Shown here: piece by piece, positions 1-64,000 of the stretch
How positions within the stretch are numbered: position 1 is the stretch's first letter
Layout: the number at the start of each line of letters is the position of its first letter
Assembly: GCA_943736015.1 (NCBI GenBank)
Contig: OX031065.1
Span: 503,501-567,500 of the forward strand
Source: Tridacna crocea
Taxonomy: Eukaryota > Mollusca > Bivalvia > Cardiida > Cardiidae
Length of the DNA stretch: 64,000 nucleotides
Reading direction: 5' to 3'
Position numbers and translations under genes: made by a program
Notes under the pieces: generated by a model
What the model was told of the DNA's origin: nothing
The model's database searches: none
Seen by the model: the letters and a program-made list of their open reading frames with translations, nothing else

Positions 1-105
1 TATTTTCTCGATCTCACAGCGGTAAGATCATTAATAAAAGACAAAGAAATCATTATACTAGACCAAGACCTCTTGATATATTTGATTGAAAAAATTGAAA
101 AATGA
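1..105 (+). CDS. 3' end of an upstream Polinton gene (partial)
   Basis: One frame is open from the left edge through 34 codons and stops with TGA at 103-105. The stop overlaps the start of the capsid gene in the string ATGATG, so the two frames share bases. The visible tail ends in LDQDLLIYLIEKIEK and is rich in Ile, Leu and charged residues. It is too short to assign. In Polintons the neighbours of the capsid gene are usually other virion or packaging genes, which is only context. The tight stop/start overlap suggests that both frames are read from one transcript. Confidence 0.45.
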   Translation, partial: YFLDLTAVRSLIKDKEIIILDQDLLIYLIEKIEK

Positions 106-1409
106 TGCAAAACGGGTCTTGTGAATGCAGTAAATCAGAACTCAATGTTCTTTCTGTACCACCTACAATGACAACAATGCAAGAAAGTCAATGGGTTGAA
201 CATTTTCCAATAGCATCTTTGACAAACAATTCACCGATAGAATTCATTATACCGCCTCAAACCGAACATTGGACAGATTTGTCACAATCGTATTTGTATA
301 TCAAATTCAAAATCGTTAAAGCCGACGGTAGTAACTTAGACGCCGGTTCAAATGTGGCACCTGTAAATAATTTCCTGCATAGTATGTTTAGCAGCATCGA
401 TTTGTATCTAAATAATAAACTAATCGGCAGTAATTCAGATACCTATCCATACAGAGCGTATATCGAAAATCTTCTGTCATATAATAGCGACAGCAAGTCT
501 ACGTTTTTGAAAGCTGGCGTACTTTGGGTTGAAGACACCACTAACCATTTCGAGACACTCAACAATGATGGGGATAATGAGGGACTAAAAGAAAGAATCG
601 GTGTAATCGCACTAAGCAAAACCGCAGAGCTTTTCGGACGATTGCATCTTGATCTATTTCAACAAGAAAAATATTTACCTAACGGAATTGAAATCAGACT
701 TAGATTAAACAGAGCTTCATCAACCTTTTGCCTTACAGGAGGTACTGCTGCACCAAATGCAAAAATTGTAATGGAAACAGTTAGTCTTCATGTACGAAAT
801 GTCGAATTGCTACCTGTTGTTGCAAATGATCTAAATCACGTTATTGCTCAGCAAAACATGAAAATTCCTATCCGCAGGGTAGAAGTAAAGACGTTTACCA
901 TCGGTGATGGTCTGCAGTCTAAAATTGAAGATCATTTGTTTCAAGGACAGCTTCCGAAACGTATTTTCATTGCAATGGTAACAAATGCTGCTTATAATGG
1001 GGGTTATGCTAACAACCCATTTTTCTTTCAACACTTTAATCTGTCAAAAATAGATGTATCATGTAATGGTCACAGTATTCATAACAGACCCTTTGAGCCT
1101 GACTTTGAAAATGGGCTGTATTTGAAATCATATTTGTCTATGTATCAGGCTGTCTCAGCCTTTGGACTCAATAAATCATTTGATATTGCCAAAGAAGACT
1201 ATGTTGGTGGATACTGTTTGTGGGGATACGATTTGACAGCTGATCAAGGCAGTGAAGAAGGTCAACTTCATCCTATAAAAACTGGAAGTCTTCGAATTGA
1301 GCTTCAATTCGCCCAAGCTCTGGCCGCAGTGATCAACGTTATTGTCTTTGCTGAATTTGACAATCAGATTGAAATCAACAGTTTGAGAGAGGTCATCACA
1401 GATTATTAA
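102..1409 (+). CDS. Polinton/Maverick major capsid-like protein
   Basis: A 435-residue intact frame of the family that invertebrate genome annotations often label F54H12.2-like, which I take to be the double-jelly-roll major capsid protein of Polinton/Maverick elements. Recognisable blocks include QWVEHFPIASL near residue 30, DLSQSYLYIKFKI near 60, VNNFLHSMFSSIDLYLNN near 87 and TYPYRAYIENLLSYN near 115. A central segment reads LFGRLHLDLFQQEKYLPNG. The protein would form virion shell capsomers and is followed in this element by a maturation protease. No frameshift or stop interrupts it, so the copy is young or under selection. Two adjacent ATG codons (102 and 105) could serve as start. Family membership is recognised from sequence memory, not from a search. 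Confidence 0.8.
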   Translation: MMQNGSCECSKSELNVLSVPPTMTTMQESQWVEHFPIASLTNNSPIEFIIPPQTEHWTDLSQSYLYIKFKIVKADGSNLDAGSNVAPVNNFLHSMFSSIDLYLNNKLIGSNSDTYPYRAYIENLLSYNSDSKSTFLKAGVLWVEDTTNHFETLNNDGDNEGLKERIGVIALSKTAELFGRLHLDLFQQEKYLPNGIEIRLRLNRASSTFCLTGGTAAPNAKIVMETVSLHVRNVELLPVVANDLNHVIAQQNMKIPIRRVEVKTFTIGDGLQSKIEDHLFQGQLPKRIFIAMVTNAAYNGGYANNPFFFQHFNLSKIDVSCNGHSIHNRPFEPDFENGLYLKSYLSMYQAVSAFGLNKSFDIAKEDYVGGYCLWGYDLTADQGSEEGQLHPIKTGSLRIELQFAQALAAVINVIVFAEFDNQIEINSLREVITDY

Positions 1410-1435
1410 CTTTTTGGAAGATACATCAGAAAAAC

Positions 1436-1451
1436 AGTCCTTTTCAGGGCT
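1436..1451 (+). terminator. Histone-type 3' stem-loop 1 after the capsid gene
   Basis: AGTCCT-TTTC-AGGGCT folds into a 6-bp stem (one G-U pair) with a TTTC loop, 27 nt after the capsid stop. It is preceded by AAAAC and followed by TAAAAAAAGAGAG, a purine run of the kind that pairs with U7 snRNA. This matches the geometry of metazoan replication-dependent histone mRNA ends. Confidence 0.75.
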
Positions 1452-1495
1452 AAAAAAAGAGAGTGTATATCGAAAGACAACTTTTTCACAAAAAC

Positions 1496-1511
1496 AGTCC
1501 TTTTCAGGGCT
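1496..1511 (+). terminator. Histone-type 3' stem-loop 2 after the capsid gene
   Basis: A second copy of AGTCCT-TTTC-AGGGCT, 60 nt after the first, with the same AAAAC leader and a TAAGGAG purine segment after it. It lies before the next gene starts at 1570, so it belongs to the same 3' region. Confidence 0.7.
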
Positions 1512-1534
1512 AAGGAGTATTGTATTGAAAAAAC

Positions 1535-1550
1535 AGTCCTTTTCAGGACT
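1535..1550 (+). terminator. Histone-type 3' stem-loop 3 after the capsid gene
   Basis: AGTCCT-TTTC-AGGACT is a perfectly paired 6-bp stem with a TTTC loop, followed by AAAAAAGAA. It differs from its two neighbours by a change (G to A in the 3' arm) that restores full Watson-Crick pairing, which argues that the fold matters. Confidence 0.7.
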
Positions 1551-1569
1551 AAAAAAGAACTAGTAAACA

Positions 1570-2031
1570 ATGTTGGGACTCAGATTTGCTATATCACTGA
1601 GAAGAGAAGCAGAGAAAGTGAAATATTCCACCTCAAAGTGTCTTTCTACTCGGAAAAATGACATTCACAACAGCTTTGAAAAACATATGATTCAAGAACT
1701 ACAAAATCTGATAGCCAGTGAAGTTCACAACCAGTGTTTTGGATGTCAAGTGGATCATCCCAGCCAAATACAGCACGAACTATGTTTATTCAAGGACAGA
1801 CAAGAACATACAGATATGTTCATAGAAAAAGCTATGATGGAATTAAATCCATACAGAATCATGGAAAAATGGTATCCTGATTTAATGGAGATGAAACTCG
1901 ATGAAAGTGACTATGTGGAAGCCTACAGATTATGGCAAAATATAAAACAAAACATTTTATCTGAAATCACGGAGTCGTGCTTACAATACTGGTGTGACAA
2001 AGTAAAACAAGTCTGGAAAGAAAGTGAATAG
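1570..2031 (+). CDS. Polinton protein of unknown function with a Cys/His motif
   Basis: A 153-residue protein between the capsid and protease genes. I do not recognise a named family. The N-terminal 45 residues are basic (LRREAEKVKY, STRKND). In the middle, CFGCQVDHPSQIQHELCL places Cys, Cys, His, His and Cys at spacings that could bind one zinc ion. The C-terminal half is predicted-helical, acidic and Trp-rich (MEKWYPDLMEMK, RLWQNIKQ, LQYWCDKVKQVW). It ends only 9 nt before the protease start, with no stem-loop or AATAAA between them, so the two are probably on one transcript. A minor virion or DNA-binding role is possible but unproven. Confidence 0.6.
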   Translation: MLGLRFAISLRREAEKVKYSTSKCLSTRKNDIHNSFEKHMIQELQNLIASEVHNQCFGCQVDHPSQIQHELCLFKDRQEHTDMFIEKAMMELNPYRIMEKWYPDLMEMKLDESDYVEAYRLWQNIKQNILSEITESCLQYWCDKVKQVWKESE

Positions 2032-2040
2032 AAAAAAGAC

Positions 2041-2544
2041 ATGATGTATACTTCTGAAATTCAATACATATTGGATCACGGAACCTGGATAAAAAATCTA
2101 CAAGCAAAAGTCTGTGCAAAAGACCAGCTACCTCGACAAAAACCCAAACATGTGAAAGCTTACATTGTGAATACAGAAAGATCAAACAGACCAGGAGAAC
2201 ATTGGGTGGCAATGATATTTGATAATAATGACAATGTACTATACTTTGATCCCTATGGACTACCACCACTTGAGCCAGAAATCATTAACTTTTTAGACAA
2301 TCATTCTTCATCGTGGAGATACAATCGACAAACTCTTCAGAGTCTACAGGGCAAAGTTTGCGGAATTTACTGTATCTTTGCATTGGATGCTGCTGCTAGA
2401 GGGTACAATATACAGAAATATCTTCAACAGAAATTCCTCTCAACGGAACACCATCGAAACGATCGAGATGTATCATTGTGGTTTAATCAACACTATGGAA
2501 TTCTATACAAGAAAATTTCAGAGACTTTCCCCCACAGACAGTGA
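2041..2544 (+). CDS. Adenain-type cysteine protease (virion maturation protease)
   Basis: A 167-residue protein with the catalytic layout of adenovirus protease / Ulp1-fold (clan CE) enzymes. His54 lies in GEHWVAMIF, Asp70 in LYFDPYG, Gln100 in RQTLQSLQ and nucleophile Cys107 in KVCGIYC. The Gln-to-Cys spacing of seven residues matches adenain. In Polintons and adenoviruses this enzyme cleaves capsid-associated precursors during assembly. All four catalytic positions are present and the frame is intact, so the enzyme could be active. It follows the 153-residue gene by 9 nt. Unlike the capsid and cassette genes, it is followed by a conventional AATAAA and not by a histone-type hairpin. Confidence 0.85.
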   Translation: MMYTSEIQYILDHGTWIKNLQAKVCAKDQLPRQKPKHVKAYIVNTERSNRPGEHWVAMIFDNNDNVLYFDPYGLPPLEPEIINFLDNHSSSWRYNRQTLQSLQGKVCGIYCIFALDAAARGYNIQKYLQQKFLSTEHHRNDRDVSLWFNQHYGILYKKISETFPHRQ

Positions 2545-2652
2545 AAAAACATAAAAAACATTTTTCAAAAATGATCTTTATTGTTAACAGTTCATTGATT
2601 ATTATGTTCATTGATGTTCATTGTAAATATGTTTATTGTTTCAGTTCTGTTC

Positions 2653-2658
2653 AATAAA
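2653..2658 (+). terminator. Polyadenylation signal AATAAA after the protease gene
   Basis: AATAAA lies 109 nt after the protease stop in an AT-rich trailer that also contains repeats of TGTTCATTG. No histone-type hairpin is present between 2544 and 2800. This transcript therefore seems to use ordinary cleavage and polyadenylation. Confidence 0.5.
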
Positions 2659-2797
2659 AAAGTTTAAAAAACAGTCGAGTTTTTCATTCTGTTTTTCCCA
2701 AGACCCCGTTTTGCTTACATTTTTCCCCAATGCTACGAGTCATAACTTTTTGCTATATTTAGCATGACAACATAGGTTTGGGGAAAAATGTATGTGC

Positions 2798-2851
2798 TTT
2801 CCGCCAGGTCCGCGCTCTTAAATTTTTCAATCCTCCTGTTAGCGTATAAAA
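2798..2851 (+). promoter_or_regulatory. Promoter of cassette 1
   Basis: TATAAAA at 2845-2851 lies 73 nt before the start codon. Upstream are CTTTCCGCCAGGTCCGCG (2798) and TCAATCCTCCTGTT (2827), both repeated before other cassettes. The ~50 nt leader (CATTCATCATTCGACTCTC) recurs in cassette 3. Confidence 0.6.
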
Positions 2852-2923
2852 ACGCCGATATTTCCCCATACATTCATCATTCGACTCTCAGCTCTCGAAC
2901 AGTTCGAAAGTTAAAAAATCAAT

Positions 2924-3244
2924 ATGGAGGAGAACAATATGGAGGAAATCAACCATCAACTGCGTGAGTCTCTGCGAGACTATCTAGATGCTGGCCAGCA
3001 ACTATTGCTACTAAACACTCAGCTCGTACAAGAGGAGGAAAAACGGCAACTACAACGTATATCGCAGCCGTACAAAGATCTCGGTGAAAGATTAGTTCAG
3101 CTATTCTTAAAGACAACACCTGACATTATTTTGGTTGATGTCAAATTTGGAAGAAAGATAACTTTCAATAACGGAGCAATGACGATCACGAAAAGAGTTG
3201 GAGTATGCCCCATCTGCCAGGCAAATTTCGGTTGTTGTCATTAG
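2924..3244 (+). CDS. Cassette 1: small coiled-coil protein with CPxC...CC tail
   Basis: A 106-residue protein of unknown function. Residues 1-70 are Glu/Gln/Leu-rich and likely form a helical coiled coil (MEEINHQLRESLRDYL, LVQEEEKRQLQRIS). Residues 70-92 look like beta strands. The C-terminus is VCPICQANFGCCH, a Cys-rich tail able to bind metal and similar to the tail of the cassette 5 protein. Two in-frame starts exist at 2924 and 2939 because ATATGGAGGA is repeated; the first is used here. The gene has its own TATA promoter and its own histone-type hairpin, so it is a free-standing transcription unit. Confidence 0.6.
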   Translation: MEENNMEEINHQLRESLRDYLDAGQQLLLLNTQLVQEEEKRQLQRISQPYKDLGERLVQLFLKTTPDIILVDVKFGRKITFNNGAMTITKRVGVCPICQANFGCCH

Positions 3245-3270
3245 AAGTGGAAAAACACAACCACAAAAAC

Positions 3271-3312
3271 AGCCCTTTTCAGGGCTAACCATTTACCAAG
3301 AAAAGATCTTTC
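3271..3312 (+). terminator. Histone-type 3' processing signal of cassette 1
   Basis: AGCCCT-TTTC-AGGGCT (3271-3286) is a perfect 6-bp stem with a TTTC loop, preceded by AAAAAC and followed by AACCA. The purine-rich CCAAGAAAAGATC lies about 10 nt downstream, where the U7-binding histone downstream element lies in animal histone genes. AATAAA at 3390-3395 could act as a backup poly(A) signal. Confidence 0.85.
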
Positions 3313-3379
3313 TTTTCAAAAACCAGCCATCCTCTAGTTTTTTCCTAACCCGAACACGAAAAATGTAACAAAGCTATGG

Positions 3380-3490
3380 ATTGGTCAACAATAAAACATT
3401 TACCGATAGAGAAATGTAACGACGTTTCTGATTGGACAACGTTAATTCAGAGGCAAAAGTAGGTCAATCCATGCTGTGAACTATATAAGG
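3380..3490 (+). promoter_or_regulatory. Promoter of cassette 2
   Basis: Two inverted CCAAT boxes (ATTGG at 3380 and 3431), the shared AGGTCAATCC motif at 3461 and a TATATAAG box at 3483-3490. The block AAAGCTATGGATTGGTCAAC is repeated before cassettes 3 and 4. Confidence 0.6.
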
Positions 3491-3527
3491 ACAATGTTTT
3501 CTCACAGGAAAACATAAATGCTTCAGT

Positions 3528-3734
3528 ATGGTTCAGATTCTTCTCTGTCCTCACTGCGGGAGCAGATGCCAGATAGAGTGCGGGAAATGCTTCACACTCC
3601 TGGACTATCTTGGACAGAAGCACAACTGTCCAGACACAGACGAGGGATTCTATGATGATGATGAAGGGTCTACAGTTTGTTGCGAGTTCTGCGGATGTGA
3701 AATCATCCCAGTAAATCGTCTAGAAGAACAGTAG
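3528..3734 (+). CDS. Cassette 2: small zinc-ribbon-like protein
   Basis: A 68-residue Cys-rich protein. CPHC (7-10), C14, CGKC (18-21), H32/C34 and a C-terminal CCEFCGC (51-57) give about ten metal ligands, enough for two small zinc sites separated by an acidic linker (DTDEGFYDDDEG). The start at 3528 has A at -3 and G at +4. An earlier ATG at 3518 in another frame has a weak context and would give a 45-residue overlapping frame ending at 3655. No named family is recognised. Small viral zinc proteins of this kind often act in transcription or host interference, but nothing here proves a role. Confidence 0.6.
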   Translation: MVQILLCPHCGSRCQIECGKCFTLLDYLGQKHNCPDTDEGFYDDDEGSTVCCEFCGCEIIPVNRLEEQ

Positions 3735-3766
3735 GGCTTGACAATTCATCAAATCCTTCTTAAAAA

Positions 3767-3812
3767 AGCCCTTTTCAGGGCTAACCATTTACCATGAAAA
3801 GATCTTTCTTTC
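3767..3812 (+). terminator. Histone-type 3' processing signal of cassette 2
   Basis: AGCCCT-TTTC-AGGGCT (3767-3782) 33 nt after the stop, then AACCATTTACCATG and AAAAGATCTTTC as the purine-rich downstream element. AATAAA follows at 3914-3919, inside the next promoter. Confidence 0.85.
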
Positions 3813-3903
3813 AAAATTGTCATTTTGTTCTCTCAAAAAACCCACAACCTAGTCAAACTCTTGTTTTTCCCAACCCGAACAAGAAATTGTAACAAAGCTA
3901 TGG

Positions 3904-4012
3904 ATTGGTCAACAATAAAACATTAACCAATAGAGAAATATATCGATGTTTCTGATTGGACAATGTTAATTCGGAGTCAAAAGTAGGTCAATCCTCCTGT
4001 TGGTGTATAAAA
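3904..4012 (+). promoter_or_regulatory. Promoter of cassette 3
   Basis: Inverted CCAAT boxes at 3904 and 3955, AGGTCAATCCTCCTGT at 3985-4000 and TATAAAA at 4006-4012. The order and spacing match cassettes 2 and 5, and the transcribed leader matches cassette 1. Confidence 0.6.
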
Positions 4013-4069
4013 GCCTGCGATATTTTCCATACATTTGTCATTCGACTCTCAGCTTTCGAATAGATCAAC

Positions 4070-4165
4070 ATGTCTTCCTTGCAGTATCAGTTTGATCATT
4101 TTGGGTACTTATTTCCTAAGATCTATCAGCTAACTCCTCATCTTGCTGGGATAAACCGGAGGTAA
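4070..4165 (+). CDS. Cassette 3: 31-residue peptide
   Basis: The first ATG after the TATA box opens a 31-codon frame (starts MSSLQYQFDHFG, ends LAGINRR) that stops with TAA at 4163. It is aromatic-rich at the N-terminus and basic at the end. It is the only frame placed where the other cassettes have their genes, between a promoter and a histone-type hairpin. It may be a genuine micropeptide, or a gene shortened by decay: the frame stops 64 nt before the hairpin. No function can be given. Confidence 0.4.
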   Translation: MSSLQYQFDHFGYLFPKIYQLTPHLAGINRR

Positions 4166-4229
4166 CGTCCACTTGGTAGTCCAGCCAGTCTCTCCAGTCT
4201 TTTCCAGTCCAGTCTTTTGTCAAAAAAAC

Positions 4230-4275
4230 AGTCCTTTTCAGGGCTACCAACTACCATGAAAAGATCTTTCTTTTC
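4230..4275 (+). terminator. Histone-type 3' processing signal of cassette 3
   Basis: AGTCCT-TTTC-AGGGCT (4230-4245) with one G-U pair, followed by ACCAACTACCATG and AAAAGATCTTTC. AATAAA lies at 4383-4388. Confidence 0.8.
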
Positions 4276-4372
4276 AAAATTGTCAAAAACTCAAAAATAG
4301 TTACAAGCCTTATCCCAGACATCCTCTAGTTTTTCCCCAACCCGAACAAGAAAAAATGTAACAAAGCTATGG

Positions 4373-4417
4373 ATTGGTCAACAATAAACATTTGTAATCA
4401 CTATTTTTCCATAAAAC
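4373..4417 (+). promoter_or_regulatory. Promoter of cassette 4
   Basis: An inverted CCAAT box at 4373 in the shared AAAGCTATGGATTGGTCAAC block and a TATA-like CATAAAA at 4410-4416. It is shorter than the other cassette promoters and lacks the AGGTCAATC motif. Confidence 0.45.
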
Positions 4418-4463
4418 TCTCATTCGCTACTCGATTATCGTAGAGCTAAGCCAATATTTTACA

Positions 4464-4604
4464 ATGTTTGGATTGACAATTATCCTCGCATTACTTTACT
4501 GGATAGAAGAAAGACAACGTATGAGACGTATCAGGCGTGAAGTTGAACATCTCATACAGATCCTAAATGCAGCAGAAAGTATGGAAAGAAAAAGGGGAGG
4601 ATAA
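4464..4604 (+). CDS. Cassette 4: 46-residue single-span membrane peptide
   Basis: ATG at 4464 opens a 46-codon frame. Residues 2-13 (FGLTIILALLYW) are hydrophobic and could anchor in or insert across a membrane. Residues 14-46 are strongly basic and helical (RQRMRRIRREVEHL). This layout, a short N-terminal membrane segment with a charged cytosolic tail, is common among small viral membrane proteins. No family is recognised. It sits between a promoter and a histone-type hairpin, like its neighbours. Confidence 0.5.
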   Translation: MFGLTIILALLYWIEERQRMRRIRREVEHLIQILNAAESMERKRGG

Positions 4605-4629
4605 AAAAAGTGTACTCTACACAAAAAAC

Positions 4630-4672
4630 AGCCCTTTTCAGGGCTACCAACTACCAAGAAAAGATATTTCTT
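4630..4672 (+). terminator. Histone-type 3' processing signal of cassette 4
   Basis: Perfect AGCCCT-TTTC-AGGGCT (4630-4645) with the ACCAA flank, then CTACCAAGAAAAGATATTTC as the downstream element. AATAAA at 4737-4742 follows. Confidence 0.85.
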
Positions 4673-4775
4673 TCAAATTTTGTCAAGTATCAGTAACACT
4701 CAAATAGCACAGCTCTTTTTTCCTTCATAGAGCAAGAATAAACATTGTCCAATACAGAAATATAACGTTAATTCT

Positions 4776-4869
4776 GATTGGACAACGTTAATTCTGGGGG
4801 TGCTTTCTGCCAGGAACGCGCTCTTAATTCAGAGTCAAAGTAGGTCAATCCTCCTGTAAAGCTATAAAA
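4776..4869 (+). promoter_or_regulatory. Promoter of cassette 5
   Basis: GATTGGACAACGTTAATTC (4776), CTTTCTGCCAGGAACGCG (4803), AGGTCAATCCTCCTGT (4842) and TATAAAA (4863-4869), 39 nt before the start codon. It combines the upstream blocks seen separately before cassettes 1, 2 and 3. Confidence 0.6.
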
Positions 4870-4907
4870 GCCGGCTCTATTTCATTATTGTCATTTTCAT
4901 TTCAACG

Positions 4908-5312
4908 ATGGAAGACCTTAAGAAGACGATGAAAAATCTCATGAGATCGGTAGAGACCCTCTCATTAAAGTTAGAGAAGGCGGAGCGTCAACTGCGAAGG
5001 ATTGAGGATGATAGGAGGCAGATAGAAAGACAACCTGTCTTCGGGGAGAGATTGCTGTTTATGGGATGGGACTTTTGGGAGTTAGCCCAAATCCCGCCCC
5101 AACCAGCTCCACCACCACCACCACCACCGCAGTCAGCTCCACCAGCAACGGGGAGGAAAGAGTTTGTCATCCCAGCAACGGAGTGCTGGGATGACGATAA
5201 CGAGCCGCCGTTCTCGTTGAAGTTTGACTTGGACGAGCAGGAGCTTAGAAGACTGAGGAGGCGGACAGCAAGCAGCTGTCCTGCTTGCAGAAAAGTTGGA
5301 GGTTGTGCATAA
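4908..5312 (+). CDS. Cassette 5: coiled-coil / proline-rich protein with CPAC tail
   Basis: A 134-residue protein in three parts. Residues 1-45 are a heptad-like coiled coil with basic and acidic faces (ETLSLKLEKAERQLRR). Residues 62-86 are proline-rich (PPQPAPPPPPPPQ). Residues 90-134 include acidic DDDNEPPFSLKFDLDEQ, a basic RRLRRRT stretch and the tail SSCPACRKVGGCA. The CPxC...GC tail resembles that of cassette 1, suggesting that the two genes are diverged relatives or share a binding partner. An oligomeric scaffold or regulatory protein is plausible. No family assignment is possible by eye. Confidence 0.6.
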   Translation: MEDLKKTMKNLMRSVETLSLKLEKAERQLRRIEDDRRQIERQPVFGERLLFMGWDFWELAQIPPQPAPPPPPPPQSAPPATGRKEFVIPATECWDDDNEPPFSLKFDLDEQELRRLRRRTASSCPACRKVGGCA

Positions 5313-5335
5313 AAACACAGCCTCCAAAGCAAAAC

Positions 5336-5376
5336 AGCCCTTTTCAGGGCTACCATTTACCAAGAAAAGATCTATC
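5336..5376 (+). terminator. Histone-type 3' processing signal of cassette 5
   Basis: Perfect AGCCCT-TTTC-AGGGCT (5336-5351), preceded by CAAAAC and followed by ACCATTTACCAAGAAAAGATC. It lies 23 nt after the stop. No AATAAA follows within about 300 nt, unlike the other cassettes. Confidence 0.85.
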
Positions 5377-5439
5377 TATCTCTAAAATTGTCAATCTTCC
5401 TTCTCAAATGAGTTACATTCCAAGGCTCCAAAGAGTAAG

Positions 5440-5680
5440 AAAACTCAGACCCACAGTACCCAGAGTGCTTGCCCACAGTACCCAGAGTGCCTACCCAAAA
5501 AAAAAAAAAGATGGCGGACAAAATGACGGCGAAAACCAAAAAATTACCCAAATCGACCAAAAAATTACCGGATTCGACCGGAATGTACCCAGAGTGCCTA
5601 CCCTAGGGTAGGCACTCTGGGTACAAAACCCCCTCTGGGTAGCTAGACTGGGTACACTGTACCCAGGCTAGCTTCCATTA
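5440..5680. repeat. Candidate right-terminal region of the Polinton
   Basis: ACCCAGAGTGC occurs at least three times directly (about 5459, 5482, 5588) and again inverted. A perfect 40-bp palindrome spans 5585-5624 with its centre at 5604/5605, each arm reading GTACCCAGAGTGCCTACCCT. A second small inverted pair follows (CTGGGTACACTGTACCCAG, near 5649). An A-run followed by GATGGCGGACAAAATG lies between them. Subterminal repeats are common at Polinton ends, but the matching left end is outside the window, so the boundary is inferred. Confidence 0.4.
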
Positions 5681-5844
5681 CTACTAATATGTATTTTTAA
5701 ATAACAATTTAAGCTAAATGAAATAAGTGCAAAGAGTTACACTTCCTTGGCTGTTTTTATCTAGGATAGACAGCATCGAAACGGGAATTATAAATGTATG
5801 CCAAGGATGTGAAGTTTTACCCGAGGACACACATGAAAAATTAG

Positions 5845-5937
5845 AGGCTTTCAACAAGGTTTGAACCTGAAACTTCCATTTTGCGAGTTCGACACTTTAC
5901 CACCGAGTTGCGCAGGAACCCCGCTGAGGTTTACCTC
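5845..5937 (-). repeat. tRNA-derived SINE fragment
   Basis: On the minus strand a box A-like GCAACTCGGTGGTAAAGTG is followed by a box B-like GGTTCAAACC with tRNA-like spacing. No complete cloverleaf is evident, so this is a SINE remnant and not a tRNA gene. An MITE core fragment (5943-6022) follows. Confidence 0.4.
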
Positions 5938-6117
5938 GATAGAAAAAAAATGTAGGAAAAAAGAAAATGCTGGTAACTAGCCTTTTCTCTTCTTACAACC
6001 GTGTTTTCAAGTTATTTATTCCATATGACTGATAGAAAACAGGTTTGTTTCGGTATGATTTTAAGATTTCCTGCTAGTGATATAACAATACAGCTTGTTG
6101 AAATAATGTACACTCAC

Positions 6118-6249
6118 CGTAAAACAGAGGGTTTACTTTCCATACTGTAATGGGCCCCTCAGATGCAAACTGTCCTAGGGCAAGTTCGAAAAAGTAGATG
6201 GGTAGTCCAGCAAGGAACAACATGATAGCATAGGGTATAATAAACGCCC
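6118..6249 (-). CDS. SLC6 transporter exon encoding TM2
   Basis: A 132-bp exon with acceptor TTTGCAG before 6249 and donor G|GTGAGT after 6118. It translates as [20 protein letters not shown] followed by [17 protein letters not shown] and VNPLFYG. This is the TM2/first-intracellular-loop block of Na+/Cl--dependent neurotransmitter transporters (SLC6); the LGQFASxGPxxVWK form resembles glycine transporters. Its 5' phase joins exactly to the exon at 10280-10400, completing GGG-A-F. Membrane protein at the cell surface; substrate unproven. The next exon (TM3) is not found between 1 and 6118, so it must lie left of the window, beyond the Polinton. Confidence 0.9.
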
Positions 6250-6403
6250 CTGCAAAGTAAGAGAGAACAGCATGACTTCACAGATTACATTGTAAAGGTT
6301 AGGATTGAACATTTCTTACAGAGTCTCTGGAATGTAACTAAAGCTTGATTACAATTTAGATTTCTTTCTTTGAATGTACACTGTGGATAAAATTATCCCT
6401 TCT

Positions 6404-6573
6404 GGGCCCCTATTCACCAACCATTCTTTGTCCTATTCTCCAGAATTTTCTGCATTTGTAAGTAACACGACTTCTGATTGGCTAAACCATTCGGTTTAGT
6501 GTAACTTTATGTAGAATTCTTTGGAGAATAAGACTAAGAATATTCTCAAGAACAGTTGGTGAATACAGGCCCT
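6404..6573. repeat. Inverted-repeat MITE, TATTCACCAACCATTCTT family
   Basis: Ends are GGGCCCCTATTCACCAACC and its inverse GGTGAATACAGGCCC. Internal AACCATTCGGTTTAG is itself palindromic. Related copies: 42785-43000, 50611-50992 and 52140-52338. Confidence 0.65.
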
Positions 6574-6664
6574 AAACTTCTGATGCCTGAGGACTAGCTC
6601 CAAGCCTGAAGTAAATATCTTAAGAAATGACAGAGATATAAAAGATTTAAGGTTTTGAAAAAAA

Positions 6665-6916
6665 TTAACCCTTTCTCAAACTGCAAATTTTGGACCAGAC
6701 CAAATTGAGAGCATTTTGCAAAAGACAAATTAACAGTTGCTAATAAGATGATTTTTCTATATGGTAGGGTAGAAAACATTGTGGGAAGCCTTTTGAAAAC
6801 ATTGAGGGAAAAGGAGAAAATGCTGGTTACCAGCATTTTCTCCTTTTCCCTCAATGTTTTCAAAAGGCTTCTATTCCTGACCCGTAAAAACCAGGGATTG
6901 TTTGGGAAAGGGTTAA
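6665..6916 (+). mobile_element. TTAA-flanked palindromic MITE (piggyBac-like)
   Basis: Begins TTAACCCTTTCTCAAA and ends TTTGGGAAAGGGTTAA. The core is a long hairpin centred on AAATGCTGGTTACCAGCATTTT. TTAA duplicated at both ends and CCC/GGG termini are the piggyBac signature. Confidence 0.75.
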
Positions 6917-7314
6917 GTAGAAAAGGTGTTGATCTTTGTCAAAATATGTTTGATATCATTGTTACCTGTCCCTGTTATATGGGTCCCCTTTTAGATAATC
7001 TAAAACTAGTCTAATTATCAAGTAAATATAAACTTAATGCCAGAGATGTTATAAAATATCAACTTTTTTCATTGACGATGACAACGAAACTGACGCTAAT
7101 GACGACCACGTCGGAGCTATAAAAAGACCTTGAAGGTTTGCCGAGTCAAGCTAAAAATGTTCTTTCAGAGCAAATTGTGTTTCATGATTGTTTTCCCCTT
7201 TTGACGGACCATTTTTCACTTGTATTCAAATATAAAACTATAAGGCATGTTGAGTATTGTTCGTCTGGTTCAGATTTGTATCTGAGGGCAAATAGTTGTT
7301 AACTCTAATATTAC

Positions 7315-7460
7315 CTAATGGATAAGTTTTAGACCAGTCCAAAGTAAAAGCATTTGCAAATGACAAACTTAATGCTACACTCATAAGGATTTATTTTCTT
7401 TGAAAGGGTTGAAAGCATAGTGGGAAATAGAGGAAATAGTTACCAGGATATTCCCCTTTT
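7315..7460 (+). mobile_element. Left half of a degraded TTAA MITE
   Basis: The sequence from TAGACCAGTCCAAAG to the core GAAATAGTTACCAGGATATTCCCC matches the left half of the family. It is broken off by the 156-bp-repeat element; a decayed right half appears to resume at about 8995. Confidence 0.5.
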
Positions 7461-8990
7461 TATACGCCCGTCGAAGACGGGACGTATTATGGGATCACCC
7501 GTGGCGGGCGGGCGGGCGGGCGGGCGGCGTCCAGTTCTTTGTCCGGAGCATATCTCCAAAACTATACAAGCTAGGGTTATGAAATTTCATGGGTGGATAG
7601 ATCTCATCGAGGCGGAGTGCAGTGCACAGGAATCATAACTCTTGCTCACTTAATTTTTGAGTTATTGCCCTTTGTTGTTTTTCATACTTGAATTTTGTCC
7701 GGAGCATATCTCCAAAACTATACTAGCTAGGGTTATGAAATTTCATGGGTGGATAGATCTCATCGAGGGGGAGTGCAGTGCACAAGAATCATAACTCTTG
7801 CTTGCTTAATTTTTGAGTTATTGCCCTTTGTTGTTTTTCATACTTGAATTTTGTCCGGAGCATATCTCCAAAACTATAGTAGCTAGGGTTATGAAATTTC
7901 ATGGGTGGATAGATCTCATTCAGGGGGAGTGCAGTGCACAAGAATCATAACTCTTGCTTGTTTAATTTTTGAGTTATTGCCCTTTGTTGTTTTTCATACT
8001 TGAATTTTGTCCGGAGCATATCTCCAAAATTATAGTAGCTAGGGTTATGAAATTTCATGGGTGGATAGATCTCACTGAGGGGGAGTGCAGTGCACAGGAA
8101 TCATAACTCTTGCTCGCTTAATTTTTGAGTTATTGCCCTTTGTCGTTTTTTATACTTGAATTTTGTCCGGTGAATATCTCCAAAACTATACTAGCTAGGG
8201 TTATGAAATTTCATGGGTGGATAGATCTCACCGAGGCGGAGTGCAGTGCACAGGAATCATAACTCTTGCTTGCTTAATTTTTGAGTTATTACCCTTTGTC
8301 GTTTTTCATACTTGATTTTTGTCCGAAGCATATCACCAATACTATACTACCCAGGGTTATGAAATTTCATGGGTGGATAGATCTCATGGATTGGGGGTGC
8401 AGTGCACTTAAATCACAACTCTTGCTTACTTAATTTTTGAGTTATTGCCCTTTGTTGTTTTTCATACTTGAATTTTGTCCGGAGCATATCTCCAAAACTA
8501 TAGTAGCTAGGGTTATGAAATTTCATGGGTATATAGATCTCACTGAGGGGGAGTGCAGTGCACAAGAATCATAACTCTTGCTTTCTTAATTTTTCAGTTA
8601 TTGCCCTTTGTCATTTTTTATACTTGAATTTTGTCCGGTGAATATCTCCAAAACTATACTAGCTAGGGTTATGAAATTTCATGGGTGGATAGATCTCACC
8701 GAGGCGGAGTGCAGTGCACAGGAATCATAACTCTTGCTTGCTTAATTTTTGAGTTATTACCCTTTGTCGTTTTTCATACTTGATTTTTGTCAGAAGCATA
8801 TCTCTAAAACTATACTAGTTAGGGTTATGAAATTTCATTGGTGGATAGATCTCATCAAGGGGGAGTGCAGTGCACTGAAATCACAACTCTTGCTTGCTTA
8901 ATTTTTGAGTTATTGCCCTTTGTTGTTTTTCATACTTGAATTTTGTCTGGTGCATGCCCCAGCTTTACAACTTGGGGTAAGACGGGCGTA
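7461..8990. mobile_element. Element with nine exact 156-bp tandem units and short inverted ends (Pearl-like)
   Basis: The ends are TATACGCCCGTC (7461) and GACGGGCGTA (8981-8990). After a lead-in with CGTCGAAGACG and a GGGC run, the GTCCGGAGCATATCTCC landmark recurs at 7541, 7697, 7853, 8009, 8165, 8321, 8477, 8633, 8789 and 8945. That is nine units of exactly 156 bp with no indel between landmarks. Bivalve Pearl-type elements also combine short terminal sequences with a core of ~160-bp tandem repeats, so that is the likeliest class. No protein is encoded. Confidence 0.7.
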
Positions 8991-9054
8991 TCTTGCGACA
9001 ATTTGCCGCTCTTGTTCAACAATACTTTCACAATTGCAATTCCTTGGGGTCGAT

Positions 9055-9215
9055 AAAACTCGGATTTTAAAGGCATTTGTAGACGACAAACTTTCTGCTA
9101 CAAATCAAATATTTTTCTTTGAAAGCGAAGAAAACATTGCGGGAAAAAGGAAGAAAAACATGCTGGTTAACAGCATTTTCAATTTTTCCCACAGTCTATT
9201 TGGTCGTGATCTGAA
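9055..9215 (+). mobile_element. TTAA MITE fragment
   Basis: Contains GCATTTGTAGACGACAAA and the core hairpin CATGCTGGTTAACAGCATTTT but lacks clear TTAA ends. Confidence 0.5.
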
Positions 9216-9252
9216 TGATAAAGCTAGTTTTTAACCAGTTTGTTGTAGTTCA

Positions 9253-9481
9253 GTAACCCTTTCCCAAACAATCCCTGGTTTTTACAGGTCAGGAATAGAA
9301 GATTTTTGAAAATATTGTGGGAAAAGGAGAAAATGCTGGTAACCAGCATTTTCCCCTTTTCCCACAATGTTTTCTACTCTATCGTATAGAAAAACCATCT
9401 TTTTAGCAAATGTTGATTTGTCCTCCGCAAAATGCTTTCAATTTGGTTGGTCCAAAATTTGCCGTTTGGAAAAGGGGTAAA
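9253..9481 (-). mobile_element. TTAA-type palindromic MITE
   Basis: CCCTTTCCCAAACAATCCC left end, core AAATGCTGGTAACCAGCATTTT, right end GCCGTTTGGAAAAGGGG. The flanking TTAA has mutated. Confidence 0.65.
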
Positions 9482-10020
9482 GTATACACTTTTATGCACT
9501 TCATAGCTTTCTAGCATCAGTTTACACCATAAAGTTTGAAAAACTTTTTTTCTGTCATCCATCGGGGTGTTCTAGAAGGGTTGTCTTCTATTTAGGTTAA
9601 CTATATTAAAGTAGGTAATTGCTTTTTTTTACTTGTTACAAAAAATGAAGTGAAAGCCCCAATAACAGCCAAAAGTAAATGATGGAGGAGGGATATCAAC
9701 ATGCATTTGAATATACAAGTAAATCATGCCGTATAAAAGTATGGAAATTATTGTTATGATGATAATATATGTTGTTGCACATTCAGTCACTAGTAGAAAA
9801 ATGAATTTTAAAACTAGGCAAAAGGTAAACAAAGACAGAGCGTAGTGGCAATTTTTGACCTACTTTTAACATGCAATTTTCTGCCAACAAATAACAATCG
9901 GACAAACAGTATAGACTGAAGAACAGATTACCAACTTGACGGTTATTTCCGCACTTTTGAATTATGTAATTTAAATGCATTTAACACCTCCTTTGTCTTC
10001 TTTTGGCTGCTATCTGGACT

Positions 10021-10246
10021 TTAACTCATTACCAAACGATAAAATTTTAGATTTGTCCAAATCGAAAGCATTTGTAGACGAAATAAAAGTGACTGAAAAT
10101 TTGAAATTTGTTTTGTGACGGGTAGAAAACATTGTGGGAAAAGGAGAAAATGCTGGTTACCAGCATTTTCTCCGTTTCCCACAATGTCTTCAAAAGGCTT
10201 CTTTCCCAGGGTCGTTAAAAGTCGGCATTGTATGGTAAAGAGTTAA
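10021..10246 (+). mobile_element. TTAA-flanked palindromic MITE
   Basis: Begins TTAACTCATTACCAAACG and ends TGGTAAAGAGTTAA, with the TGCTGGTTACCAGCA core. It lies in the SLC6 intron, 34 bp from the TM1 exon's donor site. Confidence 0.75.
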
Positions 10247-10279
10247 GCCCCCTTTTGTATGTATCATCTATAAACTTAC

Positions 10280-10400
10280 CGCCGCCATTTCTGTAACACA
10301 AGTAGGGGAACCTCCAAATGTTACCCAAGCCCACAGAGTACCCTATACAGGACAGGAGAAAGTCTAGCTTGTGGGTCCACGTCTCTCGCTTCACGTCCAG
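10280..10400 (-). CDS. SLC6 transporter exon encoding TM1
   Basis: A 121-bp exon with acceptor CCCCTTTACAG before 10400 and donor G|GTAAGT after 10280. It translates as [20 protein letters not shown] then [20 protein letters not shown]. [14 protein letters not shown] is the TM1 signature of the sodium:neurotransmitter symporter family and carries the Na+ and substrate contacts of the unwound TM1 region. The exon ends in phase 1 and reads directly into the exon at 6118-6249. The N-terminal exon(s) and promoter lie further right and were not recognised. The upstream intron is a tandem array containing copies of this exon's own 5' edge. Confidence 0.92.
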
Positions 10401-11670
10401 CTGTAAAGGGGAACAGAATCTTTACATTCAAAATTCTAAGTCAAAAAGGGGGCATTACTATGTCAAAAAGATTTGATGGTACTTGTCCACGTTTTATGAA
10501 CTTCTTTTGATAGAAAGTTAACAACTCATCGAAGTTTGATTGTCTGTCCACGTCTCTCGCTTCACATTCAGCTGTAAAGGGGAACAGAAGCTTTACATCT
10601 AAAATTTTATGTCGAAAAAGGGGCATTACACAGTCAAAAAGGTTTGATTTTTTTGTCCACATCATATGAGCTTCGTTTGATAGATTATCAACAACTCATC
10701 GAAGTTTGATTATCTGTCCACGTCTCTCGCTTCACATCCAGCTGTAAAGGAGAACAGAAGCGTCACATTCAACATTTTAAGTCGAAAAGGGGGCATTACT
10801 GCATAAAAAAGTCTTGATCGTTACTTGTCCACATTATATGAGCTTCTTTTGATAGATAGTTAACAACTCATCGAAGTTTGATTGTGTGTCCACGTCTCTC
10901 GCTTCATGTCCAGCTGTAAAGGGGAACAGAAGTTTTACATTCAAAATTTTAAGTTGGAAAGGGGGCATTACTACGTCAAAAAGGTTTGATGGTTACTTAT
11001 CCACGTTTTATGAGCTTCTTTTGATAGATAGTTAACAACTCATCGAAGTTTGTTTGTGTGTCCACGTCTCTCACTTCATGTCCAGCTGTAAAGGGGAACA
11101 GAAGCTTTACATTCAAAATTTTAAGTTGGAAAGGGGGCATTACTACGTCAAAAAGGTTTGATGGTTACTTGTCCACGTTGTATGAGCTTCTTTTGATAGA
11201 TAGCTAACTACTCATCGAAGTTTGTTTAAGTCGAAAAGGGGACATTACTGTGTCAAAAAGGTTTGATGGTTACTTGTCCACGTTGTATGAGCTTCTTTTG
11301 ATAGTTAACAACTCATCGAAGTTTGATTGTTGGTCCATGTCTCTCGCTTCACGTCCAGTTGTAAAGGAGAACAGAAGCTTTACATTCAAAATTTTAAGCC
11401 GAAAAGGGGGCATTACTATGTCAAAAAGATTTTATGTTTACCTGCCCACATTTTATGAGCTTCTTTTGATAGATAGTTAATAACTCAACGAAGTTTGTTT
11501 GTGGGCCCATGTCTCTCGCTTCACGTACAACTGTAAAGGGGGAATAGAATCTTCACATTCAAAAGTTTAAGTCGAAAAGGGTGCTTTACTGTGTCAAAAA
11601 GGTTTAATGGTAACTTGTCCGCGTTTTATGAGCTTTTTTTGGTAGGTAGTTAACACCGTCTCCAAGTTTG
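10401..11670 (-). repeat. ~172-bp tandem array with repeated SLC6 3' splice sites
   Basis: Landmark CGTCTCTCGCTTC recurs at about 10380, 10551, 10721, 10893, 11065, 11338 and 11510, giving units of 170-172 bp with one partial unit near 11227. Read on the minus strand each unit runs from intron sequence through CCCCTTTACAG into about 26 bases matching the start of the TM1 exon, then diverges. The acceptor AG is kept in five of the six extra copies (near 10572, 10742, 10914, 11086, 11531) and is mutated to AA near 11360. The last units (to 11670) are degenerate. Confidence 0.8.
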
Positions 11671-11954
11671 AAGTAAATATTTTAATATTGACAGAGATAT
11701 TGAATAATACCAAACTCTTTCGTCAATTTTAGACGAGAAAATGACATAAATGTGTCAAATGTTTTGATGATTACCTGCCTTATATTGATTTTCTTTGTGA
11801 TGGTGGACCTCTTGCCCAAGTTAGTAAGTGGATGTCTTCACTAATAACAGAAATATTGCAAAAAATTCTTTTTTCAAAATTACAAGTCGTTATGCCTCTC
11901 ATGTGCAACTTGACTGCCGTGGCAAAGTTTTTGACAGGAAAGAAAAAACGGTGT

Positions 11955-12130
11955 AAAGCAGAGAAATGACCCTCCCCTACAAAATGACCAATGGGTCATT
12001 TCTCTACGTTGAGGAATGACCCAGGTCATTATTCTACGTAGAGAAATGACATGTATCTTTTCCATTAATGTTTAAAGTAGAATAATGACCCGGGTCATTT
12101 TGTGGGGGAGGGTCATTTCTCTGCATTACA
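11955..12130. repeat. Foldback repeat built on GGGTCATTT
   Basis: Several direct and inverted copies of AATGACCCxGGTCATT and CTACGTAGAGAAATGAC. Outer arms CCTCCCCTACAAAATGACC and GTCATTTTGTGGGGGAGG pair. No coding content. Confidence 0.55.
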
Positions 12131-12306
12131 TCGGCACCATGTACCATACATCCGAACATTACAACGGTATTCACTAACCACTTTAAATTGTGTTTTAGCA
12201 TTCTCGACCGAGAAAGTATTTTTGATCTGAAAACCGTATGGTGCCAGTAGGAACTTAAATTTGAAATATGGAAAATTAGTAAGAACTACACCACGGGTTC
12301 ATTTAC

Positions 12307-12536
12307 TTAACTCTTTACCACACAATCCCCACTTTTAACGACCCTAAGATAGAAGCCTTTTGAAAACATTGTGGGAAAAGGAGAAAATGCTGGTAACCAG
12401 CATTTTCTTTTTTTCCTTCAATGTTTTCTACCCTTCCCAAAACAAAATATCAATTTTTGAGCCACAATTATTTTGTCATCTGGAAATGCTTTCAATTTGG
12501 ACAAGTCTACAATTTTGTCGTTTGGTAAAGAGTTAA
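12307..12536 (-). mobile_element. TTAA-flanked palindromic MITE
   Basis: TTAACTCTTTACCACACAATC to TTTGGTAAAGAGTTAA with a TGCTGGTAACCAGCA core. Confidence 0.75.
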
Positions 12537-13028
12537 GGATGGTTTGTGAATGTTGTACTCAAGTTTTGTGCAGAAGGTATTAGATTTGATAGGAATTTGT
12601 TACAATTCAATACGATATGATCAGGCGAATTTTTTGAGAAGCAGATTGCTGATCGAATGAGGTCGGTGGTGAAGGGTTTCAGCCATGTATCTCGAAATTG
12701 TTTCATTAATGATGATTCTGTTATGAACAGTGTAATTGTATCATTATTAAAGGACAAGTTGATTTTTTATAGACCCAGAAACCCACTTTATAAAGCTTGT
12801 TCACGATGCACGCGCAGACTACATGTTTTTTATGGTAATTTATACCGAAAGATCATTCCCACAGACAGTACAAGAATATCAACTATCTGCTATGCACTTT
12901 AAGTGAAAATAACATTACAATAAATTGTATTAAATTACGCCACCTACCATGCAATTCAGCACAAATTCGTTTTTTTCCCCTAACGATCAGCCTTTAACTA
13001 CCTTTAGGAGACCGTGACATATAGAGGA
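12537..13028. other. Intergenic sequence without recognised features
   Basis: AT-rich. Short frames on both strands (for example 12657-12902) show no domain, splice context or repeat relationship that I can recognise. Confidence 0.4.
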
Positions 13029-13183
13029 TATTTGTTTTTTTTTGGTGAAAGATCGAAATTTATTTCATCGAGTGGACACCATGGATAATATTTTCACGAG
13101 TGGCGCAGCCACGAGTGAAATATTACCGATGATGTTCACGAGATGAAATGAATTTCGATCTTTCACAGAAAAAAACAAATATT
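13029..13183. repeat. Foldback MITE with ACGAG-type hairpin tip
   Basis: Arms TTGGTGAAAGATCGAAATTT and AATTTCGATCTTTCACAG pair over about 60 bp. The middle is CACGAGTGGCGCAGCCACGA, a compact GC-rich hairpin. Confidence 0.6.
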
Positions 13184-13933
13184 CTATTTATTTCATGCTT
13201 TTTACCCTTTCTGGGAGGAGCTTTATCAAAATTCAGTACAGTTCTTTTCTCTTTTTCCCCGTGGCGTACCCCTCCCGTATATCAACGTTACGTCAAGCGC
13301 GAGAAATGTAAGGTATATGACGTCATATTTCCCATCTGGTTGTTAGGCACGCGCAATTTACCTAGACAACAAGAACGTGAAAATCGGTATTTTCACTGGT
13401 AGTACCAGTGTAAGATCGAAAAATATTTTCACTGCTATTTCTCGATATCCTACCGGAAAGCATAAAATAAACATGGGTATTTTTGGGCGCATGATGGCAA
13501 GAAAATGTTTGGCCCGCATGGTAGCAAGAAAATGTTTGAGTATGTAGGCTATTGCATGCATATGTTGAGGTGCTTTCATTTTCGCTCTTAATATGACAAA
13601 AGATTACATGTATAAGATCTGACATTCGTTGGCATTTTAGGTGAAATTTATTGAATAAGGTTAGGGAAAATATTATTGAGCTCGTCAAAGGCTCACTAAA
13701 ACATTTTTTTTTGCGACGAGTTCAAAGAAATGTTATGTCAAAACACCAACTTCTGTTAGATTGTTTTTACGATATAACGGTATTTCACAACTTATACATC
13801 GGAAGATGCAAAACTATCTAGAAAATATCCATACAATCCATTCACTTCTACGAAACCCGTATAAAATGATGTCAAAACGATGTCATACAACTGTTATATC
13901 AAAAGTTTATAAGATAAAAAAATAATGGGTATC

Positions 13934-14055
13934 TCTGAAAACAAGGGAGGTTATGTCATAAAGCCATGTTATTCATTCTTTGCCTTCTTCAAAGGTTGAA
14001 GAAGGCAAAGAATGAATAACATAATTTTATGACATAACCTCCCTTGTTTTCAGAG
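13934..14055. repeat. Perfect-arm inverted repeat
   Basis: CTCTGAAAACAAGGGAGGTT (13934) is repeated inverted at the right end, and TTATTCATTCTTTGCCTTCT pairs with its inverse around AAAGGTTGAAG. The arms are about 58 bp with few mismatches. Confidence 0.6.
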
Positions 14056-14180
14056 TAATATAATAATGTACATTTACGTAGCGCTATATATCCCGGACAA
14101 ACCAGCCTCACAGCGCTGTACAATCTCATACAAATATAATATATACTACCATCACCATCAAGATCCGATTGTTTCATATT

Positions 14181-14354
14181 CTCTTGTTTTGTACCACTAC
14201 AGATCTTTATACGAAATGCTTACTTAGTATAGCAATAACTGAAATCCTTTGCGAAGATACAATTCAAGAGGTCGAATATTTCCATAATAATTGTTAACTC
14301 GTAAATGGCTTTGATACATTTCGTATAAAGATCTGTATTGGTACAAAACAAGAG
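14181..14354. repeat. Inverted repeat with 38-bp arms
   Basis: CTCTTGTTTTGTACCACTAC (14181) and AGATCTTTATACGAAATG pair with CATTTCGTATAAAGATCT and TACAAAACAAGAG (ends 14354), separated by about 95 bp. Confidence 0.6.
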
Positions 14355-14566
14355 AAGAAGGGGGAGGGGAAGAAGAGGACGTAAGTTGAACGAAGAAAAA
14401 ATGGAGTGGTTTGACTGTGTTCATTTCTGGTAAAAGAAAAAAAAATCTCATAGCACAAGGAAAAAGCTTGGCAGCCTATTGAATAATTGTAATATTTTTT
14501 AGAGGTCCAAAAGGGAATTCCTTCTTAAAATTAAATACGGTTTTTGTCAAATTTAGAAGCAGGAAG

Positions 14567-14634
14567 CGGACGTTGTAGATCCAAGATCAGACTGCACGTT
14601 CTGTGCAGTCTGATCTTGGATCTACTGCGTCCGC
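14567..14634. repeat. GATCAGACTGCAC palindrome element
   Basis: GCGGACGTTGTAGATCCAAG, then the palindrome GATCAGACTGCACGTTCTGT and its return arm to CTACTGCGTCCGC. It is the core of a second MITE family; better preserved copies are at 23216-23427 and 31705-31918. Confidence 0.6.
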
Positions 14635-15127
14635 ACAATAGACTGAAATCGTATTTGTTGTTGAACGAATTAGGTTAGTTTGGCGAAGATTCAGACAGTT
14701 TGTTGGGATGACACAGATCATGCAGCTATCAGTTAAATTGAACAAAGTACTCTAATACCTTATAAAAGTATTTTTAGACATGTCAAGGGGTGTTGTTTAC
14801 ATGCTAAACTTTTATCTATTTCTTTTGTTATGGTGGTCTAATGATAATCTAAACTCATATGTATTTCTTTTGTTGTGGTGATAGAGTTCCATGAAAACAA
14901 ACTCTGAGGCCGAAATAACCTGTTTTTATCAAATGGCAGATTCTATGACGTAACTCGATACATGGCCTGCATAATATTAAACAGGGCATTTGGTATCTCA
15001 TAATAACAAGTAAGGTGATATTCGAGATAATTCTAACAGGTCTGTAATAGATATGTTTACCTTTTACTAAATGACGAAAAATTAAGAACATGCGGAAGCA
15101 TTTCGGAGCCAACGATTCAAATGTGGT

Positions 15128-15343
15128 TTAACCTGTTACCACACAATACCGAGTTTTAACAACCCTGAGAAATTAGACTTGTGAAAACATTATGGGAAAA
15201 AAAGAAAATGCTGGTAACCAGCATTTTCTACTTTTCCCACAATGTTTTCTGCTCTTTCTTTTATGTCAGCAACACTTAAATCATTGTCAGCAAATGCTTT
15301 CAATTTGAACTAGTTTAAATCTTTGCCATGTGGTAAAGGGTTA
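15128..15343 (-). mobile_element. TTAA-flanked palindromic MITE
   Basis: TTAACCTGTTACCACACAATA to TGTGGTAAAGGGTTAT (right TTAA mutated), core TGCTGGTAACCAGCA. A second, partial copy lies at 15370-15500. Confidence 0.7.
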
Positions 15344-15619
15344 TACGACGGGATTCTTAGAATGGATCAGAACAACATTGTGGTAAAAAGGAGAGAATGC
15401 TGGTTACCAGCATTTTCTCCTTTTTCCACAATGTTTTCAGAAGCTCTCTTGTTAAGGGTAGTTAAATATCGGGATTGTTCGGCAAAAGGTGTACCCAACT
15501 TATTGCGCAATAAAAAAATAAATCCACATAAAGTCAGCATGACACGGTACATAGTTGAATTTTTATATCATTATCCTATTACAGTGTTTATACTGCTTGA
15601 CGAAGCTAGCTAAATTTAA

Positions 15620-16035
15620 CCAGTTACTCAACAACAAAAATTGAGTAGATTCAGTGTACTTTATTCTTCTCAATCTGTTGACTTTATCGTGATTGTATGT
15701 GGGCTCTGGCTTAGCCGAAAGTGCTGACTTTTGACCTACTTTTTTGATAGTAATAACAAATGAATAAATAGGAGTTTGTGATTGGTTAAAAATAATTGTC
15801 ACGTTCTTTATTATTATTATTATTAATTTAAGAAGGCTCCTCATGTCAAATTTTGGTAAAAAATATAAACATGTTTTTATTCTAAATGCCCCTGGTGGCA
15901 AATAAGTAAACATATTTATTTTAAGGTCACCTGCCTTTTTGCTAGTACTCTATGTCTTTTTTTTTTTTGTTAAAGATATTTCTCGTTTTCATTGTTGTTG
16001 TAGTTGGTAAGATATAAAATTAGGTGGACCCCAAT
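15620..16035. other. Intergenic sequence without recognised features
   Basis: AT-rich with an (ATT)n stretch near 15812. No convincing exon or repeat boundary seen. Confidence 0.4.
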
Positions 16036-16612
16036 CACGGGTAGGAAACTTCATATTCAGAGCCAATGGCTCCGACGAGAAAATGTTGTGTTGGTCTTCC
16101 GTTTCTGAAGATGTCGGCTGAAAAACAATCCCAAAACAGGTAGGCATGTCAATATTTGTAATTATGTGTTCTTATGTTTTTGAAATTCAAAAAAAGTAGA
16201 ATGTCATTCGATCCTCTGGTCTTTCAACGTGTTTTCTGCACTACGGAAAGTTGGAACAGGTGTACGATGTTGTCTGAATCATTTGTGGCGTGGGTTGACC
16301 GTAGCCAAAATAATACGTCTCGGGGATAAATACAGGCTCTTTCTGCCCATTAAATAAGCAAAGTAAAGAAGGTTTCCTATTCTACAGGCTTTGATAATTG
16401 TCTTTGCCGTTTCCATTCACTCAATGCAAGAATCAACAGAAAACTTCACAAACACGGGCGTAATTTAAGAAAGGCTCCGATTGTGTAGGTTGGCTACGAA
16501 AATATCGGTTTGCTCCGAATGAAGAGGAATTTCGTTCATTTTTTTTTTCTAATTTCCGGGTATATATAAGAAGGTGCGTCGAGTTAAATGTGAAGCAACA
16601 AGTCCATTTTCC

Positions 16613-17130
16613 GAGGGGCGTTCAATAAGTAATGCTCCTGACCCACTTTCAGTTGTCTGATGTAGCTGATTTTGCATGTGTAATGATTTATATCTCTATG
16701 GGTTATGTGGCAAATTATGGCTCTGAACTAATTGTGGTTTCTGATTTACAGGTGTTTGAACTGAGTCATTTGTGTGACTGACATCTGATATAAAATGAGT
16801 AAAATTACTTATTGTAACCCATTGGTCATTTAAATTCTAGTACAGACTTCCGGCCATATTTGAATTCACGATGCCAGCATTTTACAAGGTCATATGATGG
16901 GGCATTATCACCATAAGTTTCTTTAAATTCATCAAGTCTCCTGTGGTGTGCGTCCTTTCAAATACAAAAACTGGATCACAGCGCGACAGTCAACAGGCTC
17001 CGATTTCACATCTGACTCAGTTCAAACACCTGTAAATCACAAACCACAATTAGTTTAAAGTTGTAATTTGCCACATAATCCATAGAGATATATCATTACA
17101 CATGCAAAATTTCAGCTAGATCAAAAACCC
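16613..17130. repeat. Inverted repeat with a mariner-like end
   Basis: GGGGCGTTCAATAAGTAATG resembles mariner-type terminal repeats. The segment with TGCATGTGTAATGATTTATA, GGTTATGTGGCAAATTA and CAGGTGTTTGAACTGAGTCA (16660-16770) recurs inverted at 17010-17130. The right mariner-like end is not recognised. Confidence 0.4.
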
Positions 17131-17144
17131 TAGTTGCCAGGAAA

Positions 17145-18140
17145 TTCTTTTAAAACCCTCACCTCTGAAACTGATCGTAAGATTTTGAAATCATTTCACA
17201 GAGATGTTCCTTGTGTGACCCTTTTCAAAAATTGTAGGCGAAATTTTAACCCCGTAAGAAACATGGCTCTGGTGAATGAGGGCTACTTGCACTGAACGGA
17301 AATGAAGAAATTCTTGAAATTCTTCATCTCTGAAACCGCTGGTCAGATTTAAAATAATTTCACAGAAATGTTCCTTGGGTTTCCCTTTTCCAAAATTGTT
17401 CGCAAAATTTTGATGTCAAGAGACCTGGCTCTGTTGAATGGAGGCTACTTGCATTATACGGAAATGAAAAAGAAAAATCCTTCTTTATTTTGATCCGTCA
17501 ATAAACACGGCTCTGATGAATGAGGGTTACTTGCACTATGGCCATGAAGAAATTCTTAAAAATTCTTCTTCTCTGAATCTGATGGTCAGATTTTGGAATC
17601 GTAGAAAGAAAATATTAAAATTCTCGGCTGGAACGGCTTGTCAGATTTTGAAATACTTTCACAGAAATTTCCTAGGGTAACCCTTTTCGCAAAGTGTTCG
17701 AGAAATTTTGATCCATCAAGAAACATGGCTCTGATGTGGGCTATTAATACTATGTGGACATGAAGAAATTTGAAAAAAAATCTTCTTCTCTTAATTGGCT
17801 GGTCAGACTTTGAAATAATTTCACAGATATGTTCCTAGGGTGACCTTTTTCAAAAATCATTTTGGAAATTTTAGATCCGTCGAAAAACAACAGCTTATTG
17901 TTGGCACCCGCATGTGGTTCTCTCGTTGGACTTATGATTTTAGTCACTTTCGAGCATGTGCTCTTCTGCAAGAAATTGTTCTTGTGTGATCTATCCAAAA
18001 TTTATTTGCAGAATTCTGATTCATCAAAATCATTGCTGTGATGATGATTGTAGGGGTGGTGACAGATTTCAAAATGACTTTTACAAGTGACCTTTTTAAA
18101 ATTGCTTGGCAAAATAATGATTTTGTTTCCAAAGTTTCAA
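17145..18140. repeat. Diverged ~180-bp tandem repeats
   Basis: Units with TCTCTGAAxCxGxTGGTCAGA, TTTCACAGAxATGTTCCT, GTGACCCTTTTCAAAAATTG and GATCCGTCAAGAAAC recur about six times with many substitutions. The wording resembles the repeat units of the 53515-54675 and 59757-60980 elements. Confidence 0.5.
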
Positions 18141-19255
18141 TTATATGTAAAGAATTATGTTGATGATGTTACGAACCAGGCGTAACTAGAAAGTAGAAGC
18201 CAGCAACAAACGATAACAATTAACAAAATTTATTAACAAAATATCAAATAATCAGTGACAATATTACAATAGTACAAAACAATACCTTAGACGTTAAATT
18301 CAAAAGACAAATTATTCCAGTCTTAATTCCAGTCTGATCCTGATCCAAACTGAATGTAATCCAAGCACACGAAATAATCCTCACTTTAGTCTGGTCTGAT
18401 CCTAATCCAAACTGAATGTAATCCAAGCACTAATTATATGACACAAACACAAAATAATCCCCACTGTAGTCTGGCAATCATGTATTAACTAGTGAACGCC
18501 GAGATGTAAAGAGCTTTTCCTTTTATAATAACAGAGAAACTTCCAGAAAATTCATGTAAAAATTAGTTGCATAATTTCTAGTAATCAGACTGTAAAAGGC
18601 CCGGAAACTTCCAGAACAATATTCCACAAAAGAGAATCCAGTTCTAAAAATAGCAACAGGGGAAAACCATTCAAAATAAATACACACATGAACAAAGCTA
18701 GGAATAACTGGGTATGTACATAACAATGACTGAATAATGATTCATAAACTGCCTATGCAAATTCATGCATCTAGACCATTCAAACACGTGTTGTGTTTAT
18801 CATTCTCGTACTTCAAACAGAAAATATTTTTCATAATTTGTGCTTACGTGTGGGCTGCACTTACGACAAAAGCACGAAAAATATCAAAAGCTATGCAGAA
18901 TTATTTTCAGAATTGAGACAGACTAATGTTAAACAGCATTTTTCTAACCTGACCATATCAGTCCTTTGTATTTTCATACATGCGGTCATATTCCATCCAA
19001 CAAAGGAACTAAATTTTGGACGGAAACAAAATTTACGTCCTTACGAATTATTTACAGAAAGCTAAACATTTTGAAAGGGAACCCTCTTGAATCGGTGCCG
19101 AGTAACATAGTCAGAGCCGGTCCACATAATCAGAGCCCTTCTTTATTTTTATCGATTCTTGTGCTTTTCTTTTCAATTTTTGACCAGTAGTGAACGTAAC
19201 ATTTCAGGACATTAAATCGCGGTTTTGGGATAGTAAGACTTTCTCTTACTCGCCA
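18141..19255. other. No recognised gene; short direct repeats
   Basis: TCTGATCCTGATCCAAACTG and AATGTAATCCAAGCAC are repeated between 18330 and 18430. The rest shows nothing I can name. Confidence 0.4.
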
Positions 19256-19769
19256 ATTAAATGGCAATAACAGACTGAATTTATCTACGAGACGTATTAT
19301 TTTGGCTACGGTCAACCCACGCCACAAATGATTCAGTCGACATCGTACACCTTTCCAACTTTCCGTAGTGCAGAAAGCACGTTGAAAGACCAGAGGATCG
19401 AATGACATTCTCCTTTTTTTGAATTTCAAAGACATAAGAACACATAATTACAAATATTGACATGCCTACCTGTTTTGGGATTGTTTTTCAGCCGACATCT
19501 TCAGAAACGGAAGACCAACACAACATTTTCTCGTCGGAGCCATTGGCTCTGAATATGAAGTTTCCTACCCGTGCCAATGGTGCCCTGACCATGTGACTTG
19601 TGAAGACTGACCAACTTTGAGCGGTTCACTGTAGCAATTATGTATTTGCAACTTTGTTTGGTGTTCAACGCCGTTGTCAATTAGGATGTTTCAGTAATAT
19701 AGACTGGTGCAACTGTCTATGCTTTCCTAGAGTTTTCTCTTGTCATTACTCTGCACAATATTCTTTACA

Positions 19770-20217
19770 TGCTACTGTGTGCTTTTCCTTGATTCGGAAA
19801 GTTATACATACACGGGAAGGTGCTTATATACAAAAGCAATTTAACCCTTAGCCTACAAAACGCTGCTTTTAAAAATAAATTGGTTCTCAGATCATTGTAA
19901 ACATTGCATTCTAATAAAACATGTGACTCATCCTCGACTGCTGTACAAAAAGGGGCATTTACGTTCATTCAATTTCAGGTTCTCAAAGCGGCCAGTTTCT
20001 ATTCGTATAGGAGCTACCCCACATCTAAATTTACAAAGCGCTGATCTATGACTTGGCGGTAGAATCGATTTACAATATTCTTCTGTTTTAAATTCGTGTT
20101 TAAAAGTTCTATATGTACGTAATTTGTTACGACCCTTTCCGGATGTACCGATAGTACTATTCAGTGTTACCTGCATGTTACCGAATGAACTACCGAGGCT
20201 TCGTCCGGGGTAATAGA
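19770..20217 (-). pseudogene. LINE retrotransposon remnant, C-terminal end of the reverse-transcriptase protein
   Basis: Minus-strand frames read RNKLRTYRTFKHEFKTEEYC, then HRSALCKFRCGVAPIRIETG and, after a frame change near 19950, VEDESHVLLECNVYNDLR. This is the C-terminal region of many invertebrate LINE ORF2-like proteins, ending in a C..C-H-C type zinc motif. The zinc motif is split by the frame change and there is no RT catalytic domain, so the copy is dead. Its upstream part is cut off by the MITE at 20218-20446. Confidence 0.65.
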
Positions 20218-20446
20218 TTAACCCTTTACTCCATAGATACTCATTTCTACGCATTGCTTGTAGGAGCCTTTGGAAAACATTATGGCACAAGGTGAAATTG
20301 CTCGTGACGAGCAATTTCACCTTTTGCCACAATGTTTTCTACACTATCAGAAGTTGTCACATACACATAAGAAACGACTTCATCCTTGCTGTTATTTAGG
20401 GTCAATAAGAGATACTATAGAAATGCCTTATGGGGTAAGGGGTTAA
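20218..20446. mobile_element. TTAA MITE, GAGCAATTTC-core subfamily
   Basis: TTAACCCTTTACTCCATAGA to GGGGTAAGGGGTTAA. The core is GAAATTGCTCGTGACGAGCA in place of the usual TGCTGGTTACCAGCA, with the same outer stem sequence. Confidence 0.75.
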
Positions 20447-20535
20447 TGAATCCTGTCACAAAAACTACCATCGATCATTCGGGGGAGGGGTGGGGGGGAG
20501 GAAATACCAAAAGTTGAGTATGCAAACCCAACGGT

Positions 20536-20764
20536 TTAACCCTTTACCAGACGACAAAATTTTAGCGTTGATGGAATTAAAAACATTTGCAGACGACAAT
20601 ATCAGTGTCGCACAAAAGGTGCAATTTCTCTATGACAGGGTAGAAAATATTGTGGAAAAAGGAGAAAATGCTGGTTACCAGCATTTTCTCCTTTTCCCAC
20701 CATGTTTTCAATAGGCTTCTTTCTCAGGATCGTTAAAAGTCGGCTATGTATGGTAATGGGTTAA
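20536..20764 (+). mobile_element. TTAA-flanked palindromic MITE
   Basis: TTAACCCTTTACCAGACGAC to TATGGTAATGGGTTAA, core TGCTGGTTACCAGCA. One of the best-preserved copies. Confidence 0.8.
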
Positions 20765-20820
20765 ACTCGTGCATGTTCCTGACTCAGCAACTGAACCCAG
20801 CGTTAAGTTTGCACTGGGTA

Positions 20821-21048
20821 TTAATTCATTACCAAACGACAATATTTTAGGCTAGTCCAAATCGAAGCATTTCCAGACAACAAAATACAAGTGACTGAAA
20901 ACTGAAAAAAAAGGTTTTTGAAGGGTAGAAAACATTGTGGGAAAAGGAGAGAATGCTGGTTACCAGCATTTCTCCTTTTCCCACGATGTTTTCTAAAGGC
21001 TTCTTTCTTAGGGTCGTCAAAAGTAGGGATTGTGTGGTAATGGGTTAA
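20821..21048 (+). mobile_element. TTAA-flanked palindromic MITE
   Basis: TTAATTCATTACCAAACGAC to TGTGGTAATGGGTTAA, core TGCTGGTTACCAGCA. Confidence 0.75.
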
Positions 21049-21199
21049 TTCTTCACAAACCCTGACATTTACTTTTTTCTTTTTTCTTTTTCAAATTTTT
21101 CACATAAAATTTCACCTGATACGCTCTGAATACTTAGGCAAAATTTTCGTATTACCTTTTAAGCACAATTTTATGTTATTACAACTCTGAGGAGAAAGG

Positions 21200-21545
21200 C
21201 GTTTTTATATCATTGTTGGAAAGAAGCAAATGCTGGTAACCAGCATTTTCTCCTTTTCTCTCAATGTTTTGTAATCTTCCAAAAGTAAAAAAATCATCAT
21301 AGGGCTAAACTTAATAACTCCATTATTGAGGAGTCTAGAATTTTGCTGTCTGGCACAAATTGAAAGCATTCACAGATAATAAATCAAATGTGACTCAAAT
21401 AGTGATATTTATCTCTGAAAGGCTAGAAAACATTGTGGGAAAAGGAGAAAATGCTGGTTACCAGCATTTTCTTCTTTTCCCGCAATGTTTTCCAAAACCT
21501 TCTTCCTTAGGATCGTTAAAACTTGAGATTGTTTGGTTAACACAT
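21200..21545 (+). mobile_element. Two TTAA MITE fragments
   Basis: A core fragment (21200-21280) precedes a nearly complete copy lacking its left end (21345-21543) and ending in GATTGTTTGGTTAA. Confidence 0.55.
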
Positions 21546-21556
21546 ATGACGAATGT

Positions 21557-22203
21557 AACCCTTTACCAGACGACAAAGTTTAAAGGTGGGTATTTAGAAT
21601 TTTCACATGACACCAAACTAAAAAATATATATATCATCGAAATTTATGTGAAAAAACAATACAGATCATCAATGATTAAGAATCATAAAACTACAAAAAA
21701 ATTTTTTTTTGGTGGTATTCCCTTAACAGGCTACGTAGCCACTTAAGCTATTTTTAGATTTCGCGCCAAAAATCAATAAAGCATTGTGGGAATGTCAAGT
21801 GACTTGCACGTGACTAATAACGCTTAAATTCCATAACAAAACAAACATGTAATAATTATTTTCCATAATGTCTTCTTTGGACCCTATGTTTGAAACTCAA
21901 TCTGTGTCTTCCTGTATGTAGATGAGTGAATTGATCATCTAAAAATAGAACGTGTCTCCCGTCCGTGTCGACCTGGGCTGTAGTAAATCTCTAATTTCTC
22001 GTGTTGTCAGACAGTGTTCGACTACTGGCGTTTTATGAATGAAAATTAAAAGGCTTTGGGAGTAAAAGGATGATTTTTTTGCGCTTTTGTACAATTTTCG
22101 TCCCAAAATCTGAAGGGCCACCTTTAAGAACAGAACATATACTTTATTAGACAAGTACAACATACATAGTCTTGTTTACATACATTGTATATAATAAGCA
22201 AGG

Positions 22204-22238
<35 letters not shown>

Positions 22239-22328
22239 TACCAGCTTATTCTTTTTTCCCACAATGTTTTCAATGGCTTCTTTTCCAGGAGCGTTAAAAG
22301 TCGGCATTGTGTGGTAAAGGGTTAAAAC
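21557..22328 (+). mobile_element. TTAA MITE split by a 550-bp element and a CT microsatellite
   Basis: The left end TAACCCTTTACCAGACGACA (21557) breaks at 21580 where the GGTGGGTATTT element begins. The right end, from TTACCAGC (22239) to GTGTGGTAAAGGGTTAA (22325), resumes after it and after a (CT)n run at 22204-22238. Confidence 0.6.
21581..22133 (-). mobile_element. ~550-bp inverted-repeat element, TAAAGGTGG family
   Basis: Ends TAAAGGTGGGTATTTAGA and GGGCCACCTTTAAG. Related copies on the other strand at 24699-25242 and 40158-40716. No transposase is encoded. Confidence 0.65.
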
Positions 22329-22389
22329 AAGTTATTCAGTAACAGACGCCCAAAGTCATATCAAAAAGTATTACAGTCTGGAGAAACTT

Positions 22390-23010
22390 GTTTTTGTGGT
22401 ATTTGTCGAAGACAATACCACTATGAGTTCAAGATTGAATTTTGATAACCATGTATCTTATTTTGTGCAAAGCCGAAGGAAATAAACCCAGGTAATCTCT
22501 TTTTTTTTCGGGCAAATGAGTTTTTCGGCTGAACTCAGATATGTTATTTGAAATGGCATATTGAAATACACTGGGCGAGGCCATCGATCGTTGAGATACT
22601 TATTTTTGATTGAAAATAGCTTCTCTCGCTCATAGCTTTTTATTGGTGCAATGATATAAATATGCCTACTGAGCATGGGCTTTTCGTTCCTAAACCAATT
22701 TGTCCCATGGCTTGTTCGTCCTATGATTGCGCGCTACTCCTTTCGATTGCTCATGAAAATTTATGGATCGAAGTAATTGATTGTAATGTTGGAAATTGAA
22801 TTTAAAAATTTAAAGATATTTCAAAATTATAGTTTTAAGGTACATGAGTACTCTCCCTTTAACCGAAAAGGCATTCATTTACTTTTTGGGTTGACTTTTA
22901 GGCCAATATTTGAACAATATTTTTTTTTCTTTCAAACTATTAATTCCACATAATGGGTTTCCTTGACAAATACCACTTCAGCGTTCTCAACGCTTTGATT
23001 TAGACTTGAT
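22390..23010. mobile_element. ~610-bp element, GTGGTATTTGTC family
   Basis: TTGTGGTATTTGTCGAAGAC at the left and GACAAATACCACTTCAGCG followed by TTCTCAACGCTTTGA at the right. Full-length relatives at 43122-43727 and, inverted, 51222-51797; a partial relative at 49460-50070. Confidence 0.6.
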
Positions 23011-23215
23011 GCTGGCTTACGTCAAATGTTTATGCGAATTTCGCAGCTTTCATGAAAGGCTGGTCTCAAACCCAGAATTTTAACAACCCAGTGAAAGGAG
23101 CCTTTTATATCTTTTTTTCTTTATTAAAGAGAAAAAAATGCAGACCAGAATGTTATTCTTTTCTTACAATATTTTCTTTATTTCCTAGAATGAAATTTCA
23201 AGTTTTGAGTTACGG

Positions 23216-23427
23216 TTAACCCTTACGCTGCGAAACGCGACTAATTGACCTTTTGCGGACAGCGTAGATCAAGATCAGACTGCACAGAACGTGCAGTCTG
23301 ATCTTGGATCTACACTGTCCGATACGGAAATACCTTTCCAAGAAACATACCTTTGAATTGACAATATTTTTGTTTTTATTATCAAAGTAAGAATTTTATT
23401 TTAGTTATTTAGCAGGATAAGGTTTAA
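23216..23427. mobile_element. TTAA MITE family 2 (GATCAGACTGCAC palindrome)
   Basis: Begins TTAACCCTTACGCTGCGAAA, contains CAAGATCAGACTGCACAGAA and its inverted arm, and ends AGGATAAGGTTTAA. It has the same TTAA/CCC style of end as the main MITE family but an unrelated interior. Confidence 0.6.
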
Positions 23428-23535
23428 GACTGGTCTGCAAGAATTGTTGTCGATTCGAAAAAATCTAGAACTTTTTTCGCAAAAGACTAAATGTGACTAA
23501 ATGGGGAAAGAAGCCATGCTCTGTGACAAAGGGAT

Positions 23536-23764
23536 TTAACTCTTTACAAAACAGTACCGACTTTTAACGACCCAGAGAAAGAAGCCTTTTGAAAATACTG
23601 TGGGAAAAGGAGAAAATGCTGGTAACCAGCATTTTCTCCTTTTCCCACAAGGTTTTCTATCCTTCCCAAACCAAATTTTAATTTTTCAGTCACCTATATT
23701 TTGACGTCTGCAAATGCTTTCGATTTTGACAAGCCTAAAATATTGCCGTTTGGTAATAAATTAA
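23536..23764 (-). mobile_element. TTAA-flanked palindromic MITE
   Basis: TTAACTCTTTACAAAACAGT to CCGTTTGGTAATAAATTAA, core TGCTGGTAACCAGCA. Confidence 0.75.
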
Positions 23765-23882
23765 TGCATATACAAAAAGTGACGACTCGTATCAGTCTGC
23801 GCGGACCTGGACCGAAAATTTTGGTCTTGGTCAATTTTCAATTTCCTGCATGTCGAAGGACCAGACTACATTCAATCGGTTG

Positions 23883-24017
23883 CTTAACCCTTTACTCCAT
23901 AGATACTCATTTTGACGTATAAACAATAGCTTTTGAAAACATTGTGGGTAAAGGAGAAATTGCTCGTAATGAGCAATTTCTCCTTTTTCAACAATGTTTT
24001 CCACTCAATCGGATGTT
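23883..24017. mobile_element. TTAA MITE, GAGCAATTTC-core subfamily, interrupted by a SINE
   Basis: TTAACCCTTTACTCCATAGA and the core GAAATTGCTCGTAATGAGCA are present; the right half stops where the SINE at 24018 begins. Confidence 0.6.
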
Positions 24018-24233
24018 TGTATTCTTACGAACAAAGTCCGTAACAAAGAAACAAATGAATAAATGCATGGCAGAAATAAGGGTCCGAGCGGGATTCGAAC
24101 CCCGGAACTCCCGGACGCAAGGCCAATACCCTAACCACTGAGCCAAAGAGATATCTCTCTGACGCAGTAGCCAGGTATTGTATTTAAATCGGGAGAATGC
24201 CATGCAGGAAGGAGTGGTCTCCCGTAACAGTAT
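24018..24233 (-). mobile_element. tRNA-derived SINE, family A
   Basis: On the minus strand: a ~80-bp lead (TGTTACGGGAGACCACTCC), box A-like TGGCTCAGTGGTTAGGGTAT, box B-like GGGTTCGAATCCCGCTC, then a tail ending TTACGGACTTTGTTCGTAAG. A near-identical copy is at 49017-49223 and a decayed one at 28793-28949. Confidence 0.7.
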
Positions 24234-24304
24234 CCTCATTTGTCCATATTTTTGACATCGTATATTTATTTGCTCAAATCCAGGAAACAACAATTACATT
24301 CAAA

Positions 24305-24632
24305 TTCGCCGAGCCCCGGTAGCTTAGTCGGCAGCGTGCAGGACTTGAGAACACGGGGTCAAGGGTTCGATCCCTGGGTACCATCCCTAGCTCGGCCAAT
24401 TTCTTTCTGAGGATTGATGATAGTCACTGCGACAGGATTCATTCCTCTTCCACCGCTGACCTTTGTTTCGATAATGATTTTGTGGGAAAGCAGCCGGTGG
24501 CTTGGAAAGAAAATTTTGCGAAGTACTTGTAAAAGAAATGCTAGGAGAGCATGAATAGGTGCACTGGCTGCTGCGTTATAACTAAAATAATGTTTAAAAA
24601 GGCGTTAAACACCACAAAATCAATCCATCATA
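24305..24632 (+). mobile_element. Molluscan-type tRNA-derived SINE, family B
   Basis: The head GGTAGCTTAGTCGGCAGCGT with box B GGGTTCGATCCCTGGGTA is followed by the body GCAGCCGGTGGCTTGG and the tail AAAAGGCGTTAAACACCAC, the tail known from widespread molluscan SINEs. Fragments of the same body occur near 44440, 44640, 51990-52135 and 62790-62860. Confidence 0.75.
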
Positions 24633-24698
24633 TATTCAAATTCGATGTGTGTTATTTACGGAATTACGTTAGGGCCATCACCTTTGAAATTGTTGATT

Positions 24699-25242
24699 TT
24701 AAAGGTGGCCCTTCAGAATTCTAGACGAAAATTTTACAAAAATACAAAGATATCATCCTTATACTCCCAAAGCCTTATAATCGTCATTCATAAAACCCCA
24801 GTAGTTCAAAACCATCCAACACAAGAAAAGAGAGATTTACTACGGCCAAGGTCGACATCGACGGGAAACACGTTCTATTATTACATGAACAACTGGCTTA
24901 TTTACATACCGGAAATACACAGACGAAGCTTCAAACATAGCGTCCGAAGAAGATATTATGAAAAATAATTACATGTTTGTTATGAAATGGAATTTAAGCG
25001 TCATTAGTCACGTGCCAGTCACTTAACATTCCCACAATGCATTTTTTTAATTTTTGGTGCGAAATCTAAAAATAGCTTAAGAGGCTATGTAGCCTTTTAA
25101 GGGAACACCATCAAAAAACTTTTTGGTAATTTTATTAAACTTAATTATTAATGATTTGTATTATTTTTTCATATAAATTTCAGTTATATATATATATATA
25201 TTGATTTGGTTTGATGTGAAAAATCTAAGTACCCACCTTTAA
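24699..25242 (+). mobile_element. ~550-bp inverted-repeat element, TAAAGGTGG family
   Basis: TTTAAAGGTGGCCCTTCAGA at the left, GTACCCACCTTTAAA at the right, and a (TA)n run at 25187-25201. Interior matches the copy at 40158-40716. Confidence 0.7.
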
Positions 25243-25418
25243 ACGGGATGCTCGATAGTACAATGGCGATAACGCGAAATCTCGACGACGCCAAAGCGAC
25301 TGCACGATGATGAAAAACACGATATGGCCTGCTCTACGCCAAAAGGGACTTTCGGACATTTGCGTCAAGTTTCGCAAGTCCGCGTAGGCTAATCCGAAAC
25401 GACACTTTCCGTTTTTAA

Positions 25419-25787
25419 GGTAAGACCTTTCTAATGGAAAACAGCTATTTCCACCAAAATATCATCCTGCAAAATTAGCTATAATTAAAAATGAGTATTA
25501 TTGAACTATTTTACCCAATTCATTTTTTCCATTTTTTCCTTCTTTGAATTATCATTTATAAATCTAAAACCACCATATTCTCAATTCAAAAAAGATAATA
25601 ATTATCTCCCTTTTTAGAAAACTAACTGAAAAGTATCAAAAAATAATTTCAAGATAGACATAAACGGAATTTCTGATCCGTTAGAAATGTGCAAAAATAT
25701 TATTTCTGCATAAATCCTTATTTATCCTTATTTATCAACCAATTAGAATTTTCACCGGAAGTGCTATACACAGGTCTTACCTTAATG
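25419..25787. mobile_element. ~370-bp inverted-repeat element, AAGGTAAGACCT family
   Basis: Bounded by AAGGTAAGACCT and AGGTCTTACCTT. The interior is very AT-rich. Other copies at 32740-33112 (inverted) and 35950-39930 (split by a nested cluster). Confidence 0.7.
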
Positions 25788-26012
25788 TGATTTTTCTGTT
25801 TTGCGCAAGTCTTCTATAGCACAAAATCTAATGTAGTCGTAAAGTGCCATCTCAGACTATTTATCTATTTATTTAAGTTGATGCTATTTCTGTCTTTCTA
25901 AAGCTGATACTCTATTTCGATGCCTTTATACTCTTCCAATACTTTCCTCGGGATTTTTTGACGTCATTCACAAAACCATTTTTGTTTTAAAACGCAAAGT
26001 TTGTTTGTCTTT

Positions 26013-26240
26013 TTAACCCTTTCCCAAACGACAAATTTTGGACTCTTCCAAACCGAAAGAGTTTGCAGACGACAACTCTAGAGTTGGAGAAAATGCCAGA
26101 AAGTTCTCAAAAAGGCTAGAAAACACTGTGGGAAAAGGAGAAATTGCTCGTTATGAGCAATTTCTTCTTTTCCCACGGTGTTTTCACAAGACTTTTACTC
26201 CAGACACGTAAAAACCAGGACTTGTTTGGGAAAGTGTTAA
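26013..26240 (+). mobile_element. TTAA MITE, GAGCAATTTC-core subfamily
   Basis: TTAACCCTTTCCCAAACGAC to TTTGGGAAAGTGTTAA with core GAAATTGCTCGTTATGAGCA. The outer parts match the main family while the core matches the other subfamily. Confidence 0.75.
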
Positions 26241-26344
26241 TACATCTATGCCAAATGCATTAAAGGCACAAACTGCACCATTTTACTAGTTCCTGAAAAA
26301 TTACGAGCTTGAAAGTCCCCGCAAGAAAAAGAAAAGAAAAAAAA

Positions 26345-26535
26345 CGTTCCTAAAAACATTGTGGGAATAGAAAAAAATGCTGGTTACCAGCATTTTCTTC
26401 TTTTCATTCTGCGTTTCTTCTCCGATACCGGCAATTTCTATCTTCTTACTAATTTGTCGTCTGAAAATACTTTCATTTTTTTTTTTTGAAAAGTCTTGAA
26501 TTTTTTGGTTTGGTGGTTTGGTAAAATCTTAACAA
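26345..26535 (-). mobile_element. Degraded TTAA MITE
   Basis: Core ATGCTGGTTACCAGCATTTT, then TTTGTCGTCTGAAAATACTT and a poly-T expansion; ends near GGTAAAATCTTAA. Confidence 0.55.
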
Positions 26536-26904
26536 GGATCGCTGATTTGTTTATCAATACATTCATTGTTCTATATTTGGGTAATTTCCAAATTAATTTT
26601 TCCAAAAAATAAAATAAATAGATTAATTGATAAAACAAAGATAACTAATATCGTATCTTTTCCGAAATTATAAATCGTAAATAAAATTTTCAAAGAATTC
26701 TAATTTTAAAAATTCTTACCTGCGTCATTGCTGCGAATCAATTTTCTTTCGCTGTTTTTAGAATGGTTCACAACTGTTTTCAGACTAACAGATTTTCTTT
26801 GGGCTGTTTACGGGCTTGCAACCTTGACATAATTCTAATTGTCGGGGTGTATTCAGGTATAACATCGCAACTGTCAAGTTACCTGTAACTGCCACGCTAT
26901 TCTG

Positions 26905-27328
26905 ACTTTGAACACCCATGAGAAAGAAGCCTTTTGAAAACATTGCGGGAAAAGGAAAAATGCTGGTAACCAGCATTTTTCATTTTCCCCACAAGTTTTC
27001 CAGCCTACCAAAACAGATTTCAAATTTTCAATCCTTATTTTGTCATTTGCAAATGCTTTCAATTTGGACCAGTCTATATTTATTTTCATGTGGTAAAGAA
27101 TTAACAGTTTACCAAACGACAAACTGTTTCACTTTTCCAAATTAAAAGCATGCACAGACGATATTTTGAATTCGACTTGTATTTGTCTTTAAAACATTGA
27201 AAGAAATATATTTTGAGGAGGATAGAAAAAATGCAGTTACCAGTATTTTCGTCTTATTCCACAATGTTTTCGAAACCTTTCTTTTTCATGGTCGTTAAAA
27301 TTCTGGACTATAGGGTAAAGGTTACGAA
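26905..27328. mobile_element. Two adjoining TTAA MITEs sharing one TTAA
   Basis: A minus-oriented copy ends GTGGTAAAGAATTAA at about 27105, and a plus-oriented, diverged copy starts in the same TTAA (TTAACAGTTTACCAAACGAC) and runs to GGGTAAAGGTTA near 27328. A further core fragment lies at 27415-27490. Confidence 0.6.
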
Positions 27329-27519
27329 TTACAAAATTTCATAAATAACCAAATTTGAAAACAACTACATATATGTCAGTCAAATGATGGGATATTCATG
27401 TAAAATGGAAAACAAACCATTGTGGAAAAAGGAGAAAATGTTGGTTACCAGCTTTTTCTCCTTTTCCCACAATGTTTTCGAAAGTCTTCCATCTCAGCGA
27501 CTTGACAACCCATTTTTTC

Positions 27520-27665
27520 AACAACCGACTTGATCATGAGGTAGACCCGTCCTTGTGCATACAAAAAATGAGGAATTGCGACTGCGGACTGCGCAGGCTG
27601 ACCTGAGTCGATACTTTTTGACGATGCATCAAGCCCCCTTTTTACAGAGCATGGCTTATTTATAA
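27520..27665. repeat. CAGGTCAGCCTGCGCA palindrome element
   Basis: GACTGCGCAGGCTGACCTGA followed by GTCGATACTTTTTGACGATG and CATCAAGCCCCCTTTTT. The left palindrome arm is lost. Related copies with both arms: 30088-30185 and 54900-55160. Confidence 0.5.
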
Positions 27666-27677
27666 GTTATTAATGTG

Positions 27678-27906
27678 TTAACCCTTTCCCAAACGGCAAA
27701 TTTTGAACCTGACCAAATTGAAAGCATTTTGCGGGTGACAAATAAACAGTTACTAAAAAGATGATTTTTCTATATGGCAGGGTAGAAAACATTGAGGGAA
27801 AAGGAGAAAATGCTGGTTACCAGCATTTTCTCCTTTTCCCACAATGTTTTCAAAAGGATTCTATTCCCGACCCGTAAAAACCAGGGATTGTTTGGGAAAG
27901 GGTTAA
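27678..27906 (+). mobile_element. TTAA-flanked palindromic MITE
   Basis: TTAACCCTTTCCCAAACGGC to TTTGGGAAAGGGTTAA, core TGCTGGTTACCAGCA. Closely similar to the copy at 6665-6916. Confidence 0.8.
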
Positions 27907-28273
27907 AGAGGTAAATTTAAACTGTTTTGCGTTTCTGCAGTCAACCCCTGCAGGAAAAACTGACGGACAAACAGAGGAAAAAGTAGCAAGCACCTGCTCC
28001 TTTTCTGGATTGTTTTCCTAACCGAAAAAAAATTACATTTTCCCTGCATGTACTCCTTCTTTTTGTATAATTGTTGCAATTTGGGTCTCGTAAAAAATCA
28101 GACTATATAGACGCAGGCTAAGTTTTCCCATTTCAAAAAAAAAACCCGACACGACTGAAAGACCATAAATCAGGATAGAAGATCATTGTTGATAAGACAA
28201 TTACTGAACGGATATATCAATACCTTTGTATTATATTGAAATTACGATCAAACTTCTATTGTTTATAATTCGG

Positions 28274-28650
28274 TTAACCCTTTACTAAACAATCACTGGT
28301 TTTTTACGACCCTGAGAAAGAAGCCTTTTGAAAATGTTGTGGGAAAAGAAGAAAATGCTGGTAACCACAATGTTTTCTACCGTGCTGGAAACGAATTTCA
28401 ATTTTTGAAATACGTTTATTTTTTCGTCTGCAAGTGGTTTCAATTTTGACCTGTAATTTTAGACTCCTTTAAAATGGAAGCATTTGCAGACGACAAAAGA
28501 AATGTTCCCCAAATGGTGGAACTTGTCTCTGAAATGATTTAGGAAAATTTTGGGGAAAAAAAATGAGAAAATGCTGGTCACCTGCATTCTCTTCTTTTAG
28601 CACAACGTTTTAAAAAGCTGTATCCTTCAGGTTTATTGAGTAGGAGGGTA
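28274..28650. mobile_element. Composite of two degraded TTAA MITEs
   Basis: A minus-oriented copy with half its core deleted (28274-28450) is joined to a plus-oriented copy with core AAATGCTGGTCACCTGCATT (28465-28650). Confidence 0.5.
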
Positions 28651-29307
28651 GCTCTTTCATGCCGAAATATTATTAACCATTCTTTGGCGAAAGGGGTTTT
28701 CATGCATTGTGCCGAGTAAAACTATTACACAACACGTCATTCGGCATACCTCGGACGATGGGAGCCATCAAGTCTTTCGGCTGTATCCCGTAGCTTGATA
28801 TTCTTACCAACATTGTCCGTAACAAAGAAACAGTAAATGCATAGCTCATATACAAAGCGCATCTAGCGAGATTCGAAATCTTGAAGGGAGCAGCTGTTAG
28901 GTATTGTCGCGACGAAGCTATGCATGAAGAAGTGGTCTCCCGTAACAATATGCACCTACACGGTACATTTTATCGCCGGATATACGCCGGTTTACCCATC
29001 CGAAAATTGTAATCCTCCTCGTAAAAACGAAAACTTGAGTCTTAATTTTTCTATCGAAATCTTTATAAGTATATTTCAGATGACAAACAGTAATAGAAGT
29101 GAATAATTTCATCGAGGTTGTTTATGTCGGTTGCTAAACGACTGGCAATGGCTCCGCCGTGTATAACATCACGTGATTGACTGTTCAAATGGACACAATC
29201 GTTATACAGACAAGGTCAGATGTATGTACGGATTCGGCGGAGCTGTAACGAGTGCTTCCACATTAGTGTAAACATATATGAATTTATTTTACATTGACTG
29301 AGAAACA

Positions 29308-29556
29308 ATGGGCGTATTCATTTCGCTACTCCGAACACTCCGAACATGTTTTTGGTCAATGGAATATTTCGGAACACTGTGCCGTGTTCCTCAGAACATG
29401 TTCTGACTATTCTAATCCAATCGAGGTGCAGAGCACCTGCTGAACGGTTGCTAGGTGATACAAGATGGCTGAAAGACGCACAATTCTTCGTGGCAAAATT
29501 CATAATTGTTCTTTTTTACAATATGAATACCATAAATAGGGGCATAATAGACTAGT

Positions 29557-29603
<47 letters not shown>

Positions 29604-29829
29604 GTAATCATATCCTCAACTAACACAGCTAGTACAGTAGCTCTTGCGAAAGCCATCATGCCAATGTACTTTCATTTCGATATGGTTTAGAATAATGTTC
29701 CGAATGTGCTTCATTCAGAGCCTACTTCCGGAACAGTGTATTGCGTTCTGAAATATTCCTTTCGCACGTTCCAGAACAGCACTCCAGAACACAGAAGATT
29801 GTGCCAGAACAGGTGAAAGGAATACGCCC
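29308..29829. mobile_element. ~520-bp inverted-repeat element, GGGCGTATTC family
   Basis: TGGGCGTATTCATTTC at the left and GAAAGGAATACGCCCA at the right, with further paired blocks (GGAACACTGTGCCGTGTTC / CCGGAACAGTGTATTGCG). A (TC)n run at 29557-29599 lies in the middle. The reading frame starting ATGGCTGAAAGACGC at 29464 is short and has no recognisable product. Confidence 0.55.
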
Positions 29830-29924
29830 AAGTTCTTATACAAATCATTCTCGATTCTGCTTCCTGAGAACTACACTAGTACCTGCGCCGAATGTGTGGA
29901 CCAATGAACAATTCCAAAGATTGA

Positions 29925-30000
29925 CACTTGCTGCCGGGTCTCGAACTCGGGGGACCTTATAGTTACGAGGTCCACGCTGTACCTCACAACCATAGACACC
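29925..30000 (-). repeat. tRNA-like SINE head
   Basis: Minus-strand box A-like GTTGTGAGGTACAGCGTGG and box B-like CCGAGTTCGAGACCCGG. No full tRNA fold is supported. Confidence 0.45.
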
Positions 30001-30087
30001 ACATAACACGCAACTAGGGACCCATAAAAACCGTATTGTCTACCAAGCGCCAGAATCTTGAGGCACACTGGTCCTTTGGCATGCGTA

Positions 30088-30185
30088 CATTTCACAGATG
30101 GCAAAAAGTTTCGACCCAGGTCAGCCTGCGCGAAATGCACAGGCTGACCTGGGTCGAAACTTTTTGCAGATGCATAAAGCCACTT
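30088..30185. repeat. CAGGTCAGCCTGCGC palindrome element
   Basis: GCAAAAAGTTTCGACCCAGG and its inverse flank a centre of TCAGCCTGCGCGAAATGCAC, giving arms of about 37 bp. Confidence 0.6.
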
Positions 30186-30205
30186 TGTCATAGATCATGG
30201 ATCAT

Positions 30206-30491
30206 TTAACCCTTTACCATACAATCGATGGTTTTTACGACCCAGAGGAAGAAACCTTCTGAAAACATTGTGGGAAAAGGAGAAAATGCTGGTAACCAAC
30301 AAACACAACGAAATAAATGCAACTCAAAAAATGAAATTTGTTTCCAGCAGGGTTCAAAAATATTGTGGGAAAAGGAGAAAATGCTGGTTACCTGCTTTTT
30401 GTCCTTTTCCCACAAGGTTTTCAAAAGGCTTCTTTCTCAGCGTTGTAAACAATCTTTGACTTTTACCAATGATTGTTTCGGAAAGTGTTAA
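30206..30491. mobile_element. Composite TTAA MITE
   Basis: TTAACCCTTTACCATACAAT begins a minus-oriented copy broken at 30300; a plus-oriented core and right end follow, closing at TCGGAAAGTGTTAA. Confidence 0.6.
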
Positions 30492-30705
30492 AGAGTTTAG
30501 ATGCACATTAGATATCGACAAAAGCGTCTATTAAAGCGCTCAGGATGTGTTCAAGTAAATAAGGGAGGCAACTGTATCAGATATTCTGAAAAAGTTTTAC
30601 ACCCAGGTTACCTCCCTTATTTACAGTTAATTTTTAATCCGACAATAAACTAGCACCCCGTTACCGATCTTCGTGTCGGACAGAGACGAAAAATATAACG
30701 GATAC

Positions 30706-31120
30706 TCTTCACCCTAAGTGAAAAATTTAGACTTTTCCAAAATGTAAGCAATAGCAGACAACAAAATAAATTTGACTCAAAGATTAAAAATTGACTTATG
30801 ACGGATAGAACACATTGTGGGAAAAGGAGAAAATGCTGGTTACCAGCATTTTCTCTTTTTCCCAACATGTTTTCCGAGGGCTTCCTCATAAGGTCGTAAG
30901 AGCCAGTAATTATTTTGTAAAGGGTTAACTCTTTACCTTACGAGAAAAATGTAGAATTGTCCAAACCGTAAGCCTTAGCTAAGGACAATATAAATCTAAC
31001 TTAAATAACGGAACTTGTCCTGGAAAGGGTATAAAACATTGTGGAAAAAGGTTATGCACATTTTTCCTCTTCCTGCGGTGTTCTCAAAAGATTTTTTCCT
31101 CAGTCAGATTCGTTAAAACT
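30706..31120 (+). mobile_element. Two adjoining TTAA MITEs sharing the TTAA at 30925
   Basis: The first ends TTTTGTAAAGGGTTAA at 30928; the second begins in the same TTAA (TTAACTCTTTACCTTACGAG) and has a damaged core without its hairpin centre. Confidence 0.6.
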
Positions 31121-31454
31121 AAACGTACAAAATTCACAAAAACCACATGCACAAAGTGCCAAGGAAGTTTTACAAAGAGTTTGGCCCAAGAAAGAAAATC
31201 GAGTCAAGAAGTCCTCTTCATATTTCTGCTTAAAATTGTGTGTTTTTTTTTGTACTAAACTATTGTTACCCGTATTTTTTGTTACGTATAGATTTGTTAA
31301 AAATGATTTTTTTTTTCCTTTTTGCAACCCTAGGAAAGAAAGTTTCTGAAAACGTTTGATGATAAATGTCTTCGACAGCTTAGAAAACCGTGTGGGAAAA
31401 GAAGAAAAGTGCTTGTTACCGTCAGCTGGTGTCTCCTGTTTCCAGAAAGTTTTC

Positions 31455-31684
31455 TTAACTCTTTACAAAACAATCCCTGGTTTTCACGACCCAGAGAAGA
31501 AACCCTCTGAAAACATTGTGGTAAAAAAGGAGAAAATGCTGTTAACCAGCATTTTCTCCTTTTCCCACAATGTTTTCTACTCTTCTAAAGCCAAGTTTCA
31601 GTTTTTGAATCACGTTTATTTTGTCGCCTGCAAATACTTTCAATTTGGACAAGTCTAAAATCTTACCGTTTGGTAAAGAGTTAA
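31455..31684 (-). mobile_element. TTAA-flanked palindromic MITE
   Basis: TTAACTCTTTACAAAACAAT to CCGTTTGGTAAAGAGTTAA, core TGCTGTTAACCAGCA. Confidence 0.75.
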
Positions 31685-31704
31685 GATTATTTCCCCATTG
31701 TCGT

Positions 31705-31918
31705 TAACCCTTTCCGCGCCATATGCGACAAACTGAGACTTTTACGGACGGCATACATCAAGATCAGACTGCAGAGAACGTGCAGTCTGATCTTTTATCT
31801 ATACAGTCCCCTTATGTAGTCAAGCCTATGCAAACATAATCTTTGTAAGTTTCAATAGATTGTATTTAGAGCTGTCCAAAAAGATCGAGTTTTATTTATT
31901 TGACGCTGAAAGAGTTAA
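31705..31918. mobile_element. TTAA MITE family 2 (GATCAGACTGCAC palindrome)
   Basis: TTAACCCTTTCCGCGCCATA to GACGCTGAAAGAGTTAA, with AAGATCAGACTGCAGAGAAC and its inverted arm inside. Its right TTAA (31915-31918) is also the left TTAA of the next MITE. Confidence 0.65.
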
Positions 31919-32103
31919 CCCATTACCACAAATCCCTACTTTTGACGTCCCTGAGAAAGAAGCCTTTTGAAAACACTGTGGGAAAAGGAGAAAATGCTGG
32001 TAACCAGCATTTTCTCCTTTTCCCACAGTGTTTTCTATCCCTCCCTGAACAAATTTCAATTTTTCAGTCACCTCTAAAATATTGTTGTGTGGGTAAAGAG
32101 TCC
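31915..32103 (-). mobile_element. TTAA palindromic MITE, right end eroded
   Basis: TTAACCCATTACCACAAATC, core TGCTGGTAACCAGCA, right end GTGTGGGTAAAGAG without TTAA. Confidence 0.65.
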
Positions 32104-32165
32104 AACTCACGATTGAGTGGACAAATAAGGGCCATTCTTCGGTTATTTCCCTTGATTCCTCTCTA

Positions 32166-32406
32166 GTACTATATGGCAGCAGTACATAGTTGTCAGCGAA
32201 ACTCGTCAAAACTATAGAGCAAAGAAGGAAAGGTCATGACCCCCTGTTTCACATATAAACCAAATGCTTCTTTTCATTAATCTAACACAATTTATGGGTG
32301 TAATAACTACTCTTCTTATCAAAATTGCATCAAAAACCTACCTTACTCACTTATTTCTAATTTTGACTCTGGCCAATTCGAAGCAAACTGTTTACATGTG
32401 CCTTAA
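32166..32406. repeat. Duplicated block, copy 1
   Basis: 32206-32406 (AAACTATAGAGCAAAGAAGG onwards) matches 34329-34499 at high identity, and 32166-32205 matches the end of the exon-like segment at 33870. The duplication predates several substitutions. Confidence 0.6.
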
Positions 32407-32739
32407 GGCAATAAAGAAATGTTTCAAATATGCCAAAAAGCACTTTAAACAGTCTAAACAAGTAACTTGCCTTGTTACTGACTGATATAAACCAGCAGAA
32501 TGAGACTCAGTTACACAGAACTCATTTCAAATGGATTCTTAACCCTTATGCAAATAAGAACAGTTTACCCCATTTTCCTGCCAATTTGAGCTCAAAGACA
32601 AGACTTAGGAGAACAACTTGAATTTCACTTTCACAACCTCAGGCTAGATTCTATTGTCTTTCTGGACATAAATCTTACATCAGGTACTTGTTCAGTTGCA
32701 AAACCACTGGTTCTTCCCTGTCTTGGGTTCCATTTCTGT

Positions 32740-33112
32740 TAAGGTAAGACCTGTGTAATGCGCTTCCGGTGAACATAGGGCAAAAATTCTAATTGGTTGA
32801 TAAATAAAGATAAATAAGGATTTATGCCGAAATAATATTTTTGCATATTGCTAACGAATCAGAAACTCCGTTTATGTCTATCTTGAAATTATTTTTTGAT
32901 ACTTTTGTTAGTTTTCTGAAAAGGGAGGTTATTATTATCTCTTTTTGAATTGAGAATATAGTGGTTTTAGAGTTATAAATGATAATTCAAAGAAGTAAAA
33001 AATGAATCGGTGAAAGTAGTTCAATAATACTCATTTTCAATTATAGCTTATTTTGCAGGATGATGTTTTAGTGGAAATAGCTGTTTTCCAACGGTTACAC
33101 ACGTCTTACTTG
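32740..33112. mobile_element. ~370-bp inverted-repeat element, AAGGTAAGACCT family
   Basis: TAAGGTAAGACCTGTGTAAT at the left and ACACGTCTTACTTG at the right. Interior is the inverse of 25419-25787. Confidence 0.65.
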
Positions 33113-33404
33113 AAAACTGTCACTTCTCTTAACATACCATGCAAAATTGCCTGTTTGTTACATAAAATAACCCTTATAATTAGAATATTAGAAACTGCTT
33201 TAACAAGTTTAAGACATCAGCAACTTGTAAAACATATAAGAAACAAATAGAACACAGACACTGAACCTTTTTATATGACAAGTGATCAACATTGAGGCAT
33301 AATTTGTTTGGACACAAATGTACATATATTTGTCACTACAAAGCTGAATCAGACTTTTCTTGACAAAGTATGTAAGTCGATAAACCGGCAGTTTCAACCT
33401 TTTA

Positions 33405-33562
33405 CCGTCAATCGAGACTAGGTATATGCCAAAGGTATATATGTCGATCAGCCCGGTCCTAACCACACATTCGTCATGGCGTAGAGACTTGTCGGATAGA
33501 ACATTTCGGAACATGACGACTCTTTTCGGACGCAATAGAGAACTGAAGAATGCACTGACCAT
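33405..33562 (-). other. Possible unrecognised minus-strand exon
   Basis: An open stretch reads LLRPKRVVMFRNVLSDKSLR, then HDECVVRTGLIDIYTFGIYL and meets a weak GT donor after ATTGACG. The composition is protein-like, but no family or clear acceptor is recognised. Confidence 0.2.
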
Positions 33563-33869
33563 GCAGGTATGTACACCTGTTCCTCCAATATCAGCAATGG
33601 TCTAAATTTACCAGAACTGCCTAAATCATACTAGTTTCAAGCAAAACATCTCTGGAAAAACAAAAAAGCAAAATCAGGCAACATGACTTCAAGAGCCAAT
33701 TTCGCCTTTATTCCGCATTTCGAGTTACCTCCCTTCTTTCAATCAATATCGACCAAAATTCACAATCTTAGGATCAACTTCAATACTGTTTTCAGACTGA
33801 AAATTGATGGAATTATTCGACTATATGCAATTTGCAGTTAAAATACAAACTTCATAAACTGCCACTTAC

Positions 33870-33963
33870 CTTAAGGTAGCAGTACAGGGTTGTCAGCTAA
33901 ACTTGTCTCGGTCCGCCATACGCCGAACTGAACTTCCTCAAACAAACGTCTATTATAGTCAGC
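33870..33963 (-). other. Possible exon of an unknown or decayed gene
   Basis: A 94-bp segment with acceptor ATTTCAG and a strong donor G|GTAAGTGG. The open frame reads RRLFEEVQFGVWRTETSLAD and ends in TAA four bases before the donor. Its 3' half is repeated at 32166-32205 without that stop (SFADNYVLLPYSTRE). It could be an exon of a decayed duplicated gene. No family is recognised. Confidence 0.3.
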
Positions 33964-34328
33964 CTGAAATTATAAGGAGCACTTAAATGCAACAACACAA
34001 TCCTAATTCATAAGATTTTATCGACAAATCATGTTCAACTTGTGAAATAGTGATATTAATGATCAATATAAGCAAGTGACATGGTCGGAAAAATCTAAAA
34101 AAATATGCCATTTTAGCTTATTTTCCAAAATTTACAAAATGCAAACCCAGGAAGCTAGCCTGAAAATTCCAAGCAAAATTGAAACTCGACACATAACATA
34201 ATCTGGGAATAAAATCCAAAATAGCACATTACCATGCCAATTTTTCGCAATCTTCTTTGCCCTGACCCTACTCTTGTTTTCGCCGCTAAAAACAGACGCT
34301 AGCCGCATGACCCCTCACTTTCGCATAT

Positions 34329-34499
34329 GGGATCAAAACTATAGAGCAAAGAAGGAAATGTTTCTTTTCCTTAATCCAACACAATTTATGGGTGTTATAA
34401 CTACCCTTCTTATCAAAATTGCATTAAAAACCTACCTTACTCACTTATTTCTAATTTTGACCCTGGCCAATTCGAAGCAAACTGTTTACATGTGCCTTG
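34329..34499. repeat. Duplicated block, copy 2
   Basis: Matches 32206-32406, including ACACAATTTATGGGTGTxAT and GCCAATTCGAAGCAAACTGT, 2.1 kb away in the same orientation. Confidence 0.65.
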
Positions 34500-34879
34500 G
34501 TCCTGATAAGGCGTTTACTTGGTTTTTATCCTTGATTTTCTTGCACTGAACCGCTGTGTTCTTGGGATAATATTTCAAATGAATCTAGCGAGATTGTTTT
34601 AAACCCAATATAGACTTTGTTCCTGATGATCGCAACATCCCCAAGGTAACCAGGGATTAAAACAAAGGAATTCAGGTAAAGGGACTAATCTGTTATCCGG
34701 TTACCCTTGGTCTCTATCTGGCAAGGGAAACCATTTAACTTGCAAGAATGGTCCTCAATGTATGTCTAATAAATAAGTTAAAAGGAAATTCATGATACAG
34801 TGGTGCGTAGAAATAAGCCAAAAATAGTGTGATTACAAATGTCTATCTTGATAAATGTCAAGATATATGTCAATGTATC

Positions 34880-34945
34880 CGACATCGTGGATCAAAGATC
34901 AGACTGCACGTTCTATGCAGTCTGATCTTGATCTGCAATGTACGC
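34880..34945. repeat. GATCAGACTGCAC palindrome element fragment
   Basis: ATCAAAGATCAGACTGCACG followed by its inverted arm to TTGATCTGCAATG. Confidence 0.5.
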
Positions 34946-35458
34946 AAGGCACATTGGAACACCAGCCCAAGGGGTAATTGATCATGAAAATACAGCAAGA
35001 CATCAGAAATACATGGTTTACCATGTCTAGTTTATATACTATTACTATACACGAAGATTTAAGCCATATTACGGCAAAAAGGGGATTTATGCCTTTCAAT
35101 GATGTATTTTACCAAGTAAATCCTTCATACTATACAGGTCAATAAAATCTGCTTTATCTAAAAACTGACTGAGTCATTAGGGAGAACAGTCCTGGGACAG
35201 GCAGAAATTGAACAACAGTAAAAGTTTCGGCACCAGTGTCGATATATATGTACTTTTTGCTTATTATTTGAGCCCCGTTTCCTAATGGCATGGTCCATGT
35301 AGATGGGGCGGATATTCTAAATAAGCATTAATTAATATTATTGCATGTAAGATGTCTTGCCAATTTCATGCAATGATGACGAAGTTGTAAACTGAGGTAT
35401 TACCACATAATTGGGTTATTCTCTCAAGTTGTAAAATAGGCATTGGTTAGATTACTTA

Positions 35459-35672
35459 GAAAGAAAGAAAGAAATGAAAAGAAAGAAAGACAGACAGAAA
35501 GAAAGAAAGGAAGGGGAAAGGGAGAACGGATAGAAGGAAGGAAAGAAGGAAGGAAAGATGGAAGGAAGGAACGATTGAAAGAAAGAACAAACAAAGGAAG
35601 GAAGGAAGGAAAGAAAGGAGTGAGGAAGGAAGGAAGGTAGAGAGGAAGGAACAAACGAAGGAACAGGAAGAA
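35459..35672. repeat. GAAA/GGAA microsatellite tract
   Basis: Purine-only tract of AAGA, GAAA and GGAA units with occasional C or T. The frames through it are low-complexity artefacts. Confidence 0.85.
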
Positions 35673-35949
35673 AATAAGGCAACATGTATAAAGTACAATC
35701 AAACACAGCTATCTGTACCAATTGGAGCACATTTCATTACAATACTGTCTCATACAAATATATTAATCCCAAGGCTGCTTAGCGCGATTCACTGAACTGT
35801 TACGTTAAGTGTAGCAATTTGATCTTTGACCTACACTGTCCGATAAGCAGATAATTGTCCCCGAGAAAATTCATTTGAAATATCATCAAATGGGGTTTAT
35901 ACAACTGGCTCGAAAGCTTCAATTATTTTAGTTAGTAGGATAGCGATTA

Positions 35950-36049
35950 AGGTAGTGGACCCGTAATAGAAAACAGCTATTTCCACTGTATAATAATTAA
36001 AATCCTACGAATTTTGTTCAGATTAAAAAATGACTATTATTTTTAATAA
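35950..36049. mobile_element. Left part of a 370-bp element, split by a nested cluster
   Basis: TAAGGTAGTGGACCC then AAAACAGCTATTTCCACTGT matches the 25419 family. It breaks at 36049; the remainder resumes at about 39675 (CCTTCTAAGAACTAATCG to about 39930). Confidence 0.6.
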
Positions 36050-39000
36050 TTAACCCTATATTATTGCATAAAACGTGCCTTTTCGGGCCGTTATAAGCAT
36101 GTATTAACGGGTAAAAACCGGGCGGTTAACGGGAGAAAACGTGTATTAATCAGTAAATTCACGCGCCGTTAACGCCCGGGTTTGTACTATCAATATCCTC
36201 GATTCGGGCCTACCTTGTAAACAACGCTTGTCCTTGTCAGATTTCCAATATCCTCGATTAGATACCAGTCTAAAATTTTGTTGTTTGGTTAAAGGGTTGA
36301 TCATAAAAAAAAAAAAAAAACCGTGAAAACCGTTCCAAATAATCCAGACCTTTGATGACCTTGAAAAAAAGAAGATTTTTGAAAACATTACGGAAAAGAA
36401 GAAAATGCTGCTTGACAGTGTTTTCTCATGATGTTTTCTCGAAGTCTTGTTTTATGTACAAATATTAGTTTATATAGGGTTAATTCACGTTTTTGAGGTC
36501 GTTAACATTCGCAGAGGCCCGAAAAATGCTTTAACGCCAGAGTGCGAAGCACGAAGGTGTTTAAGTATTTTGAGGGCCTCTGCGAATGTTAACGACCGAA
36601 AAAAACATGAATTAACGCTATTATTGCAGAAAGTAAAGGTATTCTAACAATAATTTGCACAGATAGCAAAAATATTTCCATAGAAATGCAAATAAGCGAA
36701 TTTCAAATGTACTGTACGCAAATGGGTCAAAACCGGAAGTAGGCGAAGAAGTTTTTGTTACGATTAGGAAAGGGCCGTTAGTCCTGTATGCCAGTTTTGA
36801 TTCTCTCGCTGTAAATACACTTTTATTGATTTTTAATACACACTGGACTTATGTGAAATAGACTTGCACACATTTGGACGATTACAACTAGGATGAATGC
36901 GTGGATATAAATTTCTGTAACTGAAGGCGACAGAGGGTTCGATATGCATCAAGCGAGGCGGACTGATCACGTTAAAAAGTGGGTGGGATGTAGCTGGTTT
37001 AGAGTACATTTCACGGGTGAATTTTTGTTCAGATCTCGATTAGACTGAGATTCTGTGCAAAGGTTTGTTTGTGGTGTACTAATATCATCAAAGACATGCC
37101 ATGGAAAGGATCGAATATGGTACGAATTCCTACAGTTTGATGGTCGGAGTCTAGGGAAAATCTGACAAGGACAAACGTTGTTTACAAGGTAGGCCCGAAT
37201 CGAGGATATTGATAGTACAAACCCGGGCGGTAACGGCGCGTGAATTTACTGATTAATACACGTTTTCTCCCGTTAACCGCCCGATTTTTATAGGGTTAAT
37301 TCACGTTTTTGAGGTCGTTAACATTCGCAGAGGCCCGAAAAATGCTTTAACGCCCGAGTGCGAAGCACGAGGGTGTTTAAGTATTTTGAGGGCCTCTGCG
37401 AATGTTAACGACCGAAAAAAACGTGAATTAACGCTATTATTGCATAAAGTATAGGTATTCTAACAATAATTTGCACAGATAGCAAAAATATTTCCATAGA
37501 AATGCAAATAAGCGAATTTCAAATGTACTGTACGCAAATGGGTCAAAACCGGAAGTCGGCGAAGAAGTTTTTGTTACGATTAGGAAAGGGCCGCTAGTCT
37601 TGTATGCCAGTTTTGTTTCTCTCGCTGTTAATACACTTTTATTGATTTTTAATACACACTGGACTTATGTGAAATAAACTTGCACACATTTGGACGATTA
37701 CAACTAGGATGAATGCGTGGATATAAATTTCTGTAACTGAAGGCGACAGAGGGTTCGATATACATCAAGCGAGGCGGACCGATCACGTTAAAAAGTGGGT
37801 GGGATGTAGCTGGTTTAGAGTACATTTCACGGGTGAATTTTTGTTCAGATCTCGATTAAATCGAGATTCTGTGCAAAGGTTTGTTTGTGGTGTACTAATA
37901 TCATCAAAGACATGCCATGGAAAGGATCGAATATGGTACAAATTCCTACAGTTTGATGGTCGGAGTCTAGGAAAATCTGACAAGGACAAACGTTGTTTAC
38001 AAGGTAGGCCCGAATCGAGGATATTGATAGTACAAACCCGGGCGTTAACGGCGCGTGAATTTACTGATTAATACACGTTTTCTCCCGTTAACCGCCCGAT
38101 TTTTACCCGTTAATACACGCTTATAACGGCCCGAAAAGGCACGTTTTATGCAATAATACCCGTTAATACACGCTTATAACGGCCCGAAAAGGCACGTTTT
38201 ATGCAATAATATATATTCTAACATGACACGCGACTTTCGCTCTATAAACACAGTGCAAGGAGAACGTGGTAAAATCTGCAACAATCCATGCAGTGTGACG
38301 TCATCCTATATTGAGTGACGTCATTCAATGAGTGAGTTATTCAATGGAACATAATCTTCATCCGCGTTTTTACTCTTAGTTTGAACTTGTATTCCTTTCA
38401 TTAAGAATTTGCCATGTTAGAATCGAAATAATCTTCTTTCTATCGTGGTATATCGTTCAATAAACCACGTTGTGAGTTATGAGGCGCAATGAATAACCCA
38501 CTCGGGCTATCGCCCTCGTGGATTATTTATTGTGCCTCATAACTCACAACTGTGGTTTATTGAATGATATACCACGATAGAAAGAAGATTATTTCTTAAA
38601 TATATAATGCTATCTGCAAATTATTGTCAGAATACCTTTACTTTATGCAATAATAGCGTTAATTCACGTTTTTTTCGGTCGTTAACATTCGCAGAGGCCC
38701 TCAAAATACTTAAACACCCTCGTGCTTCGCACTCGGGCGTTAAAGCATTTTTCGGGCCTCTGCGAATGTTAACGACCTCAAAAACGTGAATTAACCCTAT
38801 ATTATTGCATAAAACGTGCCTTTTCGGGCCGTTATAAGCATGTATTAACGGGTAAAAACCGGGCGGTTAACGGGAGAAAACGTGTATTAATCAGTAAATT
38901 CACGCGCCGTTAACGCCCGGGTTTGTACTATCAATATCCTCGATTCGGGCCTACCTTGTAAACAACGTTTGTCCTTGTCAGATTTTCCTTAGACTCCGAC

Positions 39001-39674
39001 CATCAAACTGTAGGAGTTCGTACCATATTCGATCCTTTTCATGGCATGTCTTTGATGATATTAGTACACCACAAACAAACCTTTGCACAGAATCTCAGTT
39101 AAATCGAGATCTGAACAAAAATTCACCCGTGAAATGTACTCTAAACCAGCTACATCCCACCCACTTTTTAACGTGATCGGTCCGCCTCCCTTGATGTGTA
39201 TCGAACCCTCTAACGCCTTCAGTTACAGAAATTTATATCAACGCATTCATCCTTGTTGTAATCGTCCAAATATATGCAAGTTTATTCCACATAAGTCCAG
39301 CGTGTATTAAAAATCAATGAAAGTGTATTTACATCGAGAGAATCAAGACTGGCATACAGACTAACGGCCCTTTCCTAATCGTAACAAAAACTTCTTCGCC
39401 GACTTCCGGTTTTGACCCATTTGCGTACAGTACATTTGAAATTCGCTTATTTGCATTTCTATGGAAATATTTTTGCTATCTTCAAATTATTGTCAGAATA
39501 CCTTTACTTTATGCAATAATAGCGTTAATTCACGTTTTTTTCGGTCGTTAACATTCGCAGAGGCCCTCAAAATACTTAAACACCCTCGTGCTTCGCACTC
39601 GGGCGTTAAAGCATTTTTCGGGCCTCTGCGAATGTTAACGACCTCAAAAACGTGAATTAACCCTATATTATTGC
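36050..39674. mobile_element. Cluster of direct and inverted copies of a ~0.9-kb element
   Basis: Contains a fragment (36050-36245), a direct pair (36474-37289 and 37290-38214) and an inverted copy (38791-39674). Copies share AAACGTGCCTTTTCGGGCCG, CGGGCGTTAACGGCGCGTGA and a ~740-bp non-coding interior (e.g. TGGGTCAAAACCGGAAGT). Each copy begins with a ~142-bp hairpin: GGTCGTTAACATTCGCAGAG through GAGTGCGAAGCACGAGG and back. Four such hairpins are seen at 36479, 37292, 38655 and 39521. A degraded TTAA MITE (36262-36470) interrupts the left side. No long coding frame is present. Confidence 0.65.
38429..38598. repeat. Foldback MITE with long arms
   Basis: AATAATCTTCTTTCTATCGT and ACGATAGAAAGAAGATTATT are the ends of ~75-bp arms (also CGTTGTGAGTTATGAGG and its inverse). 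The tip is CACTCGGGCTATCGCCCTCG. Confidence 0.7.
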
Positions 39675-40157
39675 ACTAATTTAACCGAGCCACTTTTTCC
39701 CTTTTTTTTTCCTTCTAAGAACTAATCGTTTATAAATCTAAAAATAGTATATTCTCATTGCAAAGGGAGATGATAATTACCTCCCTCTTCTGGAAACTAA
39801 CAAAATATCAGCAAATAATTTCAAGATAGACAACAAAGGAATTTCTGGTCGTTTAAAATGTGCAAAAGGATTATATCTGTATAAATCCATAATTATCAAC
39901 TACAAAGAAATTCTATTTCATGTTCCACTAGAAGACAGAAGACATATAGCCGTGATTTGACTGAAAAGTTGAAAGCGTCATAAAACACCAAAAAAAAAAT
40001 ATTACTTATCCGCCACTGATCATTTTTCCAACAACGTATATTAATGGTGCAGCCAGGGGCTTGAAAAGCATTTTTGCGAAGTTTTGGTAAATATATGTAT
40101 ATGAGAATTCATAGAAAGCAGAGGCAGATGTAATGCTCACCGCGATATTGGGAAAAA

Positions 40158-40716
40158 AGTTTAAAGGTGGCCCTTCAGATTTTGTTACGAAAATTTCACC
40201 AAATTACAAAAAAAAAATCATTCTTATACTCCCAAAACCTTTTAATTTTCATTCATAAAACCCCAGTGGTCAAAAACCATCTGACAACAAGAGAAATTTG
40301 AGATTCACTACAGCCCAGTTCGACACCGACGGGAAATACGGTCTATTTTTACATGAGCAACTCATTCAATTATACATACCGAAAATATACAGACGAACCT
40401 TCAAACATAGCGTCCGAAGAAGACATTATGGAAAATGATTACATGTTTGTAATGTTATGTAATTTAAGCGTCATTAGTCATGTGCCAGCCACATAACATT
40501 CCCACAATACTTTTTTGATTTTTGGCGGGAAATCTAAAAAAAGTTTAAGAGGCTACGTAGCCTTTTAATGGAATACCATCAAAAAAATTTTTTTTCGTAA
40601 TTTTATGATTCTCAATTTATGATAATTTGTGTTGTTTTTCATATAGCTTTCAGTGATACGTACATTTTTCAATGTCCCTTAACGAAAAAAAAAAAAACCT
40701 AAATACCCACCTTTAA
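40158..40716 (+). mobile_element. ~550-bp inverted-repeat element, TAAAGGTGG family
   Basis: GTTTAAAGGTGGCCCTTCAG to AATACCCACCTTTAAAAG. Interior matches 24699-25242 (CAAACATAGCGTCCGAAGAA shared). Confidence 0.7.
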
Positions 40717-40732
40717 AAGACTGGCAACCATT

Positions 40733-40963
40733 TTTAATCTTTTACCAAACGAAGAAAATATAGACTTGACCAAACTGCAAGCATCTCAGAAGATAACAAA
40801 AAAAAGGTTAGTCATACGATGATTTCTCTCACTGACAGGATATGAAAGATTGTGAGAGAAGGACAAAATGCTGGTTATCATTATTTTCTTCTTGTATTAC
40901 GGTGTTCTTAACTTCATCATATTTCGTTGTCGTTAAAATTCTGAAATTTGTTGAAAAGAGTTG
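40733..40963 (+). mobile_element. Degraded TTAA MITE
   Basis: TTAATCTTTTACCAAACGAA at the left, damaged core AAATGCTGGTTATCATTATT, right end TGTTGAAAAGAGTTGAA. Confidence 0.55.
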
Positions 40964-41165
40964 AACTTTAAGCGCGACTCACTGACCTTTTGCGGACAAA
41001 GTAGATTAAGATCAGTCTGTACAGAACGTGCAGTCTGATCTTGTATCTATACTCTCCACTAAAGAGATAGTTTTCTCCAAAATAGATCTGAAATATCATT
41101 AATGTGGTTTTTACTATTGCTTTGAAAGTTTCATTAATTTCATTTAGGGTTGAACAAGCAAACAA
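40964..41165. mobile_element. TTAA MITE family 2 copy
   Basis: GCGACTCACTGACCTTTTGC, then AAGATCAGTCTGTACAGAAC and its inverted arm, and a right half similar to 35860-35960. The TTAA ends are eroded. Confidence 0.5.
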
Positions 41166-41169
41166 AGTA

Positions 41170-42005
41170 ATGTTGTCTAAGCATGTCATTTTCTTCCTGT
41201 CTAATATTGGGGAGATTATAGTAATACGAGCTATAAAGTAGCAATGGAGAAAATAGCTTTTATCAATACGTTTGAGGAAAAATCAGGCCTATTTTAGCTC
41301 CGGATATCTCTGAACTGCTGATCATAGCTGACTTGAATCGCACCAGGTCGCGTTTTATTGAGTAAACGTTTATTTTAGTTTGAAATATAAAGTAACGGTT
41401 GTCGCGTAGAAAAGTAGTCCGGTTCTATACCCAGTATGCCCAAATTAGATAGATGAGTATTTGTAGAATGCCATCTAGCGGGATATAATAAATAAAACAA
41501 ACACATAAATTGCGAGTATCAGTCACGCCAGTACTTTGAAAGTATCGAATTTCGCGCTGGCTCGGACCGTTATACAACTGTAGTGATATCTAGGTCAACC
41601 TTTGACCCTTTGCTTCTTGTCCATTAGCTGAATATATTGTTTTTTGTCTTATCAAGCTGCACATGATAATTGCTAAAAGATTTTAGGACAAAATAGCCTG
41701 TTTTTTTTTTCTTCAGTAAAATTCCATGGAAAGTTGAATTGCCTTATCTTTCTGTGTCCACTACTCTTACGGATTTTACACAAACAAAGCCAGAGCATCA
41801 TTTTACTCTGTCGCTTCTAGTGACGGCAAAGAAAGCTTCTTCGGACTGCATAGGTCCAGATCGGACTGCACAGAACTTACACAATGATCTCTGAACTACA
41901 CCAACTATCTCGTCCTTGTCATAAGAAGAAACTGTGTCTGTTTGATGTTGAAATTGCACTTTTACGCTTTGGAAAAAAATCGCCGCGTATTTACTTGATG
42001 GCGGG
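41170..42005. other. No recognised gene
   Basis: Contains a fragment of the second palindrome family (41845-41890, CAGATCGGACTGCACAGAAC). The rest shows no exon or repeat boundary I can support. Confidence 0.4.
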
Positions 42006-42007
42006 AA

Positions 42008-42242
42008 GAGTCAATCCTTTACCACACAATCCCGAGTTTCTTTCTAAACGATGCTACGAAAAAAGGTCTTTGAAAACTTTGTGGAAAAAGGAGGAAATGC
42101 TGGTAACCAGCATTTCCTCCTTTTCCACAATGTTTTCTACCTTTTCGGGGACAAGTTTTTTCCTCTTGGCCAAATTTGAATTGTTGTCAGCAAATGCTAT
42201 CACAATGAATAGTTGTGAAAGTAGTGACGTGTGGCAAAGAGA
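42008..42242 (-). mobile_element. TTAA-type palindromic MITE, ends mutated
   Basis: AATCCTTTACCACACAATCC, core AAATGCTGGTAACCAGCATT, right end GTGTGGCAAAGAG. Confidence 0.65.
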
Positions 42243-42784
42243 TCAGCTACAATAATCTAACTCTGAGGTCATTTCCACGCAAGTAAAGGGTTTTTGGTGC
42301 CTCTATAGTCAGTCCATTTTCCAATTTCCAAATGACTTCTCATGTAGAATGGACATTGTGAGGTCGGACTCTGTAGTATACATGTAGATTGCACAGTGTT
42401 ACGCAAAAAAAGGAAAACATTTTGTTTTTTATTTGTGCGTGGAGTGTTTTGGTCGTAAATTGTCTCGGACCCGCGGGGAGAGCGACAGTTTACAAGTTTT
42501 TTTTCATCTCTCCATACTTGTACATCTGTTTCACTGTGTGAGTAATCACTGACTATTTTTTCTCCAGAAATCAACGGAAAAATATTCACTGTACAGGTTA
42601 GTGGAACTGTATTTTGGGTTTAGTGCTTCTTACTTTGTAGATATATGATGCGAATGCGATAATTTTTATGCTTGTGGTTTTTTTAGTGAATACTGGCTCA
42701 TGCCGTGTTATTTAAAACATAATCACAGCTGTCTAATTGAATTATGATGTAATTACCAATCAAAAAGGGCTAGAGCTGAATGCA

Positions 42785-43000
42785 GGGCCCATATTCACCA
42801 ACCATTCTTGAGAATATTCTTAGTCTTATTGTCCAAGGTTTTCTAAACTTGTAAGTAATACAACTTCTGATTTGCTAAACCATTCGGTTTAACCCTAACC
42901 GAATGGTTTCGCCAATCAAAAGTTGTGTTACCAGTTGCGAATGTAGAAAAATCAGTAGAATAAGACAAAGAACGTTCGTCAAAATTGTTGGTGAATACGA
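42785..43000. repeat. Inverted-repeat MITE, ATTCACCAACCATTCTT family
   Basis: GGGCCCATATTCACCAACCA to TTGTTGGTGAATACG, with AACCATTCGGTTTAACC and its inverse in the centre. Confidence 0.6.
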
Positions 43001-43121
43001 GTTCAGGTGGCCTAGTTTCGCCTTTGTTTAAGCTCATGTGTCGATACTATGTGCAAATGCATTCAACCCCTTTTTTGCGGAGCACGGTTTATATTTATTC
43101 GATACTTGTTCTGTACACCCC

Positions 43122-43727
43122 GTTTTTGTGGTATTTGTCGAAGACAATATCACTATGAGTTCAAGACTGAATTTTGATAACCATGTATCTTATTTTGTGC
43201 AAAGCCGAAGGAAATAAACCCAGTTAAACTCATTCTTTCTCAGGCAAATGAGTTTTTCGGTGGCACACAGATATGAAATTTGAAGTGGTATTTTAAAATA
43301 CATTGGGCGAGGCCATCGAACATCGAGATGCTTATTTTTGATTGAAAATAGCTTCTCTCGCTCATAGCCTTTTATTGGCGCAATGATACAAATTTGCCTA
43401 CTGACCCTGGATTTTTTCGTTCCAAAACCAATTCGATCCATGGCTTGTTCGTCCTATGATTGCGTGCTACTCCATTTGATTGCTCATGAATATTTATAGA
43501 TCGAAATAATTGCTTGTAATGTTGGAAATTATATGTAAAAGGCTAAAGATATTTCAAAATTATAGTTGTAAGGTACATGAGTACTCTCCCTTCAACCGAA
43601 AAGGTATTCATTTACTTTTAAGCCAATATTTGAACATTATTTCTCCTTTTCTTTCAAACTATTGATTCCACACAATGGGGTTCCTTGACAAATACCACTT
43701 CAGCGTTCTCAACGCTTTGATTTTAAT
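43122..43727. mobile_element. ~610-bp element, GTGGTATTTGTC family
   Basis: TTTGTGGTATTTGTCGAAGA to GACAAATACCACTTCAGCG and AACGCTTTGATTTT. Interior about 90% like 22390-23010 by eye. Confidence 0.65.
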
Positions 43728-44925
43728 AACGATTGACCCAAAATGGTGTCAAATTTATCGTGTGCAGTTTATACCAGACAACACTGTTTATGCATCATTG
43801 TAAGGATTGTAAGAACAAACGAGAAACGAGAAACAAGGTCCGGGTCACATGTAGACACGTAAACGCTTAAAACAATACCTTGCTAGTAATTATTATACCG
43901 TTCCTTCAAAAAATCAAAGCGTTTAAAACGCTGGAGTAGTATTTATCAATAAAGTCATTGTGTGGAATTTAAAATTTGAAAGAAAAAGAGATATATATCA
44001 AAATATTTGTCTGAAAGTCAACTTACTAAGGAAATTAATACCGTTTTGGTTGAAAGGAGAGTATTCATATTCAAGTGAGGATTATTTGTGTATTGGTGGT
44101 CTCCCTTTGATCATCAGGCGGAGTCAGGAGTAACTTCCCTTGCATGTAGAATGCATGATGGAAAGAGAGAAAAATCTTGTAAATATATCGAATAAATTAT
44201 GTTTGTGCCTGTAAACTATGATTTTGAGATACCTTTCTTTGGCCGTAAAGATTTAATTCCCAACATCACCATCAATCTTTTCGACCTATAAAAATATTCG
44301 TGCACAACCAATTGGGGTAGCGCGTAATCATGGGTCGAACAAACCAAGGTTCGAAATGGTTTAGTTGAGAATAATGAATATTTTCAATTTTGAAATCAAA
44401 ATCACTCCCTCTATCTTGAGCTCTCTTCAGCTTTATGTGTGAAAGCAGCCAGTGGCTTTGGAAGAATGTCATGCCAAGAACTCTTGAAAGAAACTTCAGA
44501 AACGCAATTATAGATATTTTGCCCTTGGGATTTAGCTAAAATAATTATGAAAACGCTGTTAAAAAGGACACAAACAAAATTGAATGATTTCGAAATTAGG
44601 ATACAAAAACCGAGCCACCCCATCCCCCCCCCCCCCCTTTTCAGCTTTATGAGAGAAAGCAGCAAGTTACTTAGAAAGAGTTCTCTGTCAAGTAATCATG
44701 GAAGAAACGCATTGATGGGGATTTTCCTGCCTCGATATTACTCAAATAACGCTGAAAAGGCTGTTAGAAATGAAACACACATGATTTCGGAATAAGGAAT
44801 ACGATAACCAAACAAAGTATCCCTCCTGGTGTACTTCATGAAAAAAATGTGGGTCAAAATGTGCTGCCTATATAATCGAGCAATAAAATGGATGATTAAA
44901 TATTGCTCACGTGTAGAGAGGCCGT

Positions 44926-45153
44926 TTAACCCTTTACCAAATAATCCCTGGTTTTTACGGCTCTGAAAAAAAGACTTTTGAAAACATTGTGGGAAAAGGA
45001 GAAAATGCTGGTTACCAGCATTTTCTCCTTTTCCCACAATGTTTTCTACCCTACAGGAAACAAATTTTAATTTATGACTAGCGTTTATTTTGTCATCTGC
45101 AACTGCTTTGACTTTGGACCAGTCTAAAATTTTGTTGTTTGGGAAAGGGTTAA
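44926..45153 (-). mobile_element. TTAA-flanked palindromic MITE
   Basis: TTAACCCTTTACCAAATAAT to TTTGGGAAAGGGTTAA. It shares its right TTAA with the next copy. Confidence 0.8.
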
Positions 45154-45378
45154 TCCTTTACCAAACCTCAAAATTTTAGCTTTGTCGAAATTGAAAGCTT
45201 TTGCAGACGACGAAATAAAGGAGACTGAAAATTTGAAATTTGTTTTTGAAGGGTAGAAAACAGTGTGGGAAAAGGAGAAAATTCTGGTTACTAGCATTTT
45301 GTCCTTTTCCCACAATGTTTTTTATAGGCTTCTTTCTCAGGGTCGTCAAAAGTAGGGATTTTTGTTGTAAAGGGTTAA
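45150..45378 (+). mobile_element. TTAA-flanked palindromic MITE
   Basis: TTAATCCTTTACCAAACCTC to TTTGTTGTAAAGGGTTAA, core ATTCTGGTTACTAGCA. Placed head to head with the preceding copy. Confidence 0.75.
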
Positions 45379-45465
45379 ACTTAGCATGTAATGGAGAAAA
45401 CATTTAAACATCATGAATAAGCCTATCCTTGTATAACAATCATACAAAAAAATAACTCGGAACCC

Positions 45466-45565
45466 TTAGCCTGCGAAGCTTGATTCACTGACTTTTGCGG
45501 AGAGTATCGATCAAGATCAGACTGCACAGATGGTGCAGTCTAATCTTTGCTCTACACTTTTTAAT
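45466..45565. repeat. GATCAGACTGCAC palindrome element
   Basis: ACCCTTAGCCTGCGAAGC, then CAAGATCAGACTGCACAGAT and a slightly damaged inverted arm. A second fragment is at 45970-46035. Confidence 0.5.
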
Positions 45566-46285
45566 AGGAACATACTGTCTCCTACTGCCAGAAAAAGTAC
45601 CCGTGAAATAGAAAGCATTCGGTTTATAAAACATTGGGTTTATACTATCATCTCAAAAAGCATATTTTACTTTTCTCTTTTTCCTACTGTGTTTTATATA
45701 CAAAGCCGTCTTTGTATACGTCAGTAAAATTCGGGATGGCATGGAGAGGAGTTAAGCAATTTTTACAAAGACTATTTTCATAGTTCACCTATGAAAGCGA
45801 ACTATTTTTTTTTTTGCAATTGAAAAAGCTAGGTCAAACGCTCTGCCAGTAACCATAGAACACCGACTTAATGAAATATATGCATATTTTGAAGTCGAAA
45901 CAAATCAGACAAAATATTTAGCTAAATCAAATTTGTTTTGATATAGAAAAGTAATGAAGAAGCGGGTAGTGTTGATCAAGATCAGACTGCACGTTTTGTG
46001 CAGTCTGATCTTAATCTACACAATCCGCAAAAGCAAGTTTAGTCAGTTCTAGAATCGAAAGGGTAAAATAGTGCAATAAATAGGGCAATTAAACCTCGCT
46101 TACCTCCAGAGAGAATTTCAACGCGCTGTGTTGTCAAATCTCCAGAACGTTGTGCTAAACACAGAAACAATGGCTTAATATGACCAATCGCTATATTTAT
46201 ACAATATTTTCTAGGTTGTCGCTCTATACGATTTATTGCTTTTCCAGAATTTAGTTTACTTTTTATTTTTTTCCGTGTGTTTCTC

Positions 46286-46286
46286 T

Positions 46287-46317
<31 letters not shown>

Positions 46318-46326
46318 GGAGGGGGT
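46286..46326. repeat. (GT)n followed by a G-run
   Basis: GTGTGTGTGTGT passes directly into about 19 G. Nearby, a C-run lies at 44624-44637. Confidence 0.85.
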
Positions 46327-46552
46327 TAGGGCGAGCTCAAAAACCTTTACCAAACACTTTCATGATTAAACCACTTCATGAAAGGAAACTTGATCGGTTT
46401 GTGGAAAATAGGGAAAATGCTGATCATTACCACTGTCTCCTTTTCCCATGATGTTTTCTACATCTTTTAAAAACAAAATCAATGAATCCATTATTATAAC
46501 CATCTTTGAATTGGTGTCTGTAAATACTTTGAATTTGGATCTGTCTAAAGCA

Positions 46553-46742
46553 GAACTCCGGATAAGAGGGAGTGATGGTTCCAAAATCCATTATTTCTCT
46601 TTGAAATTTTATGTTTAGGGTACTCATTAGAATCGTCTCAATGAGATTATTCTAATGAGTGCCTACAACAAAGATTCAGTGGAGAATAATTAATATTTTT
46701 AGTTTTGAAATCAAAATCACTCCCTGTATCTGAAGCTCTGTT
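46553..46742. repeat. Foldback MITE, GAGGGAGTGAT family
   Basis: AACTCCGGATAAGAGGGAGT at the left and ACTCCCTGTATCTGAAGCTC at the right, with central TACTCATTAGAATCGTCTCA and its inverse. A relative lies at 47630-47818. Confidence 0.55.
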
Positions 46743-46757
46743 AAACTTTGTCACAGT

Positions 46758-46963
46758 TTAACTCATTACCAAACAACAATATTTTAGGCTTGTCCAAATC
46801 GAAAGCATTCGCAGACGACAAAATAAAAGTGACTGAAAATTTGAAATTTATTTTGGAAGGGTAGAAAACATTGTGGGATAAGGAGAAAATGCTGGTTAGC
46901 ATGTTTTCTAAAGGCTTCTTCCTGAGGGGAGTCAAAAGTAGGGATTGTGTGGTAATGGGTTAA
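46758..46963 (+). mobile_element. TTAA-flanked MITE with a deleted core
   Basis: TTAACTCATTACCAAACAAC to TGTGGTAATGGGTTAA. The right arm of the hairpin is missing after AAATGCTGGTTAGC. Confidence 0.7.
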
Positions 46964-47308
46964 AAATGTTTACTCTCGTTTCAGTGTTTTGGCTTATGCC
47001 TTCATCAAGAAATTAAACACAACATTATTGCTCTCTACCTAACAGCATATTTCAATCCAAGCATCAATTCCATGTTAGCTTTTTGAGAAGTATAATTAAT
47101 GTTAAATATTCCGTTTGGTATGTTATCATTTGCCAAAAAGGGAATTTAGTACGAAGGGATAAAAAGAGCTAGGTGGGTGATGGGAGAGCGCGGTTGCTTT
47201 ATGATAACATCTTTGCGTGAATGAATGGCAGAGTAACACCATTATGTTGGAGGTTTTATGATCGAGCAAGGCCTATATTACAGACGTTTTATTACAGTAA
47301 AGGTCACA

Positions 47309-47522
47309 ACCCTTAGCTCTTAATGTTAAAAAATCCAGGGTCAATCACCCTTAGGTATAAAACCTTTGGAAAGCATTGTGGGAAAAGGAGAAAATGCTGG
47401 TAACCAGCATTATCTCCTTTTCCCACAATACTTTTTAAGTTTTCAAGACCAATGTCATCAGTTGAGCTATATTTTGTTTGTCGTCTGCAAATGCTTTCAG
47501 TTTGGACCAGTCTTACATTTCT
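47309..47522 (-). mobile_element. Degraded TTAA MITE
   Basis: Core AAATGCTGGTAACCAGCATT and right half GTCGTCTGCAAATGCTTTCA; terminal TTAA lost. Confidence 0.6.
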
Positions 47523-47629
47523 TTCATCTGAAAAATTGATAACATAAAGATAATATCCAGAGATTATGTCCTTTCAGCTCACTTGAGCATGAAGCCTTCA
47601 TGAAGGGCGAGCATTTAGGGTGGGCCATG

Positions 47630-47818
47630 CTGAGCTTCAGATAGAGGGAGTGATCTTGCTTTCAAAATTGAAAAGGTTAATTATTCTCTACTAAACCCTA
47701 TGTTGTGAATACTCAGTAGAATGGTCTCACCGAGACGACTCTATTGAGTACCTACAACATAGGATTTGGAAGAGAAATAATAGTTGTAGACTACTCACCC
47801 TTATCTGGAGCTCGGCGC
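47630..47818. repeat. Foldback MITE, GAGGGAGTGAT family
   Basis: GAGCTTCAGATAGAGGGAGT to ACTCACCCTTATCTGGAGCT; CCTATGTTGTGAATACTCAG pairs with CTACAACATAGG. Confidence 0.55.
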
Positions 47819-48089
47819 CATGTTTCGGCATTTGTTCTGCATTGGTTACTAACGTTTGTTCTTTCCGTGTCACAGGACGGGCAGACAGACGGACATTTTA
47901 TTGTAAGACTTATACAAAGAGCATCAAGACATTAGAGTTTCATAAACAGTTCTTTGATGTACCTAATAGTGTATACTGATGTGGTCATGTGGCAATCCGT
48001 TACTTGTCCATCACTAAAATAAGTATATTCTTAAAACCTCAGAGTCGTTTACTCTTTCAATGCAATTGACGGCTTGAGTAACTTACGCG

Positions 48090-48366
48090 GATGGCGTAGT
48101 TGGTTGGTTGTGTTGGGGTTTAACGCCACTTTAACAGCTAAGGTCATATCATGGCGGTCGGTGACGCACATGTGTTTCCTGGCTTTCTCATACCGGTACT
48201 AACACTACTTTCTTTCCAAAGCCACCGACTACTTTTCTCACATGCTTCAGCAGTGGTGAGAGGCGAAAATACGCTGGAAAGAAAGTTCGCCTCAACCGGG
48301 TATCGAACTCACAACCACCAAGTCATGAGTCCAACACGCTCACCACTGGGCCAGCCGGGCGGGCGC
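48090..48366 (-). mobile_element. tRNA-derived SINE, molluscan type
   Basis: Minus-strand box A-like GGCCCAGTGGTGAGCGTGT and box B-like GGTTGTGAGTTCGATACCCGG, body CCACTGCTGAAGCATGTGAG and tail GGCGTTAAACCCC. Appears nearly complete. Confidence 0.7.
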
Positions 48367-48469
48367 GGATGGCGTAGATCAAGCGTCCAGAAATCAAGGT
48401 ACACGTATTGCTTTACCATGTTTTACGTTGCTAACAGTGGGACATTTTTTCCTGAGACGGTGTCATTTT

Positions 48470-48698
48470 TTAACTCATTACCAAACGACAAAATTATAAG
48501 TTTGTCCGAATCGAAAGCATTTTCAGACGACAAGATAAAAGTGACTGAAAATTTGAAATATGTTTTGTGAAGGGTAGAAAACATTTTGGGAAAAGGAGAA
48601 AATGCTGGTTACCAGCATTTTCTGCTTTTCCCACAATGTTTTCCAAAGGTTTCTTTCTCAGGGTCGTCAAATGTAGGGATTGTGTGGTAATGAGTTAA
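48470..48698 (+). mobile_element. TTAA-flanked palindromic MITE
   Basis: TTAACTCATTACCAAACGAC to TGTGGTAATGAGTTAA, core TGCTGGTTACCAGCA. Confidence 0.8.
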
Positions 48699-48819
48699 GG
48701 AACTTGGTCACTCAGCATAGTTTACCTTCCTCAGAAGAATTTATGAGGAAAGTCTTTTTGTCCCTTACGGTAAGTGTTGATATAGAAGGAAATAAATAAA
48801 TAAATACAGAGAGAGATGC

Positions 48820-48847
48820 AGACAGACAGACAGACAGACAGACAGAG
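48820..48847. repeat. (CAGA)n microsatellite
   Basis: Seven CAGA-type units in a row. Confidence 0.8.
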
Positions 48848-49016
48848 ACCGGGACCGAGAAACAAAGATTTCTGGCCAGATCTGTCCTTGGTATATCATG
48901 CTCTTGCTCTATACTAATGTGTTTTAAGAATGTAAGTATACTGACATTTTGGCTTTATAGCGATGTATTGTGTGATAGAAACATATGTCACTTTGGTTAC
49001 AAATCTTCAGTGACAT

Positions 49017-49223
49017 GTCTTACGAACGAAGTCCGTAACAAAGAAACAAATGAATAAATGCATGGCAGAAATAAGGATCGGAGCGGGATTCGAACTCCGA
49101 ACTCCCGGACGCAAGGCCAATACCGTAACCACTGAGTCAAAGAGATATCTCTCTGACGCAGTAGCCAGGTATTGTATTTAAATCGGGAGTATGCCATGCA
49201 GGAAGGAGTGGTCTCCCGTAACA
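49017..49223 (-). mobile_element. tRNA-derived SINE, family A
   Basis: Near-identical to 24018-24233, with box B reading GAGTTCGAATCCCGCTC. The conserved ~80-bp lead before box A is present. Confidence 0.7.
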
Positions 49224-49459
49224 CATGAAAAAAATTTGATGAAGATATACGGCCCACAATAGTTCATTGATGGTAAAGATGGTGAAGAATGTGTACATAT
49301 TATTTACTACATCAACAGTACATGTATGACAAATAAGTTTGTCCAAAGGTCTGTCTACACCAGCACACATTTGTTTGCAAACACCACCAAACACAAAATT
49401 TGATGATGTTTGCAAAAAAAAGTTTGCTAGTGTCTATCAGTCAGCAACAGTGTCTATTG

Positions 49460-50070
49460 ATGTTTTGGACAATACCACTAAGAGTTCAATGTTGCAATTT
49501 GTAGACCATGTATCGTGTTTTATGCTAAGCCGAAGGAAATAAACCTAATGAAACTCAATTTTTCTCAGGCAAATGATTTTTCCGGTAGCACCTATTTATG
49601 TAATTGGAAATGGCATCTTCTACATGGTGCAATGATACAAAATTTGCCAACCAATCGTTTGGTCCTGGGCTTTTTCTTTCCAAAACCAGTTTGTCCTATG
49701 GCTTGTTCATCCCGTGATTGCGCGCTACTCCATAATTATAATTGGACATAAATATTTATTGATCGAAATAATTTATTTAATGTTGGAAATAAAATGTTAA
49801 CGGCCAAAGATATTTCAAAATCATAGTTTTCAGGTACAAACTTAATTTTATTCAATATATTCACATGGTTTCTCGTCATGCATTCTACTGTCAAGAGAGG
49901 TTACTCCTGACTACTAATGATCAAAGGAAGACTACCAATGCACAAATAATCGTAACTTTGTCATTAGTACTCTCCCTTCAACTAAAAAGGTATTCATTTG
50001 CTTAGTGGTTTGACTTTCAAGCTAGTATTTGAATAATATTTCTTTTTCTTGTAAACTATTAATTCCAAAC
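49460..50070. mobile_element. Diverged GTGGTATTTGTC-family element
   Basis: TTTTGGACAATACCACTAAG, AAGCCGAAGGAAATAAACCT and the later GTACTCTCCCTTCAACTAAA match 43122-43727, with an extra ~110 bp inserted near 49850. Confidence 0.5.
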
Positions 50071-50610
50071 AATTATACTTTTTTGTATGGTGTTGTCTAA
50101 GTATATTGACCAGTCAGAAACCCTTTTTATATCATGTGATGGGTGCATTACATGATCATCAAATATTACCAAACAGTGTCGGCTTTTGTTCCTTGTACTA
50201 TAGACATCCTACCGCAAAATATGACCAAACGTCACCACGCAAAAGTTTGTTGGTGTTTGAACACAAACATTTGCTAAGAGAGACGGGCAAAAAACAATTT
50301 TGACAGAGGTGATTTGATAGAACAGAAGAAATTTTTGCGGACTTTTCCTACTACAGGGGCGCTAGAAGTCCAGATATGTCTGACGATACATCATCATAGC
50401 ATTTATGGGTCGTATACCTCATACTAGAAGTTTTTGTAACCTTATTTATCTCAAATAACTTAGCCTCCGTAACGGCAGCCCAGTGAATAAACTAGACATA
50501 ACTCTTTTCACAATTGGGGTCCTGTGTAACTCAGTGGTTGGTGTAATGGACAAAGAGAACCTTAACCTAGTACCTGTGAACTTAGGTCACACTGTCACCG
50601 TGATAGGTCT

Positions 50611-50992
50611 GGGTCCGTATTCACCAGTCATTCTTAAGAACGTTCATAATCTTATTCTTCAAGATTTTCTGACTGTGAAAGTAACAGAACCTCTGATTAG
50701 CTAAACCAAATGGTTTAGCCAATCAGATGTTCTTGAATTGAATGAATGTTGTTTTACGGCGCATCGACAGCTTTGGTCATTTAGCGCGCATATCTATGTT
50801 AAAAGATAATAAACGTGGAGTTGTTTAAAGTTTGAATGACAATAAAAGAATTGAATTAAGAAAAATTAATGCATAAAGGGCATCATCGAGTTACAGGGCA
50901 ATCCATCAGATGTTCTGTTACTTTCACATTGATGAAATTCTGAAGAATAAGATTAAGAACGTTCTGAAGAATGGTAGGTGAATACAGGCCCA
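50611..50992. repeat. ATTCACCAACCATTCTT-family MITE carrying an insertion
   Basis: GGGTCCGTATTCACCAGTCA to TAGGTGAATACAGGCCC. About 170 bp (50734-50904) is inserted and flanked by the 12-bp direct repeat ATCAGATGTTCT (50722-50733 and 50905-50916), a target-site duplication of retroposon length. Confidence 0.6.
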
Positions 50993-51221
50993 AATATCGA
51001 AAAAAGTGGAGAAAAACAAAATTGAAGCAATCAGTTATTCACATTCGTCTTGTCCACAGATCTGTATATGCCATACCTATTATGCCCTGTACTAGAACTG
51101 TAGTTTGCCCACGACGAAGGAACTGTTGCTAAAAAAAGAAAACGAAAAACTATGAATTTCTGACTAGCGATCACATTACGGTCGCTAGTATTTTGCGACC
51201 GAGGGTGATTCTTAGGGTTAA

Positions 51222-51797
51222 AATCAAAGCGTTGAGAACGCTGATGTGGCATTTGTCGAGGAAGACACTGTGTTGAATTAATAATTTGAAAACAAGAGGG
51301 TCATAATGGCCCTTAATGGCTCACATGAGTCAATAGGCGAAATTCACTCCTCATGCATGATTCAATTTCTGACCATTTGTGCGGTCAATTGAGCGTAAAT
51401 TGTGGCCTGTAGAGCATCCACAAGGAATCTCCTAAAGGGACGAACTAGTTTTGGAACGAACAACCCCGGAAGGAAAGTGTATAGAAGACAAATTTTGTGC
51501 ATATCATTGCGCCAGTAGAAGGCTATGAAGAGGTGAAGCTACTGTATTTTCAGTCAAAAAGGATTATTTCCACGATCGATGCCTTTGCAGTTTATTTCAA
51601 TACGCCATTTCTAATTATATATCAGAGTGCTTTTAAAACAACATTTGTCAAGAAAAATTGAGTTTCATTGGATTTACTTCCTTCGGTTTTGCTCAAAATA
51701 CCATACATGATCTTCAGAATTCAATATTGAACATTTATATTATTGATCTCATAGTAGCATTGTCTTCGACAAATACCACAAAAAGGAAAACGCTACT
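51222..51797. mobile_element. GTGGTATTTGTC-family element, inverted
   Basis: AATCAAAGCGTTGAGAACGC with TGTGGCATTTGTCGAGG at the left and CGACAAATACCACAAAAAGG at the right. The interior near the left end is replaced by AACAAGAGGGTCATAATGGC. Confidence 0.55.
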
Positions 51798-52139
51798 TGT
51801 CATGGTTACAAAACTTAAAAAATGAGAATCTTCTTAAATCGCCTTCAGATTTACTGGCTTGAATTTTTTGCTACTTGACTTAGTCCATTGTCGTATAATC
51901 ACGAATGTTTTATTACCCTGAGATATAAAAAGCTTATTAGAACATTATATAGTCAAGTGCACCTATTATGCTTTGCTGGAGTGTCTGTTGCCAATAACTC
52001 GCATGATATTCTTCCGAAGCCACTGGCTGCTTTCTTACATAACCATCGTTGAAATAATGTTCAGCAGTGGGAGAGTAATAAATCCTTTCTCAATGACAAT
52101 CATCGATCCTCGAAAGAAATTGGCCGGGCATTTAATACC

Positions 52140-52338
52140 CTGAGTCCATATTCACCAATCATTCTTAAGAACATTGTTTGACTTATTCTTCACGATTTTC
52201 TGATTTTGAAATTAACATACCTTCTGAATGGCTAAACCAAATGATCTAGCCAATCAGAACTTCTGTTCTTTCACACTGAAAAAAATCTAAAGCATATGGA
52301 TAAGAACGTTCTTAAGAATGGTTGATGAATATGGGCCC
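52140..52338. repeat. Inverted-repeat MITE, ATTCACCAACCATTCTT family
   Basis: GAGTCCATATTCACCAATCA to TTGATGAATATGGGCCC, with CTAAACCAAATGATCTAGC near the middle. Confidence 0.6.
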
Positions 52339-52426
52339 TGTTCTCAAAATTCTGTACGACCACGCCACTGGGATCCGGCGCTTTTATGTATATTAGGTGT
52401 GCTGGCCTCCACGGTATAAATGAATT

Positions 52427-52628
52427 AGTCGTACGACCCTGAGAAAGAAGCCTTTAGAAATAATTGTGGGAAAAGGAGAAAATGCTGGTATCCAGCATTT
52501 TCTCCTTTTCCTACAATATTTTCTACCCTTCACTAAACAAATTTCAAATTTTTAGGTACTTTTATTTTGTCGTCTGCAAATGCCTTCAATTTGGCCAAGC
52601 CTAAAATATTGCAGCTGGTAATGAGTTA
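52427..52628 (-). mobile_element. TTAA MITE, left end lost
   Basis: Core AAATGCTGGTATCCAGCATT and right end GCAGCTGGTAATGAGTTAA. Core-only fragments also occur at 52850-52990. Confidence 0.65.
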
Positions 52629-53514
52629 AAGCAGTAGAGCGATACAGGGCCATCACGGTCCTCTTGTGCCAGACACACACAGTAAAGGAAACATTCCATC
52701 TGATTGGTTATCATAAATTATTGAATCAATCAGGTAATTATATCTTGAGATGAACATTGCTATTAGCTGAATTGCATATTGATTGTTGGCGAAACCCTCT
52801 CAATGCCATTGACCATTACAGGAGCTGTTGCGGGCGGAATAGTTCATAAGCAGTTTCTACTTCTCCCACAACGGTTTCGAAAGTCTTTCTTCTCAGGTTT
52901 GGCATTATGGAAATAATGGCGGTATTGCAGCAAATCATTAAAATATTCTTTTTACGGTTTTCTCCTTTTTCTTCCATTGTTTTCTACTCTGTCAAAGACT
53001 GCTTTCTCTGTACACGATGATCTTGATATACATTGTCTGCCAAAGTGCATTTACATAAGCGTTTTGGGTAATTTGTTTGCGTATGTTCGTACTTTTGTAT
53101 ATAGGCGGTTGACCTTTAATTCATATAAAATTTCACAGAATAAATTGCATTCACCTTGCATGAAATATGGGGTAAATTATACTGACACATTTGCACCGCA
53201 TTCTGTTTTACGACTACGGACGCAAAGAGTATCATTAAAGAAAAAGTGAAAAAAAACAACTTCTCGCAGCCACGAGATGTCAACTTATATTAGCCACATA
53301 AACATCGCCTGACGGCCACATTTGGTGTCAGTGTCCAGAAGTTACTGAGTTAGATTTCCTAGAATGGGTGTCAACTATGGGACTCCTCAGTTACCAACAT
53401 ATTCAGTGTGATTATAGGAGTAATTTCCAGATACCAGAATCAAGAGAGATTCGAATAAGTTGCCATAACTTGTTTCTCAATCGATGTAAAGTTTTTCTGT
53501 TTGTCTTTTTAGCT

Positions 53515-54675
53515 CACCCTAGCACAAAGTACTCAAGGTGAGCTATTGTGATCCCCCTATGCCCGTTGTCCATTGTCTATCGTCTGTCGTCCGTCAACAA
53601 TTTCTTTAAACATCTTCTTCTAAACCACTTGGCCAATCTTGATGAAACCTGGCAGGGATGTTCCATAGTTGAAGCTCTACCAAACTTCTTTAAAGAATTG
53701 AATTCCGTCCATAACTCTGGTTGCCATGGCAACAAAAAGGAAAAAAAATAAAAATTTTTGAAGATCGTCTTCTCTGAAACTAGAAGGCGTAGAGCTTTGA
53801 TATTTGGTATGTGGCATCTCATAGTAGACCTCTATCAAGTTTGTTTAAATGGTGACCCTGAGGTCAAAACTGGCCCCGTACCGGGGATAATAAGTTTGAG
53901 CACAGGAACAAAGAAGGAAAACTTTAAAAATCTTCTTCTCTGAAACTAGAAAGCGTAGAGCTTTGATATTTGGTCTGTTGCATCTCCTAGAGGACCTCTA
54001 ACTAATTTGTTCAAATGATGCCCCTGGGGTCAAAACTGGCCCTGCCCCGGGGGTCACAAGTTTGAGCATAGGTACAAAGAAGGCAAACTTTAAAAATCTT
54101 CTCCTCTGAAACTAGATGGCATAGAGCTTTGATATTTGGTATGTGGAATCCCCTTGTGGCCCTCTACCAAGTTGTTCAAATAATGTCCCTAACGTCAAAA
54201 CTGACCCCAATCCCGGGGGACACAAGTTTGAGCATGGGAACAAAGAATGAAAACTTTAAAAAATCTTCTCCGACGAAACTTGAAGGCGTAGAACTTTGAT
54301 ATTTGGTATGTAGCATCTCCAAGTGGACCTCTACCAAGTCTGTTCACATGATACCCCTGTGGTCAAAACTGGCCCCGCCTCGGGGGTTACATGTTTAAAC
54401 ATAGGAACAAAGAATGAAAACTTTAATATTCGTCTTCTCAAAAACTAAAAGGCATAGAGCTTTGATATTTGGTATGTAGCATCTCCTAGTAGACCTCTAC
54501 CAAGTTTGTTCATATGATGCCCTTGGGGTCAAAACTGGCTCAGTCCAGGGGGTCATAAGTTCGAACGCAGGTACAAAGAAGGAAAACATTAAAACTTTTC
54601 TTCTTTGAAAATTGATGGCATAGATCTTTGATATAAAGCTATAGTCTAAGGTGAGGTCTCCAGGGCCAATGGCCC
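53515..54675 (+). repeat. Element of ~155-bp repeats starting AGCTCACC
   Basis: Begins AGCTCACCCTAGCACAAAGT, then has about six diverged units carrying CTCTGAAACTAGAAGGCGTA, GAGCTTTGATATTTGGTATG and TGGGGTCAAAACTGGCCC, and ends GGGCCAATGGCCCTCTTG. The start is a small palindrome (AGCTCACC...GGTGAGCT). Short frames here are artefacts. Confidence 0.65.
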
Positions 54676-54899
54676 TCTTGCTTAAAATTTAATTCGGGAC
54701 TGTCACGATTTACTTGTCCCCCAGACAATGGCTTTATCTCTAGTGACCGCTATTATAAATATCCAGTCACACAATGTTTTCTAAAGGCTTCTTTCTCAGG
54801 GTCGTCAAAAGTAGTGATTGTGTGGTAATGGGTGAAAGGAATTGTTTCTTTTCCCATGACGTTTTCGTTAATTATGTTCACTTTCCTTTTATATCTTAG

Positions 54900-55160
54900 C
54901 CTTGTTCTGATAAAAGGGGACTTAATGCATCTGCGAAAACTATCGACCCAGGTCAGCCTGCGCAGTCAGCGCAGGCTGACCTAGGTCAATGCATTTCGAC
55001 ATCAGTCAATTTTCTGTTTGTCATTGGACCAAGTTACCTCATGATTTAGTCGGTTATTGAAAAAAAAGTAGTTCCTTTGAACCCATAATTATGTGATGAT
55101 TTGGGCTAGGGTTAACGGAGATGCAATAAGCCCCATTTTGCCAGAGCATGGCTCATTTTG
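54900..55160. repeat. CAGGTCAGCCTGCGCA palindrome element, long copy
   Basis: CGACCCAGGTCAGCCTGCGC with its inverted arm, followed by CAAGTTACCTCATGATTTAG and AATAAGCCCCATTTTGCCAG. The flanks match 27520-27665 in inverted order. Confidence 0.5.
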
Positions 55161-55164
55161 TTTG

Positions 55165-55697
55165 GGTGTCTTGAGGCAGGATAATGAAAGGACTTTTGGC
55201 ACGGTTAATTGTTACGAAAATATAGTTCTATTGGAACTTGTAATTTGACACACAGCTATGCGTTAAGGCATGCAGTATAATTCACATTTCGACTTTTCCT
55301 GCGTGAATAAATCAACTTGAAACAGGGACAACTTACTTAATGCGTGTGCAATTTTACAATCAAATAGGCCTATTAGACGATTCACCTTTAATTTCAAGTC
55401 TCAAGAGTGGCAAAAACAAAATGATTACACAATTATCAAAAGCCATTAAAGAAAATAAATCGTTTTACCCACGTACATGTATTTTGTTTAGTCTGATCTT
55501 GATCTTCACATCATGTAAAAGTATGATATGATTTTTGTGTTGGTTTAAACCATAGAACAAATCAATTTATCGATGAGAGAGAAAAATAAAAAAATACCTT
55601 ATGTAATTGTAATAAAGCACACATATCGTATATATAATTTTTTTTTTTATCATTATTATTTTCTTTTTACTGTCATTTTATGCCTACCTATACTCAT
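55165..55697. other. No recognised gene
   Basis: AT-rich sequence. A short frame at 55340-55531 has no features. A trace of the second palindrome family (GTCTGATCTTGATCTTCAC) is at 55490. Confidence 0.4.
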
Positions 55698-55914
55698 TTA
55701 ACTCTTTACCAAACGAGAAAATCATTGAAAGCACACTTGCAGACGACAAAATAAACGTGGCTCAAAAATTGAAATTTGTTTTGGGAAGGGTAGAAAAAAT
55801 TGTGGGAAAAGGAGAAAATGCTGGTTACCAGCATTTTCTCCTTTTCCCACAATGTTTTCAAAAGGCTTCTACCTCAGGGTTGTTAAAAGTCGGGATTATG
55901 TGGTAAAGAGTTAA
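55698..55914 (+). mobile_element. TTAA-flanked palindromic MITE
   Basis: TTAACTCTTTACCAAACGAG to TGTGGTAAAGAGTTAA, with a perfectly paired core and long TTTTCCCACAATGTTTTC arms. Confidence 0.8.
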
Positions 55915-57200
55915 CTGTTTGACTCAATAGCAGTATTTTATCTATGTTAATGTCTTACAGCTGTGGGGAGAATTGAGGAGTTATAAAACATCACGGGCAA
56001 AAAAAGAAACAGTAAAATCAGGTTTTTATTGTGAAATAAGTCATTTTAGAGTGGATAATAATATATAGAAATAGGTTAAATAACACCGTAAATGGATTTT
56101 TTCCGGTGCATAAGCAAGACACCCTCTTAAGGACATACAAATGATATAATTTGGTATTCAGAGTGAGTTATGATATATAGATCTATAACTTATATAAGAC
56201 CATAAATGAAATAATTCCAATTCATTTACAAGTTCCTTTCCTCTAAAGGGCATACAAATAAAAGTATTTGCTTCTTATTCAGATTGGGTAAAAACATACA
56301 AAAACCTAAGTTAAAAAACACTGTAGGCCTTTATGGAATAATTTCCAATGCATTAGCAAGATTCACTCTTGATAAGAACATGCAAATGGAATTTTTGGTT
56401 CAGATTCAGAGAGAGGAATTCATTTATAGATCTAGTTTAGACATCTTCGCAAGCCAAGGTTTCGATCACTACTTGGATCTTACCTTGGCTGATTAAGCCC
56501 GATTCCGGGATTCCTGCGATGCGCCCTCTATTGGATGCTGGTTATTAACCCCCCCACCCCCCGTTTCCCCTCCCTTTATATCATATTTCTGAAAGCCAAT
56601 GAAGTATAGTTTTACAAACCGCTTACGAATACAAATATTCAACATGAAGCGATAAGCAGACATCCACGTGGATTTCCATGTTTACCTTCTATTCTATTGT
56701 TATCAAAGATAAAATGCTACGAGCGATTTCATTCGTTGCAGTTAGAGCTGGCTGCATCCAATGAAAAAGCGTATCGGGGAAATGTAAAAATCAAGCTCAA
56801 TCCGCCAAGGGTAGTAGGGTTAGATATTATCTCTTAAAAAGTAAACATGCTTTAAAAGACATGGAATTGTATTTCTTTTTGTTTTTATCTCTTTGAGTTA
56901 TCCCCTAAGTGTTTGTGAACTGACTGTAAAAGATAACTGACCGACCAAGCACATCACTGCCGATTTTACTATTTAGATTTAACATTGCGTTCTGTAAACA
57001 CAGATATTTGAACTGACCTGGAAGAAACGAGAATGGGGTTTTTTTGTAGATTTTCTTAAAGAATAAAATCAGGAAGAACTTAATACCTATCATCGTTAAA
57101 CGTTTGTTTCAGCATTTGACAAAAAGTATTATAAAAACCTCACTGGACAGTGACGTCAGTGCTTTGATTATCATGATCTTTTACCTCCAGATCGGGAGTT
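55915..57200. other. No recognised gene
   Basis: AT-rich with loose direct repeats around 56040-56330 (TAAATAACACCGTAAATGGA / TTAAAAAACACTGTAGGCCT). A 70-residue frame at 56284 lacks any recognisable domain. A C-rich stretch is at 56550. Confidence 0.4.
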
Positions 57201-57324
57201 TTGCCGATCACTTGGGAAAAGACTTTGGAAATCATTGAAGAAAACGGAGATGATAATGTTAACCAGCATATTCTATATCTTCCTCAATGCTTTCTATCCA
57301 TACAAAAAAAAAAATCCTGAATGA

Positions 57325-57410
57325 ATGGCATGTCGTCGGTTTACCTCGAAAACCTCCTAACTACAGCTTATTACAAGCTGTAGTTACGAGGTTTTCGAAG
57401 TAAACAAACG
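57325..57410. repeat. Palindrome: TGTAGTTACGAGGTTTTCGAAG
   Basis: GTTTACCTCGAAAACCTCCT, TTACAAGC and the inverted arm TACGAGGTTTTCGAAGTAAAC. A second copy of the same element is at 59170-59250. Confidence 0.6.
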
Positions 57411-57529
57411 ATATTAAGTGCCATAGAAATGATATCTTGATTGATTAGTTGAATGGTATTTTACGCAAACTTCATTATCCCAATGATTTCACGGCGACAG
57501 GTAACATATTCATGTATGTCCCGGTTTTC

Positions 57530-57556
57530 AATACAATACAATACAATACAATACAA
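57530..57556. repeat. (AATAC)n microsatellite
   Basis: Five or more AATAC units just before a SINE-like segment. Confidence 0.8.
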
Positions 57557-57659
57557 ATAACTTTATTATTATACTTCTTTTGTACAACAAAGTACAAAAA
57601 GAGGAAATGATAACAACAAAACTACAAATATATAACTTTTCACATGGTCAATTAATGCA

Positions 57660-57845
57660 TGCATGGATGTAACGTCCCATCGGGAAATCCTGCATAGCTG
57701 TATAGGCAAATATTCACCATGGCTAGGCTTCGAAGTGTCATGGTCGAGGACACCCTCACGAGAAATTTTCGACTTCCACTGATTTTCGAACTCGGGATCT
57801 TCAGGTTACGAGACGTGCCTTTTACCACTGATCCTCGCAGGAGAT
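57660..57845 (-). repeat. tRNA-like SINE
   Basis: Minus-strand box A-like GATCAGTGGTAAAAGGCACG and box B-like CCCGAGTTCGAAAATCAG; a body of ~100 bp follows. Confidence 0.45.
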
Positions 57846-58012
57846 ATCAACTAGGACGAGGATAAACTTTCGTCGTATAGTATAAAGGTTGTCAAGTACA
57901 TTGAATTAATAATTCTGTTTTGTTCTGTGTGACAGAATGTCATTGTCATTGATTTTACCAACAGCTTTACTTAGCTGGACGTAACAGTCAGAACATGTAA
58001 ACTTAGCTCATT

Positions 58013-58237
58013 ACCAAAAGACAATATTTTAGGCGTATCCAAATCGAAAGGATTTGCAAAATAAAACGACAAAATAAAAGTGACTGAAATTTTAAAATTT
58101 GTTATGTGAAGGGTAGAAAACATTGTGGGAAAAGGAGAAAATGCTGGTTACCAGCATTTTCTCCTTTCCCCACAATGTTCTCTAAAGGCTTCTTTCTCAG
58201 AGTTGTCAAAAGCAGGGATTGTGTGATAGTGTGTTAA
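58013..58237 (+). mobile_element. TTAA-type palindromic MITE
   Basis: TTAGCTCATTACCAAAAGAC to TGTGATAGTGTGTTAA, core TGCTGGTTACCAGCA. Confidence 0.75.
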
Positions 58238-58259
58238 CGAGATAATTATCAGGGGTTAG

Positions 58260-58515
58260 GGGTAAGAGACAAACGGGGAGAGAGAGAGAGAGCCAGGATG
58301 AAGGGGATGGAGAATGAGGGAGGGGTGGAGGGGAATAGAGAGATGGGGAGGAGAATGAGGGAAGAGAGAAAGAGAAAGGAAGACGGAGGGGGAGATGGAA
58401 ATATTAAGAAAAAGGAAAAAGAGAAAAACGGAGGGGAGTAGAAGTGACGGACAGATAGAAAGCAAGAAAGAAAGATAGACAGACAGACAGAAAGAAAGAC
58501 AGAGGGGAGAGAGAG
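58260..58515. repeat. GA-rich low-complexity tract
   Basis: Purine-rich GAGA/GGGA/AGAA tract. Frames through it are artefacts. Confidence 0.8.
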
Positions 58516-59050
58516 TTGAATTACTTCGTTTCAGGACAGTGAATTTTACTGAGGGATAATGCTATCGGTATATTAAATTAATAATAGGTCTAAAAATAGA
58601 ACTCACGGAGGGGAAAACAGTACAAAACGTTACACAAGGAATTTTCTTTCCCGAAACTATCATAGCAAAATGTCAAGTTTAATTGCATTTCTCAATGTGC
58701 ATTCCGCTATTAAAGTGCAGTTAAAAAAAAAATCAAACTGTTATACAAACGAACGAGGAACAGACCTCCCCTTTGTAGACAGGTTACGAAACGTAAGGTA
58801 AATGGTGAATCTTCTTATCCACGTAGATCTAAATCTTCCAGGCGATTAACATCATAGAAACGTCTTTTATATAATTTTTGTAAACGACTGTAGAACATGC
58901 TTTTAGAATTGTCATAATGCTACAATTTGAATTACGACAGAACAGAAAAAAATGTTGGTGAAAGGAGAAAATACGGGCCAAAATCCTGCTTCAGCCTGGT
59001 TCTGAGAATAGAAGAGATAGTGTTGAAAAGTTTGGACTAAGCAATAATGA
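58516..59050. other. No recognised gene
   Basis: AT-rich with no exon or repeat that I can name; a weak MITE core fragment follows (59075-59180). Confidence 0.4.
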
Positions 59051-59309
59051 TGGGGACTTTAAATTGAGGTAGAAAACGTTGAAATAAAAAGAGGAAATGC
59101 TGGTAACCAGTAATCTCTCTATTTTGCCTAGCGCCCTCAAGGACTATTTCTAAAGATCGTCAAAACTAGTAATTTGTCGGTTTACTTCAAAAACCTTGTA
59201 ACTACAGTTTTATTCAAGCTGTAGTTACGAGGTTTTTGAAGTAAATTGACAAATTGTAAGGTCAAGGGTTACCTGGAAGTTTTATGTTTCGTAAATCATA
59301 ACCATCGTG

Positions 59310-59510
59310 TTAACCTTATCCCTGGTTATTTACTACCCTGAAATAGAAGCCTTTTGAAAAACATTGTGGGAAAAGGAGAAAATGCTGGTAACCAGCATTT
59401 TCTCCTATTCCCACGATGTTTTCTGCCATGCTGTAAACAAACTCTTTTGTGGTCAGCAAGTGTTTTCAATCTGGACCAGTCTAAAATTTTGTCGTTTCGT
59501 AAAGGGTTAA
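59310..59510 (-). mobile_element. TTAA-flanked palindromic MITE
   Basis: TTAACCTTATCCCTGGTTAT to TCGTTTCGTAAAGGGTTAA, core TGCTGGTAACCAGCA. Confidence 0.75.
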
Positions 59511-59756
59511 ATGACACCCACTAATGTAAAAATAACTTTTCTCATTTCTCTTTCCCCGCGTAAACTCATTAGAACACAATAAAATTTGAAGAATTTTAAA
59601 CTCACCCATATTGAAAGTTTCTGGGGTTTGTTTTCCGACGACAAATTCGATTGCTATTATGAAATATATACAGATTATGTGGATTAAGATCTGACTTCCC
59701 AACAGTCTCTTACTCTAAACCGTCCTACAAAACCGAAGACTATTGGGTGTTATTAG

Positions 59757-60980
59757 CTACACTGACTGAAGGCCAGCGGCTTATGTCATGGCCCAGTGTC
59801 CGTCGCACGTCCGTCCGTGCATGCGTTAACTTTTATTTCAAACATCTTCTTCTCTGAAAGTACCCATCCAATTTTGATGAAACTTCACAGAAATTATCTT
59901 GTCATGGTCCTCTTGAGAATTCCTTGAAAGAATTTTATTCCTCCAAAAACTCTGGTTGCCATGGCAACAAAACTGATTTTTTTAAAGCTTCTTCTCTGAA
60001 ACCAAAAGGCCTAGGGCTACCAAATTTGACATGTGGTTTTATCTAGTGGACCTCTACCAAGTTCCTTCAAATAATAACCCTGGAATCAAAATTGGCCCCA
60101 CCCCTGGGGTCACAATTTTTATATGGGCTTATATAGGGAGAACTTTAAAGTCCTTCTGGTACAAAGCCATAAGGCCCACGGCTACCAAATTTAGCATGTA
60201 TCTTTATCAAGTGGTTGTCATCCAAGAGTGCCCAAATAATAGCCCAAGGGTCAAATTTGGCCCAGCTTCGGGGTCACTAGTTTTATATGGGCTTATACAG
60301 GGAAAACTTTAAAAATCTTCTCGAACCAAGCCATAAGGTCTAGGGTTACTCAGTTTGGCATCTAGCTTTATCAAGTGGTTGTCTACCAAAGCTGCCCAAA
60401 TTATAGCTCTGGGATTAAATTTTGCCCCATGCGGGGGTCACAAGTTTTACATGGGCTCATATTGGGAAAAATTTAAAAATCTACTGGAACCTGGCCATAA
60501 GGCCTAGGGCTACCAATTTTGCATGTAGCTTTATCTAGGGGGTCTCTTCCAGGAGGGCCCAAATTATAGCCTTGGGGTCAACCTTGTCACCACACCAGGG
60601 GTCACAAGTTTTTCATGGGCTTTTGTGGTGAAAACTATATAAGTCATCTTCTTACTAACCATAACACAGACTAAGCTACTAAATTTACCCCCGTCTCATG
60701 GGTTTCATGTTTTACAGGGCTTTTTATTGAGAAAACTTTAAAAATATTCTTGTTTATAACCATACATTCTAGACCTGTATTGTTTGGTATGGGGCTTTAT
60801 CTTGTGGACCTCAAAATTGGCTTTGCCCGGGAGTCATAACTTACTCGTAGGATTTTATAGAAAAAGAAATGTGTATGTCCTCAAGTTTGAAATCAATTGG
60901 CCAAATTTTGTAATGTTTGGCTTGTAGTGTTTTTACTTATTAGCCAGTGGAGCGATACAGGGCCATCATGGCCCTCTTGT
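59757..60980 (+). repeat. Element of ~150-bp repeats ending GGCCCTCTTG
   Basis: Starts with GGCCAGCGGCTTATGTCATG and a CGTCCGTCCGTGCATGCG motif. Repeats of ATAAGGCCTAGGGCTACCAA, TTATCAAGTGGTTGTC and GGGGTCACAAGTTTTATATG follow, and it ends CAGGGCCATCATGGCCCTCTTG. The layout and end motif match 53515-54675, so they are relatives. Confidence 0.6.
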
Positions 60981-61006
60981 TTTAAGATATGTGCGTTAGC
61001 GAGAAA

Positions 61007-61007
61007 A

Positions 61008-61077
<70 letters not shown>

Positions 61078-61160
61078 AAGGGGAAGGGGGAGGTTTTAAG
61101 GAGAGAGGAGGAGAGAGGTATGGAGTGAAAGGAAAGAAAAGAAGGAGAAGAGATAGAGAA
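61007..61160. repeat. (GA)n microsatellite and purine tract
   Basis: Uninterrupted (GA)n of about 45 bp, then a G-run and mixed purines. Confidence 0.9.
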
Positions 61161-61189
61161 AGGGAAAGAGAGAAACAGGCAGACACACA

Positions 61190-62510
61190 CAGTTATGGAT
61201 TTGTATTTTTTCCGTTTAAAAAAGAAAAATGGGCCAATGGGAACAATGACTCGCCATTCCTCACATTGTTACACTTGAACTACTTCTATCTATTGTGTAA
61301 GATCTTTTTTTCCTCACAGTTTACAGTACAAATCAATAAAATGAATGGGAATGAACCCTTGGTATACCTCATAAATCAAAATTTAACGCTGTGAGCTAAG
61401 AGCGAAAAAAGGCATGCATTAAATTTATAAGCAGATTTTTTTTAACTAATTCATGTATCTTCACCAAGCGGACAGTGTCGATCAAGATCAGACTGCACAT
61501 TCTCTGTGCAGTCTGGTCTTGATCTACACTGTCCGCAATTGGAACTGTCCGTTTAGCGCTAAGAGTCAGGAGCACATTTTGAGTCAACACGTGATCAATG
61601 CAATTTACCTTTACTTACATAAGTTGAAACTGACACGAGAACAGCTTTACGGGTCACCGTGTACCAAGAAGAGTAACTCCTGCAGGCTTCATATCAGTAG
61701 AAGGGAGACAATTTATAAGCGAAAAAAAATTTACGTAATTTTTACGCAACCATCAGATGCAATGTAAAGCATAAATAGCTGTAAAACAGTCAAAACTGAC
61801 CGGAACATGGCAATAATTAATCAATAACTTCTTACAATGTATTGCTTCTAATCTGATCTTGGTCTACACTGTCCACTCACTCAAAGACGTACATTTGGCT
61901 GTGCTTTAACCTTCAAGTTAAACTTGACCATATGTTCACCTTCAAAACTGCTCTCGTGACCACCAGAAATGCAAAATGAAGATTAAATAATTAAGCTTAT
62001 ATGCCCTTAATCTCACTGACCGGAGATATTGCGATTTTGGCACTGATCCACTATTGTAATACTTGGGGCGAATTTCACAAGATTTGTCATTTCGCTCCAA
62101 TGTTTTTTTCATACCTTCGTTTGTTAAATATACTTGAACTTCCATCTGCATGCAAGAAGAATTCACAGTTTTCCAAATAATTTTCAAAAAATCCAGACAT
62201 CATGAAAATTGTCTTTTAAATAGATGATATGCGAGTCTAAGATCAAAGTAGTGAAAGTACTGACGCACTAGCGAATTTGAAATAAGTGGATGTGGTAAAG
62301 ATAAAATTTGGTTGGTTTATAATACAATATTAAAGAAAAGTTTTCATTTTGAGCTATTTACCAGATCCGCCGGTTCTTTCTGGTCATTAAGTCCAATTCT
62401 GTCACCACTGGATCCAGTTCAATCTTTTGATCTACCTACCGCTCTAGGTCATTTACTTGTCAAAATGCCAGAAAAAATCCTGTTTGTCAAATTGATTTTG
62501 AATTTAACCC
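61190..62510. other. No recognised gene; one palindrome element
   Basis: A GATCAGACTGCAC palindrome copy lies at 61467-61545 (flanked by GCGGACAGTGTCGATC and CACTGTCCGC). The rest is AT-rich with no supported feature. Confidence 0.4.
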
Positions 62511-62513
62511 TTT

Positions 62514-62732
62514 CCCAAACAATCCCTGGTTTTTACGTGTCTGGAAAAGTAGCCTTTTGAAAAAATTGTGGGAAAAGGAGAAAATGCTGGTAACCAGCAT
62601 TTTCTCCTTTTCCCACAATGTTTTCTACCCTATCATAGACATAAATCATCTTTTCAGCAAGAGTTGAATTGTCGTCTGCGAATGCTTTCAATTTGGTCTA
62701 GGCCAAAAGTTCGGCGTTTGGGAAAGGGTTAA
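62514..62732 (-). mobile_element. TTAA-flanked palindromic MITE
   Basis: TTAACCCTTTCCCAAACAAT to GTTTGGGAAAGGGTTAA, core TGCTGGTAACCAGCA. The two ends are inverted copies for about 14 bp. Confidence 0.8.
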
Positions 62733-62961
62733 TAAAAAATAAGCTAAGAGCACGTTATTCGATGATTTGAATACCTCTGTAACATATCACTGATCCTCGA
62801 TAGCCCAGTCGACAACATACAGGACTTCAGAACCTCGTCGCCAGTTCGATATATGGTACTATTTGTCAACTGCTTTTTTGTAACACTGAATCTGGGTCTA
62901 TCTGGATGCGAAGCTTCGCTAGTCTAAAAAGCCTCGAGGTGTCAATGTTATTATTCTCTAC

Positions 62962-63060
62962 GCTGCATGCTGAGTGCGATTCACTGACCATTACGGTCAG
63001 TGTGAATAGACACAGCACAGAACGTGCAGTCTGATCTTTGAGGTACACTGTCCAATAAGA
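62962..63060. repeat. GATCAGACTGCAC palindrome element, damaged
   Basis: GAGTGCGATTCACTGACCAT, the half palindrome CAGAACGTGCAGTCTGATCT and GTACACTGTCCAATAAG. Confidence 0.45.
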
Positions 63061-63087
63061 ACATATTTGTTTTCCCGAAAATACCTT

Positions 63088-63315
63088 TTAACCCGTTACC
63101 ACACAGTGACGACTTTTGACGCCCCTGAGGAAGAAACCTTTTGAAAACATTGTAGGAAAAGGAGAAAATGCTGGTAACAGCATTTTCTCCTTTTCCTACA
63201 AAATTTTCCACCCCATCAAAACAAAATTGCAACAATTGAGCAACTTTGAAATTGTCGTCTGCAAATACTTTCAATTTGGATAGGTCTAAAATTGTGCTGT
63301 GTGGTAACGGGTTAA
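63088..63315 (-). mobile_element. TTAA-flanked palindromic MITE
   Basis: TTAACCCGTTACCACACAGT to TGTGGTAACGGGTTAA; both ends carry the same GTTACC variant, so the termini changed together. Confidence 0.8.
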
Positions 63316-63946
63316 ATAGCTTAATTTTGGCTTAATAATTTTAATTATCTTAGGACAATGATTAATATAAGGACAATGATTAATATACATTTTTAATGAT
63401 TTCGACACAGGCTTGCATATTGAGACAGTCTTGCCATCTTTATATTGTATTAAATAATCTAACATTTACATGTTACAATATATAGATTCCGTCGACGGAC
63501 AGGTTTGCCAAATTCACCAAATTATTTCAACTACAGCTATTTTTTAAATCTTAAATTCCAAGACAAGCCATCTGTTTTGCTAAAATGTTCTGTCTCAGTC
63601 AACAACATTACCTGTCTTTGTTCTTAGAATATTAACATTGCTTCTTATCGCTTCTTCTGTTATATAGCACTTTATTGAAATTCACACTAAAACAGTATAG
63701 TATATTTCGGTAGTTAACTTACATCCGGATAATGTCATATGATTATACTTGTATTTCCTTGCGTAAGTAAAAGCCATGACAAAAAAGTAATATTTCGTAA
63801 GATGCATATGAGCATACTTTTTTAACTGTAATTTACTATTTCAGAAATTGTAATATTTGTTCAAATTAATGATATACAGTATACTTCAATCTTTTAAACT
63901 GCCGATTTGTCAAAATGTGTCTGGTCTACTGAAAATGAAATAACAC
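63316..63946. other. No recognised gene
   Basis: Very AT-rich; a short direct repeat (AGGACAATGATTAATAT) at 63350-63390. Nothing else can be supported. Confidence 0.4.
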
Positions 63947-64000
63947 TTAACTTTTCACCAAAAGACACAATTTTAGACGAGTCCGAATCGACAACATTTG
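63947..64000 (+). mobile_element. TTAA MITE cut by the window edge
   Basis: TTAACTTTTCACCAAAAGAC and TTTTAGACGAGTCCGAATCG match the left end of the main family. Confidence 0.6.

Follow-up and report, generated by a model that had tools for sequence, protein, structure and literature searches.

The 3' ends of replication-dependent histone genes, with the histone 3' UTR stem-loop (Rfam RF00032) and a U7-dependent element, and the Polinton/Maverick elements and adintoviruses are the described systems closest to the locus analysed here. Adomaviruses and MELD viruses are a further point of reference; 'Histoid' proteins are reported in some of them in the available excerpt of PMC11071296. In the accessible portions of open-licence PMC papers, no link was found between Polintons or other viruses and histone-type 3' ends.

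The locus lies in a stretch of 64 kb from Tridacna crocea, called the window below. What it contains is the right arm of one copy of a Polinton/adintovirus-type element that occurs in many copies. The left end of this copy is outside the window.

Core genes of the element

The preliminary description had called the element Polinton-like, and the gene content agrees: sister copies encode PolB and an integrase with a chromodomain, and the window encodes an adenovirus-type protease and a capsid protein whose model is double-jelly-roll-like. Sister copy L041 has a DNA_pol_B_2 match (E 1.8e-44), the polymerase of the window copy falling outside the window, and sister copy L042 has an rve integrase (E 2e-14) with a Chromo domain (E 1.2e-7). 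No packaging ATPase was matched at E<=0.01, among 10 sister ORFs from 12 kb. The core genes of the right arm are:

102..1409, + strand: major capsid protein ORF, 435 aa, predicted double-jelly-roll-like fold (homologues, AlphaFold2, Foldseek)
1570..2031, + strand: 153-aa ORF without a stem-loop on its 3' side (ORF list, pattern scan)
2041..2544, + strand: adenovirus-type cysteine protease, 167 aa (Pfam PF00770 Peptidase_C5, E 4.1e-6)

The capsid protein has 614 homologues at E<=1e-3, and the animal names among the best 120 of the 614 are of bivalves only. Its AlphaFold2 model (pLDDT 84, pTM 0.85) gave Foldseek matches to the capsid proteins of iridovirus, PBCV-1, Sputnik and mavirus, and the modelled fold is double-jelly-roll-like. 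The protease gene is followed by AATAAA at 2653 and by no stem-loop. Searches of PHROGs with six proteins gave no match, and no histone family was matched among the element genes scanned.

Stem-loops in the window

There are eight exact matches to the pattern AGYCCTTTTCAGGRCT, all on the + strand, starting at 1436, 1496, 1535, 3271, 3767, 4230, 4630 and 5336. Elsewhere in the 64 kb the pattern is absent even at up to two mismatches, and shuffled versions of the window held a mean of 0.13 matches and a maximum of 1. The eight hairpins of the form AGYCCT-TTTC-AGGRCT that had been described at these sites are thus all exact, with 0.13 expected by chance. Each has a perfect 6-bp stem and a UUUC loop of 4 nt, and folding energies of -5.5 to -8.2 kcal/mol were computed for the three types of sequence.

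The hairpins lie 26, 86 and 125 nt past the stop codon of the capsid gene and 26, 32, 64, 25 and 23 nt past the stops of small genes 1–5. Their earlier placement after the capsid gene and five small genes holds as to position, although the third small gene, with 31 codons and a 64-nt spacer, is the least certain. An A-rich 5' flank is found at all eight. The likeness to histone hairpins that had been noted in stem length, loop and 5' flank therefore applies throughout, but the ACCA 3' flank is confined to the cassette hairpins, where it is present at 5 of 5 (two as AACCA); 0 of the 3 capsid hairpins have it, and AAAA or AAGG stands directly after their stems. The capsid hairpins are:

1436..1451, + strand: capsid stem-loop 1, AGTCCT-TTTC-AGGGCT, 26 nt past the stop, without ACCA (RF00032 15.3 bits, E 4.2)
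1496..1511, + strand: capsid stem-loop 2 (exact pattern; absent from the cmscan matches at E<=10)
1535..1550, + strand: capsid stem-loop 3, AGTCCT-TTTC-AGGACT, U-A at pair 3 (RF00032 22.5 bits)

A GAAAG core stands 20 nt past the stem of capsid stem-loop 1 in the window copy. Across copies it was found at the first capsid hairpin only, 18–20 nt past the stem in 8 of the 10 checked.

The best-scoring Rfam matches in positions 1–6000 are to RF00032, which was matched at 7 of the 8 hairpins; none scored above 30.7 bits, short of the curated cut-off (34 bits). In the rest of the window none of 121 Rfam matches was to RF00032. Inverted repeats elsewhere in the window produced spurious Rfam miRNA matches. 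Of the 67 Rfam matches (E<=1) over 20 sister stretches, 64 were to RF00032, and six sister sites exceeded the curated cut-off, at 35.1–35.8 bits. Of 102 sites, 100 begin the stem with an A-U pair and none with the G-C of the Rfam consensus. Pair 3 is C-G at 67 sites, U-G at 23, U-A at 10 and unpaired at 2, the last two being likely chance matches.

The five cassettes

Downstream of the protease gene, the five small genes form cassettes of promoter, ORF, stem-loop and purine block:

2845..2883, + strand: cassette 1 promoter, TATAAAA and TCATTCG, preceded by a TCAATCC box (motif scan, cassette alignment)
2924..3244, + strand: cassette 1 ORF, 106 aa, C-terminal end CPICQANFGCCH (intact homologue P0121, 60% identical; sister copies)
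3271..3286, + strand: cassette 1 histone-type stem-loop (RF00032 30.7 bits, E 7.9e-6)
3299..3309, + strand: cassette 1 candidate U7-type downstream element (motif)
3528..3734, + strand: cassette 2 ORF, 68 aa, cysteine-rich, TATA at 3482 (sister copies)
3767..3782, + strand: cassette 2 histone-type stem-loop (RF00032 30.7 bits, E 7.4e-6)
3795..3805, + strand: cassette 2 candidate U7-type element (motif)
4070..4165, + strand: cassette 3 ORF, 31 aa, the least certain gene, TATA at 4006 and TCATTCG at 4038 (sister copies)
4230..4245, + strand: cassette 3 histone-type stem-loop, G-U at pair 3 (RF00032 21.4 bits, E 0.022)
4257..4267, + strand: cassette 3 candidate U7-type element (motif)
4464..4604, + strand: cassette 4 ORF, 46 aa, no consensus TATA found upstream (sister copies)
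4630..4645, + strand: cassette 4 histone-type stem-loop (RF00032 30.0 bits, E 1.4e-5)
4657..4667, + strand: cassette 4 candidate U7-type element (motif)
4863..4869, + strand: cassette 5 TATA box (motif scan, cassette alignment)
4908..5312, + strand: cassette 5 ORF, 134 aa, C-terminal end CPACRKVGGCA (homologue P0122, 51% identical; sister copies)
5336..5351, + strand: cassette 5 histone-type stem-loop (RF00032 29.9 bits, E 1.5e-5)
5363..5373, + strand: cassette 5 candidate U7-type element (motif)

By our own reading, the cassette 4 protein appears to have a hydrophobic N terminus. The block AAGAAAAGA/ATGAAAAGA, which had been pointed out at the position of a U7-binding downstream element, is indeed present after 5 of 5 cassette hairpins, 10–11 nt past the stem; the form [AT]GAAAAGAT[AC]T has no other occurrence on either strand of the window. 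TCATTCG presumably resembles the histone cap-site motif. The wider pattern [CT]CATTC[AG] was counted 21 times per strand over the 64 kb.

Alignment shows the cassettes to be paralogues, in the promoter as well as in the 3' flank. Over the 55 nt upstream of the A tract they are 27–30% identical; identity is 92% over the 5 nt leading into the stem and 97% within the stem-loop. Paralogous duplication alone was rejected as an account of this pattern – high identity does not reach beyond the hairpin, the A tract on its 5' side and the block that follows it.

Distribution in the genome and in viral databases

The hairpin pattern has 397 matches in the 1.05-Gb host genome, compared with 3 for a reversed control pattern. 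Sister copies were picked for having at least one exact hairpin, and the conservation of the hairpin among them is therefore inflated. Absent or unpaired hairpins in other copies had been named as evidence that would count against the original proposal; this was not the outcome in the fetched copies, all picked for at least one exact hairpin. Next to intact ORFs the hairpin is in the sense orientation, usually 15–39 nt past the stop; this holds for seven gene types and includes the divergent gene pairs L032–L034. Two of the seven are in the left arm, at the opposite end from the cassettes, and have a 3' end of the same type. The right-arm layout recurs, with variation, in 10 fetched right arms (L021–L030).

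A GAAA(A)G core follows the stem by 12–13 nt in 57 of the 62 exact hairpins that have (A)ACC next to them. Among 49 stem-loop genes, the TCAATCC box accompanies 34 of 34 detected TATA boxes; the PolB and integrase stretches sampled have neither the hairpin nor the box. The signals thus keep their spacing and are tied to one promoter type across the fetched copies and gene types. In four cassette genes, diversity between copies is 0.02–0.12 in the purine block versus 0.11–0.32 at 50–120 nt past the stem. The first 10 nt past the stem, which hold ACCA, vary by 0.02–0.31 in the cassettes, partly through insertion of A. Some hairpins in L024 and L028 are damaged or without a purine block, and a divergent family (L035–L037) keeps the hairpin with CCGAAAGAGC as its purine block at unchanged spacing.

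A capsid-profile search of the genome contigs found two more distant capsid relatives, L001 (37%) and L002 (43%), neither of which shows such a hairpin. The lone match L038/L043 was considered as a host histone gene and rejected: the 90-codon ORF oriented towards its hairpin has no Pfam match, and the reading frame looks decayed.

In IMG/VR, the capsid profile found no relatives, and neither the exact hairpin with ANCA nor the canonical GGYYCTTTTCAGRRCCACCA occurs in any contig. The looser ACAGYYCTTTTCAGRRCTA occurs in 10 contigs, about the number expected by chance on our own arithmetic. None of the 10 fits AGYCCTTTTCAGGRCT, only one (L007) has ACCA past the stem, and a GAAA(A)G core is absent from the following 35 nt in all of them.

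Proposed 3'-end formation

It is quite likely that the compact promoter, short ORF, stem-loop, ACCA and purine element of these small, uninterrupted genes make up a cassette built like a replication-dependent histone gene and working as follows. Host SLBP would bind the AGYCCU-UUUC-AGGRCU hairpin, and host U7 snRNP would pair with the GAAAAGA core 12–13 nt past the stem. CPSF73 would cut just 3' of ACCA, leaving viral mRNAs without poly(A). Their output would track SLBP and so S phase, a time at which the element could also replicate its own DNA. The three-hairpin capsid array, without ACCA, probably binds SLBP and may be processed differently. Together, the hairpins, the spacing of the purine core and the shared TCAATCC–TATA promoter make SLBP/U7 processing of the element's messages a likely inference. 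Borrowing of host histone mRNA processing had been proposed from the outset; the proposal is borne out in part, as regards cis-elements of histone type (RF00032 matches, six sister sites above the cut-off, a core spacing that fits U7), and does not extend to all genes, the sampled PolB and integrase stretches being hairpin-free.

The hairpins might instead be SLBP-binding or stabilising 3' UTR elements in ordinary polyadenylated transcripts that end at a downstream AATAAA, with the cut after ACCA absent or minor. This is unlikely, although AATAAA does occur at 3390, 3914, 4383 and 4737, 107–153 nt from the start of 4 of the 5 cassette hairpins, as well as after the protease gene, and the capsid hairpins lack ACCA. 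The four sites fall within aligned sequence that precedes the following cassette, the last cassette has no AATAAA or ATTAAA from its hairpin to 6000, and (A)ACC with a purine core at fixed spacing would be left unexplained.

It is improbable that the hairpin and purine block are a DNA or RNA signal of the element's own (to terminate transcription, bind a protein or direct packaging) that duplication of the cassettes has spread and that is convergent on the histone type. The paralogy of the cassettes would suit such a signal, as would the additional hairpin copy that L021 and L026 carry inside a coding sequence. However, RF00032 is the match among 4227 Rfam families, with some sites above the curated cut-off; histone signals are matched in the loop, the A-rich 5' flank, ACCA and the spacing of the purine core; and the sense orientation soon after the stop of intact ORFs holds in the divergent pairs as well. 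An origin without function, in inverted repeats arisen by chance or in mere tandem duplication, which the other inverted repeats of the window might bring to mind, is most improbable; the counts (8 versus 0.13; 397 versus 3) already contradict it, as does a block that changes little next to more distant sequence that has diverged.

It is probable, though less than firmly so, that the element lineage placed a whole gene class under the pathway of replication-dependent histones, both arms having a histone-style promoter and 3' end of the element's own, the accessory and partly the capsid mRNAs being non-polyadenylated and timed with those of host histones. If so, a non-histone gene class would use SLBP/U7 3'-end formation, a DNA virus would have a route for coupling expression to S phase, and poly(A)-selected RNA-seq would miss such transcripts. 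A multicopy virus-like element with histone-type 3' signals would be an exception worth seeking, and with 397 hairpin matches in one genome, access of non-histone genes to the histone pathway is directly testable in a natural system.

Comparison with known systems

With the histone 3' UTR stem-loop and U7-dependent element the locus shares the 6-bp stem, the UUUC loop and the A-rich 5' flank, and with histone genes ACCA (in the cassettes), a purine block 12–13 nt past the stem and short, uninterrupted genes. It differs in having genes that belong to a virus-like element, in a first pair that is A-U where the RF00032 consensus has G-C, and in capsid hairpins that lack ACCA and are grouped by three (in one case a single hairpin, in another four).

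PolB, an rve integrase with a chromodomain, an adenovirus-type protease and a double-jelly-roll-like capsid protein are shared with Polinton/Maverick elements and adintoviruses. As points of difference, the element has small genes at both ends, TCAATCC–TATA promoters and histone-type 3' ends, a combination for which no description was found in the available parts of the open-licence PMC literature.

Adomaviruses and MELD viruses are neighbours in capsid fold by structure comparison and also carry accessory small genes. Their link to histones, in the excerpt of PMC11071296, is one of protein similarity and not of histone mRNA 3' ends.

The element and its genes

A Polinton/adintovirus-type element has inserted into an animal chromosome here, and its right arm occupies the first 5.4–5.6 kb of the window. 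The arm encodes:

102–1409, major capsid protein
1570–2031, 153-aa ORF
2041–2544, protease (Peptidase_C5, E 4.1e-6)
2845–5376, five small cassettes

The capsid protein has 614 homologues, and every animal named among the best 120 of the 614 is a bivalve (Mercenaria, Crassostrea, Ostrea, Saccostrea), which makes a bivalve host likely. Its predicted model (pLDDT 84, pTM 0.85) matches iridovirus, PBCV-1, Sputnik and mavirus capsid proteins, and its neighbours among viral predictions include a bracovirus protein (33% identity), adomavirus LO7 and an entry labelled as a MELD virus. PolB (E 1.8e-44) and an rve integrase (E 2e-14) with a chromodomain (E 1.2e-7) were found in pieces of two sister copies. 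Two contigs with more distant capsid relatives, L001 and L002, are in bacterial MAGs (a Bathymodiolus symbiont; Breoghania sp.), most likely as animal DNA contamination.

The 106-aa and 134-aa cassette proteins each have one outside homologue (P0121, intact, 60% identity; P0122, 51% identity). The cysteine-rich C terminus is kept in both, as CLIC...GCC in P0121 and CPAC...GC in P0122. It is uncertain whether the 31-codon ORF of cassette 3 is a real gene. Close to where the element's right end is presumed to lie, a near-perfect palindrome at 5583–5626 (TACCCAGAGTGCCTACCC...) and further copies of its motif were seen; the palindrome is possibly part of a terminal repeat.

Elsewhere in the window, inverted repeats within 6001–64000 (e.g. 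GGAGAAAATGCTGGTTACCAGCATTTTCTCC near 6820) score sub-threshold as miRNA in Rfam and are probably MITE-like elements. A tandem array in host sequence, with a repeat of roughly 150–160 bp (TTTTGTCCGGAGCATATCTCCAAAACTAT...), was spotted by eye at 7480–8940.

Stem-loops in the window and in sister copies

The preliminary description had placed eight AGYCCT-TTTC-AGGRCT hairpins after the capsid gene (1436, 1496, 1535) and the cassettes (3271, 3767, 4230, 4630, 5336). All are exact at these positions, and the 64 kb holds no other match with up to two mismatches. When the whole Rfam library was run on window 1–6000, the four best-scoring matches were to RF00032, the histone 3' stem-loop, all at cassette sites (29.9–30.7 bits, E about 1e-5). 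Three further RF00032 matches scored 15.3–22.5 bits, and no Rfam match at E<=10 was listed for the capsid hairpin at 1496. None of the window's hairpins reached the curated RF00032 cut-off of 34 bits. In the control, window 6001–64000, there were 121 Rfam matches at E<=10, none to RF00032. Across the 62,920 nt of 20 sister stretches, RF00032 made up 64 of the 67 Rfam matches at E<=1, and six sites were above the cut-off (35.1–35.8 bits). The stem is followed by ACCCA at these six, whereas the tail at the window's cassette sites is ACCA or AACCA.

A scan of the genome (1.049 Gb, 31 contigs) found the pattern 397 times (178 + 219); the reversed control pattern occurred 2 + 1 times. Twenty-five stretches were fetched, chosen from the first 100 of the 397 matches listed. 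The window's layout was found again, with variation, in other copies of the element, the ten right-arm stretches L021–L030. Capsid hairpin number varies (one in L024, four in L029), a cassette is missing from each of L023 and L027, and some ORFs, though not many, are interrupted or continue into a longer frame; L028 was cut without its capsid end and L025 stops after the second cassette. L031, a more decayed arm, has three exact hairpins. In genes with an identified ORF, the distance from stop to hairpin was, by gene type, 25–26 nt for the capsid (6 sister copies), 15–34 nt for the 106-aa gene (n=10, window included), 29–33 nt for the 68-aa gene (n=11), 24–27 nt for the 45/46-aa gene (n=8) and 23–38 nt for the 134-aa type (n=10). 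The 31-codon cassette is less regularly kept.

The left end of the element adds to the preliminary description: two further genes in divergent orientation (100–107 aa and 192–196 aa) each finish in this hairpin followed by the purine block (seen in L032, L033 and L034, and for the larger gene also in L039). The observation of the hairpins holds, and they are found repeatedly among the copies fetched from this genome. L001 and L002, both of which look decayed, lack the hairpin, so elements of this kind do not carry it generally.

In a more divergent family (L035–L037), a 96-aa gene related to the last cassette gene ends in the same hairpin but has a different downstream block, CCGAAAGAGC. The gene and hairpin occur twice, inverted, 3.6 kb apart in L035 and 8.5 kb apart in L036/L037, which suggests non-autonomous derivatives with gene-bearing inverted repeats. 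In L043 (C1:60092200–60096200), a lone gene ends in the same hairpin with another downstream block (ACCAAGAAAGTTTC); its 90-aa ORF has no Pfam match and the gene is apparently decayed. An extra hairpin, without the downstream purine core, lies inside the coding stretch of the last cassette protein in two copies (L021:3895–3910; L026, minus strand, 4075), as if hairpin sequence had been inserted or converted.

Conservation and the downstream purine element

With up to three mismatches, the window and 25 loci gave 102 sites, one counted twice (L038/L043 overlap) and two resembling chance matches. The first pair of the stem is A-U at 100 of these; pair 3 is C-G at 67, U-G at 23 and U-A at 10. Among the window's cassettes, mean pairwise identity is 0.27–0.30 over the 55 nt preceding the A tract, 0.92 over the last 5 nt ahead of the stem, and 0.97 within the stem-loop itself. 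Between copies, diversity in four cassette genes is 0–0.06 in the stem-loop, a conservation inflated because copies were picked by exact hairpin match. It is 0.02–0.31 in the next 10 nt (partly A insertion), and 0.02–0.12 in the purine block, compared with 0.11–0.32 at 50–120 nt past the stem.

Sixty-two exact hairpins have (A)ACC directly after them. In 57 of these a GAAA(A)G core starts 12 or 13 nt past the stem; in the other five it starts at 5 or 11 nt (two) or is absent (three). The first capsid hairpin lacks ACCA; in eight of ten copies a GAAAG core lies 18–20 nt past its stem. No core was found within 34 nt of the window's other capsid hairpins, nor of most of those in the copies.

Promoters

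Promoters were surveyed for 49 stem-loop genes of at least 40 codons for which 150 nt or more of upstream sequence was available. A TATA motif was found for 34; each of these had TCAATCC no more than 45 nt upstream of the motif, and TCATT lay 15–60 nt downstream in 24. In random 170-mers of window 6001–64000, the frequencies were 10.5% for TATA, 0% for box plus TATA and 0.8% for TATA plus TCATT. The 15 genes without TATA include most 45/46-aa genes, the L035–L037 family, and genes whose longest frame begins before the likely start codon. In the 12 kb of PolB and integrase sequence sampled (L041, L042), plain TATA motifs are present, but neither TCAATCC nor a hairpin with up to three mismatches was found. 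Among the genes sampled, one promoter type therefore accompanies one type of 3' end, and together they mark a gene class at the element's two ends.

Proposed histone-type 3'-end processing

Several observations count against processing. AATAAA lies 107–153 nt past the hairpin start at four of the five cassettes, within what aligns as the upstream region of the following cassette; the A-U first pair differs from the Rfam consensus; and the more distant relatives L001 and L002 have no hairpin. The anatomy of the cassettes is consistent with processing after ACCA, and SLBP/U7-type processing, an inferred mechanism, is the best reading of these sequences. The capsid array would be expected to bind SLBP, with cleavage uncertain. 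According to a study of a lucinid clam (PMC6210712), every histone mRNA of that clam carries the stem-loop and only some have purine-rich elements nearby, so bivalve hosts probably have the histone pathway.
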